In this document: positions 1-43,335 of the stretch, one piece after another | How positions within the stretch are numbered: position 1 is the first letter of the stretch | Layout: each line of letters starts with the position of its first letter | Source of the DNA: Dehalococcoidia bacterium | GTDB taxonomy: Bacteria > Chloroflexota > Dehalococcoidia > Lucifugimonadales > UBA3495 | Direction: 5' to 3' | NCBI GenBank assembly: GCA_009692925.1 | Contig: SHYG01000010.1 | Span: forward strand, 1 to 43,335 | Length of the DNA: 43,335 nt | The notes under the pieces: generated by a model | Told to the model about the DNA's origin: nothing | Databases searched by the model: none | The model's input: only the letters and a program-made list of their open reading frames with translations | Position numbers and translations under genes: made by a program

Positions 1-2
1 CC

Positions 3-722
3 CTGACGCTGGTGGTCCAGCGCGCGCCCCATGTGCCTCACATCACCACTGGAGGCCTGGAGACCGTGGCGGTGCGGGTGCCCGCCCACCCGGTGGCCCT
101 GGCGCTGCTGCGGGCTGCCCAGCGACCCGTTGCGGCACCTTCCGCCAACCGCTCGGGGCGGCCCAGCCCCACCTGCGCGGGCCACGTGCTGGAGGATTTG
201 CAAGGTCGGGTAAAGCTGGTGCTGGATGCCGGCCCCTGCGCGGTGGGCGTTGAGTCCACCGTCCTGGACGTGACCCAAGACCCGCCGGTGCTCCTGCGCC
301 CCGGCGGCGTGACCCTGGAGGCCCTGGAGGCAGTGGTGGGCCATGTCGCCATGCCTCGAGAACTGGACCATGTCGCGGGCCGGTCTCCCGGCACTCGGTA
401 TCGCCATTACGCTCCCAGGGCCACGCTGCTGCTGGCCCCCGCCGGTGAGGTGGAGACTCTGGCGGCCCGGCTGTTGGATGAAGGCCGCACTGTGGGTATA
501 ATGACCCGGCTGCCGTTGCAGTTGCGCCACCCCAGGGTTAGGGTGCGGATAATTTCGGGCGACCTGGCCCAGTATGCCCGGGAGCTGTTTGCGGCGCTGC
601 GGGAGCTGGACACCCAGGGGTGCCAGGTCATTGTGGCGGAGAGCGTGGGGGAACAGGGTTTGGGCCTGGCGATAATGGACCGCCTGAGACGGGCCGCCGC
701 AGGCAGTCAGGGAAGAGAGTAG
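3..722 (+). CDS. sua5: Threonylcarbamoyl-AMP synthase, Sua5 type (5' partial)
   Basis: Makes threonylcarbamoyl-AMP from threonine, bicarbonate and ATP, the first step of t6A37 modification of ANN-decoding tRNAs. The gene enters from the left edge; the frame is open from base 3, so the N-terminal part of the YrdC domain is missing. Visible are the YrdC-fold segment [13 protein letters not shown], the GVESTVLD strand, the proline-rich [10 protein letters not shown] linker that separates YrdC from the Sua5 domain, and a C-terminal Sua5 domain of about 100 residues. The Sua5 extension distinguishes it from short TsaC. It ends 8 bp before purE and is probably cotranscribed with purEK. Family assignment is firm; only the start is unknown. 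Confidence 0.93.
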
Positions 723-730
723 GGGAAGCA

Positions 731-1213
731 ATGGGAATGGACAAGCCACTGGTGGCGGTGATCATGGGTAGCCGGTCCGATATGGAGACCATGCAGCACG
801 CCGTGGATTTACTCAAGGCACTGGGCATCCCCCATGAGGTGCGCATTGTCTCGGCGCACCGCACGCCGGACCGCATGTTCCAGTTTGCCGCCTCCGCCGA
901 GGAGCGGGGCATTGAGGTCATCATCGCCGGGGCCGGCGGCGCCGCTCACCTGCCCGGCATGACCGCCGCCAAGACGGTGCTGCCGGTAATCGGCGTCCCG
1001 GTGCGCAGCGCGGCGCTCAACGGAATGGACTCGCTGCTCTCGATTGTGCAGATGCCCCGGGGCGTGCCCGTGGCCACGGTAGCCATCGGCCCGGCGGGCG
1101 CGTCCAATGCCGCCCTGCTGGCCGCCCAGATCCTGGGGGCCAAGTACCCGGAGATTCGCCAGCGGGTGGTGGCCCACCGTGCGGCCATGGCCCGCGAGGT
1201 TGAGGAGTCGTGA
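731..1213 (+). CDS. purE: N5-carboxyaminoimidazole ribonucleotide mutase PurE
   Basis: Class I PurE converts N5-CAIR to CAIR in de novo purine synthesis, acting directly after PurK. The 160-residue length is normal. GSRSD (13-17) and SAHRTP (41-46, His43 in the position of the catalytic His) form the active site, with [12 protein letters not shown] and the GVPV segment following. I chose the ATG at 731 because an AGGGGAAG ribosome-binding site precedes it and an upstream start would add unrelated residues inside sua5. The stop overlaps the purK start by 4 bp (GTGA), indicating translational coupling. Confidence 0.97.
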
Positions 1214-2448
1214 CATCCGCCACTCCGCGCCGCTGGCCGGATTTGACGGTGGGCATCATCGGCGGAGGCCAACTGGGCCGGATGCTGGCCCTGGAAGCCC
1301 GCCGCATGGGCGTCCACACCTGCGTGCTTGACCCGGACCAACGGTGTTCCGCCGGCCAGGTGGCTGACGAACACTTGGTGGCGTCCTTCAGCGACCGCGA
1401 GGCGGCCCGAGAGTTTGCCGGCCGAACTGACGTGGTCACTTACGAGTTTGAGCACATCGACGCGTCGCTGGTGGCGGAGGTGGAAGCCCTGCGGCCGGTG
1501 CACCCCAGCAGCAGCCTGCTGAAGATGGTCCAGCACCGGGTGCGCCAGAAGCAGGGGCTGCAAGACCTGGGCATCCCTTTGGCGGCGTTTCGTCCGGTGG
1601 ATACATGGCAAGACATGGAGCAGGCAGTCCACACCCTGGGGCTGCCCGCGGTGCTGAAGACCGCCACCTCGGGCTACGACGGCAAGGGGCAGGCGGTGCT
1701 CCACCGCGCGGCGGATGCCGAATCCAGCTTTCAGGCACTGCGGGGCCGCAGCGAAATGCTGGTGCTGGAGGAGTTTGTCCAGCTCGAAAAGGAGCTGTCG
1801 GTGGTGTGCGCCAGGGATGTTCATGGAAAGATGGCGTGCTACCCGGCGGTGGAGAACATCCACGTCAACGGAATACTGGACCTTACCCTGGCGCCGGCCC
1901 GGGTCAGCCCAGCCCTTGCCGCGGCGGCCCAGGAGCTGGCAGGCAGCATTGCCCAAAAGCTGGGCGTGGTTGGCCTGCTATGCGTGGAGATGTTCCTGGC
2001 CAAAGATGGCCGCCTGCTGGTCAACGAGCTGGCGCCCCGGCCCCACAACTCGGGACATCACACCCTGGACGCCTGCCCGACTTCTCAATTCGAGCAGCTT
2101 CTGCGCATCCTGTGCCGGCTCCCCCTGGGAGTCACGGAGCTGACCACGCCCGCGGTGATGGCCAACCTGCTGGGGGATTTGTGGGTCAGCGCCGACGGCG
2201 GCCTGGACTTTGCGGCGGCGCTGGCAGTGCCTGGAGTCAAGCTCCACCTCTACAACAAGCACGGGGTCTATCCGGGGCGAAAGATGGGGCACCTCTGCGC
2301 CGTGGCGCCCACGCTGGAGACCGCATTGAGCCGGGCGCTGGCGGCGCGGGCCGCGCTTACCGGGCCCAAGAGCCTGGGAAGCGGCGACTCTGGATACACC
2401 GACACGCCGGTTCGCACCGCTGCCGAGCGGACGGAGCACAGAAGCTGA
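1210..2448 (+). CDS. purK: N5-carboxyaminoimidazole ribonucleotide synthetase PurK
   Basis: ATP-grasp enzyme that makes N5-CAIR from AIR, bicarbonate and ATP. It starts with GTG overlapping the purE stop. Near the N-terminus is the nucleotide-binding GGGQLGRM (18-25); the ATP-grasp core includes [14 protein letters not shown] and the [16 protein letters not shown] segment typical of PurK. At 412 residues it is slightly longer than many PurK proteins because of extra residues at both ends. It is the last gene before a clear rho-independent terminator, so sua5-purE-purK looks like one transcription unit, perhaps with genes left of the window. Confidence 0.96.
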
Positions 2449-2492
2449 CCCTGGTACCGTATACCTGACCCCTGTACGCTGCGCTCACCATC

Positions 2493-2524
2493 AAGGCCCT
2501 GGCATATCGCCGGGGCCTTTTTAA
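2493..2524 (+). terminator. Rho-independent terminator of purEK
   Basis: The arms AAGGCCCTGG and CCGGGGCCTT pair over 10 positions (one U-G) around a 7-base loop and are followed at once by a run of T. It lies 45 bp after the purK stop. It also marks the last sequence that clearly belongs to the purine operon before the IS110-related leader. Confidence 0.85.
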
Positions 2525-2572
2525 TTCCTGATCCACCGCTTTCTTGAACACCCTCGCATATTTCCCTTGACC

Positions 2573-2600
2573 TTGGCAGACGAAATCCCCCTTGTATATT
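2573..2600 (+). promoter_or_regulatory. Candidate sigma-70 promoter in the IS110 leader
   Basis: TTGGCA (2573-2578, one mismatch to the -35 consensus) and TATATT (2595-2600, one mismatch to the -10 consensus) are separated by 16 bp. Predicted transcription would start near 2607, leaving about 178 nt of untranslated leader before the transposase ATG. This is inference from consensus matching only. Confidence 0.45.
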
Positions 2601-2606
2601 GACGGA

Positions 2607-2784
2607 CGAGGACGGAGATAAGACCGTATTCCCCCTGGGGCATAATAGCCCGTGGGCGAGATTGGTCTACCCTCCGCCCCTGGCTGAGTGCGGACGGCAT
2701 CTTGGGCCACCAAGCCAGTATAGACAAGGTTGCACCGCCTGGGGCAGGTAGGGCACCGTCCCAACCTAGCGAGGAGGATTTGGG
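2607..2784 (+). ncRNA. Candidate IS110 bridge-RNA leader
   Basis: IS110-family elements of the IS621 group encode a structured bridge RNA of about 177 nt in the non-coding stretch before the transposase, which base-pairs with donor and target DNA. Here a stretch of nearly the same length lies between a plausible promoter and the transposase ATG. Visible pairings are AGACC (2621-2625) with GGTCT (2664-2668) enclosing a GGGC...GCCC hairpin, CTTGG/CCAAG near 2702-2715, and AGGTTG/CAACCT near 2728-2765. Loop-to-DNA complementarity could not be tested because the element ends are not known. Confidence 0.4.
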
Positions 2785-3693
2785 ATGCGTTATCTTGGGG
2801 TAGATGTGGCCAAGGACACCTTGGAAGTGGCTGATGCTTCGGGAAAGCAGCGGCGTTCTTTTCCAAACACGGGGGAAGGCATCGAGGCGTTGCTCCACCG
2901 GCTGGTCCAGGATTTCTGCTCTGAGGAGTTGCACCTGGTGCTGGAACCTACCAGCACCTACCATCATCCCCTGGTGGTGGCGCTGGCGGCCCAGCAGGTT
3001 CCTTACACCCTGATCAATCCCGCCCATACCGCTGCCTTTGCGCGGGTGCAAGGGAAACGGGCTAAGACCGACCGGGTCGATGCCCGGCTGCTGGCCTCCC
3101 TGGGGGAGAGCCAGCAGCCGGAACCCACGCAGCCTCCCCAGGAAGACCAAGAAGAGCTGCGGGCGACACGCCGCCACCTGGAATGGCTGGAACAGGAACT
3201 GCAGCGGGCCCACAACCGGCTGGAGGCGGCCCGCTTCTCCACCTGGACTCCCCAGGCAGTGCTCCAGAGCCTGGAGCGGACCATCCAGCAACTGGAAGAG
3301 GAAGTCTGGCAGGTGCACGAAGCCCTGGAGACTCAACAGCAGGCGCGCCCGGACTGGACCGTCCAGATGAAGCTGCTGACCTCCATTCCTGGCGTGGGCA
3401 AGAAGACCGCGCTGTTGGTGTTGAGTGAGCTGCCGCCGGTGACCAGTTGCGCCAGCGCCAAGAGTTGGGTGGCCTTTTGCGGGCTGAACCCGGAACCTAG
3501 AGACTCGGGGAAAGCCCATCACAGCCGGCTCAGCCGCATGGGCACCGCCAGGGTGCGAGCGGGACTGTATCTGCCCGCGGTGAGCGCCCTGCGCTGCAAC
3601 CCGCTGGTCAAGGCCCTGGGAGACCGACTCAAGGCGCGGGGCAAAATCGGCCGAGTGCGGGTGGTGGCTGCCATGCATAAGCTGCTGCGGTGA
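2785..3693 (+). CDS. IS110-family transposase (C-terminus possibly truncated)
   Basis: RNA-guided DEDD recombinase of the IS110 family. The N-terminal RuvC-like domain shows GVD (Asp7), LEPTSTY with the Glu, and KTDRVDARLLASL with the last two acidic residues. A coiled middle region follows, then the C-terminal Tnp_20 domain with SIPGVGKKTALLVLSEL, a serine-containing RDSGKAHHSRLSRMG segment and VVAAMHKLLR. The start has a GAGGAGG ribosome-binding site. Members usually continue some 10-20 residues after the KLL motif; here TGA follows KLLR directly, so a small truncation or frameshift is possible. No terminal inverted repeats are expected for this family, so the element ends cannot be placed by eye. 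Confidence 0.92.
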   Translation: MRYLGVDVAKDTLEVADASGKQRRSFPNTGEGIEALLHRLVQDFCSEELHLVLEPTSTYHHPLVVALAAQQVPYTLINPAHTAAFARVQGKRAKTDRVDARLLASLGESQQPEPTQPPQEDQEELRATRRHLEWLEQELQRAHNRLEAARFSTWTPQAVLQSLERTIQQLEEEVWQVHEALETQQQARPDWTVQMKLLTSIPGVGKKTALLVLSELPPVTSCASAKSWVAFCGLNPEPRDSGKAHHSRLSRMGTARVRAGLYLPAVSALRCNPLVKALGDRLKARGKIGRVRVVAAMHKLLR

Positions 3694-3826
3694 TGGTGAC
3701 GGGTGTGGGCATTTACGGCTGGTATATAGGATTTTTCCGGTGATGGTCTGGGCGCTGCAAATGGCGCGTCAGCTCCTGTCCAGGCGAGGGCAGTGAGCTG
3801 GACCGACAAGTTCTTACTTATACATA

Positions 3827-4040
3827 GCTAAGAGTGTGTTTAGAAAGTGTCCTTTCCCCCCCTTACGAGGGGGGAGATACAGAGGGGGTGGTCTGCGCCT
3901 AGCGCTGTGCCGCAGAAGTCGGGGCACGACCCCCCTGTAGTCCCCCCTTCGTAAGGGGGGGGCGGGACGGTCCATCCTTCTCCCCCTTTAGATAAGGAGA
4001 GGGACTTTTTAGACCCGCGCCCAGACAGCGCGCTCTAAAA
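3827..4040. repeat. Palindromic MITE-like element R1, copy 1
   Basis: The first half and second half are imperfect reverse complements: CCCTTACGAGGGGGGAGATA pairs with the later TAGTCCCCCCTTCGTAAGGG, and the outer TTTAGAAAGTGTCC pairs with GGGACTTTTTAGAC. A second copy lies at 41650-41831 with most of the same sequence (GCTAAGAG..., TCTAGAAAG, GAGATACAGAGGGGGT, AAGTCGGGGCACGACCCCCC). I see no coding potential. It fills most of the space between the transposase and the broken hydrolase; bases 3694-3826 show nothing I recognise. Confidence 0.75.
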
Positions 4041-4068
4041 GCGGAGGCCAGCCCTCCGCCCTTCACTT

Positions 4069-5016
4069 TTATTTCTTCAGGTGCTGGCCCAGCCACCCCA
4101 GCATTTTGGTCCACGCCTGCTGCGCCGCCTGGGGATGGTACTCGACCTTGTGGTTGTTGAAAAACCCGTGGTCGGCGCCGGGGTATGTCACCAACTCGTA
4201 GGTCTTTCCTCCCTGTTTGAGTGACGCCTCCAGGTCTGGAATTCCAGCGTTTACCCGGCTATCGTTGCCGGCATACATGCCTAACACCGCCGCCTTCATG
4301 TTCGCCACGTCAGCCACTGGCGGGGCTGAGCCGTAGAAGGGCACGGCCGCCCGGACATCCGGGTTGCGCACTGCCAGCAGCTAGGCCACCCCACCGCCCT
4401 GGCAGAAGCCGGTGACACCCACCCGGTCCCGCCGGACGTAGGACAGTCCTTGCAGGTATCGTAAACCCGTCGCGGCGTCGGCCTGGCGCTGCTCCGCGGG
4501 AATCTCCCGCTGGAAAGCCTGCGTCTGGGCGGGATCAGCGGTGGTGCCTCCCTTGTGGGAGACGAGGTCCACTGCCAGCGCGGCATAGCCTTCCAGGGCC
4601 AGGCGGCGGGCCAGGTCGGCGAAATGCGGCTGGAGGCCCACATTTTCGTGGATCACCAGCACGGCCGGGAACGGGCCTTGACCCTGCGGACGGGCTAAAT
4701 ACCCCTTCACCATGCCGGCGTCGCCCGCGAACTCCACGGGGCCGGCCTGAATGCGCGGGTCGTTGGGTCGCACCATTATCCCCGGCTCCCGAGTGGGAGT
4801 GGGCGCAGCAGTAGACGTGGGCGCCGTGGGCTGAGTTGGCGCAGGCGCCGTGGTGGGAGCGGGCGCCAAAGTGGGAGAGGCCGCGGCTCCGCAGGCCAGA
4901 CTCCCTGCAGCGGTCAGCGCCAGCGCGGAGCCGTCTGCCGGGATTTCCGCCCGCCACAGAAACCCGCGGCGGGTCAGCAGTCCGTCCTGATAAGCCTGGT
5001 ACAACTGGTCAGCCAT
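4069..5016 (-). pseudogene. Dienelactone hydrolase-like lipoprotein, interrupted by in-frame TAG
   Basis: An alpha/beta hydrolase of the dienelactone hydrolase family with an export signal, split by an amber codon (4381-4383, codon 212) immediately after the nucleophile elbow GFCQGGGVA. The same frame continues with LLAVRNPDVRAAVPFYG, GNDSRVNAG (Asp) and YPGADHGFFN (His), so all catalytic parts remain. The N-terminus has TRRGFL and a later LACG, resembling a Tat lipoprotein signal, but the stretch between reads WRAEIPADGSALAL, with charged and proline residues where a hydrophobic helix is expected. That extra degradation supports true decay rather than a lone sequencing error. A linker rich in Thr, Ala and Pro follows. 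ATG at 5016 chosen because the sequence before it is not conserved-looking. Confidence 0.8.
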
Positions 5017-5119
5017 AACATGCTTTCGATCGTCCAGCTTTGCTCCGTCCGTCAATATGACCAAATTCGCTATGTTATACGCAGGCAGCGGGCCGGCGGA
5101 TTCATCGGCGGGCCGCCAA

Positions 5120-6229
5120 CTACTCCTGCACCAGGAAGCACGAGGAGGCTTTGAACACCGCCCACAGGGTCTGTCCCGGCCGGATGCCCATCTCCGTCAG
5201 GGAGCTGCCGGTGATGCGGCAGCACAGTGGGACGCCCCCACAGTCCAAGACCACCTCGTACCCCGGCGGCCGGGGTTCCACTCTGGTTACTACTCCCTGC
5301 AGCCGATTGCGGGCGGAGGTGTGGCGCGGCTCTTCCCCGGCCAGGATTATGTCCGAGGCGCGCAGGCCCACCGTCACCTGCTCTCCCTCCCGGCAGTCCG
5401 CCAGGGGGACTTCTAGCCGCAGCCCCTGCGGTGCGCCCTCGCCAACGCACACCATCGTGCCGTCGGCGGAGTTACAGCGCTCCACCCGCAGCGGCAGCAG
5501 ATTCTCCACTCCCACCAGCCGGGCTACCCGTCCCTGGCCGGGCTGCCCCAGCACCTGCAGCGGCTCTCCCTGGGCCAAACAGCGCCCGCCATCAATGACC
5601 TGCACCATGTCCCCCAGGGCCAGGGCATCCTCCCGGTCGTGGGTTACGAGCACCACTGGGATGTGGGCCGCACGCAGGAAATTCCGCAGCTCCCGGCGCA
5701 GCTCGCGGCGCAGCTCGGCGTCCAGGGAGGAGAAAGGCTCATCCAGCAGTAGCGCCTGGGGGTTGGAAGCCAGCGCCCTGGCCAGGGCAACCCGCTGCTG
5801 CTGCCCCCCGGAAAGCTCAAGGGGGCGCCGCTGCTCCAACCCGTCCAGCTGGTAGGTTTGGACCAGCTCCAGCACCCGCTCTGGCGCCTCATGCCGCACG
5901 TCTGGGGGAAGGCCAAAGGCGATATTTTCCTCCACTGTGAGGTGGGGAAACAGCGCGTAGTCCTGGAAAACGTACCCCACCTGCCGTTCTCGCGCTGGGA
6001 GGTTTACCGGCGGCCCCTCCGGCCCGCGGCAGAACAGAGTCTTGCCATTCAGCACCACCTCTCCGGCGTCGGGGGTGGACAATCCGGCGATGGCGTTCAG
6101 GGTCTGGGTTTTGCCTGCTCCCGAGGGGCCAAAGAGCAGCAACACGCCAGGGCCTGCGGACAGCTCCACCTCCAGGTGGAAACTGCCAATCTGCTTCTGG
6201 ATGGTTGCCCTGAGGAGCGGTTCAATCAT
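5120..6229 (-). CDS. modC: Molybdate ABC transporter ATP-binding protein ModC
   Basis: ATPase that drives molybdate import. It has Walker A GPSGAGKT (34-41), a Q-loop in VGYVFQDYALFPH, the ABC signature LSGGQQQR, Walker B ALLLDEPFSSLD and the H-loop VTHDRED. After the ATPase domain (to about residue 235) comes a C-terminal TOBE/MOP-like region that binds oxyanion in the ModC subfamily. Its start overlaps modB by 8 bp and it is the last gene of modABC. The TOBE domain and the neighbours support molybdate (or tungstate) over sulfate. Related CysA/WtpC proteins are the alternative. Confidence 0.9.
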   Translation of the reverse strand: MIEPLLRATIQKQIGSFHLEVELSAGPGVLLLFGPSGAGKTQTLNAIAGLSTPDAGEVVLNGKTLFCRGPEGPPVNLPARERQVGYVFQDYALFPHLTVEENIAFGLPPDVRHEAPERVLELVQTYQLDGLEQRRPLELSGGQQQRVALARALASNPQALLLDEPFSSLDAELRRELRRELRNFLRAAHIPVVLVTHDREDALALGDMVQVIDGGRCLAQGEPLQVLGQPGQGRVARLVGVENLLPLRVERCNSADGTMVCVGEGAPQGLRLEVPLADCREGEQVTVGLRASDIILAGEEPRHTSARNRLQGVVTRVEPRPPGYEVVLDCGGVPLCCRITGSSLTEMGIRPGQTLWAVFKASSCFLVQE

Positions 6230-6917
6230 GGGATCGCCTGACCGGCATGAACGGCAGGAAGCTGGCGGATGAGAATCGCCGGGAGTATTCGGCCTGGCGC
6301 ACCAGCCAGAGGCAGAGGAAAGCCAGCGCAGTCATAATCAGCACCATCTGGTTGGCCAAATCATACTGGCGGTTTTGCACCGCATCGTAAATCGCCAGAG
6401 GCATGGTCTGAGTGCGGCCGGGGATGCTGCCTGCCACCATCAGAGTAGCCCCAAACTCGCTGATGGCGCGGGCTGCCCCCAGCAGCAGGCCCGCCAGAAT
6501 CCCCCGGCGGGCCAAAGGGAGCGTCACTCGCCACAACACCCGCAGTTCCGTGGCCCCCAGGGTCCGCGCCGCATTCTCCACCGACGGATCAACTTCCGCG
6601 ATTGCCGCCCTGGCCGACTGGACCATCAGGGGCAGCCCGACCACCGCCGATGCCAGCGCCGCCCCTTGCCAGGTAAACAGGAGGTTGATCCCCAGCCATT
6701 CCACCAAGGGGCTGCCCCGGCCCAGGGCGATGAGCAGGTAGAATCCCACCACGCTGGGGGGCAACACCAGGGGGAGCAGCACCAGGGTTTCCACCACCAC
6801 CCGGCCGCGAAACCGGGCGCGGGCCAGCAGGAGCGACAGGGGAAGACCGATTGCCGCAATCAGCAGGGTGGCCACCACCGTGACCAGAAGGGAAAGGCCC
6901 AGCGCCGGCCAGATCAT
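6222..6917 (-). CDS. modB: Molybdate ABC transporter permease ModB
   Basis: Integral membrane permease of 231 residues with about five or six hydrophobic segments. The EAA loop that docks with the ATPase is visible as NAARTLGATELRVLWRVTLP, and ARAISEFGATLMVAG is characteristic of ModB/CysT-type permeases. It overlaps modA by 4 bp and modC by 8 bp, so the three are translationally coupled. Together with modA and modC it forms a high-affinity molybdate importer, which would feed molybdopterin enzymes such as the CoxM/CoxS-type proteins near 40-41 kb (inference). Confidence 0.92.
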   Translation of the reverse strand: MIWPALGLSLLVTVVATLLIAAIGLPLSLLLARARFRGRVVVETLVLLPLVLPPSVVGFYLLIALGRGSPLVEWLGINLLFTWQGAALASAVVGLPLMVQSARAAIAEVDPSVENAARTLGATELRVLWRVTLPLARRGILAGLLLGAARAISEFGATLMVAGSIPGRTQTMPLAIYDAVQNRQYDLANQMVLIMTALAFLCLWLVRQAEYSRRFSSASFLPFMPVRRSHD

Positions 6918-7744
6918 TGGCCCTGCCCCGAGCTGGGGAGAGCAAACCCGTGCTTCTCCATTACCTGCCTCCCCTGGGCGCCACTGACAAACCGGGCGAA
7001 CTGCAGCGCCTCTCGCTGCCTGGGCGTGCCCTTTACGATTGCCATGCCCTGGTCAATGGGCTTGTAGAGGTTCTCCGACACCGGCACCCACTGTCCGCCG
7101 CCCGCCTGCAGCGCCAGAGACAGGGCTACAATGGCGACGTCCACATTGCCGCTTTGAGCATACTGGAAGGCCTGGTTCACGTTCTCCCCCAGGACCAGTT
7201 TGGGCTGCACCTTCTCCCACACCCCGGCGGACTGGAGGGCTTCCCGGGCGGCGACGCCGTAAGGGGCATGATCCGGGTTGGCGATGGCGAAACGCCGCAC
7301 CTCGGGGTGTGTCAGGTCACTTACACGCTGCACCGGGAAGGGGCTGTCGGCACGGCTCCAGAGCACGATGAAGCCTCGGGCGTAGCGGATAGATGTGCCC
7401 GGAACGATCAACCCCTGGCGCTCCAGCTCAGTAATATAGGATACGTTGGCCGCAGCAAACAGGTCCACCGGCGCGCCCCGCTCAATCTGCTGGGCCAGCA
7501 TTCCGGTGGACCCAAAGTTGAAGATGACCTTCACGCCGGTCTGCTCCTCAAAAACACGGCCCATCTCCTGAAACGCGGGGGTCAGGTCCGAGGCCGCAGA
7601 AACCGTCAATGTCAATTTCCCACTGGGCACTCCAGGGCCCGCCGCCGGTGAGTTGCAGCCGAGGGCTCCAGCAAGGAGGATACCCAGCACTATGCAGGCC
7701 CAGTTAAACACTGTCGCAGGCGTTCCACGGCCTTGACGCGCCAA
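6914..7744 (-). CDS. modA: Molybdate-binding lipoprotein ModA
   Basis: Extracytoplasmic binding protein of 276 residues. An N-terminal signal with basic residues, a hydrophobic core and ALGC (Cys30) suggests a lipoprotein. Family hallmarks are LTVSAASDLTPAFQEMG, FNFGSTGMLAQQIERGAPVDLFAAA and the later VDVAIVALS. The start is TTG at 7744, with a stop just upstream in frame; a GTG 11 codons further in is an alternative but would remove the basic N-region. First gene of modABC. It is divergent from the Lin0512-type gene, with 85 bp between them in which I see no clear ModE-like site. Confidence 0.92.
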   Translation of the reverse strand: MARQGRGTPATVFNWACIVLGILLAGALGCNSPAAGPGVPSGKLTLTVSAASDLTPAFQEMGRVFEEQTGVKVIFNFGSTGMLAQQIERGAPVDLFAAANVSYITELERQGLIVPGTSIRYARGFIVLWSRADSPFPVQRVSDLTHPEVRRFAIANPDHAPYGVAAREALQSAGVWEKVQPKLVLGENVNQAFQYAQSGNVDVAIVALSLALQAGGGQWVPVSENLYKPIDQGMAIVKGTPRQREALQFARFVSGAQGRQVMEKHGFALPSSGQGQ

Positions 7745-7829
7745 GGGTGGTGGTGTCTAATGGGTCTCCAGCAGCAAGCATCAGGCTCCAAGAGCTTGCC
7801 AAAAAGCTTGTTAGGTGAGGAGGCGCGGC

Positions 7830-8174
7830 ATGGCCCTGGTTCGATGCATCCTGGAGATGGGCATGGGAGTGGACATTCATGGGAAGGATTATACCAGCGC
7901 GGCGAAGCGGGCCGTGTTTGACGCCCTGCACCACAGCAGCCTGGGATTCCAAAGGCTGCTGGGGAAGACCGCCGATGATATGCGGGTGGACATCACCATC
8001 GGCATACCCAACCCGCGAGCAGTGGACAAGGATGCGGTGGTAGCCACGCTGCCCCACGGCACCGGATACATCAAGGTGGTGCAGGGCGGCTTGGAGATCC
8101 CCAGTGAGAACGGCCAGGACGCCTGCGTCATCGCCAACGCCGCGGTGATGGTCAGCTTCGACGACGGCAAGTAG
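7830..8174 (+). CDS. Lin0512-family conserved protein
   Basis: Small protein of 114 residues matching the Lin0512/TIGR02058 family in its opening MALVRCILEMGMGVDIHGKD, the AAKRAVFDALHHSSLGF segment and the IPNPRAVD motif. The function of the family is not known to me; it is usually described as a conserved hypothetical protein. ATG 7830 is chosen because GGAGG lies 7 bp upstream, while the earlier GTG would place that site inside the coding sequence. It is a single-gene unit, divergent from modA and convergent with the next gene across a perfect palindrome. Confidence 0.85.
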   Translation: MALVRCILEMGMGVDIHGKDYTSAAKRAVFDALHHSSLGFQRLLGKTADDMRVDITIGIPNPRAVDKDAVVATLPHGTGYIKVVQGGLEIPSENGQDACVIANAAVMVSFDDGK

Positions 8175-8204
8175 CTGGCGGGCCGTCTCCAGCATTTTCC
8201 GATA

Positions 8205-8248
8205 AAACGATCCCCCAGCCTCGGCTAGCCGAGGCTGGGGGATCGTTT
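8205..8248. terminator. 44-bp perfect palindrome, likely bidirectional terminator
   Basis: Two 22-base arms with no mismatch centred between 8226 and 8227 (GGCTAGCC at the centre, AAACGATC / GATCGTTT at the ends). It lies between the 3' ends of two convergent genes (stops at 8174 and 8314), with short T runs on both exits. A two-way terminator is the simplest reading. Bases 8249-8313 hold nothing else I recognise. Confidence 0.75.
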
Positions 8249-8313
8249 GTGCCGCGGATCTGGAGAGCGATTAAGGACAGGCCACTCCGCCAGCAGCGAA
8301 GCGCCGGGGCAGT

Positions 8314-8562
8314 CTAGTGATGCCCGCCGGGCGCGCGGGTGCCGTAGGTCTTGGTGCCCGCTTTGCGAATGCAGAACTTGATGGTGTTCTGGAGGTTCTT
8401 GGGATCCTGTTTGTGCGATTTTTGGACATGCTGGGAAATCTGGCTCATCACCGCAGCCTCGGTGGCAGCCTTGACCATATGCTGGCAGGGCTGGCCATTC
8501 TCGTCGACTGCGAGGGAGAGGAAATAGGAGCATCGCACGTAGTACGTAGGCGCAGTAGGCAT
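8314..8562 (-). CDS. Small DUF1059-like protein
   Basis: 82 residues beginning MPTAPTYYVRCSYFLSLAVD. The core CQHMVKAATEAAVMSQISQH followed by VQKSHK resembles DUF1059 proteins, where a Cys-containing strand is followed by a helix ending in H..K.HG/H. The match is by pattern, not search. The C-terminus is basic and ends in His-His. The ATG at 8562 has an AGGAGGAGA ribosome-binding site 5 bp upstream, so the longer upstream reading is rejected. It is transcribed alone. The 230 bp before it, up to the hyuB stop at 8795, contain nothing I recognise. Confidence 0.6.
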   Translation of the reverse strand: MPTAPTYYVRCSYFLSLAVDENGQPCQHMVKAATEAAVMSQISQHVQKSHKQDPKNLQNTIKFCIRKAGTKTYGTRAPGGHH

Positions 8563-8794
8563 AATTCTCCTCCTTACATTCCGGCCTGGGTTATGTCTGG
8601 AACCTGCCCAGTCGCGATTTGCAGCGCTATTATACGACATCAGCGCAAGTCTGGCACCTGTGACCAGCGACTGTCGCCCCGGCTCACAATATCGCCTCAG
8701 CCGCCGATGGGGAAGTATATTGGCACTGCCATGCGCTGTCAAATCCGGCTCAGGGATTTCCCCTAGGCTCGGCGTTATCCATGCCTGACGGCGC

Positions 8795-10384
8795 CTAGGC
8801 TTCGGGCTTGCCCCAGCCGCCGCCGCCGGGGGTGCGGATGCTCAGCACGTCGCCGGGGACAACGTCCAGAGTCTCCTTGCCGGCCAGAGCCACCTCTTCC
8901 ACGCCGCCGCGCAGCAGCACGTTTTCTCCCGGCTGGCCGTGGTGGCCGCCGTGGTAGCCCGGCGGCGCGAACTTGCGCCGCTCCGACAGGATGGTCACCC
9001 GCGCCGGGCTGAGGAACTCCACGTCGCGCACCAGACCGTCGCCGCCCTGGTGCTTGCCGCGACCCCCGGAGCCGTGGCGCAAGGCATACCGTTTCAGCCG
9101 CATGGGAAAGGTAAACTCCAGGGCCTCAATGGGCGTGTTCATGGTGTTGGTCATGTGGGTGTGAATGCCGGAGATGCCATCTTTGGTGGGCCGGGCGCCC
9201 ATGCCGCCGGCGATGGTCTCGTAGTAGACAAAGGGCTTATCCCTGGCCAGGTCGTGGCCGCCGATGAGCAGGTTGTTCATGGTGCCCTGGCTGGAGGCCG
9301 GCATCAGCTGCGGCAGGGCCTGGGACATGGCGGCGAACAGCACGTCGGTGATGCGCTGGGAGGTCTCCACATTGCCGCCCGCCACGCCGTGCTGGGGCTC
9401 TGGATTAACCAGGCTGCCCTGTGGAGTGATTAACCGCACCGGGCGAAGGCAGCCCTGGTTGGCCGGGGCGGCGTCGCCCACCACGCAGCGCACCATGTAC
9501 AGACACGCCGACACGGTGACCGCCCGGGGGGCGTTGATGCAGCCAGGCCGCTGGGGCGAGGTGCCGGTGAAGTCCACGGTCATCTGCTCGCCGGACACGG
9601 TGATGGTCACAGCGATGGGCACGGGCTGGTCGGTGAGGCCGTCGTCGTCCATGTAGTCCAGCGCGCGGTAGACGCCCTCCGGAATGCGGCGGATGGCCTG
9701 GCGGGTGACTCGCTCGGCGTAGTCCAGCAGAGCCGCCATATGTTCCAGGGTTAGCTCGGGCCCATAGCGGCCCACCACCTCCTGCAAGCGACGCTGGCCT
9801 ACGCGGATAGATGCCACCTGGGCCGCCAGGTCGCCCTTGCGCTCGTCGGGGGTGCGGGAGTTGCGGCAGATGATTTGCACCACCTCCTGGTTGAGCCGCC
9901 CGCCCCGAGCCAGCTTGATGGGCGGCAGGATCAGCCCCTCCTGATACAGCTCGGTGGACAGGGGCAGCGAGCCGGGGGTCATGCCGCCCACGTCGGCGTG
10001 GTGCCCCCGGTTGGCTACAAACCCCGCTAAGTGTTTCTCGCCCCCTTGGGCGAAGTACACCGGCGCCACCAGGGTGATGTCGGGCAGGTGCGTGCCGCCC
10101 AGGTAAGGGTCGTTGAGGATAACCATGTCGCCGGGTCGCAGGCCATCGGCGCCGAAAGTGTCCAGCGCGGCTTGCACGGAGGCGGGCATGGCCCCCAGGT
10201 GCACCGGCTGGTGGGCGGCCTGGGCCACCATCTGGCCCGCGGGGTCGAAGATGGCGCAGGAGAAGTCCCGCCGCTCCTTGATGTTGGAGGAGTAGGCGGT
10301 GCGCAGCAGGGCCACGCCCATCTCGTCGGCCACCGAGATGAACATATTCTTGAACACTTCCAGGCTAATGGGGTCTACGGGCAT
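8795..10384 (-). CDS. hyuB: Hydantoinase/oxoprolinase B subunit (HyuB-like)
   Basis: HyuB-type subunits work with HyuA in ATP-dependent opening of hydantoin, oxoproline or related rings, or in carboxylation (acetone/acetophenone carboxylases). The 529-residue length is typical. Family segments are DPISLEVFKNMFISVADEMG at the start, GDMVILNDPYLGGTHLPDI, FVANRGHHADVGGMTPGS, QRPGCINAPRAVT, the glycine-rich GSGGRGKHQGGDG and the terminal TPGGGGWGK. The substrate cannot be told from sequence. It is the last gene after hyuA, DUF2283 and PIG-L, but it is separated from them by the GxxExxY insertion, which places a foreign inverted-repeat arm directly at its ribosome-binding site (AAAGGAG). Confidence 0.92.
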   Translation of the reverse strand: MPVDPISLEVFKNMFISVADEMGVALLRTAYSSNIKERRDFSCAIFDPAGQMVAQAAHQPVHLGAMPASVQAALDTFGADGLRPGDMVILNDPYLGGTHLPDITLVAPVYFAQGGEKHLAGFVANRGHHADVGGMTPGSLPLSTELYQEGLILPPIKLARGGRLNQEVVQIICRNSRTPDERKGDLAAQVASIRVGQRRLQEVVGRYGPELTLEHMAALLDYAERVTRQAIRRIPEGVYRALDYMDDDGLTDQPVPIAVTITVSGEQMTVDFTGTSPQRPGCINAPRAVTVSACLYMVRCVVGDAAPANQGCLRPVRLITPQGSLVNPEPQHGVAGGNVETSQRITDVLFAAMSQALPQLMPASSQGTMNNLLIGGHDLARDKPFVYYETIAGGMGARPTKDGISGIHTHMTNTMNTPIEALEFTFPMRLKRYALRHGSGGRGKHQGGDGLVRDVEFLSPARVTILSERRKFAPPGYHGGHHGQPGENVLLRGGVEEVALAGKETLDVVPGDVLSIRTPGGGGWGKPEA

Positions 10385-10392
10385 GGGGCTCC

Positions 10393-10422
10393 TTTCACCG
10401 CAGAGACGCAGAGAACGCCGAG
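10393..10422. repeat. Left arm of 30-bp inverted repeat around GxxExxY
   Basis: Begins TTTCACCGCAGAGACGCAGA and ends CGCCGAG. It matches the reverse complement of 10819-10848 at 29 of 30 positions. The arm starts 8 bp before the hyuB ATG (minus strand), so its outer bases form part of the hyuB ribosome-binding region. Confidence 0.9.
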
Positions 10423-10431
10423 ATTAGAAGG

Positions 10432-10816
10432 TTATTCTTTTAGACCCAAGACCAGTCTCTTGATGCCGTGCTTCAGCACCGGCACGTTGAAATTAACCAG
10501 CAACCCTGCCTTCCATCCGCCCAGCTTCATGTAGGTCAACAATTGGGCTTGTATGGATGGGGAGTAGGCTCTCTACGGCTTTGATTTCCACGACTACCAT
10601 TTCTGCTACAACCAGGTCCAGCCGGTATCCGCAATCCAGTTGTAATCCCTCGTATTGGATTGGAAGTTGTTGCTGTCGTTGGTAAGGAATTTCCCTTAGC
10701 TCTAGCTCGCGGCACAAGCACTCTTCATACGCGGATTCCAGCAGCCCATGCCCAAGAGCTCGATGGACCTCAATAGCCGCACCAATTATGACTCCCGTAA
10801 CCTCGTTAATCTCCAT
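10432..10816 (-). pseudogene. GxxExxY protein, frameshifted
   Basis: Starts MEINEVTGVIIGAAIEVHRA and contains the naming motif as GLLESAYEE, followed by GYRLDLVV and [16 protein letters not shown], the PD-(D/E)XK-like core. After HT the frame is lost. Removing one A from the ACAAG run near 10543 restores [17 protein letters not shown], then [18 protein letters not shown], which is the normal C-terminus, ending at 10432. The unshifted reading would instead run to a stop at 10493 with an unrelated tail. Function of the family is unproven; a nuclease fold has been suggested. It lies wholly inside the inverted-repeat cassette. Confidence 0.85.
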
Positions 10817-10818
10817 CG

Positions 10819-10848
10819 CTCGGCGTCCTCTGCGTCTCTGCGGTGAAA
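10819..10848. repeat. Right arm of 30-bp inverted repeat around GxxExxY
   Basis: Begins CTCGGCGTCCTCTGCGTCTC and ends GCGGTGAAA, the reverse complement of 10393-10422 with one mismatch. It lies between the PIG-L stop (10858) and the GxxExxY start (10816). Confidence 0.9.
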
Positions 10849-10857
10849 TCCGTGCTC

Positions 10858-11724
10858 CTACCACAACCCCGCCAGCAGGTCCGCCTCGCCGCTGGCGCCA
10901 TCCCGGCGGGCCAGGGCAAAGTACTCGGTGCTCATAATCTCCCGCATCAACTCTGGAGAAAACCGGGCGAAGGGGCCGTTGGGGTCAAGCTGCGTGCGGT
11001 GGCAGTTCAGTGAGGCGATTTTAGTGTCCACAAACCCGCGCACGTTCAGGGTGGTGGTCACCTCGTCGTCGGGGCAGCCCAGGGATTCAGCATCCTTGCT
11101 GGCAAAGGGGGGCGTGATGCCCAATGTCAGCATCTCGTGCCACATGCGGCGGAACTGGGTGCGCGGGAAGCACACGTAGTAGAGCAAGGGGACAATCCAG
11201 GGGGTTAACCCGGCAGGGGCCTGCTCCGGATATGCGGCAGCATCGCTGGCCAAGGCCACGGCGCTAGTCACGTGGCGGTAGACCGCCAAATGGTCGGGGT
11301 GGCCGTAGCCGCCGGTGGAGTCGTGGGTCAGGACTACTTGAGGCCGCACCTCCCGCAGGATGCCCGCCAGCCGGCCCACTACTCTGGCTGGCGACGCCTG
11401 GTGGAGGGAGGCCAGGTGCTGGTTATGCCGGCTGCCCACCATGCCCGAGTCTCGGTAGTTGAGAAAGCGCAAGTCCTGCACGCCGGTGACGGCGGCGGCC
11501 TGGCGCAACTCCTCCTGCCGCACCTGGGCCAGGGTTTCAGGCGTGGCCAGCGACGGGTCGCTAATCTGCCCCACGTCGCCGTTGGTGGCGCACACCAGGG
11601 TGAGGCGGGCGCCACGAGCCGCCAGCAGGGCCAGCGTGCCGCCGCAGCCAAAACCCTCGTCGTCGGGGTGGGCAAAGATGCCCACCACGGAGAGGTGGGA
11701 GAGGTCTGGAGTAATGCCAGGCAT
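10858..11724 (-). CDS. PIG-L (LmbE-like) deacetylase
   Basis: Zinc-dependent N-deacetylase family acting on N-acetylglucosamine-type or related amides. Metal-binding AHPDDE lies near residues 18-23 and the second motif GGYGHPDHLAVYRHV near 138. Substrate is open: family members serve mycothiol/bacillithiol synthesis, antibiotic tailoring and sugar catabolism. It is 288 residues and starts 26 bp after the DUF2283 stop. Its position inside a hydantoinase operon suggests it removes an acyl group from a substrate or product of that pathway (inference). Confidence 0.9.
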   Translation of the reverse strand: MPGITPDLSHLSVVGIFAHPDDEGFGCGGTLALLAARGARLTLVCATNGDVGQISDPSLATPETLAQVRQEELRQAAAVTGVQDLRFLNYRDSGMVGSRHNQHLASLHQASPARVVGRLAGILREVRPQVVLTHDSTGGYGHPDHLAVYRHVTSAVALASDAAAYPEQAPAGLTPWIVPLLYYVCFPRTQFRRMWHEMLTLGITPPFASKDAESLGCPDDEVTTTLNVRGFVDTKIASLNCHRTQLDPNGPFARFSPELMREIMSTEYFALARRDGASGEADLLAGLW

Positions 11725-11750
11725 ATCAGGAGTCTCCTGCCGCCTAAGCT

Positions 11751-11969
11751 TTATCGGGTGAAGGACAGATTTGACATCGGTAGCCCTTCCATTTCCAAAT
11801 GGGCCAGGTTGACGACTTTGCTGGCGTGGTCAAGGTCAATGCCCACCAACGCCCCCTTATCATCGAAGTCCAACACCACCCCAGAGGACACTTCCTGAGA
11901 ATCAGCGCTAGCCTTTTCCGAAAGCTCTATGTAAAGGGAATCGGTTTCCGGATAATAGTGGAACTTCAT
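11751..11969 (-). CDS. DUF2283 small protein
   Basis: A 72-residue protein opening MKFHYYPETDSLYIELSEK and containing SSGVVLDFDDKGALVGIDLD and an A..VNL motif, the standard DUF2283 pattern. The family function is unknown to me; members often occur near toxin-antitoxin-like genes. Its ATG overlaps the hyuA stop (ATGA), so it should be translated by coupling to hyuA. This is an unusual place for the family, between two catabolic enzymes. Confidence 0.85.
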   Translation of the reverse strand: MKFHYYPETDSLYIELSEKASADSQEVSSGVVLDFDDKGALVGIDLDHASKVVNLAHLEMEGLPMSNLSFTR

Positions 11970-13972
11970 TCGCTCACCTGCTCCATCACCAAATTCCCGT
12001 AGGGGTCCACCACCGCTCCCCAGCCGGGGGCCACCACCGTGGTGCTGTCCATCTGCAGCACCAGGGCCGGGCCGGCGATGCGGTTCCCGGCGTGCAGCTT
12101 GTCCCGCCCATAAAGGGGTGTGGCTAACGGGCCGGAGGCGAACACCACCTGCGCTTGACCCAACCGCGCCGTCGATGGGTCCGCCGGGCCGACATGCTCT
12201 GGGGCCAGGCTGGGTTTATCCACCGCCAGCTCCAGCTTGAGGCGCAGGTTGACCACCTCCACCGGCTGGGCGCGATCGGCGTAACCGAAACGCTGGAGGT
12301 GGGCCTTGTAGAAGCTGGCGGAGATAGCCCTGCCCAGGTCTGCTCTCCGGGTAGACGCTGGGTAGTCAATGGTCAGCTCAAAGGACTGCCCCTGATAGCG
12401 CACGTCCAGGAAGCGCCGGGGCGTCATGCGCTCCACGGGCAGGCCCTCCTGCCGCAGCTCCGCCTGGGCCTGGCCTTCCATGCCGTGGTACTCCTCCTCC
12501 AGCCGGGAGCGCTGGATATCGTCGCCCCGCAGCATCACGGTGCGGGAGTAGTCCTTGACCACGTCAGCAATGGCCACGCCCAGGGCGGAGAGGATGCCAG
12601 GATGGGTGGGCACCAGCACTCGGGGGATGCCCAAGTCCTGGGCCAGCTCGCAGCAGTGCATGGGCCCGGCGCCGCCAAAGGGCAGCAGGGTAAAGCGGCG
12701 AGGGTCGTAGCCCCGCTCCAGGGAGATAGCCCTCACCGCGCGTTCCATGTTGGAGTTGACTACCCGGATAATGCCCAGCGCCGCCTGCTCGACACTGGCG
12801 CCGATTTGACCGGCGAGGCGGGCCATCAGCTCCATAGACCTGCCCCGGTCCAGCATCAGGCGACCGCCCAGGAAGTGCTCCTGGCGCAAACGGCCCAGCA
12901 CCAGGTTGGCGTCGGTGACAGTCAGCTGGTCGCCCTTGCCGTAGCAGGCTGGGCCGGGGTCGGCTCCGGCGGACTGGGGGCCCACCACCAGCGCGCCGCC
13001 GGCATCCACTCGCGCGATAGACCCGCCGCCAGCGCCCACAGTGTGAATCTCGATCATGGGCACGCTGATGGGGTAGCCGCCCAGGGTTGCTGCGGTGGTC
13101 TCCTTGATTCGGCCGGGGCAGAGGGACACGTCGGTGGAGGTGCCGCCCATGTCCAGGGTTATCAGGTCCGGGTAGCCCGCCTGGACGCCGGTGTAGAAGG
13201 CTCCCACCACACCGCCGGCGGGGCCGCTGAGGATGGTGCGCACCGGTTGCTCCGCCGCGAGCCGGGCGGTGATGCTGCCCCCGGAAGATTGCATGATGCG
13301 CAGCCCGTGGCCCAGGGACTGCTCCAGCCGGCCCAGGTAGCGGGCCATCAGCGGGCCTACGTAGGAGTTGACCACCACCGTGCTGGTGCGCTCGTACTCC
13401 CGAAACTCCGGGAGCACCCGGCTGGAGATGGAGATGAATGGGCGCCTGGGCAGCTTCTCCAGCGCCGACCGCACCATCTCCTCATGGAGGGGGTTGAGGA
13501 AGGAGAACAGGAAGGAGACCGCTACCCCGTCGACGTTGGCCTGTTGCACCAGAGATGCCAGCGCTTCCACTGCTTGGGGAGTCAAGTCCTCCAGGATGGC
13601 GCCGGTGTAGTCCACGCGCTCCGGCAGGCCGAAGCGCAGCTCCCTGGGGGCCAGCGGCGGCGGACGCTCCAGGTTCAGGTTGTACAGCTCCGCCCGGTTC
13701 TGGCGGCCAATCTCCAGCACGTCCTCAAAGCCCTTCGTCGTGACCAGGGCAGTGCGACCGCCTTTGCCCTCCAGCAGGGCGTTCGTGGCCACCGTGGAGC
13801 CGTGGACGAACTCGGCGCCGGTCACCGCAGCTTCGACGACTCCCTGCTGCACACCCCGAGAGGGGTCGTCAGGCGTGGAGGGCAGCTTGTGAACGCGCAG
13901 CCGGCCGTCCTCCAGGATGGCGATGTCCGTGAAGGTGCCGCCGACGTCGATGCCTACTACTGTCCTGGACAT
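11966..13972 (-). CDS. hyuA: Hydantoinase/oxoprolinase A subunit (HyuA-like)
   Basis: ATP-binding subunit of the HyuA/HyuB family, actin-like (ASKHA) fold. It starts MSRTVVGIDVGGTFTD with the phosphate-binding loop, then VHGSTVATNALLEGKGGRTA, TILSGPAGGVVGA, LDMGGTSTDVS, AGGGSIARVD, GADPGPACYG and FGGAGPMH, all classic family motifs. ATG 13972 is chosen over the upstream in-frame start because family members begin right before the VGIDVGG strand and a GGGAGG site lies upstream. Expected to act with HyuB on a hydantoin- or oxoproline-like amide; the substrate is not readable from sequence. First gene of the four-gene minus-strand unit. Confidence 0.93.
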   Translation of the reverse strand: MSRTVVGIDVGGTFTDIAILEDGRLRVHKLPSTPDDPSRGVQQGVVEAAVTGAEFVHGSTVATNALLEGKGGRTALVTTKGFEDVLEIGRQNRAELYNLNLERPPPLAPRELRFGLPERVDYTGAILEDLTPQAVEALASLVQQANVDGVAVSFLFSFLNPLHEEMVRSALEKLPRRPFISISSRVLPEFREYERTSTVVVNSYVGPLMARYLGRLEQSLGHGLRIMQSSGGSITARLAAEQPVRTILSGPAGGVVGAFYTGVQAGYPDLITLDMGGTSTDVSLCPGRIKETTAATLGGYPISVPMIEIHTVGAGGGSIARVDAGGALVVGPQSAGADPGPACYGKGDQLTVTDANLVLGRLRQEHFLGGRLMLDRGRSMELMARLAGQIGASVEQAALGIIRVVNSNMERAVRAISLERGYDPRRFTLLPFGGAGPMHCCELAQDLGIPRVLVPTHPGILSALGVAIADVVKDYSRTVMLRGDDIQRSRLEEEYHGMEGQAQAELRQEGLPVERMTPRRFLDVRYQGQSFELTIDYPASTRRADLGRAISASFYKAHLQRFGYADRAQPVEVVNLRLKLELAVDKPSLAPEHVGPADPSTARLGQAQVVFASGPLATPLYGRDKLHAGNRIAGPALVLQMDSTTVVAPGWGAVVDPYGNLVMEQVSE

Positions 13973-14022
13973 TGTCCAGCCCAGCCTCCCGGAAGCTCCA
14001 TGAGAATCCCAAAAGCCTTGCA

Positions 14023-14031
14023 ATTATAGCA
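14023..14031 (-). promoter_or_regulatory. Extended -10 promoter of the hyuA operon
   Basis: Reading the minus strand, TGCTATAAT is a full TATAAT hexamer with the upstream TG of an extended -10. Transcription would start about 44 nt before the hyuA ATG. No good -35 is visible, which is common for extended -10 promoters. Confidence 0.55.
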
Positions 14032-14064
14032 AACCAGTTCAGGGCATCTGCTGTCATTATGGTG

Positions 14065-14093
14065 TTGTCAGCGCGGGTGGCTGGTGCCATAAT
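14065..14093 (+). promoter_or_regulatory. Sigma-70 promoter of dnaN
   Basis: TTGTCA (14065-14070) and CATAAT (14088-14093) are 17 bp apart, each one mismatch from consensus. The predicted start near 14100 leaves a leader of about 75 nt before the dnaN ATG. It lies back to back with the hyuA promoter in a 202-bp divergent spacer. Confidence 0.6.
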
Positions 14094-14174
14094 AGCCTGC
14101 ACTGTCCGACGCCCACCGTGTCGGGCGCAGCGCCCCGACGAGCCGGGGCGCACCTTGAATCAGGCGGTCCCAAG

Positions 14175-15326
14175 ATGAAACTGTCATGCCTTCAGAAGAA
14201 CCTTAGCCGGGGACTGGCCATCGTGGGCCGCGCCGTGGCCACTCGCACCACCTTGCCGGTGACCCAGAACGTGCTGCTCAGCGCCCACCAGGGCATGCTT
14301 AAGCTCTCCGCCACCAATCTGGAGATCGCCATCACCACCTGGGTGGGAGGAACGATTGAGGAGGAGGGCGACATTACCGTGCCTGCCCGGCTGCTCACCG
14401 AGTTTGTTAACTCCCTGCCCGATGAGCACATTTTCCTGGAGCTGGCGCCGGGCGGCGGCGAGTTGGTGCTTCGCTGTGCGCGGGCCCAGGCCCGCATTCA
14501 CGGCACCGACGCCAACGAGTTCCCCCCCATACCCAATGTGGCCGAGGGCATCCACGCCAAGATCGCTCCCGCGGTGCTGCGCGCCGCCATCGGCCGTGTA
14601 ACCTTTGCCGCCGCCACGGAAGAGTCTCGTCCAGTGCTCACCGGAGTGGAGGTGAAGCTAACGGGCAGCCGGTTCACCCTGGCGGCGGCGGACGGCTTCC
14701 GGCTGGCGGTGCAACAGGGGCCGCTGCTCCAGCCGGTGACCACGGAGACCCGAGTGATAGTGCCAGCCAAGACCCTGAACGAGCTGAGTCGGATGCTGGG
14801 GGACGAGTCGGAGCCGGTGCAGATTACGATGACGCCTGCCCGCGGCCAGGTGATGTTCATGCTGGACTTCAAGCGGGACCGCATCGAGCTGGTGTCCCAG
14901 CTGCTGCAGGGAGCCTTCCCCAACTACGAGCAGCTAATCCCCCAGAAGTACCAGACCCGCACCCTGTTTGACCTGCCCACCCTGCTGCAGGCTACGCGCA
15001 CCGCAGCCATCTTCGCCCGCGACGGCAGCAACATCATCCGGATGCAGATGGTGCCCGGCGTCGAAGGGGAGGCCAAGCCCAAGGCGATAATCTCCGCCCG
15101 ATCGGAAGAGGTTGGGGAGCACCGTGACGAGGTGGATGCCAAGGCGATTGAAGGCGCAGAATCCAAGATCGCCTTCAACGCCCGCTATCTGATGGACGTG
15201 CTGGGAGTGCTGGAGGCCGGAGAATTGGCGCTGGAGACTACCACGGCGTCAAGCCCAGGCGTGTTCCGCCCCAGCGGCTCCGACGACTACATCCACGTGG
15301 TCATGCCCATGTTCGTACAATGGTGA
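14175..15326 (+). CDS. dnaN: DNA polymerase III beta subunit (sliding clamp)
   Basis: Ring-shaped processivity clamp for DNA polymerase III. From MKLSCLQKNLSRGLAIVGRA the three clamp domains follow: residues 1-120 with LPVTQNVLLSA, a middle domain with RPVLTGVEVKL and AADGFRLAV, and a C-terminal domain ending YIHVVMPMFVQW, close to the usual MP(M/V) ending. The 383-residue length is slightly above average. The ATG at 14175 is chosen over upstream in-frame starts because clamps begin with this segment. It stands alone, without dnaA or recF next to it, so it does not mark the replication origin. Confidence 0.95.
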   Translation: MKLSCLQKNLSRGLAIVGRAVATRTTLPVTQNVLLSAHQGMLKLSATNLEIAITTWVGGTIEEEGDITVPARLLTEFVNSLPDEHIFLELAPGGGELVLRCARAQARIHGTDANEFPPIPNVAEGIHAKIAPAVLRAAIGRVTFAAATEESRPVLTGVEVKLTGSRFTLAAADGFRLAVQQGPLLQPVTTETRVIVPAKTLNELSRMLGDESEPVQITMTPARGQVMFMLDFKRDRIELVSQLLQGAFPNYEQLIPQKYQTRTLFDLPTLLQATRTAAIFARDGSNIIRMQMVPGVEGEAKPKAIISARSEEVGEHRDEVDAKAIEGAESKIAFNARYLMDVLGVLEAGELALETTTASSPGVFRPSGSDDYIHVVMPMFVQW

Positions 15327-15359
15327 ACATATTTGCCCCTGACTTATTGATCCATCGCT

Positions 15360-15386
15360 CGTCCTCCCTGTCCCAAGGGGAGGACG
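15360..15386. terminator. Hairpin between convergent dnaN and prmC
   Basis: Perfect 9-bp arms CGTCCTCCC / GGGAGGACG with a 9-base loop, placed between two converging stops (15326 and 15402). There is no long T run, so it could act as a weak two-way terminator. Confidence 0.5.
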
Positions 15387-15401
15387 GCGCCACGCAACCG
15401 A

Positions 15402-16265
15402 CTACCCCAAGCCTCGGTTGATGACAAACATGCGGTCCTGGCGGGCCAGGTCCTGCTCCACGCTGGTTTGAGCCTCCGGGAAAAGCTGGCGGGCCAATGC
15501 TTGCACCGCGGGTACCTGCTCCGGGTCCAGCTCCAGCAGTATCCCGCCGATCTCCTTGAGTTTGCCGCCCGCCGCCTGGGCCAGCAGCCGCCGGATTGGG
15601 TCCAAACCGTCGGCGCCGCCGTCCAGGGCCAGGCGCGGCTCCCACTGGATTTCCGGCTGAAGGGTGGCAATGCGCGCCGTGGGCAGGTAGGGCAGGTTGG
15701 CCACAATCAAGTCCACCGGCTCGGGAAGTGGCTCCAGCAGGTCGCCTTGGAGCAGCGTCACCCGGTCGGCCACGTTATGCCCGCGGATGTTGTAGCTCGC
15801 CACGTCCAGGGCTGCGTCGGAGCGGTCAATGGCGAAGATGCGGGCCCTGGGCAGATGCAGCGCCAGGTTGATGGCGATGGCCCCCGTGCCGGTGCCCACG
15901 TCGGCAATGACCAGCGACGGAGTGTCCATTCCCATCAGGGCCATGAACAGGGCGTGCTCCACCAGGGATTCGGTCTCCGGGCGGGGAATCAGCACGTTGG
16001 GGTTCACCAGCAGGTTAATGCCGTAGAACTCCCGGCGGCCCAGGATGTAGGCCAGGGGTTCCCGCTTCAGCCGGCGCTCCATCAGTTGGGCCAGGTCGCG
16101 CTCCTGCTGGGGGCTGACCTCCGCCTCCTGGCGGGCGAAGAGGTCTTGGCGGGGAATCCGCACTACGTTCATCACCGCCACTTCTGCTTCCAGGCGGGCG
16201 TCGGGAATGCCGGCGGCTTCCAGAGCGCGGTGGGTCTGCTGGACTATTTGGCGGAGGTTAGACAT
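15402..16265 (-). CDS. prmC: Release factor glutamine methyltransferase PrmC
   Basis: Methylates the Gln of the GGQ motif in release factors, using S-adenosylmethionine. The N-terminal helical domain is followed by LIPRPETESLVE, the SAM-binding ADVGTGTGAIA (about 121-131) and the substrate-binding motif, which reads NLPY (190-193) rather than the canonical NPPY; the asparagine and tyrosine that contact the glutamine remain. It follows prfA, its substrate gene, in the usual order, separated by a heptad hairpin repeat of about 95 bp. 287 residues, typical. Confidence 0.92.
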   Translation of the reverse strand: MSNLRQIVQQTHRALEAAGIPDARLEAEVAVMNVVRIPRQDLFARQEAEVSPQQERDLAQLMERRLKREPLAYILGRREFYGINLLVNPNVLIPRPETESLVEHALFMALMGMDTPSLVIADVGTGTGAIAINLALHLPRARIFAIDRSDAALDVASYNIRGHNVADRVTLLQGDLLEPLPEPVDLIVANLPYLPTARIATLQPEIQWEPRLALDGGADGLDPIRRLLAQAAGGKLKEIGGILLELDPEQVPAVQALARQLFPEAQTSVEQDLARQDRMFVINRGLG

Positions 16266-16267
16266 GA

Positions 16268-16360
16268 CCTGTCAGCTTTCAGCCGTCAGCCAGTCAGCCG
16301 TCAGCTCCCACCCCACCTAAGTGGGAAGGCGCTGATTGCTGACTGCTAATAGCTGTCAGC
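16268..16360. repeat. Heptad hairpin repeat, copy A
   Basis: Left arm is a run of TCAGC units spaced 7-8 bp apart (TCAGCTT, TCAGCCG, TCAGCCAG), the centre is CCCAC/GTGGG, and the right arm has GCTGA units, the reverse complement. It fills the gap between prfA and prmC and begins 3 bp after the prfA stop. Confidence 0.85.
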
Positions 16361-16363
16361 TTG

Positions 16364-17443
16364 CTACGCCAGCACCCCTTCCAGAAGCTGGGCCTGCTCC
16401 CACACCACCAGGGCGCCAATAATGTCGTCCAGGGCGCCGTCCATGACGCGGGGTATGCCGTGGAAGCTCTCCCCAATGCGGTGGTCGGTGATGCGGTCCT
16501 GGGGGTAGTTGTAGGTGCGGATCTTCTCCGCCCGGTCGGCGGTGCCCACCTGGGCGCGGCGCGTCTCGCTAACCGCCGCCGCCTGGCGCTCCGTCTCCGC
16601 CTGGAACAGCCGCGCCCGCAGCATGGCCATAGCCTTCTGCTTGTTCTTGAACTGGGAGCGCTCGTCCTGGCACACCACCACCAGGCCCGAGGGGTTGTGC
16701 ACAATGCGCACCGCGGTGGCCACCTTGTTCACGTTCTGCCCGCCGTGGCCGCCGGCGTGGAAGATGTCAATGCGCAAGTCGTCGGGGCCGATCTTGACGT
16801 CCACCTCGTCGGCTTGCGGAAGTACGGCCACCGTGGCGGTGGAGGTGTGAAGGCGTCCCTGGGCCTCCGTCTCGGGGACTCGCTGCACCCGGTGCACCCC
16901 CCGCTCGTACTTGAGCCGGCTGTAGGAGCCCTGCCCCTGGACCTCAAACGCAATCTTGTTGAAGCCGCCCTGATCCGCGGGAGCGGAGTCCATGATCTCC
17001 ACCTTCCAGCCGCGAATCTGGGCGTAGCGGGTGTACATCCGGTACAAATCCCCGGCAAAGAGGTTGGCCTCATGCCCGCCGGTCCCTCCACGGATTTCCA
17101 CGATGACGTCCCGTGCGTCGTTGGGGTCTTTGGGCAGCAGGGCCCCTCGAAGCGATTCGGCTAGGTCCGAGAGCTGCTGCTCCACCGAAGCGGCTTCCTC
17201 CCGGGCCATCTGGGACAACTCCGGGTCGGCGCCCTGGGCCAGCAAGGCGCTCAGGTCTTGCTGCTCTTGCAGCAGCTTCTTGTGCTTGCGCGCGATGCCC
17301 ACCAAGTCTTCCAGGGAGGCGCGCTCCTTGGCCAGAATTTGCACCCGCTCGAAGTTGGTGGCAACCTCCGGCTGGGCCAGGGATTCTTCAATCTCCTGGT
17401 GCCGCTGGACGACCGGGCCTAGCTTGTCGAATATCGAACTCAT
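16364..17443 (-). CDS. prfA: Peptide chain release factor 1
   Basis: Terminates translation at UAA and UAG. GGHGGQNVNK (231-240) carries the GGQ tripeptide that reaches the peptidyl transferase centre. The codon-recognition tripeptide region reads VPETEAQGR (PET at 190-192, where E. coli RF1 has PAT). The C-terminal NYPQDRITDHRIG is typical RF1, not RF2. 359 residues, normal length. It precedes prmC on the same strand. RF1 presence implies UAG is a normal stop here, which bears on the three interrupted genes in this window. Confidence 0.95.
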   Translation of the reverse strand: MSSIFDKLGPVVQRHQEIEESLAQPEVATNFERVQILAKERASLEDLVGIARKHKKLLQEQQDLSALLAQGADPELSQMAREEAASVEQQLSDLAESLRGALLPKDPNDARDVIVEIRGGTGGHEANLFAGDLYRMYTRYAQIRGWKVEIMDSAPADQGGFNKIAFEVQGQGSYSRLKYERGVHRVQRVPETEAQGRLHTSTATVAVLPQADEVDVKIGPDDLRIDIFHAGGHGGQNVNKVATAVRIVHNPSGLVVVCQDERSQFKNKQKAMAMLRARLFQAETERQAAAVSETRRAQVGTADRAEKIRTYNYPQDRITDHRIGESFHGIPRVMDGALDDIIGALVVWEQAQLLEGVLA

Positions 17444-17475
17444 ATCAGTATCTCAAGTTTAGCTTAACGGGTGCC

Positions 17476-17488
17476 CCCTCACAAGGGC
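17476..17488. repeat. 13-bp direct repeat, copy 1 (DUF3800 flank)
   Basis: CCCTCACAAGGGC, identical to 18357-18369. It spans the stop codon of the DUF3800 gene, encoding the end P-L-stop on the minus strand. Confidence 0.8.
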
Positions 17489-18250
17489 CATACTTCCTCC
17501 GCTTCGGCTATGAATTTGTCGTAGTCCATGTATATGTGTGCGAGGTTCGGCACGACGTGCAAACCAATAAAAGCGTTCATAGGCTCCTGGGTTACGAAAT
17601 ACCGATTTACATGCCAAGCCAAGAAGTCCGCAGCTTGAATCCCACACACGGTCCTTGAATTGACAGGCCCAACGTGGCTAATCAAATCTATGTTGGCATC
17701 CCCTATCCGGCGACTCCCTCCCGTCCATATCCTATATACGTGCTTCATAAAGGGCTCGTTTTTGTCAAAATACAACTCTGCGGTTCCGTCTTTACCCAAC
17801 CGTTGAGAGCCATCATCCTGCAACATGCTTGCAGCGACGTTAACAACGTGAGTAACGCAGAATTGCTCTGGATGATAGTCGCTGAGCTGCGGATAAACCT
17901 TAACCGCCCTGTGATAATCAGCCAGATTTACCGTGCAATGTGCTCCAACGAAAGCCAGACCATACTCAAAGGAGGTCGCTGAAAAACAGTTATTCTCCAA
18001 ATCCACAATTAGCTGCTGAACGCGACGATGCGTCCAGCCCTTCTCTTTAGAAAAGTCCCCCCTTCAGAAAGTTTGCATCTGTCATGTGGAGGTAATCGCA
18101 GTCGTTTCGAGCGAGCGCATCATGCCATCGCTTTTCAAATGTCTCCCACGCTTCAGGCGTGGCAATGCAACCTGCCAGTGTCAGGTACTGACACGCGGGA
18201 TCGTCGGATTTCCCACTACCGTCGCAATAGGCTTTGATAGCCACTGCCAA
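17479..18250 (-). pseudogene. DUF3800 protein, frameshifted at a G6 run
   Basis: DUF3800 proteins have an RNase H-like fold and often accompany mobile or defence loci. The first part reads IKAYCDGSGKSDDPACQYL, then LAGCIATPEAWETFEKRWHDAL and HMTDANFLKGG before a stop at 18047. Removing one G from the run of six (C6 at 18057-18062 on the plus strand) joins it to DFSKEKGWTHRRVQQLIVDL and then to the second part, which runs from ENNCFSATSFEYGLAFVGAH through CGIQAADFLAWHVNR to a stop at 17479. Start is probably TTG 18250 (AGGAG 10 bp upstream) or GTG 18244. Base use is visibly more AT-rich than the neighbours, and 13-bp direct repeats flank it, so it looks acquired. A homopolymer error in the assembly would explain the frameshift equally well. 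Confidence 0.8.
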
Positions 18251-18356
18251 TATCAGGAATCTCCTGTAATTGAAGGCCGAAAAACGGGCTATCGGCTGAT
18301 AGTCGCGCCGCGCTCCATTCTCGCGTCCATGCGCCAGTGTGTCAACCAAGTTATTG

Positions 18357-18369
18357 CCCTCACAAGGGC
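18357..18369. repeat. 13-bp direct repeat, copy 2 (ubiE stop)
   Basis: Same 13 bases as 17476-17488; it spans the ubiE stop codon (minus strand P-L-stop). Confidence 0.8.
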
Positions 18370-19127
18370 TGTGGTGTATTGGGCTTAACCCCCCAGTGTA
18401 TCGCCACGGTGCCAAATCCCAGCCGCCGGTACTCTACCTGCACCAGCCCCAGCTCCCGCAGCAGGCTGGCCAGGGCTTCGGCATCCAGAAAGCGGTCCAC
18501 CGACTGCGGCAGGTAGGTGTAGGCCAGCCGGTCCCCCGCCACCATCCCTCCCAGGATGGGCACCAGCCGGTGGGAGTAGAACCGGGCCGCCCCTGCGCCG
18601 ATTCTGACCAAGGAGTTGGTCCCGCTTCCATTGCGCAGGGGCGTAAGCTCCAGGATGGCCACCCGCCCGCCGGGGCGCACCACGCGCACCATCTCCGCCA
18701 GCGCGCGCCGCACGCCGCCGGGCTCGGGCATGTTGCGCAGGCTGAAGCCGGCGGTGGCGCAGGCAAAGCTGTTGTCGCAGAATGGCATGGCTACGGCGTC
18801 GCCCGCCAGCCAGGCCACCTGGCTGCTCAATCTGCGACGGCGGGCCTTGCCCTGGGCCAAAGCCAGCATGGGGGGCAGGAAGTCCAGCCCCACCACCGGG
18901 TTAATCCCGGGCCGCCGCGCCAGGGCCAGGGCCAAATCTCCCGTGCCGGTAGCCACGTCCAGCGCGGGTCCAGCCAGTTCATGGCAGGCCAGGCGAGCGG
19001 CGCGGGCCTTCCAGCGGTGGTGCTGGCCGCCCGTCATCAGGCTATTCATCAGGTCGTATCGGCGGGCGATGCGAGTGAACATCTCCGCCACGTAGCGCTG
19101 CTTGTCGGCGCCTTGCGGTTCCACCAT
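18360..19127 (-). CDS. ubiE: Demethylmenaquinone/ubiquinone C-methyltransferase UbiE/MenG
   Basis: SAM-dependent methyltransferase that adds the ring methyl late in quinone synthesis. YVAEMFTRIARRYDLMNSLM at the start and ALDVATGTGDLALALA (SAM site), then AGDAVAMPF, AGFSLRNMPE and LELTPLRNG are UbiE hallmarks. At 255 residues it is slightly longer than many. It lies 23 bp after the ubiX stop and is the last quinone gene in the ubiD-ubiA-ubiX-ubiE set; with those neighbours menaquinone is the likely product. Confidence 0.9.
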   Translation of the reverse strand: MVEPQGADKQRYVAEMFTRIARRYDLMNSLMTGGQHHRWKARAARLACHELAGPALDVATGTGDLALALARRPGINPVVGLDFLPPMLALAQGKARRRRLSSQVAWLAGDAVAMPFCDNSFACATAGFSLRNMPEPGGVRRALAEMVRVVRPGGRVAILELTPLRNGSGTNSLVRIGAGAARFYSHRLVPILGGMVAGDRLAYTYLPQSVDRFLDAEALASLLRELGLVQVEYRRLGFGTVAIHWGVKPNTPQPL

Positions 19128-19150
19128 CGGGTCAGGCTAGCAACATTCGG

Positions 19151-19738
19151 CTAGTCCTCCCGCTCCCGGTACTGCAACTCTGCAGGCAGCGACTCGTCCA
19201 GGCCCAGCGCCACCATCACCCGCTGCACCACGAAGTGCACCACATCGTCGATGCTCCGGGGCTTTAGGTAGAAAGCCGGCTGGGGCGGCAGCATTACTGC
19301 GCCCATGCGGGCCAGGGTCAGCATGTTCTCCAGGTGGATGCTGTGGATGGGGGTCTCCCGGGGCACCAGCACCAATCGCCGTTGCTCCTTGAGGCACACG
19401 TCGGCGGCGCGCAGCAGCAGGTTGCTGGCCAGGCCGTGGGCCATTGCGGCCATGCTGTGCATGCTGCAGGGGATTACCACCATCCCGGCGCAGGGGAAGG
19501 TGCCGCTGGCGATGGGCGCCCGCAGGTGGCCGATGGGGTAATGGGTGAAGTGGGGATGCTCCTGCCACTGCGCCAGAGTCTGGCTGAAGGGGACTTCCAA
19601 CTCCTCCTGCCACACCAGGCGTGCGGCCTGCGTGCACACCACAATGGTGGGCACCTCCCGGCGCAGCAACTCCTCCACCGTGCTCCGGGCCATGGCTGCA
19701 CCGCTGGCCCCGGATATTCCCACCACTATCGGCTTCAC
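19151..19738 (-). CDS. ubiX: Flavin prenyltransferase UbiX
   Basis: Builds prenylated FMN, the cofactor needed by UbiD decarboxylases, from FMN and dimethylallyl phosphate. It starts VKPIVVGISGASGAAMARST, the flavin-binding segment, followed by MVVIPCSMHSMAAMAHGLAS, ADVCLKEQRRLVLVPRETP and an MGAVMLPPQPAFY region, all diagnostic. GTG 19738 is chosen because it overlaps the ubiA stop by 4 bp (GTGA) and upstream residues lie inside ubiA. 195 residues, normal. Its partner UbiD is encoded three genes earlier in the same unit. Confidence 0.95.
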   Translation of the reverse strand: MKPIVVGISGASGAAMARSTVEELLRREVPTIVVCTQAARLVWQEELEVPFSQTLAQWQEHPHFTHYPIGHLRAPIASGTFPCAGMVVIPCSMHSMAAMAHGLASNLLLRAADVCLKEQRRLVLVPRETPIHSIHLENMLTLARMGAVMLPPQPAFYLKPRSIDDVVHFVVQRVMVALGLDESLPAELQYRERED

Positions 19739-20646
19739 GCTGCACCAACCGGCTTGGTCAGGCTCAGGACGGTGAAGCAGAGCAGTTGCACCGAGATGTA
19801 GCTGTTGACTCGGAAGAAGGCGATGCCCACTTTCGATAGGTCGTGGGGCTTGACCAGGCTGTTTTCGTAGGCCAGCAGGAGTGTGGCAATGCCCCAGCCG
19901 ATGAAGTAGAAGAAGTTCAGCCCCAGCCAGAGGCCCAGCGCCAGCAGCGCCAGGGACGCCAGCACATGCAGCCCGCGGGCGATCCACAGTGCCCCGGCGA
20001 TGCCGAAGCGGCGCGGCACCGAGTGGACGCCGTATTCTTTATCGAAGTGGTAGTCGGTGCAGGAGTAGATGATGTCGAACCCACCTGCCCAGCAAGCCAC
20101 GGCCAGGGATAGCAGCACCGCCGGCCACTCCAGGCTACCCGTGACGCCGATCCACGCTCCGGCGGGGGCGATGGCCAGCGCCCAACCCAGGATCAGGTTG
20201 CAGGCCCAGGTGTAGTACTTGGCGTAGGAGTACAGCACCACGTAGGCCGCCGCCACCGGAGCCAGCACCGCGGCCAGGCGGTTGAGCTGCCACGCCGCCA
20301 GCAGGAACACCGCCCCGGATACCGCCATGATGACCATGACCTCTCTCGGTTGCAGCAGCCCGCGCGGTAGGTGGCGGTCCTTGGTGCGCGGGTTGGCGGC
20401 ATCCTCCTTGCGGTGGATTAACCGGTTGGCGAACATCCCCACGGTGCGGACGCTGAACATCGCGAGGGTAATCCAGATGAAGGCGCGCCAGCCGGGCCAG
20501 CCCTGGGCCGCCAGCACCATGCCCATGTAAGCAAAGGGGAGGGCAAAGAGCGACTCCCAGATGCGAATGGAGTTCATGTACAGGGGCAGCTTGCCGGCAA
20601 TGCGCCAGCCGCCGGAGGCTGCGGCAGAGGGAGGTTGGATCGTCAT
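19735..20646 (-). CDS. ubiA: UbiA-family prenyltransferase (MqnP-like)
   Basis: Membrane enzyme with eight or nine hydrophobic segments that attaches the isoprenoid tail to the quinone head group. The first metal-binding motif reads NRLIHRKEDAANPRTKDR: the usual N-x3-D-x3-D has His in place of the first Asp. The second, DIIYSCTDYHFDKEYGVHS, keeps its acidic residues. NPRT and the association with UbiX and UbiD homologues suggest the futalosine menaquinone route rather than ubiquinone (inference). 303 residues. It is coupled to ubiX by a 4-bp overlap. Confidence 0.9.
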   Translation of the reverse strand: MTIQPPSAAASGGWRIAGKLPLYMNSIRIWESLFALPFAYMGMVLAAQGWPGWRAFIWITLAMFSVRTVGMFANRLIHRKEDAANPRTKDRHLPRGLLQPREVMVIMAVSGAVFLLAAWQLNRLAAVLAPVAAAYVVLYSYAKYYTWACNLILGWALAIAPAGAWIGVTGSLEWPAVLLSLAVACWAGGFDIIYSCTDYHFDKEYGVHSVPRRFGIAGALWIARGLHVLASLALLALGLWLGLNFFYFIGWGIATLLLAYENSLVKPHDLSKVGIAFFRVNSYISVQLLCFTVLSLTKPVGAA

Positions 20647-20731
20647 CGCCCCAGATTATACCATTGGATGGGGGGAGGGCTTGTCGGACCTGGCCCCCCC
20701 CTTTGCAAAGGGGGGTTGGGAGGATTTCGTC

Positions 20732-22180
20732 CTACCGCTTGAAGTGGCGGCCCACCGCAACGACAAAGAATCCCAGCAGGAAGGTGCCCAGCAGCATATT
20801 TACATAATAGACCGCAGGCACCCACCAGGTCTTGCTGTTTATTGCGCCGCCGAGCATGCCGACGGCGGACAGTGCTTGCACCATGGCCTGCACGTATCCC
20901 CGCGCAAACTCCGGGAGCTGGGTCCAGGTCAGACCCGTCACACTGGCCTGCACGGTGCCACTGCCGGTCTCCAGTCCGCCGGACAGGTAGAAGAGGGCTG
21001 CGATGGACGCGAAGAGCAGATAGAAAAACGGAGGCCGCAGGTAGCTCTCTCCGTACATCGCCAGCACCCGGTAGAGGGAGACCATCAGCCGGTACAGCGG
21101 CGGGTTGGAGGGGTCCCGGCGGCGCATTTCCATCTGGCCGATGTAGAAGTGGCCTGCCTCGGCTTCCTGGCGGCTGGCCTCCAGGTTCTGGCGCAGTTGG
21201 CGGTACAGGTCCGCCACCAGGCGGCGGTCTCGGGAGGCCTGGTCCTTGTCCGGCGCGGTCTCCAAATCCAGCTCGTCAAACAACACCACCCGGCGCTGGG
21301 ACAGCACCCTGGGTCCCCGCAGCGGCAACGGCCACAGCAGCGGGTCGGCGCGGTGCCCCCAGCTGCATCCGACGAAGTGGACTTGCGTGACGTCAGTGCG
21401 CAGGAAGGACACCCTGGAGAGGTCCATATCCTCGAATCGCACGGAGCGGGCGCGTTCCAGCACCATGTCCTGGAACAGCACGGAGAAATCCATATTGCTG
21501 GAGGGAAAGGAGATGTGCTGGAAGTTCAGCGCCTTACCCACTTTGGAATGGGAGAAGTCCACATCCCCCTCAAACCGGGTGCCCTGGAAGTCCCCGGTGC
21601 TGGAGAACTGGACGCTGCTGAAGTTGGCCTCCCGGTGAAAGGCCGCGCCGACAAAGGCAGTCTCGCCCGCAAACTCCGCGCCCCAAAAGTGGGCCTGGCC
21701 GCCAAAGCGAGTGTAGGCGAAGTTGGCGTCGGCAGCGAACCGCACGTTGCGGAACTCGGCGTCGCCGGAGAAGCGGGAGTACCGGAAGTCGGCTTGGCCG
21801 GCGAACCGAGCCCAGGAGAAGTTTACCGGTTTGGAAAACGCCCGGCGCAGCGGTTGTATCCCCGATGGAAACACCACCCCGGTGAGGTCCACCTGGGGGA
21901 TCTGAGGGTTGGTCTCTTCCTGATCAATCTTGGCCTGCACCGCGCGGTCAAACTCCGCCACGTCCTTGTCCCCGGCGGGGTTGTGCAGGATGCAAAGCGT
22001 GGGATGGCCCGAACCCAGCGGCTGGCTGCACTCCATCCCCGCGTCGGGCGGCTGCCAGGTACAGGTGGGGATGGCCTTTTCGGCGTGCTGGGCGGCGTCC
22101 GCTATGGGCGCGGGAGTTGCGGGAGCTGCGGGCAGGACTAGGCTCGCCGCGGCCCGGCTTGCCATCGTGATAGTGGTCAT
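20732..22180 (-). CDS. Pentapeptide-repeat membrane protein
   Basis: 482 residues in three parts. The N-terminal region has a hydrophobic start (MTTITMASRAAASLVLPAAP) and four cysteines (CTW, MECSQ, LCIL). Residues about 115-260 are pentapeptide repeats with phenylalanine at the centre and a ten-residue period (RFAGQADF, RFSGDAEF, RFAADANF, RFGGQAHF). After a charged helical stretch come two membrane segments (FFYLLFASIAALFYLSGG and YYVNMLLGTFLLGFFVVAVG) framing a loop, reminiscent of two-helix channel proteins, but I see no TVGYG-type selectivity filter. Its ATG overlaps the ubiD stop (ATGA), so it is coupled to quinone genes. Function unknown. Confidence 0.75.
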   Translation of the reverse strand: MTTITMASRAAASLVLPAAPATPAPIADAAQHAEKAIPTCTWQPPDAGMECSQPLGSGHPTLCILHNPAGDKDVAEFDRAVQAKIDQEETNPQIPQVDLTGVVFPSGIQPLRRAFSKPVNFSWARFAGQADFRYSRFSGDAEFRNVRFAADANFAYTRFGGQAHFWGAEFAGETAFVGAAFHREANFSSVQFSSTGDFQGTRFEGDVDFSHSKVGKALNFQHISFPSSNMDFSVLFQDMVLERARSVRFEDMDLSRVSFLRTDVTQVHFVGCSWGHRADPLLWPLPLRGPRVLSQRRVVLFDELDLETAPDKDQASRDRRLVADLYRQLRQNLEASRQEAEAGHFYIGQMEMRRRDPSNPPLYRLMVSLYRVLAMYGESYLRPPFFYLLFASIAALFYLSGGLETGSGTVQASVTGLTWTQLPEFARGYVQAMVQALSAVGMLGGAINSKTWWVPAVYYVNMLLGTFLLGFFVVAVGRHFKR

Positions 22181-23661
22181 GGCTGCCGCCGCCCCGGCGC
22201 GCCCACGTCGATGCCGTATTCGGCCCAGCGCCGGTCCACCAGCGCCTTGATCTCCGGGCTCATCACGATGTCCGGCGGCCACTGGCGAGTATAGCCCTCC
22301 TCGGGGCCTTTGCGGGTCGCGTCAATGCCCAGCTTGCCGCCGAACTTGGGTGTGGCGGAGGCGTGGTCCAGGTCGTCCAGCGGGCCGGTGGCCAGCACCA
22401 AATCCCGGGCGGGGTCCAGGTTGTTGGCCACCCGCCAGGCCACCTCCGACGGGTCCTGCACGTTGACGAAATGGTCCACGACAATGATGGTCTTGGCCAG
22501 GCTCATCAGCCCCATGCCCCACAATCCGTACATGACCTTGCGGGCCTGGCCCGGATACTCCTTCTTGATGGACACCAGCACCAGGTTGTGGAACACTCCC
22601 TCCGCGGGCATGTTGATATCCACCACCTCCGGCAGCACCAGGCGGATGACCGGCAGGAACAGCCGCTCCGTCACCTTGCCCATCCAGTAGTCTTCACTAG
22701 GAGGCCGGCCCACAATGGTGGTGGGATAGATGGGCTGCCGCCGGTGGGTGATGCAGGTGATGTGGAACACAGGGTACGGCTCGGGCATGGAGTAGTAGCC
22801 GGTGTGGTCGCCGAAGGGGCCTTCCGGGCGCTCCTCGCCGGGAATCACGTAGCCCTCCAGCACCATCTCCGCCTGGGCCGGCACCAGCAGGTCAACGGTC
22901 TTGGCCCGCACCAGGTCCACCGCCTCCTGGCGAATGAACCCGGCCAACGCCATCTCATCCAGGTCGGGCGGCAGCGGAGCGGAGCCGGTCCAGATGGTGG
23001 CTGGGTCGCCGCCGAGGGCTACCGCCACCTCCAATCGCTCCACCCCCTGCTCCCGGCCCAGCCGGTAGTGGCGGGCGCCCACCTTGTGGGTCTGCCAGTG
23101 CATCCCCGTGGTGCAGCGGTCAAACACCTGCATGCGGTAGATGCCGTAGTTCTGGGTGCCGGTTTGGGGATCCTTGGTGATGACCAGGGGCAGAGTGATG
23201 AACCGGCCCCCGTCCATCGGCCAGCACTGGAGGATGGGGAACTTGAAGAGGTCCACCTGGTCTCCCTGGAGCACCACCTGCTGGCAGGGGGCGCGGGTCA
23301 CGGTCTTGGGCTGGAACGATCCCAGCTGCACCAGCCGACCCAGGGTGCGGAGCTTGTTCATCAGCCCTTCCGGCGGGCCTTGCACCAGCTCCAGCAGGTT
23401 GTGGAACCGCTCCACCAGCTCTTCCAGCCGCTCCACTCCCAGGGCCCAGGCCATGCGCTGCTCCGAGGCGAAGAGGCCGATGACCACCGGCGTGTCGTAG
23501 CCCGTCACGTGGTCAAAGAGCAGCGCCGGGCCGCCGCCCTTGGCCATGCGGTCGGCGATCTCGGCAATCTCCAGCTCGCAGCTTACCGGCGCGGACACGC
23601 GGCGCAACTCGCCCCGCTGTTCCAGCAGCTCGATGAACTCGCGCAGGTCTTTGAACTTCAT
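22177..23661 (-). CDS. ubiD: UbiD-family prenyl-FMN decarboxylase
   Basis: Uses prenylated FMN made by UbiX to remove CO2 from an aromatic or unsaturated acid, probably in menaquinone head-group maturation. 494 residues starting MKFKDLREFIELLEQRGELR. The catalytic network is visible as YGIYRMQVFDRCTTGMHWQ (Arg) and EERPEGPFGDHTGYYS (Glu residues), and VDHFVNVQDPSEVAWRVANN is a typical downstream motif. It is the first gene of the unit; the 370 bp upstream hold two hairpins and the zinc-ribbon gene terminator. Confidence 0.95.
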   Translation of the reverse strand: MKFKDLREFIELLEQRGELRRVSAPVSCELEIAEIADRMAKGGGPALLFDHVTGYDTPVVIGLFASEQRMAWALGVERLEELVERFHNLLELVQGPPEGLMNKLRTLGRLVQLGSFQPKTVTRAPCQQVVLQGDQVDLFKFPILQCWPMDGGRFITLPLVITKDPQTGTQNYGIYRMQVFDRCTTGMHWQTHKVGARHYRLGREQGVERLEVAVALGGDPATIWTGSAPLPPDLDEMALAGFIRQEAVDLVRAKTVDLLVPAQAEMVLEGYVIPGEERPEGPFGDHTGYYSMPEPYPVFHITCITHRRQPIYPTTIVGRPPSEDYWMGKVTERLFLPVIRLVLPEVVDINMPAEGVFHNLVLVSIKKEYPGQARKVMYGLWGMGLMSLAKTIIVVDHFVNVQDPSEVAWRVANNLDPARDLVLATGPLDDLDHASATPKFGGKLGIDATRKGPEEGYTRQWPPDIVMSPEIKALVDRRWAEYGIDVGAPGRRQP

Positions 23662-23858
23662 GGCTTACGATTGGGGGATAAGTGGTGGTTGGGGGTTGAG
23701 TGTGGTGCCCCAGGGCTATTGTATCGGTTGGGGTGTGGGGCGCTCAACGTGGTGAGGAGACAGTGATGGGGGAAATTGGGGAGACGACGATGGGAGGCAA
23801 GCCAGGGTTAAGAATTCCTAACATAATGTTTGGTGGGGTATTTCACCCTCGCCTTAAT

Positions 23859-23911
23859 CCTCCCCCGTCGAGGGGGAGGAGACTCATCCCTTCCCCCTTC
23901 ATGGGGGAAGG
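23859..23911. repeat. Two tandem G/C hairpins
   Basis: CCTCCCCC-GTCGA-GGGGGAGG (23859-23879) and CCTTCCCCC-TTCAT-GGGGGAAGG (23889-23911) are perfect short hairpins 9 bp apart. The sequence resembles other CCCCCTTC-rich intergenic blocks in this window (3850s, 28593-28621, 41680s) and may be part of the same dispersed family. Confidence 0.55.
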
Positions 23912-23977
23912 TTAGGATGGGCGTGCGTCCCGGTCAAAGCCACTTTTGTTAGGCGCGCTAAACTTGCGGAGAGGAAA

Positions 23978-24007
23978 ATTTTAGGGGGCCAGCAATTGCC
24001 GGCCCCC
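23978..24007 (-). terminator. Terminator of the zinc-ribbon gene
   Basis: On the minus strand GGGGGCCGGC and GCTGGCCCCC pair around AATT with one mismatch, followed by TAAAATTTT. It is 24 bp past the zinc-ribbon stop. The T run is broken by A bases, so strength is uncertain. Confidence 0.6.
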
Positions 24008-24031
24008 CTGGTAGTTCTGCGTGTGTCCCGG

Positions 24032-24352
24032 TTAGGCGGGAGCGGGTCCGCCCCGCATGCGGCTGAAGCAGTCGCTGCAGTAAACGGGCCGGTCGCCCCG
24101 GGGCCGGAAGGGCACCTGGGCTTCCGTGCCGCACTGGGCACAGGTGATGGAGTGCATTTCGCGACTCCCGCCGCCGAACCCGCCGCCGCCACCACCCATC
24201 CGGGTGTCCGAGCGCCGCATGGAGCGGCAGGACTGGCATCGCTTGGGCTCGTTCTGGAACCCGCGGGAAGCGAAGAACTCTTGCTCCCCAGCGGTGAAGA
24301 TAAACTCTCCGCCGCAATCCGCGCAAATTAGGGTCTTGTCTGATAGTGCCAC
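24032..24352 (-). CDS. Double zinc-ribbon protein
   Basis: 106 residues with two CxxC pairs per ribbon: CADCGG and CQSCRS, then after a glycine linker CAQCGT and CSDCF. The order LICADCGGEFIFTAGEQEFF, NEPKRCQSCR, TCAQCGTEAQVPFRPRGDRP and VYCSDCF matches the common small zinc-ribbon (zf-trcl / CxxC-x17-CxxC type) proteins found in Chloroflexota. Cellular role is not known to me. Start is GTG 24352, 7 bp after AGGAGG; the longer upstream reading lacks a ribosome-binding site. Monocistronic, with its own terminator. Bases 24353-24605 show no gene. Confidence 0.85.
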   Translation of the reverse strand: MALSDKTLICADCGGEFIFTAGEQEFFASRGFQNEPKRCQSCRSMRRSDTRMGGGGGGFGGGSREMHSITCAQCGTEAQVPFRPRGDRPVYCSDCFSRMRGGPAPA

Positions 24353-24605
24353 TGGTGGGCCTCCTCTTAGGTACGAAATGTTCGGCTCAGGTAGGTCGAC
24401 CAGTGCAGAATCCGTGAGCCCCATAAGAGAAGGCTTGCGTGGAATGGTCGCCTGGGATAACCTAACTTTTGCCTGATTTAGATAATAAACCCCGCCTGCG
24501 TAATTTGCAACTGGGCAACTGGTTTCAACACCGGATACGAGTTTGAACCTAATTCTGTTGGGTAGGTGGGTTCAGGGTAGAATGGCGCAATTCGGGCAGG
24601 AGAGC

Positions 24606-24702
24606 GGCCCTGGCCCGCGCCCAGCGCATTGCCGCGGGCGGCCAGACCGTGGTGCTGGAATTCATCACCTGGGAGGAGCCGGTGTTCTCAAACTACTACT
24701 GA
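24606..24702 (+). pseudogene. C-terminal remnant resembling a thiamine-PP enzyme
   Basis: A short open stretch encodes ALARAQRIAAGGQTVVLEF followed by ITWEEPVFSNYY and a stop. The pattern of alternating helix and VVLEFIT strand followed by EEP is like the C-terminal end of acetolactate-synthase-type enzymes. There is no start codon or upstream domain, so at most it is a fragment. Recognition is by eye and tentative. Confidence 0.35.
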
Positions 24703-24755
24703 GGGGACGGCCTCACCGGTTCGGTTGGAGTCGCCACACATTAGGAGACGGTGAC

Positions 24756-25646
24756 ATGATCATATCCGATGGTGATTTGCTGACTCTAGCGCTCGGGGTT
24801 GCCGGGGCAATAGGAGTAGTCACAGGGGTGCTAGTTGCCGTGCTCATCTCGTTGCGCGATGGCGCAGAACGAGACGAACGGGATGGCGTCCGGGTTACGA
24901 CGGATTCTGCCACTATATTGTAGAATCGTATCCAGGCCGAACGGACCGAGCAGTTGGTGAAACTCTCGGCGGCGACGGACGCGCTCCATGCGGTGATGGG
25001 AGTGCCGGCGCCGCCGCCGTCGGTCGCCGCGTTGACCGCCGCCATCACCGCCAATGAGGAGGCGGCGGACGCGGTCAAGACGTTGAAGGCGAAAGTGGAA
25101 AGGGGTTTGGAGTTTTTCGGATCTGGCAAGGACACGGACGACTTTCTCAAGGACCTCGCGCAGTTGGCTAATAAATTTCCCCCATGGGAGGCACCGCCTT
25201 TCCTGGATTGGTCGGAACTGTGTGGGAAGCTGCGGCAGCGCTTAGACAACGCGACAACGGCGGTTAACAATCGCCCATTTACCTCGAAAACGCTCGACAT
25301 GAACCAATATGGCGAACGGATAAACGAAGAGTTTATGACGATTTTGGCCGCAGTGGCAATTGTGCACTGGGCGCAACTCAAAGGGCTCCGGAGCAAATTC
25401 ATCGGGAGGGCTATGGTGGTCGGCGGGGTGCTGATGTTCGCCAGCGTGACGGTGGCTTTTATGTCGTCTATCCAAATGGCTCAAGGAATCCCCGATGGCT
25501 TGAACGTGGTAATCGCGTTCTTTTTGGCATTATTTACAGGCCTCTTGGTGTGGGTACTTGCGTCAGCAGTTGTGTTCCCTGTTCGATCCTTGGAAGAAAC
25601 CACGGGCCTCCGGGGGTGGATGGGGTTTTGGTGGATCAAGAGATGA
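24756..25646 (+). pseudogene. Unknown membrane protein interrupted by in-frame TAG
   Basis: An ATG with GGAG 8 bp upstream opens a 55-codon reading that is one membrane helix (LTLALGVAGAIGVVTGVLVAV) plus a charged tail, ending at TAG (24921-24923). The same frame continues without further stops for 240 codons: NRIQAERTEQLVKLSAATDA, a helical soluble region, then two membrane helices (AMVVGGVLMFASVTVAFMSS and VVIAFFLALFTGLLVWVLAS). A CAG-to-TAG change in one gene is the simplest reading; two overlapping small proteins is the alternative, as a GTG at 24957 could start the second. No family recognised. Base use is less GC-rich than around it. Confidence 0.5.
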
Positions 25647-25748
25647 GCCAGGGGGTTACGATGATCTCCCTGTAGAGTTGCAGAACCCTTTCCGAGCAAA
25701 TTGTGATTTGGCACTAGGCCTTACGGCATCTCTTTTACACTCCTTCTC

Positions 25749-27233
25749 TCACACCCCGCTAATCTCCACCGTCCCCACCACGCCGCTGGCCAAATCCGCC
25801 ACCCGGATCAGGTGGTTGTTGGTGTCGGCGATGTACAGCTTGCCCCTGGCGATGCTCAGGCCGCTGGGCTCGGAGAACTGGGCCTGGCCGCCCGCGCCGT
25901 CGCGGTAGCCGGCCTGGCCGGTGCCCAGCAGGGTGAAGGCGCTGCGGGTGGCGGGCAGCACCCGCTTGATCTTGTGGTTGTAGGTGTCCGCCACGTACAG
26001 CGTGCCGTCCGCGTGGGCGATGCCCAACGGGTGTTGCAGGCGCACGTGGTTCTCCGCGCCGTCAATGTCGCCAAACACAAACAGATCCAGGCCAACTATA
26101 GTTCCCACCCGCCCGCTGGGGTTAAGATCAGCGTAGCGTATGGAGCTGGTCTCGCTGTCGGCAAAGTAGAGCCGCTTGCCATCCGTGGTGAGGCCGCTGG
26201 GCTGGGCCAGGGCCGCGGTGGCCAGCGGGCCGTCAACAATGGCCTCCCGCCCGCTGCCGGCGTAGGGGCCAATCTGCCCGTCGGCCAGGGTCAGCGACCA
26301 GAGCTGGTGGGCGCCCGCCATGGCGATGTACAGGACGTTGCCATGCAGCGCCAAATCCCAGGGCGAGTTTAGCGCCAGCTTGGTTCCCTGACCCTGGCCC
26401 TGGCGCATGAAACCCTGCTCGCCGGTGCCGGCGATGGTCTCCACCATCTGCGCGGCTAGGTCCACCCGGCGGATGGCGTGGTTGTCCGTGTCGGCCACGT
26501 AGAGGATGTCCCCCGACAGCGCCAGCCCCTGGGGGTGGTTGAAGCTGGCGGCGGCAAAGCTGCCGTCGTCCAACCCCTCCTGTCCTGAGCCAATTACCTG
26601 CCGCACGGCACCGTCCAAGTCAGCCACCAGGATGCGGTTGTGGTTGGAGTCGGCGATGCACAGGCGACCGCTGCCTGCATCGGACAGCACCTTGCCGGGG
26701 AAGGACAGGGCTGATGTGACCGGCGTGTCGGGCTGGAAGGACAGCGGCGTGTGGTCCAGCAGGCCCTGGGCATTGAACTGTGCCACCATCTCCCCCAGGA
26801 TGTTGTCAAACGCCTCGTAGGGCAGCTCCCCCTCGTGCTTGCCGATGACCTTGCCCTGGGGGTCAATGAACATCAGCGTGGGCCAGGCGCGGCAGGCGTA
26901 CTCCTGCCACACCAGAAACTCGGCGTCGTTAACCACCGGGTGGCGCAGCTCGTACCGCTGCACCGCCTTGCGCAGGTTGTCCCCCTCCTTCTCGTTGGGG
27001 AACTTGGCGGAGTGGACGCCGATGACCACCAGCTCGCTGGCGTACTTGTGCTCTAACTTCCGCAACTGCGGAAAGATGTGCATGCAGTTGATTCAACAGT
27101 AGGTCCAGAAGTCCAGCACCACCAGCTTGCCCCGCAGCTCTCGCATGGTCACGGGGCGGTTGGTGTTGATCCACTCCAAGCCTGGGGGGAACTCCGGTGC
27201 GTTAACCTTGCCGGCGTAGGATTGCGAGGCCAT
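25749..27233 (-). CDS. Thioredoxin-NHL repeat protein with in-frame UGA (candidate selenoprotein)
   Basis: 494 codons: an N-terminal thioredoxin-like domain (about 1-150) then an NHL beta-propeller (repeats such as [66 protein letters not shown]). It resembles the bacterial relatives of NHLRC2, whose redox motif is FWTYCCINC. Here the segment reads LDFWTYC, then TGA (27093-27095, codon 47), then [15 protein letters not shown] replaces the first Cys of C-x-x-C. The frame is open from ATG 27233 ([16 protein letters not shown]) to 25749 apart from this codon. A hairpin of bacterial SECIS type follows. If UGA is not recoded, only a thioredoxin-less product from ATG 27083 could be made, which would lose half of the domain. 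No signal peptide, so probably cytoplasmic. Confidence 0.85.
27058..27073 (-). promoter_or_regulatory. Candidate bacterial SECIS hairpin
   Basis: On the minus strand TTCCGC-AGTT-GCGGAA forms a perfect 6-bp stem (extendable by a T-G pair) with a 4-base loop. The loop begins 25 nt after the UGA and has G as its second base. This agrees with the known bacterial SECIS consensus: loop 16-37 nt downstream and G in the first two loop positions. The same bases encode F-P-Q-L-R-K, so coincidence is possible. Confidence 0.5.
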
Positions 27234-27250
27234 AACTTCCTTTCGGAGCG

Positions 27251-27332
27251 ATCAGCCGTCAGCAATCAGCTTTCAGCCCCCACCCCTGGGAAGGGCAGGG
27301 GCTGACTGCTGATCTCTGATAGCTGATAGCTG
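27251..27332. repeat. Heptad hairpin repeat, copy B
   Basis: TCAGC units (ATCAGCCG, TCAGCAA, TCAGCTT, TCAGCCC), a CAGCCCC/GGGGCTG centre and GCTGA units on the right. It begins 4 bp past the stop of the 27337-27846 gene and ends near the start of the thioredoxin-NHL gene. Confidence 0.85.
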
Positions 27333-27336
27333 GTTG

Positions 27337-27846
27337 CTACTCGAAAGCCAGGGTGGCGTAACGCATGAAGACAGTGCCGTTCGGTGCTCCCAGAGGGCCG
27401 TTGGCCACCAGCACCGCGATAACGTGGTTGGTGCCGGGAGCCGACTTGTCCTCCACCGTGATGCGCTTGGGGACGTTGAGCCCGGTAATCACCCCAATGC
27501 TCCGGTCTATCTTGCCGTCGATGTAGACCTCACCGTAGTCGTCCACGTTGGTTTCGAAGACCAGGCGCTTCCCGGACACGTCCTCGCCATTAATGCGCGC
27601 GGGCGTCTTGATGTGCAGACGATACCAGGCGAAGGTGAAACCCGAAGAGCGGCGCTCCTGCATATTCCCGCTACTCTCCCACCAGGAGTCGTCGTAGTCG
27701 GCCAGGCGGGCCGGGCTGCCCTTCATCTCGGCGACCATGCCCTGGTTGTCCTCGCCGGGCACCAGGCCGACGGCAATCTTCCAGCCGTCGCTGCCCAGAG
27801 TCCGCAGGTCGGTCTGGTTCTCCAGATTAAGGGCTACTCTGGCCAT
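27337..27846 (-). CDS. Jelly-roll (galactose-binding-like) protein, paralogue 1
   Basis: 169 residues, MARVALNLENQTDLRTLGSD onward. Central DDSWWESSG, FTFAWYRLHIKTP, GKRLVFETNVDDYGEVYIDG and a C-terminal VIAVLVANGPLG look like the sugar-binding jelly-roll domain found at the N-terminus of family 2 glycosidases, but here it stands alone with no catalytic domain and no signal peptide. Ligand unknown. It is a tandem duplicate of the next gene (same length, most residues identical). ATG 27846 has GAGG 6 bp upstream and matches the paralogue start; the longer upstream reading would run into the heptad repeat. Confidence 0.7.
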   Translation of the reverse strand: MARVALNLENQTDLRTLGSDGWKIAVGLVPGEDNQGMVAEMKGSPARLADYDDSWWESSGNMQERRSSGFTFAWYRLHIKTPARINGEDVSGKRLVFETNVDDYGEVYIDGKIDRSIGVITGLNVPKRITVEDKSAPGTNHVIAVLVANGPLGAPNGTVFMRYATLAFE

Positions 27847-27886
27847 GTTGTCCTCACTTGCACAGGTTTGGAACTGGGAAAGCGAC

Positions 27887-27975
27887 CAGCAATCAGCCGT
27901 CAGCCTGTCAGCTTTCAGCCACCGCCCGCTACTCACGGGGGTGGGAGCTGATGGCTGACAGGCTGACGGCTGATC
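27887..27975. repeat. Heptad hairpin repeat, copy C
   Basis: Left arm of TCAGC units, centre CCACC/GGTGG, right arm GCTGATGGCTGACAGGCTGA. It lies 5 bp past the stop of paralogue 2, between the two duplicate genes. Confidence 0.85.
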
Positions 27976-27980
27976 GCTAG

Positions 27981-28490
27981 CTATTCGAAGGCTAAAGTGG
28001 CGTAGCGCATGAAGATGGTGCCCACCGGCTCACCCAGGGGGCCGTTGGCCACCAGCACCGCGATGACGTGGTTGGTGCCCGGAGTGGCCTTGTCCTCTAC
28101 CATTATCCGCTTGGGGGTGTTGTTGCCGGTAATCACGCCGATGGCCCGGTCAATCTTGCCGTCAACGTAGACCTCGCCGTAGTTGTCCACGTTGGTCTCG
28201 AAGACCAGCCGCTTGCCGGCCACATCCTCGCCGTTGATGCGCGAGGGAGTCTTGACGTGCAGGCGGTACCAAGCGAAGGTGAAGCCCGAGGAGCGCCGCT
28301 CCTGGATGTCGCCGCTGCTTTCCCACCAGGAGTCGTCGTACTCGGCCAAGCGGGCCGGGCTGCCCTTCATCTCGGCGACCAATCCCTGGTTGTTCTCACC
28401 GGGCACCAGCCCGGTGGCAATCTTCCAGCCGTCGCTGCCCAGGGTGCGCAGGTCGGTCTTGTTCTCCAGGTTTAACGATACTCTTGCCAT
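27981..28490 (-). CDS. Jelly-roll (galactose-binding-like) protein, paralogue 2
   Basis: 169 residues aligning end to end without gaps with the preceding entry (MARVSLNLENKTDLRTLGSD start; ends MRYATLAFE in both). Differences are mostly conservative (for example DNYGEVYVDG against DDYGEVYIDG), so both copies appear to be kept by selection rather than drifting. The conserved WWESSG, FAWYRLH and NVDNYGEV segments point to one fold. ATG 28490 has GAGAGGA upstream. The pair is followed by the thioredoxin-NHL gene and preceded by a dienelactone hydrolase, all on one strand. Confidence 0.7.
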   Translation of the reverse strand: MARVSLNLENKTDLRTLGSDGWKIATGLVPGENNQGLVAEMKGSPARLAEYDDSWWESSGDIQERRSSGFTFAWYRLHVKTPSRINGEDVAGKRLVFETNVDNYGEVYVDGKIDRAIGVITGNNTPKRIMVEDKATPGTNHVIAVLVANGPLGEPVGTIFMRYATLAFE

Positions 28491-28592
28491 GTTGTCCTCT
28501 CTTGACTGATTGATTTGATGCCGAGTTCTAATCCCCGTGATGCTCCGCGCAGGTGGTCCGCACCCCCAGCCCCCGAACCCTCATCCCCCTGG

Positions 28593-28621
28593 CCCCCTTC
28601 TCCCTGCCAGGGAGAAGGGGG
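28593..28621. repeat. Perfect 14-bp hairpin in a CCCCTTC-rich spacer
   Basis: CCCCCTTCTCCCTG pairs with CAGGGAGAAGGGGG around a single central base. It sits in the 325-bp gap 28491-28815, which also has a CCTCCGGCGGGGGCTTCGCC stretch and heptad repeat copy D but no gene I can support. Confidence 0.6.
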
Positions 28622-28742
28622 AAATGGACGAAACTGGGGGACCCCCAGCCCTCCGGCGGGGGCTTCGCCCCCTGCACCCCTGGTGGACGCAATTGGTGGA
28701 AGGGGCTGCTGTGCGACTGGCCGTGGAAATGTAGCAGATCAG

Positions 28743-28814
28743 AAATCAGGCTCTAACCCTACTGGGTTGGCAGGTGGGGGCTGATTGCTGACGGCTGCCA
28801 GCTGATGGCTGATA
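28743..28814. repeat. Heptad hairpin repeat, copy D (degenerate)
   Basis: The right arm is clear (GCTGATTGCTGACGGCTG then GCTGATGGCTGATAGC), the left arm is short and eroded (AATCAGGCTC). It is 1 bp past the stop of the 28816-29556 gene. Confidence 0.65.
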
Positions 28815-28815
28815 G

Positions 28816-29556
28816 CTAGCTCCGCGCCTTGGCCGGGGCTGCTGCCTTCTTCAGATGGGTGGCGAAGAACTCCAGGGTCTTGGGCCAGGAGCCTTCCGCG
28901 GCGGACTTCACATACCGCTGGCCGGTGTGGTCCATGAAGGCGTGGTTGGCGCCGGGCCAGGTGATGAACTGGTGGGTCTTCTTCAGGCGGGTCAGCTCGG
29001 CGTCCAGCTTGCGCATATCCGCCTGGGAGGGATTCTCGTCCAGCTCCCCAAAGTGGAACAGGATAGGGCACTTGATGCCGCTGGCCAGCTCGAAGGCCGG
29101 CTTTTCGCCCTTGCCCCAAAGCTGCATGATGTTGCCGCCGTAGTGGGGCACCGCAGCCTTGAAGTGGGGGTTGGTGGCCGCCGCCAGCCAGGTCACCCGG
29201 CCGCCCATGCAGAAGCCGGTGACGCCGATGCGCTCCCGGTCAATGGACTTGTGGCCCCGCAGCCAGTCCACGGTGGTGTTGACGTCGGCAATGATCTCAA
29301 CGTCGTTCAGCAGCTCTCGGCGGGTCTTGCCGCTGCTCTTGACCATGTCCTCGGTTATGCGGTGGTACAGCTCGGGGGCGACGGCGGCGTAGCCCTCTTT
29401 GGCCAGCCGGTCGCAGATGCTCTTGATGAAGGTATCCACTCCGCCGCCGTGCTGGGCCACCACCACGGCGGGGAAAGGCCCGGAGCCGCTGGGCACACTG
29501 GCGTAGACCGACATCTCTTTGCCGCTGACCTTGAGTTTTTCCGTGAAGGATGGCAT
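28816..29556 (-). CDS. Dienelactone hydrolase family protein
   Basis: Cytoplasmic alpha/beta hydrolase of 246 residues. The nucleophile elbow is VTGFCMGGR (Cys), with GELDENPS (Asp) and PGANHAFMD (His) completing the triad. The position that holds a conserved Glu in classic carboxymethylenebutenolidases reads VVAQHGGG here, so the substrate may differ from dienelactone. Unlike the interrupted homologue at 4.0-5.0 kb, it has no export signal and no lesion, so it is the only intact family member in the window. ATG 29556 follows a GGGGAGG site. Confidence 0.88.
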   Translation of the reverse strand: MPSFTEKLKVSGKEMSVYASVPSGSGPFPAVVVAQHGGGVDTFIKSICDRLAKEGYAAVAPELYHRITEDMVKSSGKTRRELLNDVEIIADVNTTVDWLRGHKSIDRERIGVTGFCMGGRVTWLAAATNPHFKAAVPHYGGNIMQLWGKGEKPAFELASGIKCPILFHFGELDENPSQADMRKLDAELTRLKKTHQFITWPGANHAFMDHTGQRYVKSAAEGSWPKTLEFFATHLKKAAAPAKARS

Positions 29557-29577
29557 ATCTAGTTACCTCCCCAAATA

Positions 29578-29595
29578 GTCCCGACGCGTCGGGAC
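29578..29595. repeat. 18-bp perfect palindrome
   Basis: GTCCCGACGCGTCGGGAC lies 21 bp upstream of the dienelactone hydrolase start. Either an operator for that gene or part of the terminator of the upstream aminotransferase; the sequence does not decide. Confidence 0.45.
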
Positions 29596-29660
29596 GGGCT
29601 TGGACCGGCCCGTTGGGGCGATTCTAGCAGAAATCACAGGCCCTGGGCACTGCCTCCAGG

Positions 29661-30995
29661 CTAGGCCAGTCCTTCCGCCCGCACCGCCGCCAGGGTGGCT
29701 TCAAAGGCGGCTAGGGTTTGGTCAATCTCTCGCTCGGTGTGAGTGGCAGAGACTAAGAAGGCCTCCCGGCCCATGATGTCTACCCCCTGGTTCAGCAACC
29801 CTCGCTTCAGCGCCGTCACTGCCGGGCCTGCCACGGCGTGGTGAATCTCCTCGTGGGACATGGTGCAGATCTCGCGGTCGCAGTCGCAGTCGGCCAGCAC
29901 CACGTGGATCATGGAGGCGATGCCGTGGGCGTGGCCCGCCATCTCCGTTCGCGCGAAGATGTCGTTGAGCCCGGCTTTGAGGCGGTCCGCCATAGCGTCG
30001 GCGCGCTGGTTGATGGGCTGGCTGGCGATGAGCTCCAGGCAGGCGATCCCGGCGGCCGCGGTGAGGGGGTTGCCGTTAAAGGTGCCGGGGTGGTAGACCC
30101 GCCGCTGGTTGTCCCAGGCGGGGTCACCCCGGTGGGCGATCATGTCCACAATCTCCGCCTTGCCGCCCACCGCGCCGCCGGGCAGTCCGCCCGCCACGAT
30201 CTTGGCCAGGGTGGTCAGGTCCGGCTCAACGCCGTAGCGCATCTGCGCTCCGCCCGGCGACGCCCGGAACCCGGTTACCACCTCATCGAAGATCAGCACC
30301 ACGCCGTGCCGCGAGGTCAACTCCCGCAGGCCCTTGAGGTAGGTGGGTATATTGAAGGGCAACTGGCCGTAGTGGGCCCCGGTGGGCTCCAGAATCAGCC
30401 CGGCGATATCGTGGTCCCGGGTCAAGGCCTGCTCCACGGCGCCCAAATCTCCGGCGGGCACAATCACCATGCTGCCCCAGCTTGCCGCCGGGATGCCCGG
30501 CGCCGGGCGATCGGAGCCGGACATGGCGTAGTCGTGCCAGCCGTGGAAGTGGTTGCGCAGCTTGATAATCTTGTTCTTTCCGGTGTAGGCCCGGGCCAGG
30601 CGCATGGCCATCAGGGTGGCCTCCGTGCCGGAGCTGTGGAATCGCAGCTTCTCCACCGCGGGCATCAGCGCCTTGATGGCCTTGGCCCAGCGGATCTCCT
30701 CCTCGGTGCCGGCGCCCAGGTGGGTGCCCCGGGCAACCTGGTGCGCCACCGCGGCGACGATGGCCGGGTGGGAGTGTCCCAGCAGCAATGCGCCGTGGCC
30801 TGAGACATAGTCGATGTACTCGTGCCCGTCCACGTCCCACTTGCGGGGGCCCAGCCCGTGGGTCATGTACAGGGGGAACGGCTCGGCGTAGCGGTTGTCG
30901 TGGGTGACCCCGCTGGGGAAAAGCTGGGAAGCCTCCGCGTACTGTTGGGCGGAGCCTTGGTGCTTGGCAACGTATTCTTCCAGGATGGTCGGCAT
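29661..30995 (-). CDS. Class III aminotransferase (glutamate-1-semialdehyde aminomutase-like)
   Basis: PLP enzyme of 444 residues in the HemL-like branch. Seen are HDNRYAEPFPLYM, GPRKWDVDGHEYIDYVSGHG, LRFHSSGTEATLMAMRLARA (phosphate-binding), FHGWHDYAMSG, LIFDEVVTGFR (cofactor Asp) and LAKIVAGGLPGGAVGG, with the Lys that forms the Schiff base. HemL itself is usually near 430 residues, but this protein has extra CDCDREICTMSHEE near the C-terminus and no haem genes as neighbours, so it is more likely a catabolic aminotransferase or mutase than the haem enzyme (inference). Confidence 0.85.
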   Translation of the reverse strand: MPTILEEYVAKHQGSAQQYAEASQLFPSGVTHDNRYAEPFPLYMTHGLGPRKWDVDGHEYIDYVSGHGALLLGHSHPAIVAAVAHQVARGTHLGAGTEEEIRWAKAIKALMPAVEKLRFHSSGTEATLMAMRLARAYTGKNKIIKLRNHFHGWHDYAMSGSDRPAPGIPAASWGSMVIVPAGDLGAVEQALTRDHDIAGLILEPTGAHYGQLPFNIPTYLKGLRELTSRHGVVLIFDEVVTGFRASPGGAQMRYGVEPDLTTLAKIVAGGLPGGAVGGKAEIVDMIAHRGDPAWDNQRRVYHPGTFNGNPLTAAAGIACLELIASQPINQRADAMADRLKAGLNDIFARTEMAGHAHGIASMIHVVLADCDCDREICTMSHEEIHHAVAGPAVTALKRGLLNQGVDIMGREAFLVSATHTEREIDQTLAAFEATLAAVRAEGLA

Positions 30996-31004
30996 GGCCC
31001 TCCT

Positions 31005-31847
31005 CTACTTACCCGGTCCAAGAATATCCTCTCCCAAAATAAACTGCTGGCCCGATGGGAGAATCAGAACCTTTATATCGTCACCGATGCGTTTAACCAG
31101 CTCATAGCGGATCAGCTCATCGGTGATGGTTGCGGTAACCGTTTTATTGGCTGCTGCCTGGCCGTTGGCCTCAAGGATCAAGCGCTGCTGCTCGCCCTCG
31201 GCCCGCTTGATGGTCGCATTCTTCTCTCCGTCGGCACGCGCCTGGGCCTGCCGGGCTTCCACCTAGATTTGCCGAAGCAGATTCTCTTCCTCCATGGCGC
31301 GCTGGACCGCCACCTGCTTGGATTCGATGGCCACGGTAAAAGCGGCGCTGAACTCAAAGTCGGTGAGGCTTACCGCATCAACAATGATGCCGTAGGGCGC
31401 AAGCCGGGAGGTAAGCTGAGTTTCCAGCTCCAACTTAACCCTAGGTCGCTCAGTAATTAATTCTTCAGCAACAAAATGGGCAGTAGTGGCCTTCACGGTT
31501 TCCTGGACTGCCGGGACTATGATTCTCTCCTCATAATCCCGGCGCAAGGTGCGGTAAATTTCGATAACGCTATCGGCATTCAAATGGAAGTTCACTGTAA
31601 CCGTCGTGTGTACTTCCTGGAGGTCCTTGGATGCGGCGCCGGAGGGAGCATCATGCTTGTCTACCTGAAGGCTCATGTCGTGAACCTGTTGCACGAAGGG
31701 GATTATCATGTAAATCCCTTCGCCTTTAATCTCCCCGGTGGGGGCGCCAAACTCCGTAACTACACCCCGATAGCCCGCGTCCACCTGGCAAAACGCCATA
31801 AAGAATCCGATGACGACGAGGACAGCAATCGCGCCCACCAAAACCAA
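31005..31847 (-). pseudogene. SPFH/prohibitin-family protein interrupted by in-frame TAG
   Basis: Membrane-anchored scaffold protein. One N-terminal helix (LVGAIAVLVVIGFFMAF), the SPFH domain (AGYRGVVTEFGAPTGEIKGE, IIPFVQQVHDMSLQVDKHD) and a helix rich in Glu and Arg. The frame is broken only by TAG at 31263-31265 (codon 195) in LLRQI-stop-VEARQAQARADGEK; homologues have Gln at about this point, so CAG to TAG is likely. After it the coiled region (IKRAEGEQQRLILEANGQAA) and the tail are intact. The start is also weak (TTG 31847 without a good ribosome site), which together suggests decay. It lies just downstream of an MFS gene and upstream of the aminotransferase. Confidence 0.8.
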
Positions 31848-31935
31848 AGTCCCGCCGATACCCTTACTCAGGGCTCCTCAAACATCAGGTAATTAACCCT
31901 AATCCACCAATAATACCGTTCCTGCTGGCGGCACG

Positions 31936-33255
31936 CTATGTTTGCCCCGGCTGCTGAACCCTTTCGCGAGTCAACTGGGGCGGCGGTCGCATCAGGAAGC
32001 AGCTCGCGCTGGCGCCCAAGGCGAACACCACCGCCAGCATGATGGCTAGTTGGTGGTTGCCGTAGTGGTCTTTGACCCAGCCGGCGAACAGGGGCGACGC
32101 CACCTGCGCCCAGCTTTGTGAGAAGGTGACGATGCCCCGCAGGCTGGCAAACCGGTCCCGTCCGTAAAACCCCCCCAGGGCCGACCAGATGATTACCCCG
32201 GCGCCGTCGGTGACGCCCTCCAGCACAATGAACGCCAGGATTAGCCAAATGCCTGAGCCGTTCCAGTCCCCCAGCAGCAGGCACAGGAAGCCTACCCCTT
32301 CCAGGGCCATGGCGCCGCCCAGCAGGTAGGCCTTGGGACAGCGGTCGGCGAAGAACCCCAGCGCCAGCCGCGACGCGAAGGTGATGCCGAACATCAGGCC
32401 CACCAAAGTGGCGGCCAACTGCTCGTCCACGCCCTTGCTCTCCACCAAGATGGGCATAATGTTGACCTGTATCCCCAGGGAGGCTAACTGCCGCAATCCA
32501 GACCCCGCCAGCAGGAACCAGTAAGTCCGAGTGCGCAGCGCCTCCCGCACGGTGTAGTCCCGGATTTCCAGCCGCCGCGCTGCATGCCCGCCCCGGGCCG
32601 GCGCGGCAACCGTGGGCGGCTCGGCGTCGCCGTCGGGCAGCAGGCCCATGTCTTCAGGACGGTTGCGGAACCACAGCGTCAGGGGCAGGACAATTACCAG
32701 GTAGGCCACGCCAGAGGCGGCGGCGGCCCAGTGCCAGTCCCGTTTCAGCACTATAAAGGAGACAACGGGCACCAGCACCATTCCGCCCAGGGATGAGATG
32801 GCCGCCAGCACCGAGATGGCCAGGGAACGCCGTCGGCGAAACCAGTTGTTCAAACCGGCGAACATGGCGTGCTGGAAGGCGATGCTGTTGCCCAGGGACA
32901 CCATCCCCAGGTAGACCAGGGCAAAGCTCCAGAAATCGTCCACAAACCAGGCGAAAGCGAAGTAGCCCGCGGCGGCCAGGATAATGCACGGCACCAGCAG
33001 GGCGCGGTTGCCAAATTTGTCGATGGCCCAGCCCGCCGCCGGCCCTTCCAGTCCGCCTTCCGCCCGGGCCAGGGAGAATACCAGCGCGGTCTGGGCGTCG
33101 GAGAGGCCCAGGGAGTCGCGCACCGGGCGGAAGAAGACAGTGAACCCCCGGAAGAAGAGGCCGCTGGCGAAGAAGGTCATGGCGGAGGATGAAGCTACCA
33201 CCCACCAGCCGTAGAAGATGCGGGAGGAGCGCGGGCCGCCGGTGGAGGAGGTCAT
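31936..33255 (-). CDS. MFS transporter (oxalate/formate or monocarboxylate type)
   Basis: 439 residues, 12 hydrophobic segments in two groups separated by a charged loop (PEDMGLLPDGDAEPPTVAAP). IFYGWWVVASSSAMTFFASG at the start, FSLARAEGGLEGPAAGWAID in the first half and RNRPEDMGL are typical of the oxalate:formate-antiporter-like carboxylate carriers. The gene at the right end of the window (42046-43335) is a paralogue with the same FYGWWVV and LARTEGG segments. ATG 33255 is preferred over the upstream start because the FYGWW segment should lie within the first 20 residues. Substrate unknown. Confidence 0.85.
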   Translation of the reverse strand: MTSSTGGPRSSRIFYGWWVVASSSAMTFFASGLFFRGFTVFFRPVRDSLGLSDAQTALVFSLARAEGGLEGPAAGWAIDKFGNRALLVPCIILAAAGYFAFAWFVDDFWSFALVYLGMVSLGNSIAFQHAMFAGLNNWFRRRRSLAISVLAAISSLGGMVLVPVVSFIVLKRDWHWAAAASGVAYLVIVLPLTLWFRNRPEDMGLLPDGDAEPPTVAAPARGGHAARRLEIRDYTVREALRTRTYWFLLAGSGLRQLASLGIQVNIMPILVESKGVDEQLAATLVGLMFGITFASRLALGFFADRCPKAYLLGGAMALEGVGFLCLLLGDWNGSGIWLILAFIVLEGVTDGAGVIIWSALGGFYGRDRFASLRGIVTFSQSWAQVASPLFAGWVKDHYGNHQLAIMLAVVFALGASASCFLMRPPPQLTRERVQQPGQT

Positions 33256-33405
33256 GCTCGACAGAGTAGCGGTAAATCGGTGTTGGCGCAACAGGTTAGA
33301 TAGATGGCAGGTACTTGACCCCTGCCGTCACTGACAACGCCCAGGTGCCGTCGCAGGGCTGGCGGCGGTACAATAGCGGCAATGGATCAGCCATTGTAGG
33401 AGCCA

Positions 33406-34503
33406 GTGCAACGCCATATCCTCCACGCAGACCTGGACGCCTTCTACGCCGCGGTGGAGCAGCTGGACGACCCCCAGTTGCGGGGCCGCCCGGTGCTGGT
33501 GGGGGGCAGCCCGGAAGGGCGGGGTGTGGTGGCCACCGCGTCTTACGAGGCGCGCCAGTTCGGGGTGCGGTCGGCCATGCCCATGCGCACCGCCCTGCGC
33601 CTGTGCCCCCAGGGGGTGCGGGTGCATCCCCGCTTTGACCGCTATCGGGAGATGTCCCAACGGGTGATGGAGCAATTTTACGCTGTCACCAGCCTGGTGG
33701 AGCCGCTATCCCTCGACGAGGCCTACCTGGACATCACTGCGGTAGTCTCCGGTGGTCAAACGCCCCTGGCGGTGGCCCTGGATCTGAAGGAGTCGGTGTG
33801 GCAGGCCACGGGACTGATCCTCTCCGTGGGGGTTGGCGCCAGCAAGTCGGTGGCCAAGATCGCCTCCGACCTCCACAAGCCCGACGGCCTGGTAGTGGTA
33901 GCGCCGGGGGATGAGGCAGACTTTTTGGCCCCCTTGCTGGTGGGCAAGCTGTGGGGCATCGGCCCTAAAACGGCGGAGCGGTTGCACGGGGAGGGCATCC
34001 AGACCATTGGGCAACTGGCCGCCCGCGACGCCGAGTGGTTCTTGCGCCGGTTTGGCAAGCGGGGCGAGCACCTGCGGGCCAAGGCCCTGGGGCAGGACCG
34101 GGAGCCGGTGCATACGGATCACGTCACCAAGTCGGTCAGCGCCGAGAACACCTTCGCCACCGACCTGGCGGACCCGCAGGAGATTCGGCTGGAGCTGGCG
34201 CGTTTGGCGAGCCGCGTGGCCCAGCGGCTGGCGCGCCACGAGCTGCGGGGCCGCACGGTGACGGTGAAGCTGCGCCTGTCCGACTTCACCACCTTCACCC
34301 GCCAGGCCACCTTGCCCAGCCACACCTGCGCCGAGGCGGATATTAGCGACGCCGCCTGGCGGCTGGCCGCGCTGGAGCTGGCGCCGGGGCGGGCCTTCCG
34401 CCTGCTGGGCGTGGGCGTATCTATTCTGATCGAGGCAGATGCTGAAGGCGGGGTTCCTGCTGCAGCGGCGGTGCGGCAGCTAGAGCTGGCGCTGTTTGGG
34501 TGA
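33406..34503 (+). CDS. dinB: DNA polymerase IV (Y family)
   Basis: Translesion DNA polymerase. ILHADLDAFYAAVEQ (first catalytic Asp), ATASYEARQFGVRSAMP, VEPLSLDEAYLDIT (second Asp-Glu pair), GVGASKSVAKIASD, PLLVGKLWGIGPKTAERLH (helix-hairpin-helix) and KSVSAENTFATDL for the little finger are all present and in order. 365 residues; it ends after the little finger domain without a clear clamp-binding motif. Start is GTG 33406, AGGAG 8 bp upstream. It stands alone, convergent with the toxin gene. No LexA-type box could be made out with confidence upstream. Confidence 0.94.
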   Translation: MQRHILHADLDAFYAAVEQLDDPQLRGRPVLVGGSPEGRGVVATASYEARQFGVRSAMPMRTALRLCPQGVRVHPRFDRYREMSQRVMEQFYAVTSLVEPLSLDEAYLDITAVVSGGQTPLAVALDLKESVWQATGLILSVGVGASKSVAKIASDLHKPDGLVVVAPGDEADFLAPLLVGKLWGIGPKTAERLHGEGIQTIGQLAARDAEWFLRRFGKRGEHLRAKALGQDREPVHTDHVTKSVSAENTFATDLADPQEIRLELARLASRVAQRLARHELRGRTVTVKLRLSDFTTFTRQATLPSHTCAEADISDAAWRLAALELAPGRAFRLLGVGVSILIEADAEGGVPAAAAVRQLELALFG

Positions 34504-34508
34504 GGGGG

Positions 34509-34859
34509 CTAGACCTGGCCAGGTAAGTCCAGGGCGATGAGCAAGGCCCGCTCCAGTTGTCGCATCGACGGGAGGGAGATGGTTCCCCGTGGCTGCTGCC
34601 CGAGCCGCCGCTTATCTATGGCGCGGGCTTGTTCGGCCATTGCAACCGAATCTACTTCAAGGCGGCCCTCTCCTGCCGGGAGCAGCACCTGGGTGCGGAA
34701 CACGCGCTGCCGTCGGTATGTGGTACAGGGTACGGTCAGTATCACGGAGCTATGCTCGTTGATGGTGTTGGGGCTGACAATAACCACCGGCCGCGTCCCT
34801 GCCTGCTCCGAGCCCTCCGTGGGGTCTAGGCGGGCGTAGTATATGTCTCCGCGCTTCAC
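34509..34859 (-). CDS. mazF: MazF/PemK-type endoribonuclease toxin
   Basis: 116 residues with the toxin fold signature: VKRGDIYYARLDPTEGSEQA, GTRPVVIVSPNTINE, VILTVPCTTY, EVDSVAMAEQARAIDKRRLG. MazF-type toxins cleave mRNA at short motifs. GTG 34859 is chosen since it overlaps the antitoxin stop by 4 bp (GTGA) and the fold starts at VKRGDIY; the longer reading adds a proline-rich piece inside the antitoxin gene. Probably kept in check by the protein encoded just upstream. Confidence 0.9.
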   Translation of the reverse strand: MKRGDIYYARLDPTEGSEQAGTRPVVIVSPNTINEHSSVILTVPCTTYRRQRVFRTQVLLPAGEGRLEVDSVAMAEQARAIDKRRLGQQPRGTISLPSMRQLERALLIALDLPGQV

Positions 34860-35140
34860 CGGGGGAGGTGGTGGCGCTCGCCGAGTTGGAACGCCTCCCA
34901 ATCCGAGACGGCAAACTCCTCCGCAATCTTGAGTGCCTCCGCCTGATAATCCTTGTCCCGGCCCATCTCAGCCAGGTCGGCGTCAATGGCGGCGCGCTCC
35001 AGGGCGGCCAGCTCCCGGCGGAGAGCGGCGGCAACCAGCTGATTCCGGCTCTTGGCCTTGCCGTCCCGCACCGCCTGGTCCACCGCCGCCACCAGTGCCG
35101 CAGGCAAGGCTAAAGTAGTACGTAGTGTCTGTTCACGCAT
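34856..35140 (-). CDS. mazE: Antitoxin, ribbon-helix-helix type (MazE-like)
   Basis: 94 residues. MREQTLRTTLALPAALVAAV forms the beta strand and helix of a ribbon-helix-helix DNA-binding domain, with KSRNQLVAAALRREL as the second helix; the C-terminal half is charged and probably wraps the toxin. AGGA lies 5 bp before ATG 35140. The operator 18 bp upstream is a long perfect inverted repeat, fitting autorepression by an antitoxin dimer. Order antitoxin then toxin with translational overlap is the standard arrangement. Confidence 0.85.
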   Translation of the reverse strand: MREQTLRTTLALPAALVAAVDQAVRDGKAKSRNQLVAAALRRELAALERAAIDADLAEMGRDKDYQAEALKIAEEFAVSDWEAFQLGERHHLPR

Positions 35141-35157
35141 ATAATCCTGCCGAATGT

Positions 35158-35199
35158 GATGTCTAATATGATGCTATAATAAGCATCATATTAGACATC
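35158..35199. promoter_or_regulatory. Operator of the toxin-antitoxin pair, 18-bp perfect inverted repeat
   Basis: Arms GATGTCTAATATGATGCT and AGCATCATATTAGACATC, no mismatch, 6-base spacer ATAATA. AT-rich, unlike its surroundings. The spacer region supplies TATTAT/TATAAT hexamers on the two strands, so a bound antitoxin would cover a promoter. Confidence 0.8.
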
Positions 35200-35249
35200 T
35201 TGGTAGAATCCGCGCCCTCCGTGAAGTTCCGCGTCTGGATATGGATCCC

Positions 35250-36020
35250 CTACCGGAACAGGTCCTTGTCCGGGTCCCGCAGCAGCGCCTGGTGGCTGGC
35301 GCTCTCGCTGGGCTGGTAGGGATAGCCCCTAATCAGCACCACCGGCACGCCTAGTACCTTGCCTGCCGCCAGCTCCGCCGCCGCCGCCAGCTCGTCGGCC
35401 ACGCACAGCACAGTGGTGTGCAGCGTCTTGCCGTGGGCGTCCTCCTGGCCCACGTAGCTCAACATGGGGTCTATGCCCGCCACTCCGATGGCTACGTTGG
35501 TGGCGCCGCTGCGCCAGGGCCGGCCAAAGGTGTCGGAGATGATTACCGCGGTGGTCACGCCGAGGCGCTGCTGGATTCCCTGCCGGATTCGCCGGGCTGA
35601 GGCGTCGGGGTCCAGGGGCAGCAGGCAAAGCGTGGTGGCGCCGGGTACGTTGGAGGCGTCCACCCCAGCGTTGGCGCAGATGAAGCCGTGGTAGGTCTCG
35701 CTGATGATCACCCCCCGGTCCATGCGCACAATCCGCTTGCTCTCCCGCAGCACCACCTCGGTATGCCGGGGGTCCCGCCGGTGCCCCTCGGATATCGTTA
35801 TGGCCAGGGGCGACGGCGTCACGTCTTCCAACCGCACCACCCGGCCTTCCGCCTTGGAGACGACTTTCTGCGTCACCACCACCACATCTCCGGGCTGGAT
35901 GGCCGTGCCCTGGTTTTGGGCCGCCGACACTAGCAGGGCGGCCAGGTCGTCGCCGGGCTGGACTTCCGGCATGCCGGTGATGCCGATGATGCGAATCTCC
36001 GATGGTATGGCTGGGGGCAT
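35250..36020 (-). CDS. cofE: Coenzyme F420:L-glutamate ligase CofE
   Basis: Adds glutamate residues to F420-0 using GTP. 256 residues with IIGITGMPEVQPGDDLAALL, VVTQKVVSKAEGRVV, GFICANAGVDASNVPGA and IISDTFGRPWRSGATNVAIG, the CofE hallmarks. No other F420 gene is nearby. The 140-bp spacer to the divergent adenosyltransferase gene presumably holds both promoters, but I see no strong consensus. Presence of CofE indicates use of the deazaflavin F420, which fits several Chloroflexota. Confidence 0.93.
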   Translation of the reverse strand: MPPAIPSEIRIIGITGMPEVQPGDDLAALLVSAAQNQGTAIQPGDVVVVTQKVVSKAEGRVVRLEDVTPSPLAITISEGHRRDPRHTEVVLRESKRIVRMDRGVIISETYHGFICANAGVDASNVPGATTLCLLPLDPDASARRIRQGIQQRLGVTTAVIISDTFGRPWRSGATNVAIGVAGIDPMLSYVGQEDAHGKTLHTTVLCVADELAAAAELAAGKVLGVPVVLIRGYPYQPSESASHQALLRDPDKDLFR

Positions 36021-36160
36021 CGCTTGCTACCTCAACTGGATTGGAAGCCAGTATAGCCGCCCGCATAGCACAGTGCTACAATTGCTGTACTGGGGTTCCT
36101 GACCCAGATACATGACAGCCTGGGCAGCCGGCGGAAGGCTGGCGGCGAGGGTATTTACAT

Positions 36161-36745
36161 ATGACCGCATCATCGTCCTCCTATCGCAAGCGGGTCTACA
36201 CCAAAACCGGCGACAAGGGCGAGACCAGCCTGCTCTACGGCGGCCGCGTCTCCAAGAACAACCCCCACAGCGAGGCCTACGGCATCACCGACGAAGCGGT
36301 GTCCGCTATGGGCTTGGCCCGCGCCCTGTCGGAGGATCAGCGGGTGAAGGACATCTTGCGGGAGCTGCAGCGGGAGCTTTTCGCCATCGCCGCCGAGCTG
36401 GCCACAGACCCGGAAAAGTATGACATGTTCAAACAGCACTTCAAGCCGATAACTGCCGAGATGGTGACCAGCCTGGAGAACTCCATTGACTCCCTGGAAG
36501 AGGGCATTGAGATGCCCAAGGTGTTCATCCTGCCCGGCGGCTCTCCCGCCTCCGCGGCCATCGACTTGGCTCGGTGCATCGTCCGCACTGGGGAGCGCCG
36601 CGTAGTAGCCCTCCGCGAGGCCGGCAAGCTGACCAACGATATTATCGTCCAGTATCTAAACCGCCTTGGTGATCTGCTCTTTGTGCTGGCCCGGTATCAA
36701 GACCGGGAGCTGCCCCTGGAGCGCGTCACCGGGGAGCGAGCTTAG
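36161..36745 (+). CDS. Cob(I)alamin adenosyltransferase, PduO type
   Basis: Transfers the adenosyl group from ATP to cob(I)alamin, making adenosylcobalamin. 194 residues: RKRVYTKTGDKGETSLLYGG at the N-terminus, then CIVRTGERRVVAL, NDIIVQYLNRLGDLLFVLAR at the active site. The segment AYGITDEAVSAMGLARAL differs from the usual AYGTVDELNSALG, with Ala in place of the Leu-Asn. Whether that matters is unclear. Start ATG 36161. It is followed 1 bp after the stop by heptad repeat E. Confidence 0.9.
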   Translation: MTASSSSYRKRVYTKTGDKGETSLLYGGRVSKNNPHSEAYGITDEAVSAMGLARALSEDQRVKDILRELQRELFAIAAELATDPEKYDMFKQHFKPITAEMVTSLENSIDSLEEGIEMPKVFILPGGSPASAAIDLARCIVRTGERRVVALREAGKLTNDIIVQYLNRLGDLLFVLARYQDRELPLERVTGERA

Positions 36746-36746
36746 A

Positions 36747-36923
36747 GCTGTCAGCTGTCAGCTATCAGCCTTCAGCCCCCGCCCGACCTAGCAGGGTGCT
36801 GAAAAACCCCGATCTTGCGAAAAATGGACGGACTCTCAGATACGACAATTGGGACGATTTCGGGCCGTCGACCCCTTTTTCAGCACCCTGCTAGGTGGGG
36901 CGGGGGCTGAAAGCTGAAGGCTG
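36747..36923. repeat. Heptad hairpin repeat, copy E, split by a 99-bp element
   Basis: TCAGC units up to CTTCAGCCCCCGCCCGACC, then the inserted 99-bp element with its CTAG duplication, then GGTGGGGCGGGGGCTGAAAG and GCTGA units. Removing the insertion and one CTAG copy restores a hairpin much like copies A and B (arms CAGCCCCCGCC / GGCGGGGGCTG). Confidence 0.85.
36792..36890. mobile_element. 99-bp MITE, copy 1
   Basis: Terminal inverted repeats CAGGGTGCTGAAAAA / TTTTTCAGCACCCTG, perfect over 15 bp, and 4-bp target duplications CTAG on both sides (36788-36791, 36891-36894). No coding capacity. Inserted in the loop of heptad repeat E. Confidence 0.9.
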
Positions 36924-36930
36924 CATCGCC

Positions 36931-37581
36931 ATGAGCCACACTCCAAACATCGTCGTCATAGACTACCAGTCAGGGAACTTGCGCAGCGTGGCCAAGGCGC
37001 TGGAGTCGGTGGGCGTCACGCCACTGGTCACCGGCGACCCGAAGCGCCTGGACTCGGCGGACAGTCTCATCCTGCCCGGCGTAGGCTCCGGCCCGGCAGC
37101 CATGGCCGCACTGCGGGAGCGCGGGCTGGTGGAGCCGCTGCGCCAGTTCGCCGCCTCGGGCCGCCCGTTCTTGGGGGTGTGTCTGGGCCTGCAGCTTCTG
37201 CTGGAGCGCACCGAAGAGGGCGATGCTCCATGTCTGGGCATCCTCCGAGGTCAGGTGCGGCGCCTGCCCTCCGGGCTGAAGGTGCCCCACATGGGATGGA
37301 ACGGAGTCCAGTTCAGGCAGCCGCACCCCCTGTTCCGGGGCATTCCCAAAGACACCCACTTCTACTTTGTCCACAGCTACTACGCCGACCCGGAAGACCG
37401 GGAGGGCGTGGCTGGCGTCACCGACTACGGCATCCCCTTCTGCAGCGTTTACGCCCGGGACAACCTGGTGGCCACCCAGTTCCACCCGGAGAAGAGCGGT
37501 ATCTTAGGGCTGCGCATTTACGAGAACTTTGTGGCCTTCACCCAGGACCACGCCGTGCTGCGGACTCCCGCCACAGGCTGA
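36931..37581 (+). CDS. hisH: Imidazole glycerol phosphate synthase glutaminase subunit HisH
   Basis: Class I glutamine amidotransferase that supplies ammonia to HisF in histidine synthesis. 216 residues. VVIDYQSGNLRSVAKALE starts the fold; LILPGVGSG and FLGVCLGLQLLLE carry the oxyanion loop and nucleophile Cys; VATQFHPEKSG has the catalytic His and Glu. ATG 36931 is chosen over the upstream GTG that lies in the repeat. It is followed by hisA at 21 bp; hisF is not in the window. Confidence 0.95.
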   Translation: MSHTPNIVVIDYQSGNLRSVAKALESVGVTPLVTGDPKRLDSADSLILPGVGSGPAAMAALRERGLVEPLRQFAASGRPFLGVCLGLQLLLERTEEGDAPCLGILRGQVRRLPSGLKVPHMGWNGVQFRQPHPLFRGIPKDTHFYFVHSYYADPEDREGVAGVTDYGIPFCSVYARDNLVATQFHPEKSGILGLRIYENFVAFTQDHAVLRTPATG

Positions 37582-37602
37582 GCTAGCGCATTGCCCTACA
37601 GA

Positions 37603-38325
37603 ATGGAAATCATCCCCGCCATTGACCTACGGACGGGCCGCTGCGTCCGCCTTTACCAGGGGGACTACCAGCGCGAAACCGTGTTCTCCGAAGACCCAGT
37701 GGCGGTGGCCCTGGAGTGGCAGCGACAGGGTGCGCCCCGGCTGCATCTGGTAGACCTGGACGGCGCTGCCCAGGGCGTACAGGTCAATCTGCCGGTCATC
37801 CGGTCCATCCTGGTCCAGCTAACCATTCCTGTACAGGTGGGGGGTGGTGTGCGGGACGCTGCCACCGCCGATGCGCTGTTGGCCGCCGGGGCAGACCGGG
37901 TGGTGCTGGGGACCGTGGCGGTGGAAAACCCCATGCTGGTGGAGCAGCTCTGCCGGCGTCACGGCAGCCAGCGGGTGGTGGTGGCCATCGATGCGCGGGA
38001 CGGGCAGGTGGCTACCAGGGGCTGGCGGGAGACCACCTCGGTCAGCGCGGTGGTTCTGGCCGACGAGATGGTTGCCCTGGGGGTTTGCCGGCTGCTGTAC
38101 ACCGACATCGCCCGGGACGGCACGCTTACCGGCCCCAACGTGGCGGCCAACGCGGCGCTGGTACGGCAGACCGGGCTGGCGGTGCAGGCCTCCGGGGGCG
38201 TGTCCTCGCTGGAGCACATCCGGCAGCTGAAAGTGGCTGGCGTGGAGGGGGTAGTCATGGGGCAGGCGCTGTACACCGGCGCCATAGCGCTGTGGGAGGC
38301 GCTGGCGGTGGCGGCTAGCGGCTGA
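37603..38325 (+). CDS. hisA: Phosphoribosylformimino-AICAR phosphate isomerase HisA
   Basis: Isomerises ProFAR to PRFAR, one step before HisH/HisF. A TIM barrel of 240 residues: MEIIPAIDLRTGRCVRLYQG (first catalytic Asp), VQVGGGVRDAATADALLAAG, RVVLGTVAVENP, YTDIARDGTLTGPNV (second Asp) and QASGGVSSLEHI. ATG 37603 matches the family start; the TTG 12 bases earlier is the alternative. Its last 11 bases overlap the end of the convergent GNAT gene. Confidence 0.95.
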   Translation: MEIIPAIDLRTGRCVRLYQGDYQRETVFSEDPVAVALEWQRQGAPRLHLVDLDGAAQGVQVNLPVIRSILVQLTIPVQVGGGVRDAATADALLAAGADRVVLGTVAVENPMLVEQLCRRHGSQRVVVAIDARDGQVATRGWRETTSVSAVVLADEMVALGVCRLLYTDIARDGTLTGPNVAANAALVRQTGLAVQASGGVSSLEHIRQLKVAGVEGVVMGQALYTGAIALWEALAVAASG

Positions 38326-38941
38326 AGGCCGAGGGCGGCCGCGGCTCCGACACCGGGGTGCGGGACTGGCTCTCCGGCGCGGTATCCTTGTAGAGACAAC
38401 GGGCTTCCAGATGGCCCTCCGCCGTAGCCAGCCAGTCGTCCCGTCGCACTTCCATGAGCAGGAAGTCCTGGGAGAAGCGGCGCACCATTTTAACCGGCGC
38501 AAACCCGCACCGGGTAAAGCACTTCTGCGCGCGCTTGTTCCAGTCCAGGGTGTGCAGATAGACCCGTTTCAGGTTCTTTTGCGAGAAGGCGTAGTCCAAG
38601 AGGGTGGTCACGGCATCGTAGCCGTAGGTGTTGCCCCAATACTCCCGGTCTCCGATGACGATGCCCAGCTCCGCTTCCATGTTCAGGGTGTCCAGGTCGT
38701 AGTACATGCAGTTGCCGATGAACTTGCCGTCCTGGGTTTCAATGGCAAAGTGCTGTGAGCCGGGAGTGGGGTAGCGCAACTGGTCCTGGAACATCTTCAG
38801 GTATCGTTCGTAGTTCATGGTCAGGGGATAGGTGGCATCCAGACGGGCGATCTCCGGGTCGCACCGCCAGATGTAATCCCGCTCGGCGTCTTCCACCCGC
38901 TTTTCCCGCAGGACGATTCGTGCTCCCTGCAACTGCACCAC
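38315..38941 (-). CDS. GNAT-family acetyltransferase (RimJ/RimL-like)
   Basis: 208 residues, starting with GTG 38941 one base after the Nudix stop. VVQLQGARIVLREKRVEDAE is the standard start of this branch; AELGIVIGDREYWGNTYGYD holds the acetyl-CoA pyrophosphate-binding loop region, and YLHTLDWNKRAQKCFTRCGF the C-terminal helix-strand motif. Likely acetylates a protein N-terminus or small amine; the substrate cannot be inferred. The last 25 residues are a polar, proline-rich tail. Confidence 0.85.
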   Translation of the reverse strand: MVQLQGARIVLREKRVEDAERDYIWRCDPEIARLDATYPLTMNYERYLKMFQDQLRYPTPGSQHFAIETQDGKFIGNCMYYDLDTLNMEAELGIVIGDREYWGNTYGYDAVTTLLDYAFSQKNLKRVYLHTLDWNKRAQKCFTRCGFAPVKMVRRFSQDFLLMEVRRDDWLATAEGHLEARCLYKDTAPESQSRTPVSEPRPPSAFSR

Positions 38942-38942
38942 G

Positions 38943-39446
38943 CTAGACCGCTTCCTTCCTGTGTCCTTCCCCTTGCATGGATGCCGACGGCGACGGCGAA
39001 GGACTCTGCTCAATTAGCATCAACGCTTGGCGCAGCACCTCTGCTTCGTTGGCGTAGGTCAGGGCGTGCAGCGCCTCGTCCGCGGGGAACCACTGCACCA
39101 CTTCAAACTCCGGGTCGTGGTCTTGGGTGTTGCCGCCCATGGGCACCATCAGGTAGAAGTGCACCGTCTTGTGGTAGTGGACGGCCCCCTGGGGGTCGGC
39201 AAACCAGTAGTTGATGCTGCCGATGGGAGCTTCGACTCGGACCTCAAGCCCGGTCTCCTCTCGCACCTCGCGCAGGGCCGTGCCCTCCATGGTTTCCCCA
39301 GGGTTGGGAGTGCCCTTGGCTAAGCTCCAGCGCACCGGCTGCTCCCGGCCGCACAGCACCACTTCCAGGCGGCCGCTCTCTTGGCGATAGACCACGCCGC
39401 CCGCCGAGACCAGGCGCTCCACTCGGGATTTGGACTTTTTTGCCAA
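38943..39446 (-). CDS. Nudix hydrolase
   Basis: 167 residues. The Nudix box is complete: GTPNPGETMEGTALREVREE followed by TGLEV (G-x5-E-x7-R-E-x2-E-E-x-G). VSAGGVVYRQESGRLEVVLC, with WSLAKGTPNPGE, resembles ApaH-like/Ap4A or diadenosine-type hydrolases, but substrate is uncertain. The C-terminus is serine- and proline-rich and probably disordered. First gene of a two-gene unit with the GNAT protein. The start ATG 39446 lies 21 bp from the second MITE. Confidence 0.9.
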   Translation of the reverse strand: MAKKSKSRVERLVSAGGVVYRQESGRLEVVLCGREQPVRWSLAKGTPNPGETMEGTALREVREETGLEVRVEAPIGSINYWFADPQGAVHYHKTVHFYLMVPMGGNTQDHDPEFEVVQWFPADEALHALTYANEAEVLRQALMLIEQSPSPSPSASMQGEGHRKEAV

Positions 39447-39466
39447 TTGGACACTCCCTGGTCTAG

Positions 39467-39565
39467 CAGGCTGCTGGAAAACCCCGATCTTGCGAAAAAT
39501 GGACGGACTCTCAGATACGAAAATTGGGACGATTTCGGGCCGTCGACCCCTTTTTCAGCACCCTG
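39467..39565. mobile_element. 99-bp MITE, copy 2
   Basis: Same orientation as copy 1 and nearly identical, with CTAG on both sides (39463-39466, 39566-39569). The left end reads CAGGCTGCTGGAAAA, two changes from the consensus. It lies just upstream of the Nudix gene, so it may carry or replace part of that promoter. Confidence 0.9.
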
Positions 39566-39672
39566 CTAGCTGGGTTCACGGCTGCGATGCGGTTGCTGAT
39601 GCCATTGTACGGGTCGCCAGTTTGGGGCGTCAACCTTAAAATGGACAGGGCATCCGGCGATTCTAGGAGGAT

Positions 39673-39942
39673 TCAGCCGCGGCCTCCGGCGATGGCAGGC
39701 ACAAAATGCACCTCGCTGTTTTCGCCCACCTTTTCCAGCAGCCCCAGGGTAGCCACCTCGCCATCTACCGACACCGCCAGGCTGGGGAGAACGCGGCCTC
39801 CCGCCACCAGCCGCGCCTTGATGCCGGGGTATAGCTGCTCCAGCCCGTCAATAATCTGGCGGACGTTGCCCCCCGGCACTTGGGCCTGCTTGGCCCCGCC
39901 GGCCAGCGGCTGGAGCATGGTGGGGATAAACACAGTGGCCAC
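39673..39942 (-). CDS. MoaD/ThiS-family ubiquitin-like protein
   Basis: 89 residues with the beta-grasp pattern: VFIPTMLQPLAGG, VRQIIDGLEQLYPGIKARLV, LAVSVDGEVATLG and VHFVPAIAGGRG. The family carries sulfur on a C-terminal Gly-Gly thiocarboxylate (molybdopterin, thiamin or cysteine synthesis). Here Gly-Gly is followed by Arg-Gly before the stop, so the usual terminus is masked and would need trimming. It lies downstream of coxM-coxS, beyond a terminator hairpin and heptad repeat F, so a molybdopterin role is suggested only by proximity. Confidence 0.82.
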   Translation of the reverse strand: MATVFIPTMLQPLAGGAKQAQVPGGNVRQIIDGLEQLYPGIKARLVAGGRVLPSLAVSVDGEVATLGLLEKVGENSEVHFVPAIAGGRG

Positions 39943-39960
39943 GTTGGGCCTTCTCCGCGG

Positions 39961-40034
39961 TCAGCCTGCGAGCCGTCAGCCCGTCAGCTTTCAGCCTCCA
40001 CCTCGAAGGTAGGGGAAGGGGCTGACGGCTGAAC
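39961..40034. repeat. Heptad hairpin repeat, copy F
   Basis: TCAGCCTGCGAGCCGTCAGC and TCAGCTTTCAGCC on the left, CACCTCGAAGGT centre, GGGGCTGACGGCTGAA on the right. It lies upstream of the MoaD-like gene and is the only copy not directly beside a stop codon. Confidence 0.75.
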
Positions 40035-40066
40035 GCTACTTGCTTCTTCGATGGTTCGCTGAAATG

Positions 40067-40099
40067 AAGCAGGGGCAGGAATCATTCCTACCCCTGCTT
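40067..40099 (-). terminator. Terminator downstream of coxS
   Basis: AAGCAGGGGCAGGAAT pairs with ATTCCTACCCCTGCTT with a single mismatch around one base. It is 45 bp past the coxS stop; on the minus strand it is followed by TCATTTC, a modest T run. Confidence 0.65.
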
Positions 40100-40143
40100 A
40101 TCGCCGGTTCCGTTTCCGGAGCTAGTTGGTCAACTTCTGGGGC

Positions 40144-40626
40144 TTACTTTGATGCCTTCATGGTCTCTTCGGCCTGGAGCACCGCCCGGATAATCTTGTC
40201 GTAGCCGGTGCAGCGGCACAGGTTGCCCGCCAGCCAGTGGCGAATGCGATGCTCATCGGCGTCGGGCTCCTGGTCCAGCAGGGCCTTGGAGGCCATGATG
40301 AACCCGGGGGTGCAGATGCCGCATTGCAGCGCCGCCTGCTCCAGAAAGGCCTGCTGCATCGGGTGCAACCCTTGCGGCGTGGCCAAGCCCTCAATGGTGG
40401 TAATCTCCTTGCCCTGGGCCTCTACGCCCAGCACCAGGCAGGAGGTGACGATGCGCCCGTCAAACATGACGGTGCAGGCGCCGCAGTTGCCGTCGTTGCA
40501 GCCCTCTTTGGTGCCGGTCATGCCCAGCACGTCCCGCAGGCATTCCAGCAGGCTCTGGCGCGGCTCGCAGAGAAAGTTGACCTCGTTGCCGTTAATGGTG
40601 GTTGTTACGTGAACAAGTCCGGGCAT
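40144..40626 (-). CDS. coxS: 2Fe-2S subunit of a xanthine dehydrogenase/CO dehydrogenase-type hydroxylase
   Basis: Electron-transfer subunit of molybdenum hydroxylases. 160 residues. The plant-type 2Fe-2S site is GCNDGNCGACTVMFDG with a further Cys at SCLVLG; the second cluster domain has QCGICTPGF and LAGNLCRCTGY. It starts 2 bp after coxM ends. The catalytic large subunit (CoxL/XdhA type) is not in the window on either side, so the enzyme cannot be completed from these genes alone. Confidence 0.93.
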   Translation of the reverse strand: MPGLVHVTTTINGNEVNFLCEPRQSLLECLRDVLGMTGTKEGCNDGNCGACTVMFDGRIVTSCLVLGVEAQGKEITTIEGLATPQGLHPMQQAFLEQAALQCGICTPGFIMASKALLDQEPDADEHRIRHWLAGNLCRCTGYDKIIRAVLQAEETMKASK

Positions 40627-40628
40627 GG

Positions 40629-41507
40629 CTATTCTCCCCTTGCGCGTTTGATGGATTCTTGCAGCGTGCGCCGGGTCAACACGCCCACCAAGTGGATGCG
40701 CTGCCGGATGGTGCCCCGCATGTCGGTGATGGGTTTAGCGTCTTCCATGGCTAGGCGCGCCGCCTCTTCGATAGTCGCGTCAGACACCGGCTTGCCTGCC
40801 AGGCTGGCCGCCGCCTTCTGGGCGAACACCGGAATGGGCGCTACAGAGGCCAGGGAGATGCGGGCGGAGACGAAGTTGCGCTTGGTGCGGTCCAGAACTA
40901 CGCTGGCGCCCACTCCCGCCACGGCGATGTCCATCTCGTTGCGGGGAATGAACCGCTGGTAGGTGGCCCCGGAGTTGGCCTGGGGCGCTGGGAAGTGAAT
41001 GGACACCAGCAACTCGCCCGGCTGGAGCACGTTGCGGCCCGGCCCGGTGCAGAACTGCTCCGCGGGTATCTCGCGGGTCTTGCCGCCGGGTCCCGCCACG
41101 GTGCAGACGCCACCCAGCACGATGATGGCCGGGATGGAGTCGCCGCTGGGGGCCGAGTTGCACAGGTTCCCGCCGATGCTGGCCCGGCCCTGAATCTGAA
41201 TGCTGCCGATGAGGGAGGCAGCGTCAATCAGTCCGGGATAGGCGGCGGCTATTTTCTGGTCCTGATAGACGCGGTAGCAGGGCACCGCGGCTCCCAGGGT
41301 TAGCCCCTGCCGGGGACTGTAGGACATCTGGTTTAACTCCGGGACGCTCTTGGCGTCGATGAGGAGTTCGGCGCGGCGGCGTCCGCTCCGGAGCTGGACC
41401 AAGACGTCGGTGCCCCCGGCCAGCATGCGGGCGCGGTCCCCCTTGGCTGCTAGCGCCGCCACAGCGTCGGCGACGGTCTTTGGCGCGATGAATTCAATAG
41501 CTTCCAA
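40629..41507 (-). CDS. coxM: FAD-binding subunit of a molybdenum hydroxylase (CoxM-like)
   Basis: 292 residues of the FAD_binding_5 type. MLAGGTDVLVQLRSG holds the first FAD motif and IQIQGRASIGGNLCNSAPSG the second, with TLGAAVPC between. The C-terminal CO-dehydrogenase flavoprotein domain includes RISLASVAPIPVFAQKAAA. It transfers electrons from the 2Fe-2S subunit to an acceptor. First gene of the coxM-coxS unit; the AGGAGG ribosome site before ATG 41507 is good. Substrate is open, as CoxM-like proteins serve CO, xanthine, nicotinate and other hydroxylases. Confidence 0.92.
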   Translation of the reverse strand: MEAIEFIAPKTVADAVAALAAKGDRARMLAGGTDVLVQLRSGRRRAELLIDAKSVPELNQMSYSPRQGLTLGAAVPCYRVYQDQKIAAAYPGLIDAASLIGSIQIQGRASIGGNLCNSAPSGDSIPAIIVLGGVCTVAGPGGKTREIPAEQFCTGPGRNVLQPGELLVSIHFPAPQANSGATYQRFIPRNEMDIAVAGVGASVVLDRTKRNFVSARISLASVAPIPVFAQKAAASLAGKPVSDATIEEAARLAMEDAKPITDMRGTIRQRIHLVGVLTRRTLQESIKRARGE

Positions 41508-41649
41508 CTACCCACCTCCTTGGAGATAACCGGGCAATTATAGCATTCAAGCAGGCCCTGTGCATCCAGCAGTTTATGAACCCGGAAAATGCCGGCGAAT
41601 TAGCTACGGGAAAATGGTTCAGTTACGTTATAGTCATTCCGGCGCAAGC

Positions 41650-41831
41650 CGCTAAGAGCGCGTCTAGAAAGCGTCCCTTCTCCCCATTACGAAGGGGGAG
41701 ATACAGAGGGGGTCGTCTGCGCCCAGCGCCGTCCCTATGTCGGGAGGCGCCGCGGCGGAAGTCGGGGCACGACCCCCCCTGTAGTCCCCCCTGCGTAATG
41801 GGGGACGGGTCGGCCCGTGCTTCTCCCACTT
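41650..41831. repeat. Palindromic MITE-like element R1, copy 2
   Basis: Second copy of the element at 3827-4040, same orientation, with CCATTACGAAGGGGGAGATA and the complementary TAGTCCCCCCTGCGTAATGG. It carries a 16-bp insertion in the central loop (CCTATGTCGGGAGGCG region). Bases 41508-41649 hold nothing I recognise. Confidence 0.75.
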
Positions 41832-41877
41832 GGAAAGCGGAGGGAATTTTGTCCCAAATGCTGCACAACATCATTAG

Positions 41878-41976
41878 CAGGGTGCTGAAAAAGGGGTCGA
41901 CGGCCCGAAATCGTCCCAATTTTCGTATCTGAGAGTCCGTCCATTTTTCGCAAGATCGGGGTTTTTCAGCAGCCTG
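41878..41976. mobile_element. 99-bp MITE, copy 3 (inverted)
   Basis: Reverse complement of copies 1 and 2, same length, with TTAG on both sides (41874-41877, 41977-41980). That this copy has a different target duplication shows the four bases are target, not element. Confidence 0.9.
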
Positions 41977-42045
41977 TTAGATAAAGATAAGTTTGCCGAT
42001 ATTTGGCCAAGGCTCGGTGGCTATGTGCAGCCCTGCACGCGGGCG

Positions 42046-43335
42046 TCACTCCCCGCCGCTAACTACGGGCGCGCTGGGCTGGGATTTTGGAGCCGGAAGT
42101 GCGGGCCGCCGCGCCAGAGCAAACATAATGGAGCTGATCACAAAGAGGGCGGCGAAGGGTATCAGCACCAGGTCATAGCCGCCGGTGGTGTCCCGCACCT
42201 TGCCCGCATAGATCGGGGATATGAACAGCCCCACGTTGAAGAACACGCTCATCAGTCCCATCAGGCTGGCGAAGCGGGCGCGGCCAAAGTAGTCCGCCAG
42301 CAGAATCCAGTTCACCGTGGAGATTCCTTCAGCTAAAGCCATGCCGGTCACGAAGAGAATCACGGCTAGTGGTCCGTCCAGGATTATGAAGGCCAGCACC
42401 CCCACTGCGCCCAGGTTCATGCCGCCGAACAGCAACAGCCGGGGCGAGAAGCGTCCGCCCGCTATTCCCAAAACGAACCGCAGGGGCACCGAGAGTGCGA
42501 ACATCAGGGTGACATAAAAGGTGGCGGCGCCTGCGTCTATACCCTTCCATTCCATCATAGGAAACAGGTGGATGGTGATGGCGTTGGCTGCGGCCACCCG
42601 GGCAACTACGCCCAGAAGCATGAACCAGAAGGTCTGGGTGCGCAGCGCCTGGCGTACGGTGAAATCTCCTGCAGGCGGGAGAGTTTGGGGTTTCGCCAGC
42701 CCTGATCCGCCGCGCCGGGCGGGCTCCGGGCCATCGGGTTGCAGGCCCATGTCCTCGGGACGGCTGCGCACCACCAGGGATACGGGCACGGTGAGCAAAG
42801 TGATGAAGATGCCCGCGTACAGCAGGGTGCCCCGCCAGCCCAGGTGCTCCACTCCCAGATGCACCAGCGGCACCACCAGGGCGCCCCCGGCGGCAAAGGC
42901 GGTCATGAGGGTGGACATGGCCAGCGCCCGGCGCCGCACGAACCACTGGTTAACCAGGGCCAGCAGGGTTTGGCCCATGCCGGCGGTCTTGCCCGCCGTC
43001 ACCACGCCGACGAATAGTATCACCAGCTCCCAGTAGGTGTCGGCGCGGGATAACAGCATCATGCCGATGCCGGCGATGAGGCCGCCCGCCAGCACCATGG
43101 GCCGGGCGCCGAACTTGTCCGTCAGCCAGCCGACCAGGGGGCCGCCGACGCCGCCTTCGGTGCGGGCCAGGCTGAAGACCAGGGACATGGAGGAGTAGCT
43201 TAACTCTAAGTCTTTGCGGATGGGTTCAAACATCCGCGAGAAGCCGCTGGAGACCAAGCCGTTGCCGAACATCCCCATCACGGATGAGGCTAAAACGACC
43301 CACCAGCCATAAAAGGGCCGACCACGGGGCTGTCC
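42046..43335 (-). CDS. MFS transporter, 5' partial
   Basis: Paralogue of the carrier at 31936-33255. The frame stays open through the right edge, adding RGRPFYGWWVVLASS before the first in-window GTG, so the true start lies outside. FSLARTEGGVGGPLVGWLTD, NQWFVRRRALAMSTLM and VRSRPEDMGLQPDGPEPARR match the oxalate/formate or monocarboxylate branch. About 12 membrane segments. Its neighbour coxM-coxS is separated by two repeat elements, so a shared operon is unlikely. Confidence 0.85.
   Translation of the reverse strand, partial: GQPRGRPFYGWWVVLASSVMGMFGNGLVSSGFSRMFEPIRKDLELSYSSMSLVFSLARTEGGVGGPLVGWLTDKFGARPMVLAGGLIAGIGMMLLSRADTYWELVILFVGVVTAGKTAGMGQTLLALVNQWFVRRRALAMSTLMTAFAAGGALVVPLVHLGVEHLGWRGTLLYAGIFITLLTVPVSLVVRSRPEDMGLQPDGPEPARRGGSGLAKPQTLPPAGDFTVRQALRTQTFWFMLLGVVARVAAANAITIHLFPMMEWKGIDAGAATFYVTLMFALSVPLRFVLGIAGGRFSPRLLLFGGMNLGAVGVLAFIILDGPLAVILFVTGMALAEGISTVNWILLADYFGRARFASLMGLMSVFFNVGLFISPIYAGKVRDTTGGYDLVLIPFAALFVISSIMFALARRPALPAPKSQPSAPVVSGGE

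What the first reader, a model, noticed from the sequence alone, without database searches (positions are those of the whole stretch)
2573..3693. IS110 transposase with a leader of bridge-RNA size
IS621-type IS110 elements use a bridge RNA of about 177 nt upstream of the transposase. Here a consensus-like promoter predicts about 178 nt of structured leader that stops at the ATG, with an outer stem (AGACC/GGTCT) holding a smaller hairpin. If real, this is a programmable recombinase from an uncultured lineage, although its C-terminus may be truncated.
Basis: partly seen in the sequence, partly recalled or inferred. Interest (0 to 1): 0.55.

Follow-up and report, generated by a model that had tools for sequence, protein, structure and literature searches.

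The report
Truncated IS110 element with bridge RNA
A jumping gene of a known kind, whose enzyme is aimed by its own guide RNA, sits here with the guide RNA gene whole but its right-hand end missing: a genuine but ordinary and probably immobile copy.

Summary
The finding holds, with corrections. ORF 2785-3693 is an IS110-family recombinase; its best solved relative is IS621, and the catalytic residues are kept. Copies in relatives put the left end at a CT core, 2591-2592. The 192-nt leader behind it is conserved. A covariance model of it hits 23-133 nt upstream of the recombinase match in 41 of 41 loci checked, and its two-loop structure covaries (26 of 28 pairs; 0 of 500 shuffles). In relatives loop 1 matches target flanks in about half of the copies and loop 2 matches the right end in 23 of 25 rows. 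In the window the left target guide matches the left flank over 7 nt (15 of 4833 sites do as well). Corrections: the promoter's -35 is host DNA; in relatives a promoter forms at the circle junction. The copy is broken on the right: 23-24 codons, the right end and the right half-target are missing, so two of the four guide pairings cannot be tested here. No second copy was found in its draft genome. A new member of a known kind, probably immobile.

The parts
2583..2592 (+). Left half-target (AAATCCCC) plus the CT core (2591-2592); host DNA up to the core
   Evidence: 8 of 10 positions match the left target guide, 7 contiguous; 21 and 15 of 4833 CT sites in the window's host DNA do as well
2573..2600 (+). 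Promoter-like pair TTGGCA-16-TATATT; the -35 is in host DNA, the -10 in the left end
   Evidence: boundary
2593..2784 (+). Left non-coding end of the element, 192 nt, with the bridge RNA gene
   Evidence: left boundary from relatives' copies; alignment
2608..2682 (+). Target-binding stem-loop (approximate limits), with stem AGACC/GGTCT and hairpin GGGC/GCCC
2627..2636 (+). Left target guide TATTCCCC-CT
   Evidence: read from the alignment; tested
2654..2660 (+). Right target guide GGGCGAG, predicts right target CTCGCCC; not testable, the right flank is missing
   Evidence: read from the alignment; search
2683..2739 (+). Donor-binding stem-loop (approximate limits)
   Evidence: consensus structure
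2694..2702 (+). Left donor guide ACGGCATCT, predicts a right end ACGGCAT-CT; that end is missing
   Evidence: homologous guide matches the right end in relatives
2724..2729 (+). Right donor guide ACAAGG, complementary to CCTTGT at the left end; a short, weak match on its own
   Evidence: ACAAG; sequence
2785..3693 (+). IS110 recombinase, 302 aa, RuvC-like (DEDD) and Tnp domains, lacks the last 23-24 residues
3690..3691 (.). Break point: similarity to relatives stops here; no right end follows

Best explanation
A single, right-truncated copy of an IS110-group insertion sequence. In intact relatives the recombinase would excise the element as a circle; joining right end to left end builds a promoter that transcribes a bridge RNA (about 150-180 nt) and then the recombinase. 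Loop 1 of the RNA pairs with the two half-targets and loop 2 with the two element ends, all meeting at a CT core. The window copy keeps the left end, the bridge RNA gene (aimed at about TATTCCCC-CT-CGCCC) and a recombinase gene with its catalytic residues. A deletion, rearrangement or replacement removed the last 23-24 codons, the right end and the right half-target, so it probably cannot excise. Shown by sequence: family, left boundary, RNA structure and its covariation, guide matches in relatives, the window's left-target match, the truncation. Inferred: transcription, recombination, loss of mobility.
For: Domains and residues; left end fixed by copies; model hits 23-133 nt upstream of the recombinase match on its strand in 41 of 41 loci; 26 of 28 pairs with two-sided change, 0 of 500 shuffles; right end found in the donor loop in 23 of 25 rows, right flanks matching at p<=0.02 in 13 of 24 rows and left flanks in 11 of 21; target guides changing in step with flanks between L039, L040/L041 and G003; window left target; circle-junction promoter in one register in 6 of 12 junctions; missing right side.
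Against: About half of the flank tests miss, some clearly (right: L052, L065, L069, G003:C366; left: L049, L065, L069, L039). The 7-nt donor matches of the L039/L040/L041 group are individually weak (59-118 of 1000 random host stretches do as well). Contiguous right-donor matches are short everywhere (5-6 nt) and not at the expected sequence in several rows. The window's own fold does not show the consensus donor loop. No RNA data. Rfam has no match.
Confidence: 0.93

Rival explanations
1. The leader is only a structured 5' untranslated region that tunes expression of the recombinase, not a guide RNA.
For: It sits directly upstream of the ORF and folds; no RNA data exist. About half of the flank tests fail.
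Against: The RNA has two covarying stem-loops, and its loop sequences match the element's ends and, in about half of the rows, the insertion flanks; target guides change in step with flanks. A regulatory leader would have no reason to track insertion sites.
Confidence: 0.04
2. The copy is intact in the organism and the missing right end is an assembly fault.
For: Draft genome of 101 contigs, 91% complete. A 10-base repeat CGGTGATGGT lies at 3688-3697 and 3738-3747, at the break. In relatives such elements lie at contig ends.
Against: The contig runs on through the break, and no second place with the C-terminal tail was found in the genome.
Confidence: 0.08
3. The truncated copy is still active in trans: it supplies bridge RNA and a shortened but working recombinase.
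For: Open 302-codon frame, catalytic residues kept, loops kept, a promoter-like pair using a host -35.
Against: No partner copy or matching right end was found in the genome; all full-length relatives whose ends I read (L039, G003) keep the C-terminal tail; no transcription data.
Confidence: 0.05

Closest known systems
IS621 and its bridge RNA (IS110 group; PMC11208160, PMC11208158, passages read; PDB 8wt6)
   Same: Recombinase with the same two domains (E 2.3e-36); long left end with the RNA, short right end in relatives; two-loop RNA, target loop first and donor loop second; CT core; junction promoter in relatives
   Different: Distant sequence; no Rfam match; different guides; the window copy lacks the right end and the last 23-24 codons
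ISEc21 and other IS110-type elements with seekRNA (PMC11187229, passages read)
   Same: Non-coding region upstream of the transposase gene; circle with a junction promoter
   Different: No direct sequence comparison was made here
Chloroflexi MAG elements L039, L040, L041 and the G003 element (unnamed in the records)
   Same: 48%, 44% and 43% protein identity, and 73% over the last 40 residues for G003; homologous leader and ends
   Different: Right end present in L039, L040 and G003; L040's match is split into two frames near codon 242; other target guides

Membership tests
IS110 family recombinase | RuvC-like DEDD domain (PF01548) with its four acidic residues | tested here: met
   E 1.4e-25; D7, E54, D96, D99
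IS110 family recombinase | Tnp domain (PF02371) with the conserved serine | tested here: met
   E 4.9e-19; serine of DSG aligned to IS621
IS110 family recombinase | Complete C-terminus | tested here: not met
   Ends 23-24 codons before relatives
IS110-group element with bridge RNA | Long left end, short right end, CT-type core | tested here: inconclusive
   Met in relatives and for the window's left end; the window's right end is missing
IS110-group element with bridge RNA | Upstream RNA with two internal loops | tested here: met
   Model and covariation; upstream in 41 of 41 loci
IS110-group element with bridge RNA | Loop 1 pairs with the target | tested here: inconclusive
   Window: left half met, right half missing. 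Relatives: 13 of 24 right and 11 of 21 left rows at p<=0.02
IS110-group element with bridge RNA | Loop 2 pairs with the element ends | tested here: inconclusive
   Window: short left-end match only, right end missing. Relatives: right end found in 23 of 25 rows, background
IS110-group element with bridge RNA | RNA expressed, bound by the recombinase, directs recombination | not testable with these tools
   needs experiments
IS1111 group (downstream RNA) | RNA region downstream of the recombinase gene | tested here: not met
   In relatives the right end follows the stop codon within about 25 nt; the RNA is upstream

The most novel reading that the evidence does not exclude
The right-truncated copy is kept for a use of its own: driven by a host -35, it makes bridge RNA and a shortened recombinase that act in trans at other CT-core sites, joining or flipping host DNA. 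The open frame and intact loops do not exclude this.
Probability: 0.03. Interest if true: 0.65.

Novelty: new member of a known kind. Interest (0 to 1): 0.27.

Why it matters
It adds a group of bridge-RNA elements from an uncultured lineage (same order as a Chloroflexi MAG) with mapped ends and a working covariance model. Close relatives show natural retargeting: their target guides differ in step with their insertion sites while the donor guides hardly change. The complete L039 element is a better starting point for a recombinase assay than the window copy.

Tried and rejected
Rfam gave nothing. Viral contigs gave one weak fragment (29% over 90 residues) and none with L039. All plasmid matches are below 60% identity; the 20 listed of 2415 are 34-37%. 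The lost right end was sought by motif in the window and by the relatives' C-terminal tail in the own genome: only the window copy, up to the break. Window 3691-3830 has no match in the other 49 genomes of the family, so no empty site was found. RNAalifold on six leaders gave registers that I did not adopt (5 of 34 pairs with two-sided change); I gave the model a hand-made structure. Two of the three folds (L039, L040) began about 25 nt inside the element. One search returned empty rows for four elements because alignment rows overwrote locus records; one search replaces it. In one search the L075 row has an abnormally long leader (1130 nt); without it the counts are 13 of 23 right, 10 of 20 left and 22 of 24 donor. 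L040 and L041 have too little right flank of their own. The p values are against CT sites in the same loci, uncorrected, and copies of one element are not independent. For the alignment I chose 30 sources: sources that had matched at E<=0.01 less L092, L025, L046, L073 and L074, plus seven of the loci fetched; it is thus a set of hits, fitted to the model's structure. Metagenome scans were capped at 0 and not tried.

Full report
What is there. The ORF at 2785-3693 (302 aa) matches DEDD_Tnp_IS110 (E 1.4e-25) and Transposase_20 (E 4.9e-19). At E<=0.01 it matches two distinct solved sequences, IS621 (8wt6, E 2.3e-36, residues 2-300) and ISCro4 (9t56, E 2.6e-36). D7, E54, D96, D99 and the serine of DSG are present; they correspond to D11, E60, D102, D105 and S241 of IS621 (PMC11208158, passages). 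No second copy was found in the 2.07 Mb, 101-contig draft genome.

Relatives. The closest are L039 (48% over the full length), L040 (44%, match split into two frames) and L041 (43%, cut by a contig end), all titled Chloroflexi MAGs. The L039 protein was found, 100% identical, in a genome of the window's own order, in a search of 250 genomes. G003, of the same family, has a C-terminal stretch 73% identical over 40 residues at a contig edge and further left and right ends at contig edges.

Ends. L039, L040, L041 and G943:C103 agree from CTCGTATC onward and differ to the left; G003:C81 has CTTGTATATT there, and so has the window at 2591. On the right, L039, L040, G943:C28, G943:C15 and G944:C41 end at ACGGCAT-CT, and four G003 contig ends at ACGGTAT-CT. 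Multi-copy relatives give the same picture on comparing their flanks (G017, G766, G195 with G173, G239, G210): mostly CT-TGTATCTT on the left, ACGGTAT-CT or ACAGTTG-CT on the right. So the window's left boundary is the CT at 2591-2592 and the leader is 192 nt (2593-2784).

The leader as RNA. A covariance model from four leaders, the window's included, hit 44 of 65 sources at E<=1 and 28 of 65 at E<=0.01; the four source sequences match by construction. In all 41 of the 44 hits for which I compared positions, the hit lies 23-133 nt upstream of the recombinase match, on its strand; the other three are two contig-end leaders and a decayed copy. In the order, 16 of 250 genomes match at E<=0.001. 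On 30 chosen hits, 90.6% of cells pair, 26 of 28 pairs have a two-sided change, and the covariation score is 0.566 against 0.180 in shuffles (0 of 500 as high) and 0.12 or less for slid registers. That alignment is fitted to the structure, which inflates the counts, but the distance from both controls is large. The structure is two stem-loops with internal loops, as described for bridge RNAs (PMC11208160, passages). Folding energy alone would not have shown this (z -2.0, -0.5, -0.5), and the window's own minimum-energy fold lacks the consensus donor loop.

Guides. In PMC11208160 the first loop pairs with the target and the second with the donor, the 5' side with the bottom strand and the 3' side with the top strand, core included; right-donor pairing is discontiguous; the right end (7-9 nt) is found in sense in the leader in 23 of 25 rows; the two G017 rows miss (by one mismatch, ACGGTTGC against ACAGTTGC, read by eye). 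Single rows are modest against random host stretches: 3-19 of 1000 for G003, 12-29 for the ACAGTTGC group, 37-44 for G766 without L075, 59-118 for the L039 group. Right flanks match the antisense target guide at p<=0.02 in 13 of 24 rows, among them 8 nt in G017 and L049 and 7 nt in three of four G003 ends, G943:C15 and G944:C41. Left flanks match at p<=0.02 in 11 of 21 rows. Rows at p>0.1 are, on the right, L073, L075, L052, L065, L069 and G003:C366; on the left, L039, L049, L065, L069 and G003:C81. Contiguous right-donor matches are short (4-6 nt) and in several rows not the expected bases. The strongest single point is change in step: L039 has GCTCAG and flank CTGAGC; L040 and L041 have AACTCAG, and copies in the same genomes have flank CTGAGTT (one other G943 end, C28, does not); G003 has AGCTCAG and flank CTGAGCT in three of four ends.

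The window copy. Its left target guide TATTCCCC-CT (2627-2636) matches its left flank AAATCCCC-CT at 8 of 10 positions, 7 contiguous with the core; 21 and 15 of 4833 CT sites in the window's host DNA do as well; allowing a match anywhere in the target half of the leader p is 0.0095. ACAAG in the donor loop is complementary to CTTGT at the left end, a short match. The right target guide predicts CTCGCCC and the left donor guide a right end ACGGCATCT; neither occurs between 3691 and 5000. Similarity to relatives stops after codon 302; L039 has 23 and G003 24 more codons before a short right end. The sequence after the break aligns to the G003 tail no better than shuffles do (180 of 500 reach its score), and the tail was found nowhere else in the genome.

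Promoter. In relatives, joining right to left end gives TTGAC(A/T)-17-TAT(C/A)TT in one register in 6 of 12 junctions (9-11 of 12 bases, reached by 0-24 of 1000 shuffles); L039 and L040 have TTGATT-17-TATCTT in that register, no better than their other candidates; the four G195/G173 junctions lack it. The published work reports such junction promoters.

How it works. By homology the intact relatives are RNA-guided recombinases of the IS110 group: excision as a circle, RNA from the junction promoter, target and donor read by two loops, exchange at CT. For the window copy identity, RNA gene and truncation are shown by sequence; transcription, chemistry and loss of mobility are inferred.

Known or new. 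IS110 bridge RNAs and seekRNAs were described in 2024 (PMC11208160, PMC11208158, PMC11187229; passages read). Searches for IS110 with bridge RNA, seekRNA, Chloroflexi and bridge recombinase listed no paper on this group by title or start of abstract (listings only). It is a new member of a known kind, and this copy is damaged.

Noticed in passing
window 3827-4030 and 41651-41831: Dispersed repeat of about 200 nt with long imperfect inverted arms (39 nt, 79% complementary, 3849-3887 / 3930-3968) in many contigs of the genome; seven fetched copies match at 76-89%. Looks like a small non-autonomous mobile element; not named.
   Followed up: partly
window 3688-3697 and 3738-3747: 10-nt direct repeat CGGTGATGGT at the point where the element breaks off and 50 nt further on; may mark the event that removed the right end, or an assembly fault.
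   Followed up: no
L087, about 1434-1579 and onward: In the L039 genome a leader copy is followed by a broken start of the recombinase gene: a decayed relative whose RNA part still scores 65.5 bits.
   Followed up: no
L040, near 3228: The recombinase match of this relative is split between two reading frames.
   Followed up: no
L075, leader: One of four G766 copies seems to have a leader of 1130 nt instead of 271 nt, perhaps an insertion within it.
   Followed up: no
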